DNA of 64,000 nucleotides from the NCBI GenBank assembly GCA_014905825.1, contig JACGCN010000030.1, positions 372,001 to 436,000 on the forward strand, read 5' to 3'. Numbering within the stretch: the first letter of the stretch is position 1; each line of letters opens with the position of its first letter. Shown here piece after piece: positions 1-64,000 of the stretch. Source of the stretch: Lyophyllum atratum. Lineage: Eukaryota; Basidiomycota; Agaricomycetes; Agaricales; Lyophyllaceae. The translations under genes were made by a program, and so were the position numbers. The notes below the pieces were generated by a model. The model was not told the DNA's origin. It did not search any database and saw only the letters and a list, made by a program, of their open reading frames with translations.

Positions 1-369
1 GGGGGCTTTGTTCTCAACATCAATGTCACCACCCTTATCCACCGGGATTATCAGGATCTCAAACTCTGTATGGTCATTGTAGCAACGGACAAGGACTGCG
101 AGGGAGGGGACCTCTGTCTTGAGGAACCTGGACTGGCTCTTGAGCTGAAGAATGGTGACGTCATCATTTTCGCTTCCTCCAAATTGAGCCACTTCAATAC
201 ACATTTCAGAGGACATCGTATGTCCCTGGTTTTCCACTCCGACATCTCAGCAACATCATGGGTGCAGCAGCGTAATCACTGGAACCATTCACTCTTTATG
301 AATGTTTTTGATGACGGTGATCACAGAACTGGACAGGTGGAGCACCTTGATACTGAAGTAGATACGTAA
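1..369 (+). CDS. TET/JBP-type 2OG-Fe(II) dioxygenase, C-terminal part (cut by window edge)
   Basis: The frame is open from base 1, so the N-terminal part lies outside the window. The visible 122 residues contain an iron-binding H-R-D (HRDYQD, codons near base 40), a CEGG segment, the strand GDVIIFASS, the distal His in SHFNTHF and the 2-oxoglutarate-contacting Arg in RGHRMSLVFHSD, in the order seen in basidiomycete TET/JBP-like nucleic-acid base oxygenases. Family knowledge: these enzymes oxidise methylated bases and in fungi are often found near KDZ transposons. A KDZ transposon lies 9.5 kb to the right here, but this gene is outside its ends. Whether the full gene is intact cannot be seen. 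Confidence 0.75.
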   Translation, partial: GGFVLNINVTTLIHRDYQDLKLCMVIVATDKDCEGGDLCLEEPGLALELKNGDVIIFASSKLSHFNTHFRGHRMSLVFHSDISATSWVQQRNHWNHSLFMNVFDDGDHRTGQVEHLDTEVDT

Positions 370-784
370 TTGTCAATATCAACGTAGCCGTCGTCCAGTT
401 AAATAACGCTTGCCAATGCTTGAGCACTTTGAGGAATTTTGCCCTCCCTGAATGGACAACTTGTCCACGTATTCCCACGGTCAGAAGGCAAATGCTTACT
501 AGGCATGACCGCTCTACTCTTGGCCCAACCGTCAAGCTTGCATGATGTCCACTCAGCTGACTCACTCAACAACCTCGGGATATCCACGGTGGACCGCTGA
601 AATAGCGGGTCCTTTCCCGACATTCTAACGCTCATGTTTGCCTTAAAAGACAAGACCCAATTTTATCGGCGTCCTTCTATCTCCTGTTCTATTACAGTGA
701 TCCTGATCATGTCGAAGGCCAGAAATACTTGCGCGCTCCCATTCGTGGCTCATCGTCTAGGTTCACCCGACTGACAGGTTCACC
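370..784. other. Intergenic, no gene recognised
   Basis: Only short unsupported frames. At 757-790 a 17-bp unit (AGGTTCACCCGACTGAC) is present twice in tandem, just before the larger tandem duplication upstream of the hAT gene. Confidence 0.5.
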
Positions 785-1322
785 CGACTGACTAACCAAC
801 AGGATTTCACTTGAGGAGCTCCTGACATTAGCGGGTGACATTCATTGACGATCTCAACGGTGAGTTTTTTCTGTCCAATTGAATTGTCAACGTGTTGTAG
901 CAAGCTCATGACCTTTTGCCAGCAATACATTGACCATCTGACTCCTCTCGACCTCCACGATTACCTCACACCACGACGAGACCTCGGGTTATGGTAGTGA
1001 AGTCGAACGACGTTTTTCCTATAGGTTAGCTCTTGGAGGGGCAAAGGGTATAACCGACTGACCAACCAACAGGATTTCACTTGAGGAGCTCCTGACATTA
1101 GCGGGTGACATTCATTGACGATTTCAACAGTGAGTTTTTTCTGTCCAATTGAATTGTCAACGTGTTGTAACAAACTCATGACCTTTTTCCAGCAATACAT
1201 TGACCATCTGACTCCTCTCGACCTCCACGATTACCTCACACCACGACGAGACCTCGGGTTATGGTAGTGAAGTCGAACGACGTTTTTCCTATAGGTTAGC
1301 TCTTGGAGGGGCAAAGGGTATA
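785..1322. repeat. About 265-bp direct tandem duplication upstream of the hAT transposase (period 270)
   Basis: Copy 1 (about 785-1052) and copy 2 (about 1055-1322) are near identical. They share, for example, ACCAACAGGATTTCACTTGA and the end segment TTGGAGGGGCAAAGGGTATA. Copy 2 runs directly into a TATA box. In copy 1 the same GGGTATAA is followed by other sequence, so only the second copy looks like a working core promoter. This looks like a promoter-proximal duplication. Confidence 0.85.
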
Positions 1323-1326
1323 AAAA
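1319..1326 (+). promoter_or_regulatory. TATA box of the hAT transposase gene
   Basis: TATAAAAA lies about 60 nt upstream of the start codon at 1386, directly after the second copy of the tandem duplication. Position and sequence fit a core promoter. The transcript start is not visible. Confidence 0.55.
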
Positions 1327-1385
1327 CCCCACCTTTTCCCCTGCATAACTCACTGAGTTCCCTCAGCTTCACTTTCAAGTATCTC

Positions 1386-4300
1386 ATGGCGCCTCGTGGA
1401 ACAACAAAGGAGAAAGGTGCAGCTAGCACAGCACGCACTGGTGGTGCCGCAACCGCTGCGTCTGAAGATCGGGAAACTATCGACCTCAACTTGACCGACT
1501 CCGACCCGGAACCGATTCGCAACCCTGCCCAATTTAACGAGCAGCGCACCGCTCAAGGTATATCATTTATCTACTATTCATTCTTACCATCGTCTGGCTA
1601 AACTCGATTTTTTCGTCAGCGGCGCGTGGTGGTTCGGTTGGCACAAGACCAGCAGATATGGGGCAACAGGATGCACCATCGGTCGATTCTACCGACAGTG
1701 TCACCACAAGTTCGAACAAGGCCGCCGACATTGCTTACTTTTTTACATCAAAGACGTCGGGGGGATCCCACCGTTATTGTATGCCATGCAGGTAAGTAGT
1801 TATGTTCAATTGAGGGTTCTCGATATCTCAAGGCTTGATTACAGGGCGGCTGCGGCCAGGGATCCCGATTTCCCTCGTAACCGTAATTACAAGTATTCAT
1901 TGACGACTGGAAATGATGGGCTCCGGCGTCATCTCGAGAATTTCCATAAAGACAAGTATCTCGCGCTCTGTGAGGAGCATAACTGGCCCAACCTTCTACC
2001 GACGATGAAGGCGGATTCCAAGGCCAAGGCTGAAGCTGCGAAGGCTACAGCTCGCGTCGACGTCTTCTCCGCTAATGCTGTATCCGTGCAAATTGTGCGA
2101 TTCATAGTCGCAACGGACCAAGTAAGTAACCATTCATTTGCTCCTATATCCATCTCTGACCAGACACATAGCCCCTCAGCCTCGTCGAGAATAAGGAGTT
2201 CCGCCGCCTTCTTGGCTTGTTTCGCCCAGACTATACAGAATTCGATGTGCTCCATCGTAACCAACTGCGCGTAGCTGTTCTCAGAACCTGGCACGGGTGG
2301 TTCACCAACTTTCGTTCTGAATTAGAGGTGGGTTAAAGCTCCAACACTTCAAATATAAACCGAACTCATGGTAGACATGAACAGAAAGCTGCTGGTGCAT
2401 TCAGCTTCACCGCTGATGTCTGGAGCAGTCGAACCCGACAATCCTTCTTAGCCATTACGATTCACTGGATCGCATATGAGACTGTCAATCCGATGAGTGG
2501 TCAGGGGGAAAATATGGTTCTGAAGTCAGCCCTGCTTGCATTCCATCCCATTTACGGAAAGCACGATGGACGTAATCTTGCTAGAGTTACGTTCAACATG
2601 TTGGAGCGCGCAGGAGTCAATGGCAAAGGGGTACGCTGCAATTACTTATATACGTTTGTAATTGCTAATTAATAGAACTGCCTTTTCAAAGATTCAGCAC
2701 TGGACCCTCGACAATGCCAGCAACAATGACACTTTCCTTCGTGCCCTCTCCCGCATCTACGATCGTGAATACCCTGATTCTCCCCTCTCTCCAACCGACT
2801 GTCGCATTCGATGCTTTCCCCATATAATAAACATTATCGCTCAACACGTCATCAAAGCCTTCGGCCGTATGCCCCTAGCCGACTCCGTGGGAAATGAAGG
2901 CAACAACGACGATGACTCCGATGATGAACCTGAGGGGATGGTCAATGAGGATGAGGATGAGGACGATGAGGAAGATGACCAGGAGGACGAGGGTGGGGAG
3001 GACGACGAGGAAGAGGAGGAGGAAGAGGAGGAGGAAGAGGAGGATGATGGGGCTGATGAGGAAATTAACCAGGATGAGGGCGACGAGGAGGACAATGAGA
3101 ATGACGACGAGGAGGGTGATGACGAGGAGGATGAAGACGGGGAGGATGATGAGGAGGACGACAACGATGACGACGATGATGCTGGGGCAGGGGCAGCGGC
3201 TAAGGCTAAGGGGAAAGGGAAAGGCAGAGGGAAGGGTAAAGGAAAGAAAGACGAGGATCCATTGCTCAAGAAGGTCTGTCTTGCATCCTTGGGGTATCGC
3301 TGGCACACTCTGACGCCATTCCTTGTCTGCCAAAAAGGTCCGCACCCTTGTGCGCGCTTTGCGTGCATCTGGACAGCGCAAAGAAGCCTTCGCTGCCTTT
3401 ATCGACAACGGCAACAGATTTAAGTGGTGGCGGGGGGTAAACGGTGATAGTATCACTCTGGCATCGAAGAACTTTTTGTTGGATGTTCGCACTCGCTGGG
3501 ATTCGACGTATATGATGCTTGGCCGGCTGCTTGAAATGCGCCAGGTATGTCTGCCTCTTCTCCTTTTGTGCAAATGATGGCTAAATGTATGAACATAGCC
3601 TCTCGATCGCTTCCTCCAGTTCGACCAGCAGGGGATACCTTTCAATCATCTCTCTTTATCGGAAGCCGATTGGTCCCAGGTGACCGACATGGTTACAGTC
3701 CTACAGGTACATACTCGTGACATGGACTTTGTTCTATAAAATATGAAATTGACTCTCCCATCCCGTCTTCCCAGTACCTCCACTGGGTGCAACAAGTCAT
3801 GTCAAAGGAAAGGAACCCAGTGCTCGCAGGGGCCATCCCCACGTTAGAACGATTGATGGAGCAACTGGAGATGGTAGGCCAACAAGTTCCTCGTCTTCGA
3901 TCTCCGATACAAGTTGGGCTTCAATACGCCGTCAAATATTACAAGCGTATGGATGATACGAAGGCCTATGTTATCGCAATGTGTAAGCGGTAATTCAAAC
4001 CAGTATTAATGAAAATAACTGAAAAGAAACCTCACTATTCCAGTCCTCCATCCCTTCATTCGCATGTCGTGGATTAGAGATCACTGGGATAAAGAATATG
4101 TCGATGATGCTGAGGCCACGATCAAGGCCACCGTAAGTTTTAATTCCGCTCTTTTTCAGAAGTATACTCAATATTTCCTTTATGTCTCATCCAGATGACA
4201 GAGTATCGTGCCAAAGCGCCCCCAGCAAGACAGAGCCAAGACAGACTGTCCACGTCCTCCAGAAGTGCAAAGTCCCAGGACGGCTGGCTCAACGTGGGGC

Positions 4301-4921
4301 TTCCGTCACACTTAATGATGCGAAGCAGCGACTTGGCTTGGCAAGACGCTGGAGTCGGAACACAAACTATCGACGATGAATACACCCAATATGGCTTTGG
4401 CGCCCGAAGCAAGTTTGACGTCAATATCTTAAAATTCTGGGAGGTATGAGTTATATCATGCCTCTCTCCTTCCTTGGACTCATCTTAGGCCTTTTTCTTT
4501 TACGCAGGCTCATCGCGACGAATTCCCGACTATCTTTGCCATGGCACTGGACTACCTCCCTATCCAAGCTTCTTCTGTTCCTTGCGAGCGAGCATTCTCA
4601 TCTGGTGGGGAGACCGACACTCCTCGACGCAACAGACTTGCCCCGGTTCTTATGGAGACACTTCAATTACTCAAGTTCGCTTTCAATCGTGAAGTGGCCA
4701 TGAACTTCACCGACGGCTTGTTAATGCAGGAGGACGAGTTGGCCACACCTCGTGCCTTGTCACGCCGCACAGCGGGTAAGCTCCTCACCAAACTCGGGAC
4801 TGCTAGTGGCTCGCACAGAAGAGAGGATGCAATCGACGTCATTATCCATCTTGAAGGGGAACCCGAGGCTCCAGTTGGCGGAGAATTGGGGCCAACTAAT
4901 GAAACATCGGAGACTACTTGA
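1386..4921 (+). CDS. hAT-family transposase with N-terminal BED zinc finger
   Basis: Twelve exons, all phases consistent: 1386-1557, 1620-1791, 1845-2121, 2172-2327, 2385-2630, 2692-3273, 3338-3544, 3599-3706, 3775-3982, 4044-4132, 4195-4443, 4508-4921, giving 959 aa with no stop or frameshift. Order: low-complexity start; BED finger split by an intron (C-x2-C in YCMPC, H-x4-H in RRHLENFH); first catalytic Asp in SFTADVWSS; second in DNASNND with CFPHIIN; a long Asp/Glu tract (2890-3190); RTRWDSTY; the hAT dimerisation region with the family Pro-Cys-Glu-Arg motif (SSVPCERAFSSG). It cuts and pastes hAT DNA. I could not find its own terminal inverted repeats, so its borders are unknown. It may instead be domesticated. 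Confidence 0.9.
2890..3190 (+). repeat. Acidic low-complexity tract (GAG/GAC-rich) inside the hAT transposase
   Basis: About 100 codons almost entirely Asp and Glu, followed by a Lys/Gly-rich run (to about 3250). It sits between the second catalytic Asp region and the RTRWDS region, where hAT proteins carry a variable insertion. It creates long spurious Ser- and Arg-rich frames on other strands. Confidence 0.9.
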
Positions 4922-5352
4922 TCACAGGCAGCGTCAACATTTTAATCGTGGTAGGTATCTTTCAACTTATGTACAAATATTGTCGGTCGACAGGTCTTTT
5001 TCAAGTTCCTCGATGCTTTACACCCCCTTCCCCCTTCCGTTGCGGTATATACGTACGTTGGATTCAGACTTCATGATCTTCCATATGCTTTGACCGATAG
5101 TGGTTTGATACTCTACTGTTACCCCTTACTGTGGTACAGTGAACAATATACTGAGCTTCGTGTTTTTCCCGCCTTTGAGGAGTTGTGAGAATCATGTGAG
5201 AAGAGAACACGTATGTACCGATGCTGAGCTAAGCATGTTCATCTTTCCGCTGATCTGCCACCATTATGCAGCGTTGACTCCTCAATTTGTATCACTCCTT
5301 TGTATCTAGTATCTTGCTATCTTGGCACCAATACCGCTTCAACATAATCTGA
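4922..5352. other. Intergenic, no gene recognised
   Basis: hAT 3' flank and upstream region of the kinase. No coding signal or repeat that I can support. No inverted copy of sequence from the hAT 5' side was found. Confidence 0.5.
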
Positions 5353-6455
5353 ATGGACGACCTACCTCATGGCATATTCAGAGTCGGTTCAAAGTACCGT
5401 CTTCGAGTAAAGATCGGGTCTGGTTCTTTTGGTGTGTTAGCAGTGTCTTCAAGGTCTGTAAGCGCTAAATCCTCCACATTTCTACAGGTGATGTCTATCG
5501 TGCTGATAATGTGATTACGAAGCAAGGTGTAGCCGTCAAGTTGGAGGCTATTGATAACTCCCGCTCACGACTACAACACGAATGGACTGTCTATAAAGAA
5601 CTAGGACATGCTCCAGGCATTCCTCGTCCCATGTGGTTTGGTACAGAATCAGGCTATAGAGCGCTGGTGATGGAACTTCTTGGTCCCTCGCTCGAAGAGC
5701 TCTTCAACCTCTGCCACCGGAAATTCTCACTGAAAACTGTTCTGATGGTTGGTGACCAAATGGTGTGTGCGTCAACCAATTTCACTCTATATCAATGCTT
5801 ACTGGCTTCATTCCAACAATCATAGATCTCCCGTATCAAATATGTACATCACCAAGGCTATATCCACTGCGACATCAAGCCAGACAACTTTGTCCTCGGT
5901 ACACCCCAGAATCCACATATACATCTGATTGACTTTGGGCTCGCAACAAAATACCAACATGGCCCTGCCCAAAATCACATTGCACTCAGCACGGGAAATG
6001 GTGTGCTTGGAACAGCGCGCTACTTCTCTATCAACACCCACGCAGGGCTTACTCAGAGTCGCCGGGACGATTTGGAATCCCTTGCCTATGTCCTTATCTA
6101 CTTTCTTCGCGGCTCTTTACCATGGCAGCACCTTGAAGGCAGGACGAGGAAACAGAGGTTCCTCCGTATCCAGCAAATGAAGATCAACTCCTCCATCATC
6201 GAGCTGTGCTCTGGTCTTCCTGAGGAGTTTTGTGCGTTCCTCAGTTATGTGCGTAATCTTCCATTTAGCTGCGCACCAGACTATGAGCACCTTCAAAACC
6301 TCCTTCATAATGCATTTGATCGTGCTGGATATGTAAATGACAGCAACTTCGACTGGACGTCGAAGATACCAAGGGTCAACAGCCTTTCCCACACATCTCA
6401 CAGCATTCGCCCTGCCCTTCCCTCAACAAGTATCACCGGCCACAATGATTGGTGA
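5353..6455 (+). CDS. Casein kinase 1-like protein kinase
   Basis: Three exons: 5353-5431, 5488-5762, 5826-6455 (introns 56 and 63 nt), 327 aa. The kinase fold starts almost at the N terminus: glycine loop IGSGSFGDVYR, the ATP-binding Lys in VAVKLEAID, catalytic loop YIHCDIKPDNFVLG, DFGLA magnesium loop, the CK1-type GTARYFSINTH segment and SRRDDLESLAYV. The expected HRD is HCD, so the Arg that normally contacts the activation-loop phosphate is missing. CK1 enzymes do not depend on that phosphorylation, so activity is still plausible. It is shorter than typical CK1 and lacks a long C-terminal tail. Confidence 0.9.
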
Positions 6456-6765
6456 CCTGAACCTCTGGGTATGTTATTCATATTCCTTCTCGTATCATTA
6501 CTCGCTCATCTGCAGGCTGTAGGGTGAAAATCAGTAATCAATTACCGTGAAATGTAGTCTATAGCTATTCATATAGTAGTATTCTCCAAGTTCTCGATTG
6601 CATCAAGTCGTCTCAAGTCGTCTCAAGCCGACCTTGAGTCGGCTTTGAGCTGGCTCCGGCCACCCTAACCCAAAGCTGCTTCCGGGTTGCTTCTGAACTG
6701 ATGGATTAGATTAGATGGGCCGAGATGAGATGGTTGACTAAGCAAGCTGCAACTCAGCGAGATAA
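6456..6765. other. Intergenic up to the truncated end of the Ty3 element
   Basis: Contains a short repetitive stretch (6603-6660, TCAAGTCGTC units with a partly self-complementary CCTTGAGTCGG). No gag reading frame or 5' LTR is seen, although a complete Ty3 element would have both here. Confidence 0.5.
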
Positions 6766-9700
6766 AAGCCAGCTTGCCGAGTTTGTGCAACACTAGAATT
6801 CCCTGTCCAAGTTCCTGGCTTTCTTGACATCGGTTGCCCCTCCATAGTGATTAGCGCGTCGCTCTCTGACGAGCTCGGCTTACGACGACATCGCCTCCCT
6901 CCCGGGGAGGACAACCTCAGCTCGCTATCAGAGTCGCCGCTCACTTGCACGGAGTACGTGAAGTTAGAACTTTCTTGTGGTCAGGGGGCTTGGACGTCGG
7001 GGGTCTTTAGAGCGAAGGTCAACGAGGGCCTACCTGTACCAATTATTCTTGGAATGCCATTTATCGCTGCTTGCCACCTCTTGCTCGACGCCGAAGCCCG
7101 TACTGTCATTGATAAGCGTGTAGGCTACGACATCCTGAACCAACCTCCCATCCCTACCCGCACTTGGGCTCCTCAGCGCGTTGTGCCTCCGCCGACGCCC
7201 AAGAAACCACGAGCCCCACTACCCAAAACACTTGACACCGCTTCGGAGCCAGCACTCGCGGGTTACCTACTACCAGGACCTGTCATGGCTGCCGTCCGCG
7301 AGCGTATTGAGACTATCTCCGCTGCGGAAGTGCTGAAGTCCAAGGATGCCGAGATGAAGCAAAGATACGCTGACCGCTTCCCACTCCGGCTTCCTGACAC
7401 TACCGACGACCTTCCTAATCACATCTACCACCGCATTCGCCTCAGGGAACCCCACAAGGTCACGAAAGGCGCTGGTTACTCTGCGCCCAAGAAATACCAT
7501 GAACCTTGGAAGAAACTGATCGACGAACACCTCGCCGCTGGACGCATCCGCCCATCATCTTCAGAACACGCCTCCCCTGCCTTCTGCGTACCCAAGTACA
7601 AGAACGGTACACCTGACTTAACAGTACCTCCGCGCTGGGTCAACGACTATCGTCAGCTTAATGCAAACACCATACGCGACCAGTACCCCTTACCTCGCGT
7701 CGACGACATCCTCTCTGCCTGTGGCCGGGGGAAGTACTTTGGAGTACTCGACATGACGAACTCCTTCTTCCAGACACGCGTACACCCCGACGATATCCAT
7801 CTCACCGCAGTGCGGACACCATGGGGATTGTATGAGTGGGTCGTCATGCCCATGGGAGGCTGTAACGCACCGTCAACACACCAACGCCGGATGGAAGACG
7901 CACTCCGGGACCTCATCGGCAAAATCTGCCATGTTTATCTGGACGACATCATCATCTGGTCACAGACTTTGGAGGAACATGAAGCCAACGTCGCCAAGGT
8001 ACTGGACGCACTACGTGCCGCCAACCTTGCCTGTAACGCGAAGAAGAGTTTACTCTTCGCAACCAAGATCACCTTTTTAGGGCACAGGATCTCATCTGAG
8101 GGGATATGCGCCGACCCCTTCAAAGTCGATCGCATTTTGAACTGGCCCCAACCGAACACAGCGACCAACGTCCGTGGATTCCTGGGCCTCACACGTTATA
8201 TCGCCGCCTTCCTACCTGCTCTTGCTGAACATACCAGCGTCCTAACACCTCTCACATCGAAGGACTGCGACATTGAGTTCCCCACCTGGACGGCTGCCCA
8301 CCAGGCAGCCTTTGACGCTATCAAACGGCTGGTTACCAGCACAGAATGCCTCACGGTGATCGACTACGACGACCCCACCAAGCATGTCTTTGTGACGACG
8401 GATGCGAGCGACCGACGCACGGGTGCAGTCCTGAGTTTTGGAGAGACTTGGGAAACTGCACGGCCAGTCGCTTACGACTCCTACCAGCTGAACGCTGCGG
8501 AGAAGAACTACCCTGTTCACGAGAAGGAACTCCTGGCGATTGTGAAGGCATTGAAGAAATGGCGGACGAGCCTCCTGGGCGTTCATTTTGACGTCTTTAC
8601 CGACCACCGGACCCTTGAGTATTTCCAGTCACAGAAGGAGATGTCTCGACGACAGATGCGCTGGTCCATGTACCTCGCGGATTTTGACTACGACATCACG
8701 TATATCCGTGGGGAGGATAACACTGCCGCTGACGCCCTCTCTCGCATGCCGGATGACACGCGGAGTCCAATGCTGGCCGCTTGCGCACTAGCCTACACCA
8801 GGTCCCCCCCCCGCTCCCTCACAGCTGCAGCATCCATCCTTGAAATTACCGCAGACGACACCTTGCTCAATGAGATCATTGCCGGCTACCAGGAGGATAG
8901 CTTCGCAAAACAGCTCGAGAAGGACATTATAGCTGGTAGCATCACGGGAGCGCGGAAAGAGAATAAACTTCTGTACGTCGGGAACCGCCTCCTCATCCCA
9001 AACATCCCCCGCGTCCGTGAACTCTTCTACCACCTCGCTCACGACACCCTCGGCCATTTTGGCTTCGACAAGAGCTACGAGGCCCTGCGGGACTCTTACT
9101 ACTGGCCACACATGCGCCGTGACCTCGAACAGGCATATATACCCTCCTGCTCCCCATGCCAACGGAACAAGAGCCGGACCTCCAAGCCGACTGGCCCACT
9201 ACACCCATTACCCGTGCCAGACGCCCGTTTCGAGGCGGTAGCACTCGACTTCATCGGGCCCCTGCCAGAGGAAGATGGGAAGGATACCATCCTTACCATG
9301 ACCGACCTACTCGGAGCTGAGATCCGCTTCGCCCCGGTCCACTCCACAGCCACCGCTGCCGACATTGCCGTCGTCCTCTTCAACGAATGGTATTGCGAGA
9401 ATGGTCTGATGCGCCAGATCATCTCAGACCGAGATGCATTGTTTACCTCGGAATTATGGACCGCCCTTCACAAACTCACTGGCGTTAAGCTCAAGATGTC
9501 TACGTCTTACCACCCGGAGACAGACGGAGCCAGCGAGCGCACCAACAAAACCCTCAATCAGGCCATCCGATATCATGTGGACAACAACCAGAAGGGCTGG
9601 CTCGCAAAGCTCCCGCGTATACGATTTGCTGTGATGAACACAGTCAACGCATCCACCGGATTCTCCCCGTTTCAACTGAAAACTGGACGTTCCCCCCGCC

Positions 9701-9904
9701 TGATTCCCCCACTCGTTCCTGCCCCGGCTGACTCCACACCCGCCGAAGTAGATGCTCGAGATATCATTGCCCGCCTTGAGCTCGATGTGAAGGAGGTGCA
9801 GGACAACCTACTTGCGGCCAAGATTCGCCAGGCTTACCACGCAAACGAACACCGTGCACCTGAGAGGGTGTACAAGGAAGGCGACCTCGTGATGTTGTCT
9901 ACAG
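6766..9904 (+). pseudogene. Ty3/gypsy polyprotein (pol), 5'-truncated and split by the KDZ element: first part
   Basis: The frame opens at 6766 after a stop, with no gag. Order: aspartic protease (LDIGC where D-S/T-G is expected, 6824-6838, so probably inactive); reverse transcriptase with YPLPRVDD, GVLDMTNSFFQ and YLDD near 7936; RNase H (TTDASDRRTG, then TDHRTLEYF); integrase zinc finger H-x3-H...C-x2-C (9040-9160); integrase core with LDFIGP, SDRDALF and the Glu in YHPETDGASERT. Coding continues to the insertion point at 9904; everything after 9905 in this frame (to 10021) is KDZ terminal repeat read through. The rest of the protein resumes at 28573. Family knowledge: this is a chromodomain-bearing (chromovirus-type) fungal element. 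Confidence 0.9.
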
Positions 9905-10195
9905 CACTTCAGGCAGCCACCTACCTCTACCTCATTAGGTTCGATTGTCCCACCAAAAAATTAGGCCTAACTAGGGCAGATTTTATGGTGCCATCCCATC
10001 ATGTAAGGGCTCTCCCTCCCTAGGGCCTGGGGGCTCCCAGATGCATGGGGGCCACCCACATTTTTGGTGTATGGGAGCTCCCATGAGGCACTGGATCCAC
10101 CCAGTTTTGGGGGCTCTCCCACCTAGTCACACCAGACATGTCACACCTTGAGGGGGCTCCCCAGTACTCAGGGGACCACCCTTTCTAAAATTTCA
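9905..10195. repeat. Left terminal inverted repeat of the KDZ element
   Basis: Matches the reverse complement of 28276-28565. The outer roughly 125 bp appear identical; the inner part diverges by scattered substitutions and small gaps. It contains several short near-palindromes of the type GGGNGCTCCC that also recur in the neighbouring satellite. Confidence 0.9.
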
Positions 10196-10442
10196 GCACT
10201 TCTATAATCTGGTTCTATGCATTCCCCTTTCTCAAGCACCATTGTACCACTTAGCTTGGTCTCATCTATAAACTGACATCTGTTCATTGCAATAGCGACC
10301 TGCTTCTTATGCTAAACTACTATGGTTGACAAGATAGAAATTACTGATACTATTGAACTCATTTGCATTTGCCAGTACTGACCACCATATGTGTAGGAGC
10401 TCCCTCCTGATGAACATGAGTGCTCCTTCTACATACGAGACA

Positions 10443-10770
10443 TATAGGTGCTCCCGGTAGACATGAATGGGACCCCCCTGGATGTACGGGTGCTCCCTGC
10501 ACACACGTGGGACCTCCCGCCCCACATATGGGTGCTCCCCGTAGACATCAATGGGACCCCCCCTAGATATACGGGTGCTCCCCGCACACACTTGGGACCT
10601 CCCGCCGCAGATACGGGTGCTCCCCGTAGACATCAATGGGACCCCCCCTAGATATACGGGTGCTCCCTGCACACAGGTGGGACCTCCCGCCACACATATG
10701 GGTGGTCCCCCTGCACGTATGGGTGCTTCCTATACCTATATGGGACCTCCCCTCTCATACATGGGACCTC
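10443..10770. repeat. Left subterminal satellite, 84-85-bp units
   Basis: About four units, the GGTGCTCCCC mark recurring at 10447, 10531, 10616 and (as GGTGGTCCCC) 10701. Each unit holds sub-units of the form GGGTGCTCCCCnnnGACA and GGGACC(T/C)CCC. The right-end satellite read on the opposite strand has the same build, so the two satellites are inverted relative to each other. Confidence 0.85.
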
Positions 10771-10808
10771 CCCTTCCCCAACTAGAGAGTCAACAAATTT
10801 TATACAAG

Positions 10809-13800
10809 TCAAATATTGAAGTATACATGACTCTCTTCAGTAGACATAGACCGAAATGCATCTGCCAGATCCACTGCATCTAGGGCATCCACAAGCAAGA
10901 GGTCAGTCTCATCTGCCTCTATGATATCCAGGCCGTCCTCATCGTCAATACCATCTGGCCGATTAAGATCCCCTTCCTCCCCCACCTCATTCACTGATGC
11001 CATGTGTCGCGATACGCGAGCTGCGACAATTTCCTCTGGTGACGGTCCCCATTCTGGTAGGGTTGAAAGATCTCCAAAGTCCAGAGACTGTATTTGCTTT
11101 TGCCACGCAGCACATAGGCGACATAATGCCATACGTCGCAGCTGGAGTTCGTAATTCACAGCTTCGGCATCTAAGCAGATGTTTTAGCATTACAGTATTC
11201 AAATTGTCGAGGTACTTACCTCTCGATGCGCAAGGGACATTAACAATTGCCCATTCCTCTGAAAACCATTCGCGCAAACTGCGACACTCATGTCGGAGGC
11301 GAGCCTGTTCCTCCAGACAACGGTCACGCTCCAGCATGGCCTTGATGCCGCTACGCACACTGTCGTTTGATAGCCAAAGGGGAGGCTCTACCTCAGGATC
11401 TTCATCATCATCGAGACCGACGTCTTGCCAAATGCTGTCATCGACGTCGAGCGCGAACAAACCTTTGGTAGCGATTTTAGGGGGACAGTGGGCTCCGCGA
11501 GGTGCTTTCTTGTCTTTGATCATCTGTGCCATCGTGTCACAGAGTCGGTTGTAGTCCTGTGCAAGGCGTTGAATAGTTGGCTCGCGTCGATTGACAGACG
11601 AAGCTGTGTGTGCATTGATTTTTTGGTCTGATCGAACATGATTAGTAACGTGGTGATTGAATAGGACAAACATACCATTTACTTGCTTCCGAAAAGATCG
11701 CTCCAACCGATCCAATTCGAATTTGCGAAACCGGAGCCTATCTCGAAGTCGCACCTTCAAAGCACGCGCATTCATCCGCACAGAAACGAAAGGACTGTTC
11801 ACCAATGTCTGCAGTTCTTGACGTGCTCTGACACCAAGAGCAGCCTCCTTAGTGCGTATTCTGGCATTTGCATCCAAGAGTAGCTCTCGAGCACGGCTCA
11901 AGCCCATCTCGGCATCAGCGAATGCATCTGGCGCAGAATCGGCATCGAGTATAACGAGTTCAAACTCTCGTACTCGGTCTTTAAGAACGTCTCTTGCTTT
12001 TCGTAGACGGATTGCCTCTTCAACTGCTTGCTGGCCTTTCGTTTTCGATTGACCTACAATACTGTGGTGAGAAATGGGATTTTTGGGTGCCCAAGGAGGA
12101 ACGTAATACATACGAGGCAAAGGTTTGGTCTGTGCACGAACTTGTGCTGCCCACTGAGCTCTAAGAAACTCGTCCGAATGGCCGCATTCGAGCAAAGTTG
12201 CCTCTGCCACCTCCCGTTTCCTGATCACATGATGACTACGACGCAACAGCCACATGCCAAACCTTTCAAGGCTCTCCGTTTGCATGTGATTCACCTGTCG
12301 GTCAAGGGTATATAATCGTTGGTGATACTACGGGCCATGACGTTAGTAATGGTCCACATTACATTGAAATGAGCGCAAGTCTCACCCCACAGACGCGCAA
12401 GTACGCTATCAGTTTACTGATCGAGTGCCACACACGCTCGCAACCTTCTCCATCCGTGAGGCCAAAGCCTTCGCGTTTCCGTGGGTGATAGATAATCTGA
12501 CACGGCCACTGGTGTCCGAACGCGTGAAAGACGGAGATCCCGAAGATTATGCGGTTGAGATAGCGGTCGAGGAAGCCCCACTTTACACAGCTCCGCTCGA
12601 GTTGGCAGCCAATGTCGTACAAGAGTCCGATAGTGAACCAAGTGGGAAGATGTTGGAAAAGTGTCTCCAGCAGGACAATGACGTAGTGCTGCTTCTCTCC
12701 GGCAGAGCGCATGTTGACGAGGAACAGTACGATATCGTGGCGACACACTAATGCCATCAACGCGGTGTCATCAAAAAATTGTGTGCTGGCTTTCTCGCGT
12801 CGACTGTCTGCTGCCGTGAAGCTGGATTCACAATCATCCAACACAGACCTAGGAACACGGAGTGACCCTTCGTAGCCGTCCTCCTCATCCTGGGGTTCAT
12901 TCCGGCTGCGCTTTGTCTTCTTCGCCTTGGACGGACGTAGGCTTTCGACATAGTTCTCCATCTGAATAGCCTTCCCTTCATCCACAAAGACGGTGCGCGG
13001 ATGCGTATGAGGTGGGTCGCGCGCTTGATGATTCCGTTTCTGAGTGAAACATGCATCTACGCACACAATCGCATGAGGCCTTGGATTTATTGATTAACGA
13101 TACTTGGTAGTACAGTGAAGTCATGAAAACATACTGGGACTCATTACGGATAGAAGAAAAAATTCCCCCGAAGCATAGCGGGCAGCGAGACCGTAAATAA
13201 TCACTGGGACGTATCCGGAGCAGAGGAATGGGAAACGGATTTGAGGGACAGGTATCCTCCCCCGCTCCTGATCGCCGTCGCTTCGATCCATGAGCAGGAG
13301 TACCCTGCTGCTCTGCTGAGTGATGCTCGGTTGGCGAAGGAGTCTCATCTTCCTCGTCCCGAGGGTGTTGTGGACGGTGGGGCGTGTTAGGAGTCACAGT
13401 GCACCTAGTTGACCCCAGTGTCGGTGAGTGGGGCACTCGGGAGGAAGAGGCCACACTGGTCTCGCAGAGGGAGATTTTGATACCGTCCTCAATCCCGAAC
13501 TGCGCGCGCCGCATGCTACCAAGAAGGTTGTCGACGTAAAGAGCCGACTCGTCCTGCAGTACATTGTACCAGTGCAGGGCATTTCCAAATCTCTTCCGGA
13601 GCGAATCCTGGTGAAGATGTTAAGAAGCAACTGAAGCATGATCAACGGGCAAATATACCTCAGTGGTGAGCTTGAAACCCCTCTTGGATAGAAAGGTCTC
13701 GACCGTTTTGCACCAAGCCGTGTTATTAGGTGCTACGTTAACAAACAGGGAAGCTACGAAATCCAAGACTTTCATGTCCACCCCCAAGGTCGGCGCCAAC

Positions 13801-14463
13801 GGCGCTGAAGGGAAGAATCCACGCGCTACCAACTGAACGGCTGCTGGCGCACAGTTACAAACTGTGACGAAGATGCGCTCTAAAGCTGAGTCATTGGTCA
13901 GGAAAGCCTCTAGTGGAGCAGAAAGAATACTCACAATCAAAGCGAACAAGCATAACCTCCAACCGTCGTCCGGGCAAACCACACAGGCAGGGCTGCGACG
14001 CCGGAATGGGCTCCCTCATCGATTGGGTGGCACACATAAGCCTCATATATGGCCCGATGAGCTGCGGGATGACCTCCTCTATCCACCTCTCCCACTGCTT
14101 CTCCCTCTTACGCCGGTTGCGCGAAACTTGTGGATCAACCGTGTCTGAGCCGACATCATGCGAGAACACATAGAAGGGGTTATCAGAATCGTGCTCTTGC
14201 CAATTCTGCGGCGCCTCGTTAGGCAGGGAAGTCCTGGGTGCGGCATCTCGATGAGGTCGATCACCTGCAAATCCGATTTGACCAGGGAGACGGGGGAGAT
14301 GGCGGCGTTGAAGCAGGGACTTCCCGTGTGGCAGAAGCACCAGAGCGGGTATCTTGGCATTTTTAGCGAGGACTGCAGAACGATTTGGTCCTGGTAGTGG
14401 CGAATATGACGGGGTAGAAGGAGGGTCTCTAACCAGGTGTTTCTTGGATAGAGTAGGTCGCAT
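10809..14463 (-). CDS. KDZ (Kyakuja-Dileera-Zisupton) transposase with CxC-type Cys cluster
   Basis: Seven exons on the minus strand: 14463-13935, 13885-13659, 13607-13135, 13079-12386, 12327-11676, 11603-11220, 11170-10809, 1106 aa, no stop or frameshift. N terminus low complexity; then the Cys cluster associated with KDZ (CLC ... VCNCAPAAVQLVARGFFPSAP); CPLCFGG; catalytic core with IVCVDACFTQKR, LLYDIGCQLE and DGEGCERVWHSISK; then YLRVCGYHQRL, FGMWLLRRS and a coiled, Arg/Glu-rich tail ending in an acidic segment. Length and domain order are those of a full-size fungal KDZ protein. It should cut and rejoin the ends of the 18.66-kb element in the nucleus. Confidence 0.93.
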
Positions 14464-14646
14464 TCTTTGACGCGGAAAGGGGAGGGTAGAGGGGATAGGT
14501 ATCGTGGCCAATAATAGACATGACAGAAAGATGAACCTCGGCCCGACGGTGCAAGCGAGTCTGGCCCAGCGGTAGGCAAACGAGATGAGACGAGATGTGA
14601 TGGTGACATGCATGAATCGGTCGCGCGGACAACAGACTGATATAAA

Positions 14647-15258
14647 TTAAGCACCCCATGGATCCGTATCCCCGACTGCATCAGGCGCGCCATCCTCATC
14701 AGCGATGTCGCGAAAGCCCCACCCCACGCCATCCCACCCCACGCCATCCCCTTCCACCCCATGATGCTCTGGTTCTCCCCAGCCGCTTGAACACCCATCA
14801 CACCCTTCCACCCCCCAATGCCAGCCGCCTGAACATGTGCGCCGCTCGTGCATTACAGACTGAATGCAGGCCCGAATGCAGGCCCGACAAATCAGGTGGC
14901 GCCGGACCGTTCCCGATGCCGTCCATTCCGTCCATTCCGCCACATGCTCCTCTTCATTCATGCCAGCCAATAACGCTTGTGCCGGAAACAGGAGCCATTG
15001 CTGCCGGAACGTCGCGGTGCCGCAATATTCGCAATCGGAAGCGATATCGAGCTGAGACAATCTAGCCCCGAGAATCTCAATTATGGCGCCGTGATCACTG
15101 GCGGGGTGGCTGTCGGCCGAGTTAGTGGCCTCTCCCTTTTCCGCCGGCAGAACTTCTGTATATTAGCTAGTGATCAATAATAAACTCGCAAGCAGATTTA
15201 AACTGTACTAACCTTCTGCGGCCGGTGGAGGAGATTGAGGAGCTTCGCTTTCAGCCAT
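14647..15258 (-). CDS. Small Cys-rich protein of unknown function inside the KDZ element
   Basis: Two exons, 15258-15213 and 15155-14647 (57-nt intron), 184 aa. It starts MAESEAPQS, has a CEYC pair about residue 54 and a CRACIRAC cluster about 60 residues later, and ends in a Gly/Trp/Asp-rich low-complexity tail. The paired Cys suggest a small zinc-binding fold but no family is recognised. It ends 184 nt upstream of the KDZ start and points the same way, so it could share regulation with the transposase. The tail lies over a short GC-rich repeat and may be poorly predicted. Confidence 0.5.
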
Positions 15259-15700
15259 GCAGTTTCCTGGGGGACTTGAATTACAGTGATATATATGTAT
15301 TCGAACAATCAGCCTATAATATATGGGAACATCGCTAATGAACTGGATCTTCCGGCTACTTGAGGATCTGCGGCGCGCGAATCAAATAATCAAGGGTTAG
15401 AAATGAGCGGATAGCGAAAAACAAACATGCCTGAGAACAAGCGGTGCCAGGAACTCTGATAGGGGGCCAGGTCAGCCGAGCGGCAGTGCGGACGTCGTTG
15501 GTCCAGACTATGGGGTCGCGGGTATTGCTCAAGATGATGCCGAAGAGACCACAGGTCGGTGCATCACTTCCCTGTGGTCACCCTTTTAGTTGAGTGGTCC
15601 GGTGCAACACTTTCTGCACTCAAAGGGTAGGCATGCGATCACTCCGGTCTCAATCCGACCAGCAGGGGTCAAGACCAAGTTTGACGAAATGAACACGATA

Positions 15701-15830
15701 GCCAACATCGCTGACCCTAAGTCTAGGCGGCGCCGACACCGTGGACCAACAGATGCGAAGTCTATGTTGGCACTGGGAGATTCCAGGGACGCTCAGTCTA
15801 TCTGGGATCGTCCCGAGCAAAAGCGGCCAC
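15701..15830 (+). repeat. Direct repeat, copy 1, with three GACGCTAAGTCTAT-like motifs
   Basis: Similar to 16668-16797 over about 130 bp. Motif copies at 15713, 15752 and 15788 (spacing 39 and 36). Confidence 0.8.
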
Positions 15831-16667
15831 GCTACTCGCAGGAGGGTGCGAGCGAGCCAGAGGTGGAGCGGCAGTCGGTATAAGCACGAAGCATCCGCTC
15901 TCATAGAACTTCTGGTATCGTGCGTACTTTAAGCAGAGGATCCGCCTTCATAAGACTTCTCGTACCGCAAAAAGGTCGGGGCGTGCGAGGGAGAGGAAGT
16001 AAAACAACAATGAAAGGTACGATATCACTGGTGGAGACCGGAACATGTTAATATGTACTGCCTTGATCGATGCTGGGAGAGACTTATGAACATGTGCGCC
16101 GGGTGAACAATTTTCATGTCGGGATAGACTTACGAACATTCGGAGCGGCGGGTGAACCAATACCCCGACGAACGGGTTGCACAGTCACCAACCCCAGTAG
16201 GCGTCGTCACCCCATGTCTCGCAATCACAAAGAGTAGGTGCCGAGGCCACTTAGGTCAGTGCTCGTGAACGCCACCCGTCGGAGGCGGATTCTCGAAAAC
16301 AGACAGGTCGAAAAAGACAGGTCGAAAACAGACGACCGAAATGGTGAACGAGGGCCGCCCTAGCCGTCGATTTGATGGAGCGACTGTAAAACCCCAAATC
16401 AGCCCGAATATCGATCAGGAAGGTCGGACGTACCGTGCATTTGGCCGTCAATGCGGTCGAGTGACTGAAACTTAAAGAAAGAAGTCAGCGCGAAAGTCAG
16501 TGACACGGCGCAAACATACCATGAAATTTGACGATAGACGACTATAAATGCCGTTGAGTCTAACTTGAGATAACTGAGCGATGACGAAGATAAAAAACAT
16601 AGAGAAGACTCACTGCCGATTTGTGGTGTGAGGTGGGTTTCAAAGGAAGATGTGAGCGACCGCGGTA

Positions 16668-16797
16668 GCCAACGTCGCTGACCCTAAGTCTAGGCGACGT
16701 CAACTACGCGACCAACAGACGCGAAGTCTATGTTGGATTTGGGAGACGCCAGGGACGCTAAGTCTATCTGGGATCATCCCAAGAGGCGGCCGCGCCA
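16668..16797 (+). repeat. Direct repeat, copy 2, with three GACGCTAAGTCTAT-like motifs
   Basis: Motif copies at 16680, 16718 and 16754 (spacing 38 and 36), matching the arrangement of copy 1. Both copies continue into TCTGGGAT and a Pro/Arg-coding tail. Confidence 0.8.
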
Positions 16798-17547
16798 GTG
16801 GGAGGATGGACGTTCAATGCAGGTGTCGAAGTCGAAGACGGTCGATGGAGGGAAAGGTCGGTGGCGGTCGGTGGTGAGAGCCAGTGGGAGGATGGGGGAC
16901 CGAAGGTACAGGCCGAGGTCGAAGGCGCACGATGGCGGGAAAGGTTGGAGGGAAAGGTTGAGCGGTGAGAGTCAAAGGGCGCCCGTGGGACTTTGGTGTT
17001 TGGGCGGCCGTCACAAGTTGTGGGCGCTGGCGCCTTTCCTGTGTTGACTTGTGGTGGTTGGGTGGCCAGAAGTTGACGTCACGGGATGTGGGCGCTTGTG
17101 GGTGCTGGCGTCTGTGCTTGTTGAAGTTCGTTTGGCTGCTTGTCTTTTCCCTCTCACGCCCACCTCCTTCCCGTCATCATAGCCAGCAATCCACGACCAA
17201 TCCGACGGCCGTTTCCCGGCTCTACGGTATGTGTTGCCATCTGATGCTCATTCAGACTTCGATTGCACGTTGACTACTCGCCAGGTCCCTTCTCCCTCTT
17301 CTCGCCCACTGCAACACGTGTACGCACATTGCCTGTCGTCTACGTATGTCGCCTTTTTTTCGTGTTTTTTCGTGCACGTTTTCGTGACTCTCTAACTACA
17401 ATTACCAGCCTTTGGTACAACCGCCCATACTATTCATAGACTCGTGTTCCCCAAGCTCGAGGTAAGTCTTTGTTCCACTATTCTCGCGTGCGACACTGAG
17501 ATCGAACGTCGTCTTAGGTTCGTAGTAGTTCCTTGAGTACCCGGGAG

Positions 17548-17625
17548 ATAGACTTAGCGTCCCTCCCTGAAGACATAGACTTAGCGTCTGTCTTCCGAGT
17601 ATTCTCGCAGAATAGACTTCGCGTC
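17548..17625 (-). repeat. Three inverted copies of the same 14-bp motif
   Basis: ATAGACTTAGCGTC at 17548 and 17575 and ATAGACTTCGCGTC at 17612, the reverse complement of the motif in the two direct repeats. About 600 bp upstream of the start of the next gene. Confidence 0.75.
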
Positions 17626-17799
17626 CTCTGCGAGGTGCTCGATTTCCCACTGCTGCTCCTCATCCTATCCACTTGGACCCTGGACCCTCGCTCACTCAAT
17701 CTTCCCTGGACCCTGGAACCTCGCTCACTCGATCTTGCCTGGTATGCCGTGCCCACATCTGCATTGACTTTACTTAATGTTGCTTTCAGAACACGCAGC

Positions 17800-18165
17800 T
17801 ACGCGCGTGGTCACAGTTCACTTACCTGTCGACTCGCCACCCCTCGTCGAACTCAACCTCCTGCGGTATGTGCGGTCTACGCGTTCCCCTTGAGTTCGCT
17901 CGTTGAACTGTCGGAACGTGCAGCTTTGCGCCTGCTCACTTACCTCTCGACTCGCCACCCCTCGTCGAACTCGACCTCGTACGGTATGTGCGGTCTCCCC
18001 GTTTTCTCCGTTTTCCCCGAGTTGAGTCGTTCAAATATATTGACCTTACCTTCATGCTCTTTCAGAACGCGCAGCTTCAAAGCTGGTGAATTAATCCTCG
18101 GCTCGCCACCCCACATCGAACTCGTCGAACTCAACCTGCTGCGGTATGTGCGGTCTCTTCATTTT
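17800..18165 (+). repeat. Three degenerate 115-145-bp units upstream of the second unknown gene
   Basis: Each unit contains a CTCGCCACCCC...TCGAACTC block followed by CGGTATGTGCGGTCT (near 17864, 17980 and 18142). Together with the tandem duplication upstream of the hAT gene this is a second case of repeated promoter-proximal sequence. Confidence 0.65.
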
Positions 18166-18216
18166 CCCCGAGGTCGCTCGCTAAGTTGTTCAAGTGGACG
18201 CAGATCAGCGTAAACT

Positions 18217-20365
18217 ATGTCAGTCACCAAAGACTCAATTCATAAGGCCAAGCCGAGTGACCTTCTGTCAAACCCCGATCTCTTGACCCACAAGAAGGCC
18301 TTCCACGGTAAGTACACCTTCCAGGATTTAAATCGACGGAGTTGTCTTTTTAAATACTGGAATAGCTCGCACATGTTTCGACGGCATGGTTGGTGCTGTC
18401 GTGGATAATGGCAATCATTTTGTCATGAGTCCCAACGTCGATTATATCTTCTATCCACCGATTGGAGTCCGGGAAGTAAAGCTTCGCAAAGACTTCCGTT
18501 ACGGGGACGACGATCCCATTTGTGGACCCCAACCATATGTGGCTAGTGGCTGCCATCTCGCAGCAATCCCTTGCCGACCTCTCAAAGCCCACCTTCCACT
18601 GAACATCATGTGGTGGTCGCCTTCGAAGCATGATTTCGTTATCGACTCCTCCAACATTCTTCGAGGACTGGGTAAACTCGACCCCGTCAAACTGAACGAG
18701 CTGCGTTACTTCGTCGATAAAATGCAAGACCGAGTGTCCAGGTACAAGGATGACCGAAACTTCCCTAACAAAATCCAGGCCGTCGTAGAATTCTCGGCTT
18801 CACTTAACGACATATTTGTCCGCCTTGAACATTTACCGACAACTTTACGACAGATGCAATTTTCGGTTGCACTGCTTCAGCGTTGCTACCTCGAACTGGT
18901 GGGATACCTCGACTACATGTACCTCTATCGGCCAAGGATGTTAGGCCAGATGGAACCAGCAGCTGAAGTAGCTCGAACCATTGGTGCATACGTCGACAAC
19001 CCGCTCGTAGTTCAGGAGTTCGTGCGAGCAGGACTACCGGTATGGGTGCTTAAAGGATGGAACGCCGTCGTGGAGACGCGAATCGACAGCGTCCAGGAAC
19101 CGCGCCAGCCTAAGACCTGGGCAGTGTTGGAGGATGCCGACCCACCATTCAAGCCTTTCTTCACCGGTCCCGCCCACGATCCCAGGAAGTATACTGCCTT
19201 CGGTCGTTTAGCTAGGGCGTCCACAAGCTCCCCAAATCCATTCGCTGTACGCCCTTCCTCCATGGCTTTGGTCACCGACGCGCAGTCTCCTTCTACCTCG
19301 AACTTACCACCGTCACTACCTTCGGCTTCAGGTCCGGCGCGCGGTGGACGTGCGCATGACTCTCGACAGACGAAAAAAACACCATGTAGGGTCTTAACAT
19401 ATATTGCAGACACACTATCTAACTACTTGCCAATAGATACCGGGGTCAAAAAAAGTCGTGATGGCCGCGACAAGTGGACCGACATCGACAGTCCATTCTT
19501 GCCAGCATCCATCCCTGTCTGGAGTGATGCGATGGCGGCAGTTGACCGAGACCCGACTCTCCTCAAATATGACACTCGCCCATCGGATGCTGGCTATGTT
19601 TTCCCCGACCCAGGCCTGTTTGTTGGCGTGACAACGGACGATAAGATGGTGACATACCTCCGCAACTGGGTTACGAATCGCTCAGCCATAATCTTTCGCC
19701 TTGCCTCCGGGGGATCCACAGCGTCCCCAATCAAGTCTCAGCTGTGGCGCTTGCTGCTCAACTTTGGCCTTGCCGCCCCGAATCCATCTGAAACCGTTGG
19801 CGCCCGACGTCGGCAGGAGATCATCGAACTCCTGGGTGACTGTGTGCATGAGCCTGGTGTTCAGATCGGAACATCAGCTGCGAATGTTGTCACGTGGAGA
19901 GATACTCAGCTGCAAACCGGTGTCCTTCCTCCGCTCAATGTTGTCCACGAAATCCTGTGGGAGCTTTATGAGTTGAACTTCCGATTTGAATTCGTCGCAT
20001 TGGACGTGCGCGCTTCCTTGAACGTTGATGCAGTTCTGGAAGATCGACAGCGCCTTGTATGTGCCTGCTTTCCCGCCGGCCATCTGTTAGTCGTGGAATT
20101 CGCCAAAGCATCGGAAGGTTTAGGCGCGGAACGTTGGTCAGATCGTGCGACATACCTGCTTGCGATGTTGAGGGTCATGAAGTTGTGGGCGGATTGCCCA
20201 GCGTCGCTCAGAGAGGCAGCGCCTAAGCCGGCAGCGCAGTACACGGAGGAGGAGATTCTTGGGATGGAGAGGGAACTTACTCGTTTCTACACGCAGTCGT
20301 TTTTCAATTACTTCGCTCGTGCCCCCATTGTCCCCCATCGTCTTACGCCCGGCCCGTCCGCATGA
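18217..20365 (+). CDS. Unknown protein, about 690 aa, carried by the KDZ element
   Basis: Exons 18217-18307 and 18366-20365 give 696 aa starting MSVTKDSIHKAK. The pause at 19387-19437 (GTAGGG ... CAATAG, 51 nt, a multiple of three, with a CTAAC branch-like site) could be a further intron; both readings keep the frame. No domain, membrane segment or catalytic motif is recognised. The first 280 residues look globular (FYPPIGVREV, IMWWSPSKHDFV, SVALLQRCYLELVGYLDYMYLYRP), a Ser/Pro-rich linker follows, and the last 330 residues look globular again. It lies 258 bp ahead of the next gene in the same direction. Confidence 0.7.
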
Positions 20366-20623
20366 TATTTCATCGTCCGCATGCTACATCCGCATGCTAC
20401 ATATTTCTTTTTGCAATCACATGTAACCACGTACTCCTGAATTTACACTTCTGAAACGTTCGCCTCCAGGGCGTGTTCTAAGTTTTCCCGCTCGGCTCAC
20501 AGCCTTTTTTTGTTCTAGAATGCAAGCTCGCGCGGCCGCCGCAGAGTAATTGCATGTACGCAAGCACGGTGCGCACCCTTTGTCAATTTTGATCTTTTCT
20601 TTCTTCTGACTTGCCTTGTAGCT

Positions 20624-23600
20624 ATGGCGAATCCCAAAACTCGTTCTAAGTCCCAACGCGGGAAAGGCAGGGTGCCAGTGCCAGCTCGTAAAGCGCCGCA
20701 ACGAGGAAACAACAAGCAGGCTTCCGATAACCTTGTCGATGACGATCAAGAGGATGCAGGTAAGAATTAATCGCTGGACTGTCCAATTCTAATTGCGACG
20801 ACCCAAAGGGAACTCGATCAGGAGGCGGAGCAAACGCGGCAAGGTGACCGATGTCGCGCAAGACAGAGAGGACGAAGACGAAGATAATCGCGGAGAAGAG
20901 GACGCAGACCACGAAAAGGGTAAGTTCTTCTTGGGTCGCGCCTCAATGGTAACTGACTGATCACTCCCCCGTCACAGCAGCTGCCCTGCGTAGTGACGAA
21001 GAGGAAGGTAAGTTATAATTAATTGCAACAAGTCAATTGCCGCTAACAACTTTATATGTAGAAGGGAACTCTGAAGGCGAAGATTTGTCTGCCACTGCTA
21101 CCATCTCTGGGGATGGGGCCAAGGATATAAACGAAGGCGAAGGTAAGTTCCGTCCAATACACACCGCAATTGCAACTGACGAGTGTCGGAGCAGAAGACC
21201 AAACCCAACTCGATGCTGGGCATGGGGAAACTCACGACAGACATGGTACAGAAGGTCCGTAGAGTCTATCATCAGATTTACCGGTTGATATTGACCCGTA
21301 TTCTGCAGGAAATCAGTCAGAGGACCAGGCTAATCCCTCTAGGCTTTCGAAGTCCGGTCCGGTCCGGTTTTTGGCCCATTTTGGCCGCAACCGCGACCGG
21401 AACCGGTTGGGAAACTTACAACGGACGTGCAACCGACGACCGAACCGTGCACGACCGGTCGTTATCGGTTGCACACACTTATCGGACCGGTTTCGACCGG
21501 TCACGACTGAACTGGGTTCCAACCGGTCGCAACTGACTTGCGACCGGTCGCGACCGACGATATGGCTGCGAAATCTACTGAAAACTCCCCATCTCTACCT
21601 TAAGATCATATATATATTAGCTAACTAATACAGAAGAATCTACATGTAACTAATACAGAAGAACTGAAGAGTGAATTAGAAGGATGACATGAAAACATAG
21701 ACGAAGAGGACTTACAACTATAAATGACGTGCACGGCGGTCGGGTGACGTGGGTGTGGTGGTGGCGTGGGCGTGGTGGGCGAGCAGTAGCAGTGGCAGGG
21801 CGGTTGGGGGATGTGATGTGGCGGGGGTGTGGGCAGGCAGTGATGATCGGGTGACTTGGGGTCGGGCAACGCGGGCGTCGCTTGGAGGTGACGTGGTGGC
21901 GGCGTGGGCGAGCAGTGGCAGGGCGGTTGGGAGATGTGACGTGGCGGCGGTGTGGACAGGCAGTGAAGACCTGGGCGCCATGATGACGTGGCGGCGGTCA
22001 GGACCTTTCCCGAGCCGCAGGGGGCTGCGTCGGGTTCGTTGGGTGACGTGGCCGTCGACACCGGGCTTTGCAGGGCGTGCAAGGGAGGGGGGACGGCTGA
22101 AGGGGGTCCTGAGGGTCCTGGGTGCCAACTCCAGGTGGTTAGCGGTCCGTTATGAGTGGTTATGGCTGCGAAGACGCACCTCGAGGCTCTCCCCCAGCTG
22201 GGGTCTGCCCTGCTCGCCTCCCCCCCATTCCCTTGTGTGACTCTCTTCCTGCTGTTGCCACAGCGGCGTCGCGTAGCTTTGTCTGGTGGCAGTCGGTGCC
22301 GATGTCGATTGGAGGGGATGGACGGGATGGACGCAGCGGTTGGGGTAGTGGTAGTGGATGGGAATCAACAAGACATCAACGGCGTCGCCGTCAACGATGC
22401 CTCGTTTGTTGATGTGCACCATGTGACTTGTCGGTTCTGACCGGTCGCGACCGGTCCTTGACCAGTTCGGCACACCGGCCATTTCCGAGCAACCGCAACC
22501 GCGGGCGTCGAAAATCCTTCGCAACCGCAACCGGAAGTCCGGTTGTTTCCGGTTGCGGTCCGGTCAAGTTGCGGTCTTTTTCGGTTGGTGCAACCGGACC
22601 TCGAAAGCCTAAATCCCTCGGTGGCGCCAAAGACTGCCTCCCGCCCCAGGCCCACTCCACAAGCAAGGGGCTCGGTTCCAGTGCACCAGGATCCCAACCA
22701 GGATCCATTTGTGTCCTCTCGTGTCGGCTTCCGACGCTCACCTGCACCTGGACCTCCTCCACCGCCGATTGCTACCACTGCCCCTCCCATTCATGATGAC
22801 GACCCTCCACCTCCACCGCCGATCCCCACCACTGCCCCTCCCATTCATGACGACGACCCTCACACTTCTGGATCGGACTTCGAGGAGACTGAGCTGGAGA
22901 AGGAGCGTCGGCTTGCGCGTGTGCCGGACTACCGTCGGCCGGTTACCATCGAAGAGCAGGATGAGGAGGATGAGGTCACCATGGAGCAGGAGTTGCGCTC
23001 TCAGCTCGCGCGTTCGCGCTCTCCGACTGCTGGGGACGATACCTCAGGGGATTCTTCTCCGGAAGACGTAACCCAGGGCGCGAAGAAGGGAAAGAGGAAG
23101 TCCAAGCCCAGCCGTAAGGGTAAGGAACGTGTGTTGGAGGATCAAGAGGGAGATGAGGCAGGAGGTCGCCCCTCATTCAAGCCTGGCCCTATTGCGGAGG
23201 CTGCGAAGGAAGCAGCGTTCGCTGCCCATGCCGATTACCAACGCCGCATGGAGGAGATCGCAGGGCAGTACAACAAGCCTGTGCTGTCCCTTTATCAGCT
23301 CGTCGGACAAGCAGTACCTAACCCGCGTCACGAAGTTAATCGATGGAATGCTTTCCAGGCTTGGTACGGGGTCCATGGACAGGAGAAGAGGGAGAAAGGC
23401 AGTAAGTCATGTTTCTGTATCGTCGCACATCCTGTTGATTTTTGATTCAGCCAAGGCATCTGTTTGGGCGAGATTCCTTGCTGATGAATACGAGAAGCAT
23501 CTGAAGTCGGAACTCGGTGAAGACTGGGAGGACCCCGATCGTGAGGCTGAGTGCATGGAGCCCATCGTCACCTGGTTCAAGGACCGCATCGCAGATTACG

Positions 23601-25267
23601 CACCTGCCATGAAGGCTGACGGAAAATTCGGGAAGGTCATGACATCGGTGGCCGATAAATTCATTCAATATGTAAGTCAACTTTTTTTTATCACTATCTG
23701 CGATGTCTTACGTGTCCTTATTTTTAGAGTGCGCAGGCTTATGAAACGTACGGGATCCACGTCTTTGGTTTTGCCATCAACACGGATGTGGAAGGCTACT
23801 CCCTTCCTGGCCTGGCCTGGGGCGGTACACAAGCTTATGCCGGCCTTCGCAATGCTCACAAGGCAACGATTGCAACACAGCTGGGTGACTACCAGGGAAT
23901 GCTAAGGTGGGTTCTGTTTTATACACTTGGTGCCCTTGCTGACCTGGGATTAGGGTTGAGGAGATGAAATTGAAGGGACTAGAAGTCGGGGAGGAGCTTT
24001 TCGCCGTCTCGATCCGCGCAAATCCTAATGAGAAGGAACGAGACTGTGCCAGACGGGTGTTTACTAATTATTTACGGAGTGACATCGGTATGTCCCTTTT
24101 CCAAGCCTTGCAGGTGTATCATTCTGATGCGCTAATCAGGCAAAATCTTATATGCTCGTGGGATGCACTCTCTTGAGGATTGTAAAAAAATCAAGATGCC
24201 ATGGGTTGCTTGGGGAGATCTCGCATTCGAGCACAAGCTCTGTATCGTGAACTGGCCCCCTTCTGTCCGTGCCCCTGCGCGGGGCTTCGAACTCCACAGC
24301 CCGGAAGGCGGCATACCCCACTCGCTTATTAAAGAGAGCAACCGCGCCCGACTTGTGCCCGATGACGATTCGTCAATCATGATCGTCGAGTGGACTGATG
24401 GTAAGTGGTACCTCTTTTCATTGGTCTCGATCCTTATGACAGTTGCTAGAACATGAAGAACTTGCTGCAGACGACCCCATGCTGGGTGATGTGCCTCTCG
24501 TGGTCAACACCAATGGCTGCTCGGTCATCTCAGTCTCAGACTCACCCAAATATCAAGCCATGATCTCGGCAAAAACGCGCGCGACACGGAAGGGCTCGTC
24601 ATTGGCGAAAAAGCTAAGAAACAAGTTGCCGACCAATGCCCACTCGTCTGAAGAAGATATCGAGGAGATCCCGCCACCATCGAAGAAGAAGTCTTCCACA
24701 GCCATCGCGGCTCGTCATGCCCCAGCCAGCACCACAAGCTCCAATCCCTCTAGGCAGCGCGAGGCAGTGCAGGTCAGGGCAGCCGGGGGAAATTCAGCTG
24801 CTCATCTAAGTCGAGATTCTGCGGCTTCTCGTCATGACCACGCCCGCTCGCGTCGTCGACGTTCCCGTTCCCGCTCCCGCTCCCGCTCTTCATCCGACTC
24901 ACGCTCACGCTCACGATCTCGATCCCGGCGCTACCATTCCCCTTCCCATTCTCGACGCTACCAATCCCGCTCTCGACGCTCCCGCTCATATTCTCGCTCA
25001 CGCCGATCCCATTCTCCACCAGCCAGACAAGATCGTTCTCCTCGGAGAGAGCGATATCGAGACCATGTACACCATCACTCTGCTCGTCGGGATCCCTCTG
25101 TCTCCAGTTCAACCCGGCCCGTCCCTTCTCGTGGTAGAGAAGGTCATCTGGACCGCACGCGCCATGCGCGTGATGATCGCGAGGGTACTGATGACAGGCA
25201 GTCTAAGAAGCGGAAGGTCCATCATGAGCAGTCCTCCGTCCCTTCACGTTCAGAGGGGGGTCAGTAA
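20624..25267 (+). pseudogene. Unknown SR-rich protein gene of the KDZ element, interrupted by a small hAT element
   Basis: Exons: 20624-20759, 20809-20919, 20978-21007, 21062-21142, 21195-21254, 21309-21339 continuing at 22620-23401 once the insertion and one duplicate are ignored, then 23451-23671, 23728-23906, 23954-24087, 24140-24400, 24450-25267. Phases agree throughout and the coding frame is unbroken apart from the insertion, so decay has not begun. The predicted product, about 947 aa, has an acidic, disordered start; Pro-rich repeats; a globular middle (for example EVNRWNAFQAWYGVHGQ, ADKFIQY, WVAWGDLAFE); and an Arg/Ser-rich tail like those of splicing factors. No family is recognised. 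Confidence 0.65.
21340..22611. mobile_element. Non-autonomous hAT-type element, copy A (1272 bp)
   Basis: Ends TAGGCTTTCGAAGTCCGGT and, inverted, TAGGCTTTCGAGGTCCGGT. Perfect 8-bp target duplication AATCCCTC at 21332-21339 and 22612-22619. An 8-bp duplication and a TAG-starting inverted repeat fit the hAT superfamily. The outer 200 bp on each side are crowded with ACCGGT/CGGTTG motifs, possible transposase sites. No transposase is encoded; the frames inside are GC-rich artefacts. Inserted in a coding exon of the SR-rich gene. Confidence 0.9.
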
Positions 25268-25439
25268 GGACACTTGATCACGTCATTCTTTATGTGTAGA
25301 TTTGTGCTGTATGTCTTCTATGCTTCATGTATCTCCTTATATTGTGTCTACTAGTGTGACGCGGGTAGCAAGATTGTGCGTAGCTGATGCGGACTCGTAC
25401 AAAATATGTGATCGTGGGGGACATCCATAAATACCCAAT

Positions 25440-26530
25440 GGGAGCACCCTTATGCATACTAGGGAGCCACCACTTGTCTCTGGGGAGCATCCATTTGTCT
25501 CTGGGGAGCATCCATTTGTCTTTAGGGAGGTCCCACTGCTAACGGGGGAGAGCCCACCTGTCTTTGGGGAGGCCCCACCGCTGCTATGGGAGCATCCATC
25601 CGCTGTAGGGAGCACCTGCTCGTCCTTGGGGAGCACCCAGATGCCTGATAGGGGAGTACCCACTTGTCGTTGGGGAGCACCCATCGGCCTTGAGGGAGCC
25701 CCGCTTGTCTTTGGGAGTGCCCACATACCTGGTAGGGAAGCATCCACTTGTCGTGGGGGAGCACCCATCGGCCTTGAGGGAGCCCCCGCCTGTCTTTGGG
25801 AGTGCCCACTTATCTGGTAGGGGAGCATCCACTTGTTGTTGGGGAGCACCCATCGGCCTTGAGGGAGCCCCCGCTTGTCTTTGGGAGTGCCCACATACCT
25901 GATAGGGGAGTACCCACTTGTCGTGGGGGAGCACCCATCGGCCTTGAGGGAGCCCCCGCTTGTCTTTGGGAGTGCCCACATACCTGGTAGGGAAGCATCC
26001 ACTTGTCGTGGGGGAGCACCCATCGGCCTTGAGGGAGCCCCCGCCTGTCTTTGGGAGTGCCCACTTATCTGGTAGGGGAGCATCCACTTGTTGTTGGGGA
26101 GCACCCATCGGCCTTGAGGGAGCCCCCGCCTGTCTTTGGGAGTGCCCACATACCTGGTAGAGGAGCACCCACTTGTTGTTGGGGAGGCCCCATCGGCCTG
26201 TAGGGAGCCCCCGCTTGTCTTTGGGAGTGCCCACATACCTGGTAGGGGAGCATCCACTTGTCGTGGGGGAGCACCCATCGGCCTGTAGGGAGCCCCCGCC
26301 TGTCTTTGGGAGTGCCCACATACCTGGTAGAGGAGCACCCACTTGTCGTGGGGGAGCACCCATCGGCCTTGAGGGAGCCCCCGCCTGTCTTTGGGAGTGC
26401 CCACTTATCTGGTAGGGGAGCATCCACTTGTTGTTGGGGAGCACCCATCGGCCTGTAGGGAGCCCCCGCTTGTCTTTGGGAGTGCCCGCATACCTGCTAG
26501 GTAAGCACCCACTCCTCGTTGGGGAGGCCC
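25440..26530. repeat. Right subterminal satellite, 84-85-bp units, about 13 copies
   Basis: Each unit holds a block such as GAGCACCCATCGGCCTTGAG plus GGAGTGCCCAC and GGGGAGCATCCACTTG. Read on the minus strand the unit is built like the left satellite (GGGTGCTCCCC-CACGACA...GGATGCTCCCC). Long minus-strand frames through it (up to 355 codons) only reflect the period being close to a multiple of three. Confidence 0.9.
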
Positions 26531-26549
26531 CACCGCGCTGATATGCTGA

Positions 26550-26980
26550 TTTGTTAGGGTTTGGAGAGAGCTTTCTGACTGCCCAGGGTTCCTGTGTTAA
26601 GACACCAAAAAAGCATGTAAGGCATTACTTAAAATACATTGCAGCCTTCTGAGAGGGGTTAGGAATTATTTGTGAGTGACATCTAGGTAAAGGGAGGGTG
26701 AGCTAAACTTGTTAAGGTTTGGAGAGACCATTCTGACCTTCCAGGATGGGTCTTTCTGTGTCAAAACACTACGAAAGCATGTAAGGTATTATTTAAAATA
26801 CATTGCAGCCTTCTGAGAGCAGGCAGAAAATTTTCGTGAGTTATATTCATGTAGGGGAGGGTGTGCTAAGCTTTCTGGGATTTGGAGAGGCCCTTCAGAC
26901 CGCCCAGGACAGGTGTTTGGGTGTTACAAGATCAGAACAGTATCAAAAGCATTATTTTACATTACAGCACTATAAGGAAC
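26550..26980. repeat. Tandem repeat, about 2.6 units of 158-163 bp
   Basis: TTTGGAGAG recurs at 26560, 26718 and 26881, each followed by a diverged copy with CATGTAAGG and ATACATTGCAGCCTTCTGAG in the first two units. AT-rich, unlike the satellite before it. No coding potential. Confidence 0.8.
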
Positions 26981-26988
26981 TGAATAAT

Positions 26989-28260
26989 TAGGCTTTCGAA
27001 GTCCGGTCCGGTCCGGTTTTTGGCCCATTTTGGCCGCAACCGCGACCGGAACCGGTTGGGAAACTTACAACGGACGTGCAACCGACGACCGAACCGTGCA
27101 CGACCGGTCGTTATCGGTTGCACACACTTATCGGACCGGTTTCGACCGGTCACGACTGAACTGGGTTCCAACCGGTCGCAACTGACTTGCGACCGGTCGC
27201 GACCGACGATATGGCTGCGAAATCTACTGAAAACTCCCCATCTCTACCTTAAGATCATATATATATTAGCTAACTAATACAGAAGAATCTACATGTAACT
27301 AATACAGAAGAACTGAAGAGTGAATTAGAAGGATGACATGAAAACATAGACGAAGAGGACTTACAACTATAAATGACGTGCACGGCGGTCGGGTGACGTG
27401 GGTGTGGTGGTGGCGTGGGCGTGGTGGGCGAGCAGTAGCAGTGGCAGGGCGGTTGGGGGATGTGATGTGGCGGGGGTGTGGGCAGGCAGTGATGATCGGG
27501 TGACTTGGGGTCGGGCAACGCGGGCGTCGCTTGGAGGTGACGTGGTGGCGGCGTGGGCGAGCAGTGGCAGGGCGGTTGGGAGATGTGACGTGGCGGCGGT
27601 GTGGACAGGCAGTGAAGACCTGGGCGCCATGATGACGTGGCGGCGGTCAGGACCTTTCCCGAGCCGCAGGGGGCTGCGTCGGGTTCGTTGGGTGACGTGG
27701 CCGTCGACACCGGGCTTTGCAGGGCGTGCAAGGGAGGGGGGACGGCTGAAGGGGGTCCTGAGGGTCCTGGGTGCCAACTCCAGGTGGTTAGCGGTCCGTT
27801 ATGAGTGGTTATGGCTGCGAAGACGCACCTCGAGGCTCTCCCCCAGCTGGGGTCTGCCCTGCTCGCCTCCCCCCCATTCCCTTGTGTGACTCTCTTCCTG
27901 CTGTTGCCACAGCGGCGTCGCGTAGCTTTGTCTGGTGGCAGTCGGTGCCGATGTCGATTGGAGGGGATGGACGGGATGGACGCAGCGGTTGGGGTAGTGG
28001 TAGTGGATGGGAATCAACAAGACATCAACGGCGTCGCCGTCAACGATGCCTCGTTTGTTGATGTGCACCATGTGACTTGTCGGTTCTGACCGGTCGCGAC
28101 CGGTCCTTGACCAGTTCGGCACACCGGCCATTTCCGAGCAACCGCAACCGCGGGCGTCGAAAATCCTTCGCAACCGCAACCGGAAGTCCGGTTGTTTCCG
28201 GTTGCGGTCCGGTCAAGTTGCGGTCTTTTTCGGTTGGTGCAACCGGACCTCGAAAGCCTA
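26989..28260. mobile_element. Non-autonomous hAT-type element, copy B (1272 bp)
   Basis: Same length and ends as copy A. All six-frame translations match copy A at a constant offset of 5649, so no indel separates them and few if any substitutions exist. Perfect 8-bp target duplication TGAATAAT at 26981-26988 and 28261-28268. Inserted just inside the right KDZ terminal repeat. Confidence 0.92.
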
Positions 28261-28275
28261 TGAATAATGGATGAG

Positions 28276-28565
28276 CTGAAATTTTACGAAGGGTGGTCCC
28301 CTGAGTACTGGGGAGCTCCCTCGATGTGTGACATATATGGTGTGACAAGGTGGGAGAGCCCCTAAAATGGGTGGATCCAATGCCTCATGGGAGCTCCCAT
28401 ACAGCAAAAATGTGGGTGGCCCCATGCACCTGGGAGCCCCCAGGCCCTAGGGAGGGAGAGCCCTTACATGATGGGATGGCACCATAAAATCTGCCCTAGT
28501 TAGGCCTAATTTTTTGGTGGGACAATCGAACCTAATGAGGTAGAGGTAGGTGGCTGCCTGAAGTG
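28276..28565. repeat. Right terminal inverted repeat of the KDZ element
   Basis: Inverted copy of 9905-10195, ending in GGCTGCCTGAAGTG immediately before the TCTACAG duplicate. Confidence 0.9.
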
Positions 28566-28572
28566 TCTACAG

Positions 28573-28999
28573 AGAACCGCCGACGGAATTACAAGCGTAA
28601 AGGCAGGAAACGCGTGGCAAAGTTCATGCCGCGCAGCGACGGACCGTACACAGTTGTCAAGGCCTTCCCCGAGAAATCGGAATACACCCTCCGCCTGCCC
28701 AATAACCCTAACACCTTCCCCGGGTTCCACGCGAGCCTATTGAAACCCTTCATTCCGAACGACCCACCCTCTTCCCTGACCGTGAATTCACTCGCCCGGG
28801 CGCTGTCGTGACCGAGGATGGCATCGAGGAGAATTTCATCGACAAGATCGTCGACGCACGGCGCCGCGGCCGTGGCGCGCAATACCTGGTACGATGGGTT
28901 GGATACGACGTCGATCACGACGAATGGCTCGCTGGGAAGCTGATGGAAGATACCGAAGCCCTTGACATCTGGGAAGCTGAGAATGGTACGCTCTTTTAA
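28573..28999 (+). pseudogene. Ty3/gypsy polyprotein: integrase C-terminal end and chromodomain, frameshifted
   Basis: Picks up exactly where the first part stops at 9904. It encodes the integrase GPY/F-type segment (DGPYTVVKAF, PGFHASLLKPF), then changes frame near 28765-28775 before a chromodomain in another frame (residues YLVRWVGYDVDHDEWL, stop at 28999). The shift is most simply a one-base change after the PFIPNDP segment. It is independent of the KDZ insertion, so the element was already damaged or has been damaged since. Confidence 0.88.
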
Positions 29000-29029
29000 C
29001 GACGGTCAATTTTTTTGAGTGGGGAGGGG

Positions 29030-29368
29030 TGTAAGGCCGCCCCTCGCGCCCTTGCCCATTAGGCCTCATTACGCATCAGTCCCACCGCTTCGACGCGGCT
29101 ATTACTCTTACTATTACACTTATACCAACCTTCTTGAATTCCCTACCCTTCCCTGAAGTTCTATAGCTACGTGATTGAAGCCCCGCCTTACCTATATCAT
29201 CTTTCCCTTCCCTTCGTTGCCCCTCAACCTCTCCCGCTGCAACGAAGGTCAGTTATACTTTCATTTCCCTCATATTAATTACTAAACCTCTCCCGCTGCA
29301 ACGAAGATATATTTGTCCTGTCTGACGTCTGACCTAAGTGTTGGCGCCGTACCCGGCGCCCTTCCACA
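29030..29368 (+). repeat. Probable 3' LTR of the Ty3/gypsy element
   Basis: Preceded by a polypurine tract (GAGTGGGGAGGGG, 29017-29029). Starts TGTAAGG and could end CCTTCCACA at 29368, after a GGCGCC...GGCGCC hairpin. Holds a duplicated CCTCTCCCGCTGCAACGAAG (about 29230 and 29287). The right border is a guess because the 5' LTR is missing. Confidence 0.5.
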
Positions 29369-30437
29369 AACTCGGACAAGTCATGCCGAAAAACCCAGGG
29401 AAGGCTACCTGGCCAGGCTTTCAGGTATATCATTCAACAGTCAATGGTCCGTATTTGGCGAATAGCGCGTTTATATCAAAGCCAATGCCATAAGAGGGCT
29501 GTTTGGGTATGCACATTGCAATCCCCGCTGGTTGAGGTCTGTTGATCAAGGAGTGAAGCAAGTTACCGAGGTCCGGATCAAATTCAGACAATCCCGCGTC
29601 CGGTGTTCAAACCACAGTCGGGGCTCGAAATATCGATATTTTTACCCTCCTCGAGTCTCCTCGAAGTTATTTGTCCATCGAGTTTGCCTGGGGCGTGAGC
29701 TATGTCCTCTTCAATGCCAAGGTGGCCTATCTCACCATGCCTATTATGGCTAGTTGCTCGTATGGAGCCCTCACTGTTTATGAGACGGCCCTAGCGTCTC
29801 ATCTATGCCAATGCGACGCTGAATGACCTCATTTTGGCTCTCACTTCAATGGCTCAAGCGTCCTCCGCCACCAGATGCCACGAATACACCAGATCACAAC
29901 ATTTAATGCGGCATCGTCTTGCATTCCTGAAGGTCCGAAGACCACTGCAAGTCTATGAACGCGATCGTAGAGGTCCGCGCCCCTATCGAAGACTTGCGAG
30001 TGAGGCGACTTTTGATTAACCGTTGCTATCCATTGATTGTAAGTAAACTCTTCCTGTGATTCCTCTTCGTGATGAGGAAGTTTCCGACCAGGTGAGACTC
30101 GCTAAGCTATGCTGAGGGTTTGCAGCGGCCGGGAAGACAGGACTGATAAACGGAACAAGCAAATTTAGCAAGACGGTCGCGACTGCGTTTGATTGTTCAA
30201 CCAATTCCATGCCTTGTCCTCGTGAGTATTTTGAATAACAAAGTCTTCAAAACGGATGATATTGTCTGTTCGGCTTGTAGGTAGATACGTAAGGTGGAGG
30301 GTCACGGTAGTTGTACATTTGCGTAATGGAATATGTAGACTACTACAGTTGAATGCAGTATGTAAGCGTAAAGAAAATGTGAAAGGCAAAGGAAGAGACA
30401 TCTGAAGAATTTGGAATGGATATAATGTCCGTCACGA
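29369..30437. other. Intergenic, no gene recognised
   Basis: Only short frames (29532-29753, 29834-30019) without recognisable content. Presumably the flank of the Ty3 element and the 3' region of the lectin gene. Confidence 0.5.
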
Positions 30438-31510
30438 CTAAGCAGGGCGACTGATGGAGATACCCGCCTGGTCTTCGAAGCCCGTCAAGCTCGGTCCCCA
30501 GCTACTACCATTCCACGATTTATGGAACAAAGCGCCGTTGGTGCCGACCACAAAGACGTCGATCCTATCCTTACCCCAACACACCGCCTTTGGCGTCTTA
30601 ATGCAGATCCCGCCCTGCTTCTCGAAGTCCTTCTGGCTGGGGCCCCAACTGCTCCCGTTCCACCACTTATGGTACAACGCGCCGTCGGTCCCAACCACGA
30701 AGATATCGAGGCGGTCCGGCCCCCAGGAGACGGCCTCAGGACCGTGAAGCAATGTCCCGCCAAGTGACTCCCATCCACCCCACGTGCTCCCATTCCACGC
30801 CTTATGATACAACGCACTGTCGATTCCCTTCCCAAAGAGATCGATGCGGTTGTCTCCCCAACAGACGGCTTTAGGCTCGCCGATGAGCTGGCCCCCAAGC
30901 GACTCCCAGCCGCTCCATGTCTTGCCGTTCCACCACTTGTGCCAGACCGCCGAATCAAGGCCAGTGACGAAGCAGTCGAGACGGTTCTCACCCCAGGAGA
31001 CGACGGTGGGCTTATTGCCGGCAGATTGTCCACCAAGATTCTCCCATGCGCCGTCGACGCTCGGGCCCCAGGAGGTACCATTCCACCACTTGTGATAGAG
31101 CGCGCGGTCTGTACCGATGACGAACACATCGAGCCTGCCAGGGTAGGAACGTCAGTCTTATGCGTCATATGAACACTTGCGATTTTTGCTTACCTATTGG
31201 CGGCCCAGGCTACAGCGGTGGGTGAGCCGAGACAGATACCGCCCATGCGTTCATATCCGGACAGCGATGGGCCCCATTTTGCACCGTCCCACCACTTGTG
31301 GTGCACAGCACTGTCGGTACCGATGACAAAGACGTCGAGGCGGTTAGGACCCCAGGCAACGCAGTCGGGATCGTAGTAAATTATGCCGCCTTGGTCTTCA
31401 TAGGCACTGATGGACGGGCCCCATTTGCTGCCGTCCCACCATTTGTGATGAAGGGCGGAGCCGGTACCGACGACGAAGACATCGAGACGGTTTGGACCCC
31501 AGGAAGTCAT
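30438..31510 (-). CDS. Seven-bladed beta-propeller lectin, PLL-like
   Basis: Exons 31510-31194 and 31134-30438 (59-nt intron), 337 aa. The protein consists of seven repeats of about 45-50 residues, each with a (G)xNR(L/I)DxF core, a GTDxALxHKWWDG-type segment and a Trp at the end. Seven such blades form a closed propeller; in the family (old DUF346 repeat, Photorhabdus PLL type) sugar pockets lie between blades. There is no signal peptide, which is usual for cytosolic fungal defence lectins. Sugar specificity cannot be read from sequence. Blades 4 and 5 are shorter, lacking the GPSxxxYE segment. Confidence 0.85.
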
Positions 31511-34500
31511 GGCTTTGGAAGAAGATTCTGGGAAGTTGTCAAGATCGGTATGAGGTGGGTAGATCTGGTAGGAGCTGGGGAGTGTATGGAACTCGCTGCA
31601 GGTTTATATAGAGGCCCCGGCGATGTAAACCCAGAAGGGGACGGCAGATGCAATGTACGGCCGTGCTGCGTGCAGCATCTGACGTGCACGAAAGATAGTT
31701 TGAAGCGATCGAGAGGCGATAGAAACAGAGTTTGGGGCACAAATCTCGACACCGTGTGATGCTTCGAGGGAGAGCACCCCACACCCAAGGAAAAGAAGGG
31801 TCGCGAAGTCGGCGAAATTCGTCACTAGGCGACATACAGTAAGGTGGTGTATGAGGATATCGTTTGGTGCGTGGTAAATGTCCTTATTGCGTCCAGGCGC
31901 GATCCGAGTAGTGTGATCTTGCTTCGCTACACCTGTCACAAGGAGTATCGATACGTCCCCAATCAAAGTATGCCTTGCACACTTGACAGCGTATGTGTGA
32001 CTGACGAGGTGAACCAAATAGAATTCTAAGGTAGCGAAGCCAAAGTGATTGAAGTAGACGAACGGGTGCTCAGTTGTTTGAGGGTGTGCTTGCGCTTGGG
32101 ATTAGGCTGCATTTCCTTGCCGGATACCAAGAGATCGTTTTGGAACAAACGAAGCCATCGACATGGTGAATGGACGCCGACAGACGACCAACGTTCATCT
32201 CCACACTTTCCCCCCCGCTGGTCTGCTGATAGCTCATTAATACTTACAGAGGCGATTAGAGGTGATAAAAAGCTTACTCAGGGAACGTAAAGACGCTGAA
32301 AGGCGTCCCATAAAGCTAAGTTTGAGTAAACCTCGATATTGGATCGACTTATACCAGATTCCAGTCACCTTTAGAATGATAAGTAAAACAACAGGCGAAA
32401 TCCATAGAAGGAAGGGCAAGCCGGTCGAATTTTTTCAGCGTTAGGGCTACACTACAGCCATAACATCGGGAGAACTGCATGGAGCCAAATTTGGAAGGGA
32501 TGAACAGAACATTGAAATGAAGTCTTTTGAATACCCAGTATTCTATTTTTGTTGTGGGGTACGCAGTAAGATCGGCCTGAACGTCAAAGAAAGAGACTCC
32601 TGGAAGCTTCGAAAAATGGAGAGGGTTTTGTGCGATGATCAGACCAGATGTGGTATATGTGAGAGCAAACGAGAAACTTGAGAAGGAACCCCAGACCTGA
32701 GGTGGAGTTACCGTGGAGTGGGACAGCTGAGCGACGTAAAGAGTTGTTGAGAAGATCATCACGCGCTAGCGGCATTGAACGGCGTTGCTCTTCGAAAGCG
32801 CGATATTTAAACCATCTCCCAAGCGTCGATCGAATTTAGGGTCCAGGCCGGCAGTTTATGGAGCGAGGAAAAGAGTGGTTGCCTGCTCGATCGCGATATG
32901 AAAGGCATCTTGAGGTGTTGCGGTCCTTGTTAGCTTACTCGAGAATGTAGTATTATCACTTACCGCATGTGCTCTCGCGGAGGCTTCCATACAAGCTCAG
33001 AGGGATGGAGCTCCGATGGGACATTAGCATGTTTAACGATAAGGCGATGAGGTCGCATTTGTGAGTCGAAGGATGGGTTGAGAGTCGATCCGTGCCGAGT
33101 TTGGATTGTGCATAGACGCGAATGGACACTGAAACCATGAACAAGGAACGGAAAGGATATAATCAAGTGCCTTGAGTGATGATGGTCTTCCTGCATTTTC
33201 CGAGCCTGGATCAAGTCTGGTCGAAAAAATAACAGTGAGAATAGAGAGATGGTAGTAAAGTAGGGCGACTGAACTGGAGCGCAGTTCAAGTTCTACGCGT
33301 CGTGCTTCATGCCAACGGAGTGCCACTGCGATGTTGAGCCTCTTCATCAGCAGAGTGTCCCGTCGCTCGCTTGCTGCCTTCGACTTCATGGTCTCCTCTA
33401 ACTCCGATTGAACTAGATTTCATATGGTCCGCTCGACACAGCCGGCGCGATGGACAGTGCGGGGAATATGGATATCACTTTGCTTCCTTCGATCTGCGAT
33501 TGGGGCGTCGGCCGCCAGCTGGGGGCTAGGTCGCGACGCTCAGCGTCAACTCAGCGTGGCCCATTGACTCCCGGCGATCAAGCTTGTCTTGAACTGTATC
33601 GTCGTGTGCCTCTTTGGAGGGCCTTTCTCGCCAGTCCATGTACAAAACCCATAACACAACTTCACTGATTCATCCTCTCTATCCCCCTGAGCGCAGTATC
33701 CACCCCTTTCTGCGGTTCAACCAAAATTTGAGCTTAGGGCCACGGCCTTCATCCGCCCGTAGCTTTGCAAGTAAAGTCCCCTACTCTTCGCACGCAACAT
33801 ACACGTCGCTACGCATAGTGCTGGTCGGCTGGAGATCGAGAGTGCCGGTACGACACGAAAAGGCCTTCTGAGTATCGTATTCGCAGCTGATGGTTCAGAA
33901 TTTTAGGGGTTTCGTCAAATCCCAGGGTCCGTCTAGTTGGAGATCCTGCAGCTGTCTTGGGAGAGATGCGAGTCGAGACGCGTAAGGTCGATTGCAGAAG
34001 TGCCGATGTAGGCTTTGTGTAGGCTGGTATATATATTCCCAGTCACGGCCAAGTTGGAGGACGGCTATGCGAAGACGAGGTCCAAGGCGGCGTCAGTCTT
34101 AAAGCGGAGGTCTTGGCGGAAATCGCGTGTCTGGACATGCGAAAGAGCTCTTAGAGAAGGGATGCTCGTCGTACGCAACTTTGCCAGGCAAGGCCAGTTG
34201 TGGGCGGGCCGCCCGGCCGTTCCGGGTTTTCCACACTGATCACGACATGTGACTTCAAACTGTCAATGACGTCTCTTTCTCTGCCACTGCCATCTCGGTT
34301 TAACTAAGTACTAGCAGCTCGCTTCTCCCATTTTCCGCGTCGGCGCGACATAGCAACCGATAACGCGCGCCACCAGAAAGCTTCTAAGCTCCCCGGGGAG
34401 CCAAGAGGCTGCCGCCCTTGCCATATCAATCTATCTTCCCACTCGAAGGATGATCTACAGCCTACGGCCCACTGTCCTTGTTTCATGACTTGTGCCATAC

Positions 34501-35470
34501 TTTTCTAGTGTCCTGCATAGCTTTTCAACTCAGATCCCTGCTATTCAAGAATCGCGATCACGAAACCGAGGAACAGCGACATGAAGGGCCGATTACTCCG
34601 CTGGCATTTGGCGGCCTATCTATGTCCTGTCAATACAGGCTACGAATTGGCGCTAAAGAACTCCTCTTCACGTACCACCTCGACCCAAGTGGATCCCAAA
34701 AGCTGTACCTTTAAGCCTGGCGATAGAGTGTTTGGTGCAGGACAGGGAGCCTTTTCCAGATGCTATCACGTATAATCGGGGCGCAGGTTCAAAACCATCG
34801 CGCTGGAGGTCTCTAGACCATATTGGAATCGCGCGTTACTTGTATTTGTCTGCTACTTATCGTCCCTGATAGCCGCCTCTGATAGTTCAGTGTCTTTTTC
34901 CTGCGAATACAATGATATTGGGGTACATAAATGCCTTCTTTGCGTTGGCGATAGGTCAAGCATCCGTGTGGGCGGTAGGAGGAGTGGATTAAACCTCAGA
35001 TGCTGCGAAACTTAGCCTCCGGTTGCACTCGCAACCCCTTGATGGCCTCATCTGAACCTGTACACACCGCGGTTCCTTACTTTCCCACTGATCGAGGTCG
35101 GTAGTGCGTCAGAGGCAGGTCATCCTCAGTGCGGAATTGGCTAAGGCAGCGGATGGTAGAGAGCGCGAGTTAAACATCCATCGCTTGAATGCAAGCCAAC
35201 GGTGATGGCGTTGAGGGTGGAATCAGCTACATGCATGGTATAAGTACGATGAAGCGGGTAAGGATACTTGTACAATAACAAATATTTGAGATCGCATATC
35301 GCACGTTGAAATACGAGTCCTGGCTGGAATGGTGGTAGAGGACGTGTCCGGACAACGGAGCAGCAAGCATGGGGAAAGTCGGTAAGGTAAACAGTCATAC
35401 TCGAACTGCGGGCGGCCGCATCGCGAGCGCTAACCGTTATGATCCCATATCCCATCGAATAGTCGATCCG
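31511..35470. other. Long region without a recognised gene
   Basis: Minus-strand frames at 33033-33389 and 32349-32762 are the longest and may be remnants of one spliced gene, the second being rich in hydrophobic residues, but phases could not be joined and no family is recognised. The rest holds only short frames. The stretch GCCTGGCGATAGAG...GGTTCAAAACC at 34715-34796 is not a foldable tRNA. Confidence 0.4.
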
Positions 35471-37016
35471 TCATATGTGGGGAATTATGGATGACCATTC
35501 GAGTTCTGCGAGTGCGCCGGGTGTGAGTGCTCGGAGACCGATAAATGCCTCCACGATGAGGATGAGCCTTGCGATGGCATATAGGGGTGCACCGATGATG
35601 ATGAGAAGATATAAGAGGTAGACCACACCTTTTAAGGCCTGTTTTGGGCGTTTGTTCAGGTCGATGTAGTTATAATCGTAGACATCATCGCACACAAAGC
35701 AAGCAAAAGAGAGTGGAGGCGTGGAAAGTAGTATGAGAGAGCAGACACGCCAAAGCACCCTCTCAGCGCCGGAAGGGAAGGGGGATGACCAGGCAGTGCA
35801 GTGGATGGCTCCAAAGGAAGTACCAATGACCATCACGAGTATTGCAATCTGTTGGTTGAACCAACGGCCTCGACTCCAGTGTCCTATGCCTTCGGCGTTA
35901 CGTGTCGTCACTCTTGAAGTTGGTATAGCCCTTTCGTCATCCCTCATGTTCTCGTTGATAAACGCCCACGCGGGGCTGAGCAGATTATTATCCAGGACAC
36001 TGAACGGAACGTTCCAAATATCCGTCCCCTCTGCCTGTAACGCCTGATATTCAACCTTAATTGAGCGTTTGGTGAGAATTTCGATGAATTTTTGAGAGCA
36101 GTGATCAATGAAATTTCGGATGGTTTTCAATATTCGCTGCCACATGGAATCCTCTGGCTCATAATGAGAGCACTTCGTGGACAATGAGATATGGCAACTT
36201 ACTTGGTTTACTCGGTTTCACAACCTGCTTAGTCCAGTTAGGTCCCGGCAAGAAGGACACGGGAATGGAACATCGAACGTCCAGGGGCTTGTTCCACCAC
36301 AAAAAGTACATTATTCCGTTGAGGGCGGCAAATGCGACGGTGACGATTTCGAGCTCCGTGACAACGAGTCCTTGAGCATGGCGAGCGATGCATTGGGCAA
36401 CAAACCAAGTTGTCTGGCAAATCGCAATCGTCTTCGACAGACCGTCCCCTTTGCTGCGATCCACAATTTCTTCCTCCGTGGTGGTTGGGAAAGCCACTTG
36501 ACCCTCGGTGAATAGTTCCTCCAAATCGGCGGCTGAAAGAACTTTCTTCCGAATCTCGCCTTCGTATAACGCAAATCCGCCCATTTGCAGGAAATATCCG
36601 TGAGTTTTAGTCCACCCGTGTCCTGCAGATTATTAAGATCTCGGAATAGTATGAATAACGCAAGACATACCACTGTACTTATCTGCAAGCAGTCGAGACG
36701 CAAGCCATTGCCTTAGCGCCCACAAAATGACTAATTCAGGCGCGATAATTGTCCAAATCATGAGTCCAGCCCGACGTTTGGCCACCTTCCATGCAGGATC
36801 TTCTGGGGCCGGCATGTTGGGATGCACGGATACCCACGTACAGGTGAACACCGTCGCAAGACAGCCCCAAACGATCGTCCAGATTGTTCGTTGCTCGGAC
36901 GGGCAGCTGCATGTCTCCAAGTCACGTTCGAGGGTGATAGCGCCATGCGTAACGGGGAGAGGGACAGCGATACCGATGCTGCGGAAGAGATAAACCAGCA
37001 GGAGAATCGAGAACAT
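35471..37016 (-). CDS. Conserved agaricomycete multipass membrane protein, unknown function
   Basis: Exons 37016-36671, 36622-36203, 36153-35471 (introns 48 and 49 nt), 482 aa. A hydrophobic N terminus (MFSILLLVYLFRS) could be a signal peptide. Then come RTIWTIVWGCLATVFTCTWVSVHPN, an APELVILWALRQW helix, HGYFLQMGGFALYEG, a soluble acidic section, FAALNGIMYFLWWNKPLDV, and at least three more membrane helices near the C terminus (AILVMVIGTSFGAIH, SLILLSTPPLSF, VYLLYLLIIIGAPLYAI). The pattern belongs to a large family found repeatedly in mushroom genomes whose role is not known to me. Confidence 0.75.
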
Positions 37017-37394
37017 CGATCAAGTGGGCGGTTGGTGTTCCGTTGGCTGCACTTCGAGTTATAAGTTTATATACACAAACATGACGCCCGAACATCTTAA
37101 GTAGGGACCAGTGGGCAGTGCGGAGGCGGTGTCAATGTGGTTTTTAGGACTTAGACGCTGGGAGAGTAACCTGGGTCCTGATGAGAGCCTGAGCAGTTCC
37201 AATGGCAGGACCAAAACTAACGACCACCGTCGGCATTTACCGTGTGATCGACTTTCGATCAAACGCCTTCCTCGCACTGCTTGATTAGAAGCTAAGTACC
37301 ACCCAAACTGACCTCCCGAGGTTTTTCTAGAGTACGTCCTCTTCAACATATAAAGCATCTCCTCTATACTTATCTGTTGCAGCTCCTCGCTCGG

Positions 37395-39173
37395 ATGGCG
37401 CATTCGCAGCGTAGCCCCGGCCTCCAGTTCACCCTCGCAGGTACTGCTCAGCCATGCTTTGGGCCCCGTCTTGGGATGCTCGTTCTCCGTCGGTCCAATG
37501 GCATAGAAATCAAGCTCGAAACTCCAGCATTGCTAACCTCGACCTCACGCGGTGTGGTACCGCACCTCTCCCGCGACCACGCCAGGCTCACCAATGCAAT
37601 CGGATGGGTCCACGTCCCGTTTGAGACTTTGTAAGTGAGTCGGGACGCTTTTTCGCACCTCGATCTTTTCTGATCGTCATGTTATATGAAGTTTGGAACA
37701 CTCCCCGCCGGTCCCGACGATGCAGCCAGGCCCACACGCGCTGCACCGTTTTTTGGGCTTCGTACCTGCCGACCACCTACTGTCGATGTCTGTCCGCGAC
37801 CCGGCCGATGTACGTGAGATGCCTGCGAATGGGACTAGCCATGTGTCGGCGTATAGTCTACGGGGTGTGCGCAAGGTGCGTCTCTGCATCTCTCATCATC
37901 GTCTTCCCCTCCTGACCAGCTGGCTATGTAGATATCGCCAGCTGACTGGCGATCATATACAGCAGCGTGTCAGCCCGATATCGTCGTCGCGATGACCGAC
38001 ACACCGTACACCACCCCGCCATTCTCCCAAAAACGCCTCACTAAGAGCATCGACCGTTCCTCTGCGTGGCTCGCCAGTCTCTTCGCCCCTCCACCACCGA
38101 CAGCTCCGTCCACGACCGTCTCGGCCCCCGTTGAACCCGACACCAATGCACCCCAAACCCAAGATCGAGATCGAAATAGAACATCGCCCGCGGTGTTCGT
38201 CCACCTCGCAGGTTCAGCCTCTCATCCCGCCCGCGCAGCATTCGCCGCCTCCCTGCGAGAAACCCTGCACGGCACCGAAAGAACAGCCGTCGGTGGCCTC
38301 GCATCTCTCGATGAAGGCGTGGCGGGATACACCGCCGACCTCGCGCCCCTCAGGCTTGCTGCAGCCGCCTCCTCTGTGTCCTCCGATGTTGCTGCCGACA
38401 CGCCACCCAAAGACGACCTCCCCTCCCTCCTCCGCACCTCCCTCTCCACGCTCCCACACACGAAGCCCCGCCTCGTGAACGGGACTCGTGGGCCACACGA
38501 GGTGCTACGCCTCATACGCGACGTGGGCATCGATGTCTTGGACGCGAGGTGGGCGATGGAGGCAGCGGGGTGGGGCGTTGCTTTAGATTTCGTGTTTCCT
38601 GTACCCGAGGGCGGTGAGGGGGGAAAGAAGGAGCTGGGGCGGAACCTGTACGACAGTGTGTATGCCCTGGATTTCGCGGGTCTCTCGGATGTCGAGGGCT
38701 GTGTGTGTGCGGCGTGCGCCCCTGCTGTGCCTGAGACGCGGATCGTACATGGGACGGACCCGTCGGAAGCGGGGGACGCTCGGAACGATGGGATGGGGCA
38801 GGGGCAGGGACCGGGGGAGAAGAAGGAAGGGTATAAGCGGGCGTATGTGCACCACCTCCTGCGTACGCATGAGATGTCGGCGCATGCGCTGCTTGTTATG
38901 CATAACCTGGCGGTGGTGGATGCGTTTTTGGCGGGGGTACGAAAGGTTCTTCTGGCCTCTGGTGCTGGTGATTCGCCTGGGCATGTGGAGGAGAGGTTTG
39001 GGGAGGAGGTGAGGCGGTTTGGGGAGGTGTATAGTGAGGAGGGGGGTGTGATGGAGGAGGCGAGGGTGATGTGGCGGGAGGTGGAGATGGCGAGGGGGAA
39101 GGGGAGGTTGGCGAGGGAGCGGGAGAAGCAGGGGCAGACGGAGGAGGGGGCTGGGGCGGAGGAGGGGATGTAG
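37395..39173 (+). CDS. QTRT2: Queuine tRNA-ribosyltransferase accessory subunit 2
   Basis: Exons 37395-37630, 37692-37875, 37932-39173 (61- and 56-nt introns), 553 aa. N-terminal ETPALLTSTSRGVVPHLSRDH, then ACQPDIVVAMTDTPYTTPPFSQKRLTKSIDRS, and near the C terminus the zinc site C-x-C-x2-C (GCVCAACAP) with the distant His in VHHLLRTHEMSAHALLVMHNL. Family knowledge: QTRT2 pairs with the catalytic QTRT1 to exchange guanine-34 for queuine in tRNAs with a GUN anticodon, and is membrane-associated in animals. A long Gly/Glu/Arg-rich tail is added here. The start was chosen as the first ATG in frame with the conserved N-terminal segment. Confidence 0.88.
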
Positions 39174-39986
39174 AGGAGGGGTACTTGTATAATTGCTCTG
39201 GGATTTCTAGGGTTTGATGTTCACTTATTCATCTCATGGGGTAGACGGGTTTCGGGTACTCATGTCTAGACTGGTAGGAATTCGTAGATGCGACGAATCA
39301 TTGGGCTCTAGATGATCGTTATCGCACGGACCAGCGTCCCGACAAGCGTCCAGACTTCCTGTTCGTTCAGCTTGACTTGCCTTTTTTGCTGGGAGCTGTT
39401 GAACTTGTAAGTAGTAACCAATCTCTCTAGTGAGAGGCAAGAACACAGGGAAGGCTAGCCGTTGGTAGCTGAAATGAGGAGCGAATCGTTCCCTCCGCGT
39501 TCCTATGAGTGGGTAAGTCTTATTGTACCCAGAGACTAAGATGTTGCATGTTGGTGACAGGTACTATCATGGAGCGTTCGCTGTACACGAGGACAGAAGA
39601 CACGCTATCCACCTTCTACTGTGCTGACTTTGTGACGTATGGTGCTCTTTCCAACCGCAAAACGCACCCTGTGCGCGTGGGGCCCTTAACGAGTTAAAGA
39701 CGATGTTGGCCGTTATAAATATAAGAATCCTTGCAACTCAAATTGGTCGAGGAGGAAGGTGAAATAAAATACGAAAAATTCTGGGCTACCCATCAACACT
39801 CTGCTATTAGCGCTGGGTAAGGACGATGAAGCCTCACTTCAAGGAATTTCGCTAGTCATACATAGAGTCTATCTCTTGTCCGAACCGGGTGTTCCCAAAG
39901 AAAGAAAATTAGCTCAGTCCATTAAACGGAAGCCCCAATAACCAGGCTCGCCTCAATACACTGCGATCCCGGGCCCTTGCCGGGCC
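39174..39986. other. Intergenic, no gene recognised
   Basis: Short frames only. Separates QTRT2 from the amidase fragment. Confidence 0.5.
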
Positions 39987-40335
39987 CTATCTGCGGTCAA
40001 CTATGTCCTTCAACTGCGTCTTGGGCACTGCTGCGTCAAACGCCCTCCTCCCTGACCTTGTCTGCATTCGCTGCTCATAAGCGAAGGCGAACCCAATGAG
40101 GTCAAACTCAGAAAACGCCGTCCGGAGAAAGGACAAGCTAAAGGGCACACTGGGTGCTGGATAGACTGTTTCGGGGGCAGAACGTTGTATGGTGACATTT
40201 TCGGAGAAGAAGCCAAGGGGTACTTTGAAAGTGTGGACGTGATTAGTCTGGGAAAGGAGGAAGGGAAAGGAGAAGGGAGGCTCACCGGTGACGATAGGGT
40301 ATCCGGCGATAGCTGGGTTCACAAGGTGAAGAATA
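39987..40335 (-). pseudogene. Duplicated 3' end of the amidase gene (last two exons)
   Basis: Encodes NPAIAGYPIVTG, an intact GT-AG intron, and then a closing exon of about 78 residues (VPLGFFSENVTI ... PKTQLKDIVDRR) that closely matches the end of the amidase at 41944-42259. No upstream amidase exons are present, so this is a partial copy. The HNH gene lies between it and the complete gene, in the same orientation. Confidence 0.85.
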
Positions 40336-40364
40336 AAGGCCGGGAAAGTGATATTGCGTGCCAG

Positions 40365-41667
40365 CTATGAAGTGATGACTTGCCTATTCCAAGTGTCAAC
40401 TTTCTCCTGCACACGTCGCTGCTCCTCTGCCGCCGCCTTGTCCTTGGTTTCTCTGAACATAGCTTGTAGTTCATTCCGTGGCACCAAGATATACGGCAGA
40501 GCCAAGAGCATGTCGAAGGTGTCGGGGCCAGCATGAGCGTTATGGCGTGCTTGACGCTCTTGCCCTTTCTTCTGCATGCTCTGCTTGGCAAGGGCCTGTG
40601 CATCAGTGATTGAGTTGTGCTCTGCATGTGCCTGATCCATGACTCCGCCGGGGTAGAAGGTGTCTATCCAAGTCGCGATGACCACATCTTTCAGCGTCTG
40701 AGTTCCGAAATGGTGGAAAACGGTGCTAGCGTAGACGGCGTCGAATAGAATTGCCGGGGGCCAGTCGGGAGTATCAGAAATCCGGAGTGGACTACTGAAA
40801 GGGGGTGCACCGAGGCCGCCGAAAAATGATGGGTCGCCAGGCTCGAAGAGATGTGCTGTACACCTTTTCTCTCCTGCTGGCGCGGTGGGGTCGACGTCGG
40901 ACGTGTCCATAGCAAAGTTCGGCGTCTGATTATCAACACCATCAGACATCGATTAGGTATCATACAAGCGGCACGCACTGGTAAGAATGCAAGGTGCTCA
41001 CCCACCCCGACATGAGTGAGCTTGTTCAGAAAGAGGCCGTTTCGGACGCTGTCCATGTCCTGCACAAGGTCGCCACTGGCAGGATCTCGACTGCGACGCT
41101 GAGTATACGTTGAAATGTACTGCCACCGTTGCAATGGTGAGCGACGATAAAATGAGAGTAAGAGCAGCATACGGTATCACCCTTGCTGTGGGCCAGGAGG
41201 TGCACAGCGTCGCAGAAGACATCTCGCATACCTGTTAAGACGCATCGGTTTCCATCCCGCACTGCAGTGTCAGAACGAAATTGGGCCCTCCGAGTAGTGG
41301 CAACACTAGAAGTGAGGTTTGTGCGCCCACTGTTTATGTTAGGATCGACCGGGAACATTTTTTGTTTTTCGTCGTTGCTGGTGTGATAGTACAAAGCGCC
41401 GGACTCAGTTGGAAGGCCAGCATTGTAGTCCGGAATATTGAGCGAGTCGGAACTGGACGAAAGGTTACCCTCTGCTCCAACGACGATTCCGATGACGTAG
41501 CGGATCCATTTGTACGGCCTGCGCGAGAACTGGAGTACGTCTAGGGCCTTGAGTGGGAGAGTAAGGCAATGGACCCAATCCCAATTGTCCGCATCAAGAT
41601 TGAGGTCGCCACCAAGCGCCACGATGCGAGGGAACGACGCATATACTTGCATCTCACCGTCGGCCAT
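40365..41667 (-). CDS. HNH_2-type nuclease-domain protein
   Basis: Exons 41667-41173, 41119-41006, 40925-40365, 389 aa. The HNH core lies at about residues 140-200: VRDGNRCVLTGMRDVFCDAVHLLAHSKGD, then SVRNGLFLNKLTHVG, the usual spacing of His, Asn and His in the HNH_2 group. The N-terminal 130 residues and the C-terminal 180 residues have no recognised domain; the latter ends in a coiled segment (KDKAAAEEQRRVQEKVDTW). Such proteins are numerous in mushroom genomes and their target is unknown. Start taken at MADGEMQ; an upstream in-frame extension exists without support. Confidence 0.8.
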
Positions 41668-41943
41668 GACGAGAGACCTCAGCCGGCTGGGGCCAGGGTG
41701 ACACCTGGGAACGTCACGTGACACTCGATGACCTCTGCCTTTTACCCTGTCCGCAAAAAGCAGTTTTTGAGGGCGATACGATGTGTTGTGCACAGCGCCT
41801 TTATGAAGCTAGTAACGCCACCATGTTCTCGTTGTAGGAGCAAAAGAACCATAAACATCGAACTGCCGAACATACGAATGAAATTCCAAACCATGACCTT
41901 CCTGAGGCAAAACCTCTAATGACCCATACTCGTTTCAATACCA

Positions 41944-44120
41944 CTAGCCCCGCCCCACGATGTCCTTCAGCTGCGTCTTCGGCACAGCCGCATCGAAGGC
42001 CCTCCTTGCCAACCGTGTCTGCGTCCGCTGCTCATATGCAAACGCGAATCCAACGAGGTCGAACTCTGAGAAGGCCGTCCCGAGGAAAGAGAGGCCGAAG
42101 GGCACGCCTGGTGCGGGGTATACAGTTTCGGGACCTGCACTTCCGATCGTCACATTCGCGGAGAAGAAGCCGAGAGGTACTGTGGGTAGATAGGATCAGT
42201 TTGGCAGAGAAGACGGTGAAAGGCGGGCTTACCAGTGACGATGGGGTATCCTGCGATGGCTAGTATACAAGTCTTTGATGAGTTGAGAGATACAAGGAGG
42301 AGGGGACGGGTACGTACCTGCTGGGCCTGTGGTGAATCCGTCCGAGGGGAGGACGAGCGCATCAAGGTTATGCGCTTTGAGAGCACCGTCGATACCTCTG
42401 GCCCCACCGAGCTCGTGGTCAGCAGCCAGCGCGGCAAAATAGGCGGCGTCTAAGCCTGGTGTTGCGTCAGACTCGATTAGACTGTAAGGATATTGAGTCA
42501 ACTTATGGAGTTCTATACAGAAAGAGGTAGAGCAACGAACGTGGATTGGTCAGAGAAGCCTTGGGGCTTTTCCAATGATGGATGGGCATCATTGAACTTG
42601 ATAAGATCCGCGAGGGTGCGCACACCCGAAGGGTTCGAGATCAGACCCGCGAGATACTTGTTCAGTTCTTGCTGGAAACCGACGTCCCATCGTTAGGTTG
42701 GCCCGAGATAGAAGAAACATATAAAAATACCTTGAAGTCGACATTAAGTACGACCGTCTCATTGTTGGACGCCAGTATCTCATCAGCAGCTGGTAAATCC
42801 GCAGGATCGACGATAGTAGCTCCAAGATTTCGCAGCACAACGAGGGCGCGTTCGAAGGCGTTGTTGACGTCGTCCTCGCGGCCGTTGATGGTGGCATTGA
42901 GAAAAACGCGTCGTGGGACGCCGAGACGTTTGCCCTTCAGTGCATTGTTGTTGAGAGCTTTGGTGAAGTCGGGAACGACCTGCGGTTGGGCGAGTGTGAA
43001 GTTGTCCTTGGGATCTTGACCGGCGATGATGGAGAGGACGATGGCAGCGTCTGCCACGGAACGGGTCATGGGGCCGACAGTGTCTTGGTGCGAAGAAATT
43101 GGAATAACTGAATGAACGTCCGCGAGGTTAGATACGAGAATGAGACCCGTGAAATAACAGTATGACGCACCTCCAGCGCGTGAGGTGAGGCCGACGGTGG
43201 GCTTGATACCCGCGAGATTGTTGTTGCTGGAGGGGCAGATGATGCTGCCGTCTGTCTCACTGCCAAGCGTGACGGCCGCGAGCCCGATGGAGGCTGCGAT
43301 GCCTGAACCGGAAGAGGAGCCGCATGGATCGGCCTTTGGGAAATATGCATTGGTTGCTTGCCCGCCCCTACCTGACCATCCGGATGCGACGTTACCCCGG
43401 AAATGTGCCCATTCAGAGAGGTTCGCTTTGCCTGTGGAGGATAATGAGGCATGGGAGAAGGGTTTAAAGCGAGGAGAGTATGTTACCTAGAATGATCGCA
43501 CCAGCTTTTCGGAGGCGTTTGACTACACCGGCATCGTCTGGGACGACGGAACCTAGGAGACTGAAGGAACCCGCAGTGGTGTTCATGCCTGGGAAGAACT
43601 TAAGAGATGACGGCTTTATAACCGATTAGAACACACCCTCTGATGCAATGGTAGCGATATTATCCTAGCAGGACGTTCAGTAAGGTAGAACCGATATCCC
43701 ATAAAGATGACGCACCTTAAGCAGAACGGGAATGCCATGCAAAGCGCTCCGTGGACCTTGCCTTTTACGTTCCAAGTCTAGTGCTGCCGCCGCTTTGAGG
43801 GCGGATGGATTGATTTCGAGGACAGCCCTGAGAGCTGGCCCTCTCAAGTTCACCTCGTCGATTCGAGCAAAGTACGCCTAAAAGACGCCAGATTAGGTGT
43901 TAAACAGTGCTAGCAACTTTAGAATATGAAGACACACTTTTACAAGATCTACGCTCGAAAAGTGACCAGCTTCCAGACCCGCTTGCAGCTCGATTACCGA
44001 CGCTTCATACAAGTCGGGGAACACAACTTCGGGCTTGCTGAGGGGATTGAGAAGTAGAGAGCTTCGCGCGAGTTGTACAAGCACCAAGAGGAGGAAGGAA
44101 AGCGCAAGAGAGCGTTTCAT
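41944..44120 (-). CDS. Secreted amidase-signature hydrolase
   Basis: Ten exons: 44120-43938, 43877-43716, 43664-43637, 43588-43487, 43431-43171, 43107-42731, 42671-42541, 42481-42318, 42259-42233, 42179-41944, all phases consistent, 556 aa. Exons of 27 and 28 nt are included. The N terminus MKRSLALSFLLLVLVQLARS is a signal peptide. The amidase triad is visible: Lys in HGIPVLLKDN, the cis-Ser and nucleophile Ser in CGSSSGSGIAAS. The family cleaves carboxamides; the substrate is not known here. A partial copy of its last two exons lies 1.6 kb downstream. Confidence 0.88.
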
Positions 44121-45659
44121 GTTGGACACTCTTCTAAACTATGCCCAGTTAGTGGGTGTATGAGAGGGAGTTGATGAAAGATTAAGTGCTAACATCGCTC
44201 CAGGAAGAACTGCGCACCGCATGGTCATGGGAAACTGCGACGGAGATAAGTGTTACGTATCGTGTCGACATCTTAATCCTCTCACCGGTAGTGTCCCATT
44301 TCGAGCGGTGTCCTCCCAAGGCTACATGATGCGATGCACATTCATAAACCGTGGCTGGAATAGATACTTTCTGGGTAATGTCTTGGTCTCCGCAATTGAA
44401 GGATGAGCGGGTGCATGATTACATTTCGACGGACCGTATGTCTTGTTGTGGCCCTCCCATGTGCATTGTTCCCTCGATTCTCCTATTTCATTCCCTACGT
44501 CGCTTGTGGACGCGTCGATACGGATCTCCAGCTCTATATCGCGATCTAGAAGACGTCTCTGTGGTACCAAAATATTGAGGCCCTTGAACACAACACCTAA
44601 CAACTCGACGTACCTCATACTTTCCGTTGTCCATCAGCGGTACCTTCAGGAATCAGATCGCTTAGCGCAGGCCCAATCCAAGGATATGTAGAGAAAAGAA
44701 TCCCCCGCGAGCCAATTGCGAGCTCGCTGTCAACGAGGAGGTGAATGAACTTGTTTGGCTTCGTTAGGCCTAGGAGGCCTCGCCTCGATCTGGCACTGCC
44801 AACTTCAAGCCAACTTGAACTTCATCCCGAAGTTTTCCCGACTTGAAGTACATCCATGACCTCGTCAGCCCCACTGGCATTGCCTCTTGACTATCGAGTC
44901 CATTGCTCCAGTCTCAGCTACGGTATCCTACACGTACTACTTTCGCCGTATTACCAACTAACTTTTTCTCCAGGCCGTGCCTCCAAGGTTTCCAGTAACT
45001 AAGACACCAGTAACGCTCCGGGATCCAGAAGAGCCTGAAGAAGATTGGTCGCAAGTCTGTGCTAACGTTGCAGAAAAGTTCACCAATGCTTTCCCTGTAT
45101 AAGCAGGCCCCGTCTGCCATATATTCCTGCCCCGAACAGTACATTTGTTCACGGTGCATCGCGAGCTCAGCTGCGATGAAGTAGCGCAGGAACTCGGAGT
45201 TGACAGCTCGTCTTTAATCGGTTCAATTGTGCTGCTAGTCCACAGTGCTGTCGAACATGAAAATCTCATACCATGCCAGATCGATCCCACTTTTCATTGC
45301 AAACTCTTCGTCGCCGTGGTATGACGCCCAGTGTTGGTTCCGATGCTCGTGAAGAACTCATGGGCGGATGTTGGGGAGGCGAGGGAACGAAGGGTAGCCT
45401 TGCAAAGGATCTCAGGCATCGCCTCTCAAGCCGGATGCTTTATTGCGAAGAACACAGATTCACGTCCAAGTATAGACGCGGGATTTCAGTGCGCCAGGAC
45501 CTGGATAAAAGGAGATTTCGTGGTGTTTGAGCACAGCCTAAAGTTCAACGAGGTAAAATTTGGCGCCCGTAGCCGTGATGTGACATGGAATGGTATGTCC
45601 CATGATCGCTGCCGACACGTACTTATCCCGTTCTACATCGTCGACAGTGGTCTTCGACC
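44121..45659. other. Intergenic, no gene recognised
   Basis: Several frames of 60-145 codons in all directions without recognisable content or joinable introns. Confidence 0.45.
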
Positions 45660-46823
45660 ATGCCTCTCAACGATGTTCTACGCCACAGGACACATGCCCT
45701 GGCCAGCACCTTCAACTCTCGTCGCATTCTTTGCTACAACATCGCCTCTCTCATCGCCGTCTCTATAGTCATCGCCAGTGCGTTGTGCGACGACAGCGAC
45801 TTCCACTCTGCCGTTATCTCGCTTTCCAAGAGCAGTGGGAGTGTTCTGGTACGCACGTCAGCGCTCCTCCAAGATCTCTGTAGCTCATCTCTGTAGAGGT
45901 ATTGGCCAATTTGGTTTTTCTGTTCAGCCTGCTATGCGGACATGTCATCCAACGAATCTTCTTCGGCCATCTACGAGATAACGAAGTTGAAGTATATAAT
46001 CTATACGTTTGTTCAAAGGGCTTTGAACTAAACCTCTTCCCTTGAAGCGATTATATGACCGTCTGTGGTCCTTCATAGCGGAGTTTCTACTGCCGTTTAC
46101 CATGTTCCGTGACGAGTTCGACATTCCATTTGCCTTGATGTTTGGATTCCTCCTGTTTGTGAAATCGTTCCACTGGCTTGCAGGCGATCGTATAGATTGG
46201 GTGAGTCTCAGGTGTCTAACGCGTTCTTCAACTCTGATTCAAGCTCATAGATGAATCAAAGTCCTTATCCTGGACCTTCCCCTCTATTCCACCTCCGAAT
46301 GATCATCCTTTTTGTTATATTATGCATGACAGATTTCATGATGTTCTCAATTGCCGTAGAGACCACACTTGCGAATGGCGTGGGAGGCATGGTGCTGTTC
46401 GCCAGCGAGGTAAGGACTGCGATTCCTTCAGTATGTTAAAACTCAAGCTCCCCAGTATGGCATCCTTATGGCTAGCGTCTTGAACACAATTTCCAAATAT
46501 CTGCTCTCGGTCTATGAGTTGAGGCGCGCTGGTCGCCGCAGAAGCGAGAACGCTCCTCCTTGGGAAAACAAAAGCTTTTGGGTGCTCTATATCGAACTGG
46601 CTACAGGTATTTTATATATCATTTTCCATGGCCAACTTCATTTCACGCCTTGATACCAGATTTCCTGAAATTGACAACATACTTGTTGTTCTTTATGATC
46701 ATCACCACAGTCTATGGCCTTCCTCTGAACGTCGTTCGGGATGTTTACGTTACCGCTAGATCTTTCGCCATGCGACTTCATGCGCTGCATCGATATCAGA
46801 CGGCTACCAGAAATATGAATTAA
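45660..46823 (+). pseudogene. HRD1: HRD1/synoviolin-type E3 ligase, membrane part only, RING lost
   Basis: Exons 45660-45848, 45899-45991, 46048-46200, 46251-46409, 46456-46606, 46660-46823, 302 aa. It reads as the multi-helix ER-membrane half of HRD1: QRIFFGHLRDNEVERLYDRLW, FRDEFDIPFALMFGFLLFVKSFHWL, NGVGGMVLFASEYGILMAS, ENAPPWENKSFWVLYIELATDFLKLTTYL, YGLPLNVVRDVYVTARSF. It stops at RNMN, where family members continue into the segment leading to the RING-H2 finger. After the stop the same frame still reads RYLDATAVQLVTMSDQ, then a second stop, and no RING follows. A C-to-T change of CAA to TAA would explain the first stop. It could act as a RING-less inhibitor, but decay is simpler. Confidence 0.82.
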
Positions 46824-47071
46824 AGGTACCTAGATGCGACTGCAGTTCAGCTGGTGACGATGAGTGATCAGATCCAGGTTATCTAGATTGATAATTTAAC
46901 CTGCTTTTGGATCAACGAATGTCGGGAAGGTGGCTAACGACTCCACTTTCGCAAAAGATTCATTCACGTATGCCAATGCTATTCAAGTTATATTCGCGAA
47001 AAGAAGACATAATGAACTATCACGGACACGAGTAGCCATGACGATCAGTAGCAAACAATCTTAGGAACGAG

Positions 47072-48982
47072 CTATTTCGTCGTGGTCTTCTGAATGAGCT
47101 CTATCACTTTCTCTTGCGCATTGTTAGACCGCAAAATCCCCGAAAAGGTCGCCTGATTAGCATAATTTCGAATATCTTGATGAACCTTCGTAGCCTCTAT
47201 GGTCTTGTAAGTTTCTAGCGCGGTGTCGATTTGCTCCACGGTAAGGTAGCGGGGCGGTTTTATGGGAAGGGTGTCCAAGAAAAGTTGATCCATCACAAGC
47301 GTCAGGTCGACTATGTAGCCCATGAGGCAACGCAAGACTTCAGGGCTACAAACGGCAAGTAAATCAAAATAGTTCAGAGAGTGACACGCGTATGCACACA
47401 CGTTCTCAGGTAGATTCCTCGGATCCACGTTAAGAACGCTGCTGACAGCCCCATGGCCGCAACGGCCGGAGCGGCAGCAGCGACCACAGCTGATGTTACG
47501 CCGATGATACTGTCAATCCGGTCCACGCTCTCGCTAGTGAAAAAGGTCAATATGCTGTCAGAGCGAAGCGAGGAGCTACCAATACACACAACCACGAATT
47601 GAAATCTGAAGGATCTGGCGTGACCAGTTGCACAAGAGTCTTGATCTTCCTCTGAAAACCCTCACCAGTCAACAGCTAGAGCAGGATGGTATCGGCTCAA
47701 AACGAGTAACGAAAATGATCGCAGGCATACATTATCTGGGTCGTTGAAGTTCCAGCTTGAGGTGATATCGACGTGAATTGTGGCTAAGCATTGCTCAAGC
47801 GTTGAACCCGAAAAATTAGAACTCGATGCAAGACCCTGCCAATATTCTAGAGGTTTGTGATCAGGTTTAATTTGGCGAGCCTAAAGGAAGACAAATTACG
47901 TTTCATGCCGACTCTGTTATGGGCGGACATGGGTTAAAAGACTGAGAGGGGATAAAAACAGCAACCCACTGAATGGAGGAACTGATTTTAGATTGGGCGC
48001 TAGCTCTCTGGGCCATCGCAGAGACGATCCAGACATCTCCTTCCACCTCGTGCTCCACGCGACCTTGAGTAAGATCGATGAGGTTCGTCAAAGTCCATCG
48101 GTAGTCCACTGGAAAGAAGAGAACAGATATTGAACAACAGATTAACGGCGGTAAGAATGCAGGTTATCAAACCAGATGTTTTCGCATAAGGAAGCGTATT
48201 ACGGAGCTTTTGCAGAGGATCCACGCAGAGATTCTCAAATTCTACATCGGCCCTTTTTAAGCAAAGATCGTCGATATCTTGTTGCGACATGGTTTCGAGC
48301 TCTTCATCAGTCAGGTCCTCCTCCATACGACTGATGAGTTTATCAAACTTCGTGAAGACGACCACTACGGGCGCTTGTGCTATAAAGGGTTTGGCTCGTC
48401 AGGTATGCTCAATCGGAGACTACTTGTGACTTCCACCTTTCGATGCAAACTTAAGGAATTCTTCGTCACCTGTTTCGAAGACTCGACCACCAGCAAAAGG
48501 AACCTCAATACACAACCTGAATTTTATATTTGAATGAGAGTAACATCATAGAAGTCATGGCTCACCAGACGACATGGAGTCGGTCCTTGAGAGGCACCTC
48601 TTTCCCATGAGATCGAATAAAGCTTTTCACCTTCTCCAAGTTCGCGATTTCGCTTGGCTCGAAACCTTGGGAATCATGAAGCACGAAACGAGGATTCTCC
48701 GGGGATATGATTTCGGTATTGATATCACATACTCCGTGTTCTCGATGCGAGACAGTCTATGCAAGACTCAGTGACGATCTTGTGACAAAAATGGGAAGAC
48801 TTACTGCGATATCGACGTTGAATGCGTGATTGATGAGGCGGGACTTTCCTACTCCAGACTAAGTATCATCGTCAGAGCAACTGTCGAGGACAACGTTAAT
48901 CACAACTGACTTTGCCGACTAACAGGATTCGGAATCTACATTGATGACAATCGATAAGCAAGCTCCGACGATGGATCGTCAT
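47072..48982 (-). CDS. P-loop GTPase (G-domain) with hydrophobic C-terminal segment
   Basis: Ten exons: 48982-48911, 48858-48805, 48756-48566, 48516-48437, 48379-48173, 48108-47966, 47880-47731, 47675-47590, 47533-47402, 47345-47072, about 462 aa. The sixth donor (GTTGCT) is weak and that junction is uncertain. G1 is VGKSGVGKS (split by the first intron); the switch-II region reads HDSQGFE; G4 is TKFD. The C-terminal third contains an Ala/Val-rich, possibly membrane-inserted stretch (SAVVAAAAPAVAAMG) and the conserved PEVLRCLMGYIVDLTLVMDQLF block. Paralogue of the gene at 53679. The family is expanded in Agaricomycetes; its cellular role is unknown to me. Confidence 0.8.
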
Positions 48983-51900
48983 TGATCACACCTTGGACAC
49001 TGCTCCAATATGTTGTCCGTCGTAGGTTGTAGTGCGTGAGTACTCATCCTGAAGTCCAAGGATGATGGGCGAAGATGATGGGGTGAGGCACCAGACCTGG
49101 CGCGGCCTGTGCCGTGGTCTTCAATGAAGCAAAGTTTCCACGGATGACATGTCTTGTGACTTGACGGCGTCTATCAGCGATCTACCAGCTGCCGCAGCTA
49201 TTATCTTAGGTTTAATGCAGACCAGAAGATCAAGTACATGGCGTGGTATTGTGCGCCGTTTCATCCTCGATCCAGATCACAATGGAAGATGCTAGGAATG
49301 CGATAATTGTTAGGATGAATGCAGAGGGTATATCACCAACAAGATAATTAGCACACACCGTCGCAATATATTTGACGAGGGTGATCGAAGCCTATGGGAG
49401 GAACAATGGTCGTAGATAAAGTTTGGGAGCACGTCGATCATTCATGCTGCCACGGAAACTACGGCAAGAGAAGAGGCAACCTCGGTTATGCGGCAACGCG
49501 GCATTGGTACGAGCCCGCGCCCATCCAGTTTGATAAGCCTCGACGTATGATACCGCGGAAATGCGGGATCACGAATCCGCATGAGTGGACAGGCTCTAAG
49601 AATGCGCGTAAGACACATACATCAAACGCATGGGACTGGCATACCTTTCTAATAAGCATGCTCCAGGTTTGCCTACGGAACGTAGCAGACACTGGAGAAG
49701 ACTCTCCCAGCAGTGCCGTCGGGAGCGGTATGGCATCCAGCCCTCTTCCATGGGCTTCTGTCGGAGGATTCAGCTTTCCTAGTCGTCTCCCGTCGTTGGG
49801 CGGGAGTGGGCAAGTAACAGTCGAGGGAGCTGAGGATTTCTCGGGAGACGTTCGAGGTGTGTAAACCAGAGCCGCTCTAGCCTACATACGTTTCACCTGT
49901 ACAGAAAGGCAGATAGGTGTTAGCGTTGAACATAACGTGGCCATCGAGAGTGTGGTGGGAACTCGCGGCAACGACAGGGATCCGACCGTAGTATCGTCGA
50001 ATATTGGCCAGAAGGTTGAAGTCGTTCGCAATTTCTGAAGCACAGGCCAGGAAAAAAAGCTGAAGCGTTCACCTCGAGTTCACCTTCAAGTTCACATTAC
50101 GAGTGTGCGGGCCGGCGAGCTCGGCCATTGACATTTTCGAACCGAGGTCGGAACTTGAAGATGGTCATACATGATGCCTGTGCATGATTTGATCACAATG
50201 CACACCACCTCGAAGTTGACTTAGAGTCGGATACTGGTCATCGATCATCCCTCATTGCATCAAGTTGCACCAATACCACCGAAAACACCTCAACACGCGA
50301 GCCTGCTCCCATCGACCGCGCCATTTTGTCCTGTACCTCTCGCGAGACTCTCGCACTATCATCAAGGCCATGGAGGACGTGCTCAGGGCTCATAGAAGCC
50401 GTCACGCGTCTGACTCGGTTGGGTTTCTTGTTCTTTCATTAACACTTAGACTTGCTGATGTCTACCTACAAAGGCATCCGCTAGCATTTACCAATGTGCC
50501 ATGTAGCCAAGTTTGCGTGAGCTATGCGTGTCCATTCACGACAGTCGATGTCGAGGTGCACGCCAGTATGGACAATTGCACGCTGGTGGAAGCGATTCTT
50601 CCCCATGTGCGCCTTCCGTCTCTCATCTTGTCATCTCCCCTGACCACCTGCAATGTAGATCTTCCCAGCCGACTGCCGCAGATACGCAAATGCATCGAGC
50701 AAGCGCGCAAACAGCAGAGGGATGAGTTTGGATGGGAGTGACAGCGGCGTCCGTGACCGCTTTCAGCATGGCCGGCATGTCGAACATTGAGGCCCCAGGA
50801 TTTGTCGAGCTGGTGATATGGAGCATGCAGCAACCTGGGATCGACGCGACTCGACCGACCTACACGTTGCCGAGCATGGTTTCGAGAGCATTCGCAGTGG
50901 GATGACGAGGCTTAAGGTCACGGGCTATCCGGCCGGTGATGAACGGTGAAGAACATAGGTGGTGAAGCGCTAACATAGGTATCGTGCAATCGTTCTTTTT
51001 TTCTGCCTCTCCCTGTATTCATCGATGCTTTCAGCCCAATCGGATTTGGCCCGAACTCAGAAGTAAACGAGGTCGTCCCTTTGATTATACGACTTATCCC
51101 TTGCTATATTTTGCAACGAGTTCGGGCGCCCTCCACGTTTCTTCACCCGAAGTTTCGACACTCGGCCTCCCTCGATCCTCAACTCCTCATCGCTCCGCAA
51201 AGCGAACAGCTCCCTCAAGTCATGGAAGGCTGAGTTCATCGCTCCCTTCCTCGTGCCCATACCTCCCACTTTCGGTTAGCTTCTCGATCCAATCGCGCCC
51301 ACGTCCAAATCGGCAACCCTCAGGACATACGTACACAGCTTTCTCTGCACCCCTCACGGAACCTCCCAGAGACATGGACGGGAGGAGCTATCGACAGCCT
51401 CCAGTCCTCTACATCGATATTCAGGGCTGCTTGAGTGTGTACTCGCGGGGCTCAACACTGCCTCATCTATTTCTATCTGCTAGCCTTCCCATGTTTCGGT
51501 TCTCTCCCACCTCGACTTCGAACACCGCGGTCGCATAGTTGGAGGTTGCGGGAACATCGTGTACACTCGAAGGAGCAAGGTATGTGTACTGAATGTGCTT
51601 CGACGCGAATCATCTATACTAAGTAGGGCGAATTAAACAGCGCCTGGACTCGATCTATGATATCAACCAGGAGATCTCGCTGCGAAATCAAGAGGGAGTG
51701 GCCAGCCCATTTCTCAATCCACCCTTGAGGACCACCGAATACCTGGGATCGACCCACTTCCGGAGTCCCGCTGCTGAGCATAGGCATCTCCATGCGACCA
51801 CGCAATCCTCATCCCGGCTCTGGCATGGACACCGGCAGCCTTCCACCACCACGATCCGTCCGCCCTCCTCCTTCCGATTTCTCCGTCTGTTACACCACAT

Positions 51901-53678
51901 GGCTACCCATCGCGACGGACGATGCGTCCAAGATCCTGCCGGGACTGACCGCATGTAGTACAAGGCGAGCGAGCGTGGTATCTCTGAAATGCGAGGTATA
52001 CGGTTGTGGATGTGGTCGATGCGGCGGCGTGGAGTCACGCTCGTTCTGATACATCGATGCCCTGGTCGTGGGGATCATGGCTTAAGATGAAGCAGAGGAG
52101 GAGGTGGTGTGCCCTTCCGCCAGCTCGAGGAGTTGTCGTGATCGGATTGGGAGGGGGGGCATGTTCGTGTGTGGCGTGCTCGCAGGTCGGGTCCGTCTAA
52201 GGCGGCAGATGATCCTGGGAGACGGATAGCGATATCGTATTGAGTCCGATATAGATTAAGTTTACTGTACTTATGGTACCGGTTGGAATACGAAAGGCAA
52301 TGGTTGAGGAAATCTGAACGACAGGCAAAGGAAACAATAAAGGACTGGTGGACATGGGGAAGGAAGGTGTAGCAACATTAAAGGTAGCTGAACTTCAGAG
52401 GCAGAGTGGGCATCGACAGGCACGATAGATCCCACGTCACCAAGGTCGAGCATATAACATTCGCACCGCGAAACCTGCGCCCGTCACCACCGCGCATGCC
52501 ATTCGTGAGGCTTGGTCCGATTTGGTGGAAGGAGCCAGGGTTGATGGGAGGACTATGGATGCGGTTGCTTCCTCTGCTTGCAAGCTGCACAGGCTCATGC
52601 CGCTGCTGTACCAGACGCAGGGTGGTAGGTGGGAGATACGCAACTGAACCCCGTATCAAAAGATTTGACGAGTCCCCCCGCCCACGATCTATCGGTCACG
52701 ATCGAGAGTCCTGTAACCAAATACGACGTCGTGGTGAGAGGCACGGCGACGGGGACTTCCTCGGCCTCTTCGGCTTTTTGGGTATTCCTAAGTCAGCATC
52801 ACGAGCACCGGCGGACAGAGAAGGTGGGAGAGAATTCAGGATTAAACCGGGGGGTGGGCAGGTGATATGCAGGAGCGCAACGAGGGAGGCGAAGGCCGGC
52901 GTCACGTTTGGATCAAAGCGTGAGGGCGCCGGGTCGGGGCTAGGGCGACACAGGTTGAGGCGCGAGCGAGGGGTAAGCTGGGAGGCGAGCCATATGGCCT
53001 AGACCATGGGTGAGGAGAATGGTAGGGGCAAACAGCATGCCCGCAAAGAAGGTCGAGCTGATTTACGTGTGAGTCAACGAGTTTGTGGCTGCAAAGAAAA
53101 AAGCATCAGCAAGATCTGCGGTCATAGGAGAAAACGGCAGTGAAATGGTCAAAGAAACGGACGGAATTTTGAAAAATGGAAGAAATGGTGAGGACGAGAA
53201 AAGGAAGACACGTACCCATGCCCATGCCGCGTAGGTTATACAGGGGGCTCGGAGCCGGACGGCTAACCCGGATGGAATCTCAGACGGGATGGCGTCCGAT
53301 AATATCAACCTGGGCGGCTTCAGGAGTGTTAACATTGGGACGGGAAGCCGATGCTGGAAAGGCTGGCATGTATGTACCCAGGCGTACGTTGGTCTTGAGC
53401 AAACATTGACAACTGCCCCTCCTTCAACCTGTCGGCCCTAGGCTGTCATCAAAATTCCTGCAAATTTCCTTTCAGAACTTCTGTGGGTACGGCGACGAGA
53501 TGGTAGGATGGGAGGCGGGAAACAGCTTCAAGGGTAGGTGTTTTTGTGGGCAACTACTCGGCCCGGGATGGGTCGGACTTTCAATCGCACTTGGGGGCCT
53601 GTGCGTCTCTGCGCGTCCCATGCCAGCGTCAACCTTATCTTCCTTCCACGATCTCCCCTTGCATAACGGTCATTCGGC
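48983..53678. other. Long region without a recognised gene
   Basis: Many frames of 60-200 codons (for example 49394-49864, 50265-50741, 50984-51538, 52406-53002) with no recognisable domain and no consistent exon chain on either strand. It separates the two GTPase paralogues, which point away from each other. Confidence 0.4.
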
Positions 53679-56600
53679 ATGCAGAACGCTATCGACCTCC
53701 GAAGTAAATGTAGGCACTTTCGAATTCTCATTATTGGCCGAGCAAATGCGGGCAAGACGACCATCCTGAAGAAAGTGTGCAATTCCATCGAAGATCCCGA
53801 GATCTTCAGTCCATCCGGCAAAAAGGTAATCGTATCAGCACTCGACCGCGATTAAGCTACCTGATATCGCCATTCTTAACGTCCTTCAGCTTGATCCCGC
53901 AAACGTTGAAGGATCAGCAGAGGTTTGACTTCTGTGTCCTTCCTTCAATTCGGTCACGCTTATTGTCTGAACGCAGCGCGGATTACATGATATCGAGAAC
54001 CAACTTATATTCAAGAGCAATCCACAGTTCATTTTCCATGACTCCCGTGGATTCGAATCTGGCTCTATTGACGAAATGAAGATCGTACAATCCTTCATCA
54101 GCAAACGGGCGCGAAGCACAGAATTACCCGAACAACTTCACTCGATTTGGTGCATTGTTTCACACTTCACACGCAGCAGGTTGAAACTGACTGGATCCAT
54201 CATAGGTATTGTCTCCCGACAGACACAGACAGGCCGCTATTGGAGGCTGATAAAAAGTTCTTCAATGAATACGGTAGTGGGAGTGGTGAGTGATCTCCTG
54301 TACGCCTATAGTTGAACTATACTAAGTATCTCTTTGACGTTGAAGTACCTGTTGTGGCAATTTTCACTAAGTTTGATGGCCTTGTCACGACAGTGTTTAA
54401 CAATCTTCGGAAAGGGCTTGGGATCAGAGAGGCAAACAATAAGAAGGTTCAACATGCACAGGAGAAGCTGGAGACCAATTTTGTAGAACCGCTCATGGCA
54501 ACTAAATTCCATCCATCAGATCATGTGCAACTGGACGGTTGGTCGACTTGCATGATGTATTTTTATATTTCTAATTTCTGACAAATTCCTTTTTTCTTAT
54601 TTTATGGTCAGATATGCGAAAGGCCGAGAGTAATTGTGCCCGGCTGATTGAGAAGACAGCAGATGGACTTGGCAATGACACTCTGCAGCTGTTATTTGTG
54701 TCCGTACAGCAGAACAATATTGGACTTTGTATCCAGATGGCAGTAAAAAGGTGAGTGGCTTCTTGATTCATCTCTCATCTTTCCCTCATCACCAGCTGTT
54801 TTGTAGGTCCCATAGACTGTTGAAAGTTGGAGAAGTAAAAGGTATGCACCAACCCTCACATTTTATGGGTTTGATATGTAGGGATGTTTTAGTTGGTAAA
54901 AATTCTTTAGAGGTGTTTGTGCTGGAAATTCTTGCGTGGTTCCCACATGTATGGGTATGTGGCAGCACAGTTTTAAAGTGAAACCATTCATCAAATGGCT
55001 GACAATGATACAGACTGTAGGTATCTGATTCAGAAATGCATTTTCACAAATATTGACCTAGGCTTGGGTTTGAATAACAGAATGTCAGTGTCCGATTATT
55101 CTGGTTATGTGAAGGGTTTCTTACGCAAGAATTACACTAGGCTGTAAGACATCAATATCTGTTCCAAGTATAATCAAATAACTCTATTGTTCTAGAAGGT
55201 AAGGAGATTATTTTCATTCATTATTGGCATGCTCAGCATTTGATAAAAACAATTAGTATGTAAGTGATGAAAGTGGTTTCCCATTCCCAGAATTACATTG
55301 ATGACACATTTTATATATAGGATGTGAGTGGGATTCATGACAGTAGTGCTCCCCTTATAATCATGCTTTCCTTTATAGAAGGTGAGGATGCGTCCAAGTC
55401 AGAGCATTATTCTGGTGAGAAGTATCTGATTAATAATAGGAAGTAAGCCCCAATTTCATATCATCAAATCTGGGTCACTTATGCTGCATGACTTGAACTT
55501 GTGTGCAATTTGAACAGCATGTAAGTTCTATTGTGTTTTTATGCCATGAATTTCATTGACATTTCCTGTCATGTCCAATCTTGATAGGCTGTGAGTGTTC
55601 ATTTTGTACTTTGAGCCTGTTTCATGTTACTGACCACCCTGTTCTGGGGCCGCCAATCTGTATAGCCTGTGAGTGTCCATTTCATACTGTACATTGAGCC
55701 TATTTCATCTCACCGGCCACCTTGCCCTGCGGCCTCCATTCTCAACAGCTAGTGAGTGTCATCTTTGTACTTCGACCCTGAATTCATGTTACTGACCGCG
55801 TTGCCTGTGACCTCCATTCTCAACAGCTAGTGGGTGTCATCTTTGTACTTTGAGCCTGTTTCATGTAACTGACCGCCTTGCGTGTGGCCTCAAATCCCAA
55901 CAGGCGGTGAGTATTGTCTTTGTACTTTGAGCCTGGTTACATGTCACTGACTGCCTTGCCGGTGGCCTCTATTTTCAACAGGCGGTGAGTATCGTCTTTG
56001 TACTTTGACTCTGGTTTCATGTAACTGACCACCTTGTCTCTGGCCTCTGTTCTCAACAGATGGTGAGTGTCGTCTTTGTACTTTGACTCTGGTTTCATGT
56101 AACTGACCACCTTGTCTATTTTCAACAGGCGGTGAGTATCACATTTGTACTTTGAGCCTATTTCATGTCACTGACCACCTTGCCTGTGGCCTCCAATCTC
56201 AACAGGTTGTGAGTGTCATCTTTGTACTTTGAGCCTGGTTACATGTCACTGACTGCCTTGCCGGTGGCCTCTATTTTCAACAGGCGGTGAGTATCGTCTT
56301 TGTACTTTGACTCTGGTTTCATGTAACTGACCACCTTGTCTCTGGCCTCCATTCTCAACAGCTGGTGAGTGTCGTCCTTGTACTTTGACTCTGGTTTCAT
56401 GTCACTGACCACCTTGTCTATTTTCAACAGGCGGTGAGTATCACATTTGTACTTTGAGCCTATTTCATGTCACTGACCACCTTGCCTGTGGCCTCCAATC
56501 TCAACAGGTTGTGAGTGTCATCTTTGTACTTTGAGCCTGTTTCATGTCACTGACCACCTTGCTTGTGGCCTCTATTTTCAATAGGCGGTGAGTATCGTCT

Positions 56601-58228
56601 TTGTACTTTGACTCTGGCTTCATGTTACTGACCACCTTGTCTATTTTCAACAGGCGGTGAGTATCGTCTTTGTACTTTGAGCCTGTTTCATGTCACTGAC
56701 CACCTTGCCTGTGACCTCTATTTTCAACAGGAGGTGAGTATCATCTTTGTACTTTGAGCCTGTTTCATGTCATTGACCACCTTGCTTGTGGCCTCCATTC
56801 TCAACAGGAGGTGAGTGTCGTCCTTGTACTTTGACTCTGGTTTTGTATTACTAACCACCTTGCTTGTGGCCTCCATTCTCAACAGGAGGTGAGTGTCGTC
56901 CTTGTACTTTGACTCTGGTTTTGTATTCCTAACCACCTTGTCTTGTGGCCTCCCATCTCAACAGGTTGTGAGTGTCATCTTTGTACTTTGAGCCTGTTTC
57001 ATGTCACTGACCACCTTGCTTGTGGCCTCTATTTTCAACAGGCGGTGAGTATCGTCTTTGTACTTTGACTCTGGCTTCATGTTACTGACCACCTTGTCTC
57101 TGGCCTCTATTCTCAACAGGTCGTGAGTGTCGTCTTTGTACTTTGAGCCTGGTTTCATGTAACTGACCACATTGCCTGTGACCTCCATTCTCAACAGGTC
57201 GTGAGTATCGTCTTTGTACTTTGACTCTGGCTTCATGTTACTGACCACCTTGTCTCTGGCCTCTATTCTCAACAGGCGGTGAGTGTCGTCTTTGTACTTT
57301 GAGCCTGGTTTCATGTAACTGACCGCATTGCCTGTGACCTCCATTTTCAACAGGAGGTGAGTGTCGTGTTTGTACTTTGAGCCTGGTTTTGTGTTACTGA
57401 CCACCTTGCCCTATGGCCTCTAATCTCAACAGTCTGTGAGTGTTGTCCTTGTACTTTGAGCCTGGTTTTGTATTACTAACCCACTTGTCTTGTGGCCTCC
57501 AATCTCAACAGGTTGTGAGTGTCATCTTTGTACTTTGAGCCACTTTCATGTTACTGATATCCCTCTCATTGTATGTGCAGATAGTAAGCAGCAGCCATTG
57601 CTGTTATTTTGGATCATACTGAATGTTTATGCTTGATTCATCCACAACTTCAAAACAGTTTGTAAGTTTTTACATTGTAATGATTTGTAGTTCCATCTTT
57701 GCTAACTGATACTCACATTCTTCTGTACATAGTCACACAACATTGAATCTACCATTGGAATTCTCTTGAGCAAGTTCCCTGACTTGGTATGTTCATGGAA
57801 TGTTTCATTCACTAATTATTGTAACAATTCACATCAGAGGGAGTCATTGCAATCAGTCTTTGGGAAGGCGGAGCTCCTTGTTGGTATGATGTGGATCTAT
57901 ACCCTACGCACCACTTCTGATTTTTTTGCAGTGCTGTGTATTTGTGCAGAACAAACATTTACACAGGCATTTGCACACAAACAGATGTTTCCTCGAGCTT
58001 TCTCAGTTGCACTGGATGCATATGTGGAGTCAGCCATAAAGGATGAGGTCAGCAAAGCACTCAGGGTCTTCATTGATGGACAGGAGAGTCCAAACAGGAT
58101 TATTGAATGGCTTGTGGAGGTCATAAATAATAACTTTCTTCGTATGTGGTTTCCTTTGCAATGCTCACGTACATATCCACTCATGATTCATGAATCATGG
58201 TACTCTTGGTTATATAGGCATCAACTGA
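53679..58228 (+). CDS. P-loop GTPase with 37 predicted single-codon exons
   Basis: Normal exons: 53679-53825, 53890-53922, 53977-54149, 54206-54285, 54346-54537, 54612-54750, 54807-54841, 54893-54954; then 37 triplets flanked by AG and GT between 55014 and 57661; then 57733-57786, 57838-57883, 57932-58141, 58218-58228. All phases agree (430 aa, 49 exons). G1 is IIGRANAGKTT, switch II HDSRGFE, G4 TKFD. The triplets encode no stop; after nine mostly polar residues they give Ala/Val/Leu-rich sequence (LLAAMAVALAVAA), resembling the Ala/Val-rich stretch of the paralogue at 47402-47533. Skipping the whole array (donor 54955, acceptor 57732) would also stay in frame, and a longer read-through end to 58479 is possible. 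Confidence 0.7.
55591..57580 (+). repeat. Tandem array of intron-like units (period 69-83, mostly 77-79 bp)
   Basis: About 25 units. Each begins GTGAGT(A/G)TC, continues TTTGTACTTTGA, has a CTGAC branch-like site (most often ACTGACC) and ends in CAACAG, with three bases between the CAG of one unit and the GTGAGT of the next. These three bases are the variable part (GCG, GTT, GAG, GTC, CTA, CTG, ATG, TCT). Minus-strand frames across it give a repetitive Lys/Asp/Glu peptide that is an artefact of the period. Confidence 0.92.
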
Positions 58229-58717
58229 GAACACGACTACTTACTGAAAGAAACCAAGCACAACCTTTGATATCTTGTATTTGTATTGTGTATCCATGCG
58301 CAAGCCATACCTTCAGGCAAATTGTAGAAATATACCTTCAGAACGATTTGAAGTCAAGGGTAGATATTCCAAGTCTCAGTGTGACAATGGGATGTCTATT
58401 CACACCCCTATATTGCCCTGGCCAGCTACTCTTTGTATACAAATTTCTATCTACAAACTTACTGAGTAAAAAACTGTAATTGATGACCATTGTAAGGAAC
58501 TACTTAGGGGCCCGTTCGGGTCCCCAGCCTTGACCGAGACCTACGCTCTGGCTCACATTTTGCTGATCAGTCACATCAGTGTCACACTGACAAATCAAAT
58601 GATATTGGAGTTTCAATATGTTCCTCATTGTCCAGACTAGCGGCGCCGCTTGTTGATGCATCCCGCCGTCATGTGTCGGGGTCACATGCTGTGGCCAAAA
58701 ACTGTCTAAATCTACTA

Positions 58718-58783
58718 TAAACATGGCAAAAATGAATCTAATGTTTTCTTTAAACATGGCAAAAATGAATCTAATGTTTTCTT
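58718..58783. repeat. 33-bp perfect tandem duplication
   Basis: TAAACATGGCAAAAATGAAT starts at 58718 and again at 58751; the units continue CTAATGTTTTCTT. Confidence 0.9.
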
Positions 58784-59310
58784 TATGATGCCCCAAAGAA
58801 GTGCGCCCTCGAAAAGCGCCTGCAGATGATGTTTTCTGAGCTCGCTGCTGCAAACGATGAGCAGAAGCAATTGAAAACTTGTTCAAGGCAACGGGCATCA
58901 AAGTCAAACGGGCCTCTACCTATTGGTTGTGGCTATAAGAGGGAAGGAACAAAGGCACACTAGTAGCTGCTTACTGCGCTCCATGAAGAACTGTACACCA
59001 AGATGTTGGAACTGCGCGGAAGTAAACATGATGTGATGTCCTGCTTTGATGCACTCTCCGAGTGCAATGATCAAGCCAAGGTAAATGATGTCGGTCGAAC
59101 TTGATAATTCCAGAGCTGAGGGCTTAAACTTGGAAAGCCTTGTATCGTTTGGATCATCTGCGCGACCGTCACTCCTCATCAGTCACTCGAACGAATGTCT
59201 CCAAAAGTCACGCGCTCACCTCAAAAACGCATTCCAAACTCGCTACAGCTTTCCCCACTTGACCTGCCTAGGACTGCGCCGTTTATGGATACAAGTAACG
59301 AGACTTGCGA

Positions 59311-60450
59311 CCCAGTGAGAACGGGCTCTGGCGTGGTCTGGAAAAAGTGAAATAAACTGACCAGATCTGGCGTATGCTGAGTATACCGAGTCGTCGCCAG
59401 AATTAAGTTTTGTGATCTGGAAATGATGTCATGAGTCAGTTGAGCGCACGGACCTTCCATTCGCGTCGCGCGACCAAGTCGCCACTTAAGATACTTTCAT
59501 TCTCTTTCCACGACCATCACCTTTCCTTTTCCCGTACCACCACCATCCCGACCACCACCCCTTTGTAATCGCGGTCGACAAGTTCGTTCCCTTGCACGGT
59601 GTGCCTCCGAATACTGTTATCATCGCGCTGGTCTGGGCAGCCTGGGTCAGGTGAGCATCGAGATTTGTGAATTTCGGTGGGTCGAGCTTATGTTACGCGT
59701 TGTCTGGATCATTCCCAGCAAGGATGACTCGAAAACAGCCTGAGATGTACTTAGTAGTCGGCCGAGTGTGTCAGGCACAAAGGGCTTAGGTGCGTTTGGC
59801 GCTCTCATGAAACGCTTTCCATAGCTGACCTACTTAATGTCAAGGCGCGCTGTCGCATCTTGTTCAAACCGATCCATCACGCTCACAGCCGACGAATGCA
59901 ACGACTTCGCTCAATTGCGCAGGGAGAGCGGCCATGCACGGCACAGCGCTCTGAGACAGTGCATGGAGTTTGCACGACTAGCAATCGGTATGTTCTAGCC
60001 GCACAGTTTGCCTCACGCTGCCAGTTTACTCATACAGCTGTTTTATAAGCTGGTTTGGCAACTTGCAAGGAAGCCCTCGATGCATATATTGAGGCTATCA
60101 AGCCCTACTTGTCCAGAATCGTGCAATTTGTCAGGTATGTCGTTTTCGGCTGACCTCAGCTTCTGTTTTAATTGACTTGCTCTCTTTCAGCCTTCTGAAA
60201 CCGGCAAGTTGGACTTTGGACGCGAAGTTGCGAGGTGATCAAATGGCGTCTGTAGATTACAGATTGTACCAGATTTAAATATGATTTATTGCCGAATTAA
60301 CAATGAAAATAGCAGACCCCTGCAGACGGCACCAGAACATCGTCTGAAAAAGGTAGTAAAATTCTGGATTCCTCTGGAGGAGCTGACGACCAGAAAAAGA
60401 CGGATATCTCCGGATGTCTCCAGACCACGCCAGAGCCCGTTCTCACTGGG
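59311..60450. repeat. Perfect 31-nt inverted repeat pair, arms 59311-59341 and 60420-60450
   Basis: CCCAGTGAGAACGGGCTCTG at 59311 (continuing GCGTGGTCTGG) is the exact reverse complement of 60420-60450. Sequence outside the arms does not match well and no target duplication is visible, so this may be an inverted duplicate rather than transposon ends. Confidence 0.8.
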
Positions 60451-60963
60451 CTTGCGAGCTCACTGTCAGTGTTTATGGTTTGCGATCGTACACACTGTAC
60501 ACGCCTTCAGGTCATTTGATCATATGGACGAGTCCCTGCCGCTGGAGTTCCGTTTGCCCCGTGGAGACAGGATGGTGTACACGAAACCATCTTTGTGGGC
60601 ATAGCGGGGGGTGGGTATTGGTATAAGGAAGTCATCGGTAAATAGGAGTCCGTACCCGGTGAGTGGGTCGAAGGCGATGGTTATACCTTGGGCATCGCCG
60701 CATCGTCGTCCGGTAGGGAATTAGTTTGGGATTGGGTTGAGTTTGACTGGGCACCATGAATATGGTCAAGGATCGGTCGACGGTGGGTGAGCAGAGGGTT
60801 GCAGACCTAGAAAAAGGCGAGCGATTCAGCGGGACCTAAGTAGCTCGTAGTCGAAAAGGAGAGTGAGTGTAAGGCCTTAGGCATTAAGCATTTCATTCCC
60901 TGCCAAAGTATCTGACATCCAACATCCACCGTATAAAAAGAAAGCCACTCCCCACGCGCCCGA

Positions 60964-62023
60964 CTACCGCCAACCTCCGACGAGCCCAGCGCTCACTATA
61001 AGTAGCGTAAACACCTGCAGCGCCCTCCTCATCCCGCTCACACGCTGCACACGCTCCAGCGCCTGATGCTCCTCGTTCGCCCTCGTCCGCTCCGCCCCCA
61101 TTCTCGCAGGCCGCACCTCATGCCACCTCGGCGGCTCGTAGTGCCTGCCCTGCCCTGGATGTTGCTGGGACTGCGTGTGCTGCCGGGACCAGGAGTACTC
61201 GCCGGCGTATGAGGAGGAGGATGAAGCAGATGGGTGGCGTCTGCCGGTGCGTGGGTTCTCCCAGGCGTGGGTTGCGCCTGGGCGGGGACGGTAGCTGTAG
61301 CCGGGTCGCGGTCCTGGTTGGTATTGAGCGCGCGGATGTTGGGGGTGTATGGGGTGGGATGGTCCTGGGTGGGAGAGGAGGGAGCGGTCGTAGAGTCGGC
61401 TGAGTGTAGATGATCATTATGAGGGATTTTTGTGGAAACGAAACGATGAGGGGTTAGGGTTAGGGTATGGAGACACAAATGAACCCCAGGTCGGCAGGCA
61501 TGGGTGGGATGACAAGGAGATACACCGGGAAACGCGACGGAGCGTATAGAAAATAAAAGGACAAGAACGCACCGTTCACGATCGTTGCTCAGCACCCCGT
61601 ACGCCTCCGTCACCCGTGTAAAGATCTCCTTTGAATTGACATCCTTTGACACGTCCGGGTGATGCTTCTTGCTTAGCTGCGAAAGAGGGTTGCTCATTCA
61701 TGAGTCCATAACGCCATAGCAAATAATTCCGAGCCCACCTGGTAGAAATGCGACTACGGGATATGAATCGGTCAAGAAGATATCGCATTGAGGGGTGGAG
61801 CAGTTGAGCAGACCTTTATCTGAGCTTTACTCGCGCCTGGTGAGACACCGAGAGTCTTGTAATGATCACAGAGCGAGCAAGAGGTAGAGAAGGGCCTGTA
61901 GCTCCTCGGAAGCTTGCCCTTGATTGTGCAATTGATGTTGCGTGTTGGCTGTCGCGAAGGGAGTATGGGGCGGCGCAGCGAAGACAGTGAGGAGGGCCCT
62001 GGTATACACTTTCCTGTCACCAT
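60964..62023 (-). CDS. J-domain (DnaJ-type) co-chaperone with C-terminal membrane segment
   Basis: Exons about 62023-61814, 61753-61739 (a 15-nt exon, SHFYQ), 61676-61573, 61399-60964, 254 aa. The J domain runs [31 protein letters not shown] with the HPD motif that stimulates Hsp70 ATPase, then [15 protein letters not shown] Pro/Gly/Gln-rich linker follows and the protein ends with a hydrophobic helix ([17 protein letters not shown]). The basic N terminus before the J domain ([15 protein letters not shown]) suggests mitochondrial import, as in fungal mitochondrial J proteins. The start codon is uncertain; the 173-nt third intron contains two TTAGGG units. Confidence 0.8.
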
Positions 62024-62265
62024 GAGTGGAAAAAAGAGAGACGAGGAGGAGGAGGAGAAAGAGGAGGGGTGGGGCTAGAGATGCTTGAGGAGGTTGGGGT
62101 CGGAGTGAGCGGAAAATCTGGACGCGAAACAGAGACAAATAACGCGTACTTGCTTTCAACCATCGTCATATTCGATCAGCGGAACTTGACCGCGACAATG
62201 CCGTCTTGGGGTTTATAGTATATTCGCGATCAACCTGTACCCGACTACTTGTCGTCTCCTCAAGC

Positions 62266-63123
62266 CTGCATTTGAAGATGACGAAGCTCTGCGGATAGGA
62301 ATGCTAGAGTACATTCCAAATAAGACTGATGTGCTGAGAGCTAGACAGATGACATCAGGTATCTCATAAACACGATTTACCGCGGATGCTTTGTCGTACG
62401 TTCATTTTTCTCTTCCGCCTCTCACCCTGCTGGTGCAAACTCCTGCATTCATGGTCGACGTCGGGAGTCTGCAAGCTGAACGGAAAAAGTGGATCCACCA
62501 ATTTGAGGGCGTCACCTCGATCCTTTTCTGCGTAGACATCAGCGAGTACGACACCGTGCTGGTGGATGGGATGATCCAAGTGCGCACCTTACTCTATTTC
62601 CTTGTAACTTTCCGCTGACACTCCCTCCTCTATGATAGAATCGGATGATAGAATATCACTCATGCTTTTCCAGGCTGTCGCCAACTCGAGGTGGTTCATG
62701 TGAACGTCAATCCTCTTGGTATTCAATAAATATGGTGTCTTCAGGAATAAGATCCGCAAGGTGCGCCCGCCTTCCGCAGTGTCTCATTCTGACCTGACCC
62801 CCACGTCGCATGGTAGGTTCTCATCAAGAATTCCTTCCCAAAGTATTTTGGCGGCCTCGACCTACCGAAGGCTTCGAAGTTTATTTTATGGATGTTCAAG
62901 CAGGTGAACGGGGGAAGGCTGACTGTGTACATCCAGTACGTCTTGTCTTCACCCTGCTGCTGCTTCTCTTCCTCTTCATCCTTGACAAGGAGGCTCACTA
63001 TGCTGGCAGTTTCACACAGGCCACCGACGAGACCAGCGTTTGCATGAACACTGTGCGGCTCCTCTTTACGGCGTTCAAGGATACGATCCTGCAGAATGAG
63101 CTGAAGGACTGGCGGATGATCAA
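62266..63123 (+). pseudogene. Heterotrimeric G-protein alpha subunit, decayed C-terminal part
   Basis: Recognisable pieces in order: [119 protein letters not shown]. The N-terminal GTP-binding loop is absent. The switch-II DVGGQ reads DVGSL, so the catalytic Gln is lost. NKxD reads NKYG. A frame break near 62652 and a stop after SRWFM interrupt it, and the usual C-terminal stop is missing. A truncated, dead gene copy. Confidence 0.85.
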
Positions 63124-63464
63124 TGCGCAGCTGTTTTCTTTCGTGTCATTCCTTTTATATCTGGTCAGTCGCGTTCATCACTTGGATTCACTCCGTCATG
63201 TTCTTTTGTTCTTGTCTTGTGCCGTTTCTCGTCCTATATCTCGTTGCCCTTGTTGATATCATGCGACAACGCACCCTCTGGAGCTTCTCTAACAGCTAGC
63301 TATATAGCCGTTTCCTTGTTCGGACAGTACATCATGGTCAAGCGCATGATACATTTTATTATACTTAGTACATCCATTCGATGGTAAGAGACGATTCGCT
63401 TCAATCCCTCTCGAGAATGATCTTGCCCGCCCGGTCGGCATAGAGGCGAAAGGCAACCTTCTAT
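63124..63464. other. Intergenic, no gene recognised
   Basis: Short stretch between the G-alpha remnant and the last gene. Nothing seen. Confidence 0.5.
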
Positions 63465-64000
63465 TTATGAACTCATGGTCAACGGATGGCTTAATGTTAC
63501 AGCAAAAGGACGTACACTCCCTAGCTTCCTCACATCAATGGGCTGCTGGAAAAGCGCGCGGTTGATAGTGTGCGTGTCGATAAGTCTCCTTTCTGCATAG
63601 AAATGGTCAGCACAACTTGTTGAGAAGATCTGTGCCGCCGGACCTTTGTAGCCAGAAACGGCGTAAGCTTGGAGCATGACGGGAGGACCGCACATGAATA
63701 TCTCATCCGATCTGGGATAGTTTTCCATCGTTATCAACGCGTCAATAAAAACGACGGACGCTAAAAATACCTCAGACCGTCAATATTGACCACTGGACAC
63801 AGTTGATCGGTTTCTGGTCGAGTTCGGTCGACGACACCTAAGATAGTGTTCATGATGATTAAAATGATATAGAGGTGTTATGGGCGACAAGGCGGGACAT
63901 ACAAAGGGCGAATCCCTCTTTGGTCTCCGTTTTGTTGAATATTGCGTATTGAGCTGTACTGTCGACGGGCAGTTCTACTTGAAGAGAGAAATCTAGATTG
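63465..64000 (-). CDS. Unrecognised gene, C-terminal part (cut by window edge)
   Basis: At least three exons read leftward from the window end: up to about 63903 (LDFSLQVELPVDSTAQY...), about 63839-63773 (VVDRTRPETDQLCPVVNIDG) and from about 63713 (SDEIFMCGPPVMLQAYAVSGYKG ... HFYAERRLIDTHTINRALFQQPIDVRKL) to the stop at 63465. Joined phases agree. I do not recognise the family. The CGPP resembles the C-terminal motif of flavin reductases, but the surrounding residues do not fit well, so no function is assigned. Confidence 0.55.

Follow-up and report, generated by a model that had tools for sequence, protein, structure and literature searches.

A practical lower limit on exon size is generally ascribed to the bulk of the spliceosome, and most descriptions of tiny exons concern single events. 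In recursive splicing, a donor used directly after the preceding acceptor leads to stepwise removal; introner-like elements are repeated fungal introns, and stwintrons undergo consecutive splicing reactions. For the micro-exon genes (MEGs) of flatworms, skipping of micro-exons has been proposed to give ladders of proteins differing by single residues. Two reports describe schistosome and tapeworm MEGs as having very small exons in succession, each a multiple of three nucleotides long, and the frame as surviving when one is skipped (PMC7653826, PMC4350168), with the small exons forming most of the coding region (PMC4350168); the limits given are a minimum of 7 exons lying in annotated transcripts, micro-exons (<70 nt, divisible by 3) making up half of them or more, and a run of 4 or more (PMC7653826). 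That a micro-exon of only 1-3 nt standing alone is open to splicing is shown by Arabidopsis APC11, Drosophila homothorax and Fusarium CYP621A (PMC4674806, PMC12940212, PMC7392893), and a duplicated segment carrying splice signals is described as creating a new intron, the potato case having duplicated an intron-exon structure (PMC4974935). Among the papers listed by searches of the open-licence literature, none described an array of one-codon exons. Here we describe a gene in a 64,000-nt stretch of Lyophyllum atratum DNA (the window), in which nt 54955-57732 likely comprise, with a probability of about 0.86, 37 one-codon exons and 38 ordinary short GT-AG introns whose predicted in-order splicing would yield a 37-residue linker.

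Organization of the array and of the gene that carries it

On the plus strand, 37 YAG-NNN-GT sites formed one unbroken chain, with triplets from 55014 to 57659 that all lay where the initial annotation had placed them. Joined to the flanking exons (Table 1), they gave a predicted model of 48 exons, 37 of 3 nt and all of these in one run, which was open throughout its 427 codons; the predicted 37-triplet product was TNAKYDKEHAPLLAAMAVALAVAAEEEVAVVAESVIF, flanked by ...WFPHVW and SHNIESTIG.... GT donors and AG acceptors, as in U2-type spliceosomal introns, were present in 38/38 predicted introns of the run, which measured 52-80 nt, matching the upper end of the previously given range of 49-80 nt and correcting its lower end; the ordinary introns of the model were 48-74 nt. 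Lengths of the 36 introns between triplets fell 18/10/8 over the classes modulo 3. The branch-point-like motif [CT]T[AG]A[CT] occurred in 33/38 introns, but in only 5/9 of the first nine, and a slightly wider motif in 32/36 and 37/37 units of the paralogous arrays L030 and L031 described below, all of these being raw counts that carry no chance level.

The 78-bp tandem repeat spanned 55591-57557 in 25.6 copies, and a second repeat row, of 302 bp, started at 55574. The layout of the run given earlier was upheld; what had been overlooked is that most triplets from 55588 on belong to this repeat, that its copy number differs between the window copy and the second copy described below, and that arrays exist elsewhere in the genome. 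Of the 12 introns lying outside the repeat, none could be recognised as a copy of the window unit or of the L031 unit (z ≤ 2.0). Two pairs among these 12 reached z 5.1 and 4.1 (66 pairs), and an old kinship between some of them is possible.

The gene is predicted, by resemblance only, to encode a GTPase: a P-loop, GRANAGKTT, was seen by eye, and the score for MMR_HSR1 (PF01926) did not reach the Pfam gathering cut-off (19.2 versus 21.9 bits). The post-array exons resembled by eye a stretch of Mycena proteins (...KNVAFCIDAL...CICAEHTFT...). Residues 1-255 of the product were identical to the annotated L. atratum protein P0001. The deposited P0001 ends W-N-KVRRLFSFIIGMLSI, i.e. inside the array, and because AG-AAT-GT at 55081 is the sole AG-AAY-GT in reach, the P0001 gene model itself seems to use one 3-nt exon. 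The supposed likeness of the array product to an Ala/Val-rich paralogue exon at 47402-47533 was set aside, since the C46 copy (see below) has EELEAEEP in the same place; the resemblance, judged without an alignment score, looks compositional only.

Table 1. Features of the array-bearing gene in window coordinates
Feature	Position	Strand	Basis or remark
G-domain exons 53679-53825, 53890-53922, 53977-54149, 54206-54285, 54346-54537, 54612-54750	53679..54750	+	open joined frame
Possible exon, exon choice ambiguous here	54807..54841	+	deposited protein P0001 skips it and reads from 54882 instead
Final ordinary exon ahead of the array, ...LEILAWFPHVW, ends in phase 0	54893..54954	+	gene model
Nine putative one-codon exons, TNAKYDKEH, at 55014, 55081, 55141, 55196, 55257, 55321, 55379, 55440, 55518	55014..55520	+	introns not recognisable repeat-unit copies
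Tandem repeat, unit of ~78 bp = one intron + one codon; triplets 55588 to 57512	55574..57557	+	repeat rows, unit alignment
Last two putative one-codon exons, ATA (57581) and TTT (57659)	57581..57661	+	both codons also in C46 copy
Post-array exons 57733-57786, 57838-57883, 57932-58141; provisional gene end	57733..58141	+	gene model

Chance expectation of the chain

Sites were counted with the motif YAG-N(n)-GT[ACG][AG]G, n = 0-15, on both strands. The plus strand gave a chain of 37 at n = 3 only, with chains of 1-2 at every other n, and the minus strand gave a chain of 9 at n = 4, presumably a side effect of the tandem repeat. At n = 0, which corresponds to zero-length recursive sites, none was found in 54955-55587 and no window chain exceeded 2 on either strand. 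The repeat part alone would prove little; the argument is carried by the unique part and by the most diverged paralogous array (L030). In the non-repeat stretch there were 9 sites (10 counting an edge site), whereas none of 2000 dinucleotide shuffles of this stretch contained more than 2. No stop occurred among the 154 triplets of the five arrays; the absence of stops from the 37 triplets here, pointed out earlier, is correct (0/37) but weak evidence alone, its chance being about 0.20 per array.

Collinear copy and paralogous arrays

Four further arrays were present in the genome, namely a copy on contig C46 with 22 triplets and paralogues with 39, 40 and 16 triplets, whose introns were unrelated to those of the window copy (on C76). 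The C46 copy was collinear, with the same layout, and its triplets read TNVEYDKEHPEELEAEEPSVIF; its first nine sites corresponded to the nine of the window and read TNVEYDKEH. Over the alignable unique introns of the two copies, changes affected 0/48 GT/AG positions, 38/643 interior positions and 2/36 triplet positions, the first figure taken alone being only suggestive. Across the 35 repeat units of both copies, AG and GT were found in 35/35, and the triplet columns were among the most variable of the alignment (entropy 1.19, 1.54 and 1.40 versus a mean of 0.48). The G-domain exons gave dN 0.015 and dS 0.096 (NG86), with dN/dS about 0.16-0.28 over 762 nt. The C46 array contained one spacing of 106 nt, and a 20-nt deletion shifts the C-terminus of this copy. 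The C46 copy is probably allelic to that of the window (other haplotype), a reading put no higher than probable because window 10001-13000 had no counterpart among the listed C46 matches except a short repeat match, and C46:845000-859036 contained nothing matching window 1-29820.

In L030, the most diverged array, 39 triplets followed one another consecutively, with codons all exactly 3 nt; the strict motif recovered 35, and the other four had donors GTATGT, GTATGC, GTGTGT and GCAAGT. Its units shared 67% mean identity, with many indels and introns of 53-78 nt, and as they were located by motif, the presence of AG and GT in them is forced by site selection. Spacings were 56-81, with no unit missing (a lost unit would appear as ~138), donor position 5 was G in 36/36 aligned units, and the chance of four splice bases being kept in all 36 units at the interior rate was ~1e-19, a figure that presumes independent units and counts GC as kept. 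An unbroken chain despite 67% identity and indels argues for selection on every junction of L030. The L029 array showed one spacing of ~138 and one unit without its GT. At both L030 and L029 the upstream frame reached the array in phase 0, with exon ends picked by us. The C81 copy carried an insertion of ~6.5 kb within its G-domain part.

The window unit and the L031 unit showed no similarity (z -0.6). Among the best candidates scored, the window unit had at least 33 matches, all within the C76 and C46 arrays, and the L031-type unit at least 62, all within the C81 array and two C24 arrays. Among the places listed by fixed-pattern genome scans (about 100 of 645 and about 100 of 382), the known C24 arrays were the only clusters.

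Homologous ORFs and proteins

The triplets of the window and C46 copies predict the hexapeptide TN(A/V)(K/E)YD after W. Three ORFs on 1.0-1.7 kb JGI contigs of other sources were relevant here: P0005 (W-TNAEYD...LLCF-LDNV) matched the hexapeptide at 6/6 sites, P0006 (W-ANFEYD-VC) at 4/6 and P0112 (W-KDTEYD-VSEK) at 3/6, versus 2 or fewer in the other 39/42 homologue tails. These contigs are presumably RNA, since the ORFs run through sites that are introns here; P0006 goes on with V-C and P0112 with V-S, as expected if a GT donor following the sixth codon were read through. The P0005 insert had 33 residues and was predicted to be unstructured (pLDDT below 50 at 280-303). A search with this insert returned P0005 itself only (30 candidates). 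When window residues 262-400 served as query, 661 candidates yielded two proteins, and neither contained the insert. In the Mycena homologues P0033 and P0040, HVW was almost directly joined to the next conserved stretch. Of the homologues, whose comparison the initial annotation had suggested as a check, P0005, P0006 and P0112, with hexapeptide-like residues encoded contiguously, speak for the split, and P0033 and P0040, nearly empty at this place, speak against it.

Proposed mechanism and alternative explanations

The codon-by-codon split proposed at the outset is the best-supported reading, and the C46 copy, the paralogue junctions and the contiguous JGI ORFs agree with it; layout, open frame, second collinear copy and recurrence in paralogues were observed, and we infer the use of each junction. 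Since two spliceosomes could hardly flank 3 nt simultaneously, removal of each intron would have to precede use of the donor adjoining the newly joined codon, in a recursive walk along the array, every step of which would leave a single codon. Gain of intron-plus-codon units by duplication, and their loss, is the likely way in which the array lengthens and shortens, so that any such event would alter the protein by a single residue with the frame intact. We predict that the segment encoded by the array is a disordered linker tolerant of changes in length. A wider proposal, which we put slightly short of even odds, is that of a codon ratchet, i.e. an intron satellite within a coding gene that is spliced in strict order and allows frame-safe, single-residue changes: the repeat unit would join one intron to one codon, unequal exchange would add or remove single amino acids, the two nuclei of a dikaryon would produce versions of one GTPase whose linkers have 37 versus 22 (and 40 versus 16) residues, and the system, having unrelated intron sequences, would have arisen at least twice.

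That the chain reflects chance or composition, with short donor and acceptor motifs occurring in an AT-richer stretch, has practically no probability, being refuted by the shuffles, by the other gap lengths and by the absence of chains of 2 or more from L001-L005, L024-L028 and L032, loci that lie apart from the arrays. It is very improbable that 54955-57732 is one 2778-nt intron filled with satellite, in which the splice motifs were merely passed on by copying and no triplet enters the mRNA. The tandem repeat does make up most of the run, and the part between the flanking exons is all but missing from some Mycena homologues, but a single intron of 2.8 kb would be far above the ordinary range of the model and would leave unexplained the nine one-codon sites outside the repeat, the unbroken L030 chain, whose codons all measure exactly 3 nt although its introns carry indels, and TNAEYD in P0005.

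The notion that the arrays were formerly spliced and that these copies belong to a decaying gene, now pseudogenes, could draw on the deletion in the C46 copy, the insertion in the C81 copy and the uncertain exon choice at 54807-54892; it is unlikely in view of the frame of the window copy, open end to end in the model, and of the dN/dS between the two copies. Loose splicing of real one-codon exons, with random skipping of many of them and hence a ladder of proteins one residue apart, is a variant of the main reading and not its opposite. The frame is kept at every skip, the broken-donor unit of L029 would simply be skipped, and P0001, P0006 and P0112 resemble products of incomplete splicing or of skipping; the unbroken L030 junctions suggest, however, that the majority are usually used, and we consider loose splicing possible, if rather doubtful.

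Significance and comparison with known systems

If spliced as predicted, the run would require removal of 38 introns to encode 37 amino acids. Arrays of 16-40 one-codon exons that keep their order as the introns diverge would offer a natural setting in which to test ordered splicing by intron definition, where about 40 removals in a row would yield about 40 codons, and they would show intron multiplication together with protein lengthening by exactly one residue per event. The ratchet, if true, would by arising at least twice be a recurrent route to fast-evolving protein linkers. Annotation can miss such segments; P0001 stops inside the array, and more may thus be hidden in mushroom genomes.

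Among known systems, zero-length recursive splice sites were rejected, as 3 nt lie between AG and GT and n = 0 gave no long chain; unlike in recursive splicing, three coding nucleotides would remain in the mRNA per step. Introner-like elements were rejected because, among the listed matches, units occurred only in arrays and were not dispersed over many genes, and stwintrons because each modelled intron has its own donor and acceptor, none being nested. Intron gain by segmental duplication involves one or few events, versus tens of rounds here, each with a 3-nt exon, and the micro-exons of APC11, homothorax and CYP621A are single, whereas here 16-40 stand in a row. The predicted model, with 48 exons and 37 of 3 nt in one run, falls within the MEG limits of exon number, size and run, and resembles MEGs in its run of tiny exons with lengths divisible by three; it differs from them in that the exons of the run each measure a single codon, that intron plus codon forms a tandem repeat unit over most of the run, and that the array sits within an otherwise ordinary fungal GTPase gene.

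A chain of predicted one-codon exons in a putative GTPase gene

All 37 successive AG-NNN-GT sites that the initial annotation had placed at nt 54955–57732, between two exons of a predicted GTPase gene, and had interpreted as 37 one-codon exons, were present. The 36 introns between triplets were of mixed length modulo 3 (18/10/8). The triplets translate to TNAKYDKEHAPLLAAMAVALAVAAEEEVAVVAESVIF, and joining them to the upstream exons and three downstream exons gave 427 complete open codons. Predicted introns in this stretch numbered 38 and measured 52–80 nt, near the sizes of the other introns of the gene model (48–74 nt); the triplets were spaced 55–83 nt apart and no unit was missing. When the gap n of the motif YAG-N(n)-GT[ACG][AG]G was varied from 0 to 15, the plus strand of the window contained a chain of 37 at n = 3 and of at most 2 at any other n. 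A minus-strand chain of 9 at n = 4 (YAG-N4-GTNRG, presumably within nt 55574–57557) is probably an artefact or by-product of the tandem repeat that makes up much of the array (see table). In the unique stretch, 9 sites were observed versus at most 2 in any of 2000 shuffles, and chains of at least 2 were absent from ten loci away from the arrays (L001–L005, L024–L028) and from L032.

Introns beside the first nine and last two triplets were not recognisable as copies of the repeat unit, two pairs among them showing some mutual resemblance. In 35 aligned units from the window and its counterpart on contig C46, AG and GT were present in 35/35, the units having been chosen by this motif, and the triplet columns were among the most variable. 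Such a pattern would be expected if splice sites were held and codons drifted. Elsewhere in the window, a perfect 33-bp direct repeat (2.1 copies, nt 58718–58785) lies downstream of the gene, and nt 10,001–13,000 belong to a dispersed repeat family with matches on contigs C1, C61, C13, and C103 and at a second site on C76, the contig of the window.

Tandem repeat of the window and predicted one-codon-exon arrays at related loci
Feature	Location	Strand	Content
78-bp tandem repeat	window 55591–57557	+	25.6 copies; unit of one intron plus one codon
Array, L031	within C81:66000–75900	-	40 triplets
Array, L029	within C24:884500–894400	-	16 triplets
Array, L030	within C24:122500–132400	-	39 triplets

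A second copy on C46 and the deposited protein

In the 64.8-Mb genome, nt 29,821–64,000 of the window were collinear with C46:859037–895305 at about 78–98% identity outside the array, and C46:845000–859036 had no match to the window. The two stretches were taken as probable haplotypes of one dikaryon with a structural difference left of the collinear part, a large duplication being a possible alternative. In the C46 array, 22 triplets were present (TNVEYDKEHPEELEAEEPSVIF), one pair of them 106 nt apart and thus more widely spaced than the rest. Nine codons at its start and four at its end corresponded to those of the window, and the middle differed by 15 codons in length as well as in composition. 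The G-domain exons differed at 15 synonymous and 9 non-synonymous sites in 762 nt (dN 0.015–0.018, dS 0.064–0.096). Among alignable unique introns, differences were found at 0/48 GT/AG positions, 38/643 interior positions, and 2/36 triplet positions. Since a 20-nt deletion shifts the frame of its last exon (L009 5910–6099 versus window 57932–58141), the C46 copy may be impaired.

The deposited L. atratum protein P0001 was identical to the window model over residues 1–255 and ended in W-N-KVRRLFSFIIGMLSI. The triplet at nt 55081 is the sole AG-AAY-GT within reach for its N, and the following KVRR... corresponds to the triplet at nt 55196 translated onward into its intron. Just past an acceptor, at nt 54882–54900, the window copy lacks a T that is present in the C46 copy; the window frame is open if the next acceptor, 11 nt downstream, is used, so that the exon starts at 54893, or if nt 54807–54841 are skipped as in P0001.

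Arrays at paralogous loci

Protein search of the same genome revealed G-domain relatives on C24 and C81, three of these loci with arrays of their own. The units of these arrays were akin to one another, but kinship to the window unit was not found (z -0.6). One flank of the L029 array shared 98.7% identity over 3746 nt with C81, suggesting that it is probably a haplotype of the C81 array; one L029 unit lacked its GT and appeared as a 138-nt gap. In L030 and L029, where the exon ends were picked by the analyst, the upstream frame was open and reached the first intron of the array in phase 0.

L030 is the telling case. Its chain of 39 is unbroken (spacings 56–81 nt) despite divergence of the units: 36 aligned units, with introns of 53–78 nt, shared 67% mean pairwise identity (minimum 46%). 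The strict motif fitted 35 of the 39 triplets, the remaining four donors being GTATGT, GTATGC, GTGTGT, and GCAAGT, the last a GC donor after one micro-exon (reverse complement 7128). Donor position 5 was G in 36/36 aligned units; AG and G[TC] were present by choice of sites, whereas position 5 and the unbroken chain were not forced. The chance that four splice bases survive in 36 units at the interior rate was near 1e-19, a figure that assumes independent units and scores the GC unit as conserved. The absence of stops, first remarked for the window triplets, extended to all 154 triplets of the five arrays (37 + 22 + 39 + 40 + 16), although for a single array its chance is about 0.20.

No one-codon chain was found in the relatives near 48.6–48.8 kb of the window, at C24:891.5 kb, and at C81:79.2 kb, or in the C46:880-kb counterpart (inside L027). 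At about 47.2–48.8 kb, the minus strand of the window carries a P-loop paralogue that is more distantly related and contains an Ala/Val-rich segment in an ordinary reading frame; C46 has a collinear copy of this paralogue. The C81 copy has about 6.5 kb inserted in its G-domain part; compared with C24, the insertion (L031 5795 to part of L032; L029 6168–6176) shows a short end overlap resembling a target-site duplication.

Homologues and the predicted peptide

The most productive homologue search matched 964 proteins, of which the best 120 were listed. An HVW-like motif was observed in 45 of the 121 proteins compared, and 42 of these had at least 6 residues after it. Three of the 42, all ORFs on short JGI contigs, stand out by hexapeptide matches to the window/C46 peptides: P0005 (6 positions), P0006 (4), and P0112 (3), versus at most 2 in the other 39. 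P0005 (430 aa, 1669-nt contig) has W followed by TNAEYDLDPRPPDRLHRPRRDPRPLRRDPLLCF, LDNV, and the conserved C-terminal part; P0006 reads W-ANFEYD-VC and then ends, and P0112 reads W-KDTEYD-VSEK and ends shortly after. Because these ORFs cross sites that are introns in the window gene, we infer that they represent spliced RNA, although P0112 may still carry an unspliced intron near its beginning; V-C and V-S past the sixth codon are the product expected of a retained GT donor. The insert was absent from P0033 and P0040 (Mycena), and P0022 looks as if it retains one ordinary intron here; thus, the segment varies among lineages. Protein searches with the insert as query found no further insert-bearing proteins.

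The Pfam G-domain match fell under the curated cut-off (19.2 versus 21.9 bits). In the AlphaFold model of P0005 (mean pLDDT 75.6, pTM 0.56), the insert was an unstructured link joining two helices, with pLDDT below 50 at residues 280–303, so that the peptide predicted from the array resembles a linker in which changes of length and composition are tolerated.

Proposed splicing and growth, and comparison with known systems

Alongside the observed layout, frame, second copy, recurrence, and copy-number difference, a route can be proposed in which each array intron would be spliced by intron definition. Removal would be stepwise, leaving one codon behind per step, since adjoining introns 3 nt apart could hardly be processed together; exon definition has likewise been described as very unlikely for a one-nucleotide exon (PMC4674806). 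The array would grow by duplication of intron plus codon, each event adding one intron and one residue, so that length could change without a break in frame. The nine non-repeat introns, one codon apart, may be very old duplications or successive insertions.

Tandem duplication is a known route of intron gain (PMC4974935), small frame-preserving exons follow one another in the micro-exon genes of flatworms (PMC7653826, PMC4350168), and exons of 1–3 nt are reported as single cases (PMC4674806, PMC12940212, PMC7392893). The open-licence literature searched gave no array of one-codon exons, and the array is therefore placed among the micro-exon genes, of which it would be a new and extreme variant.
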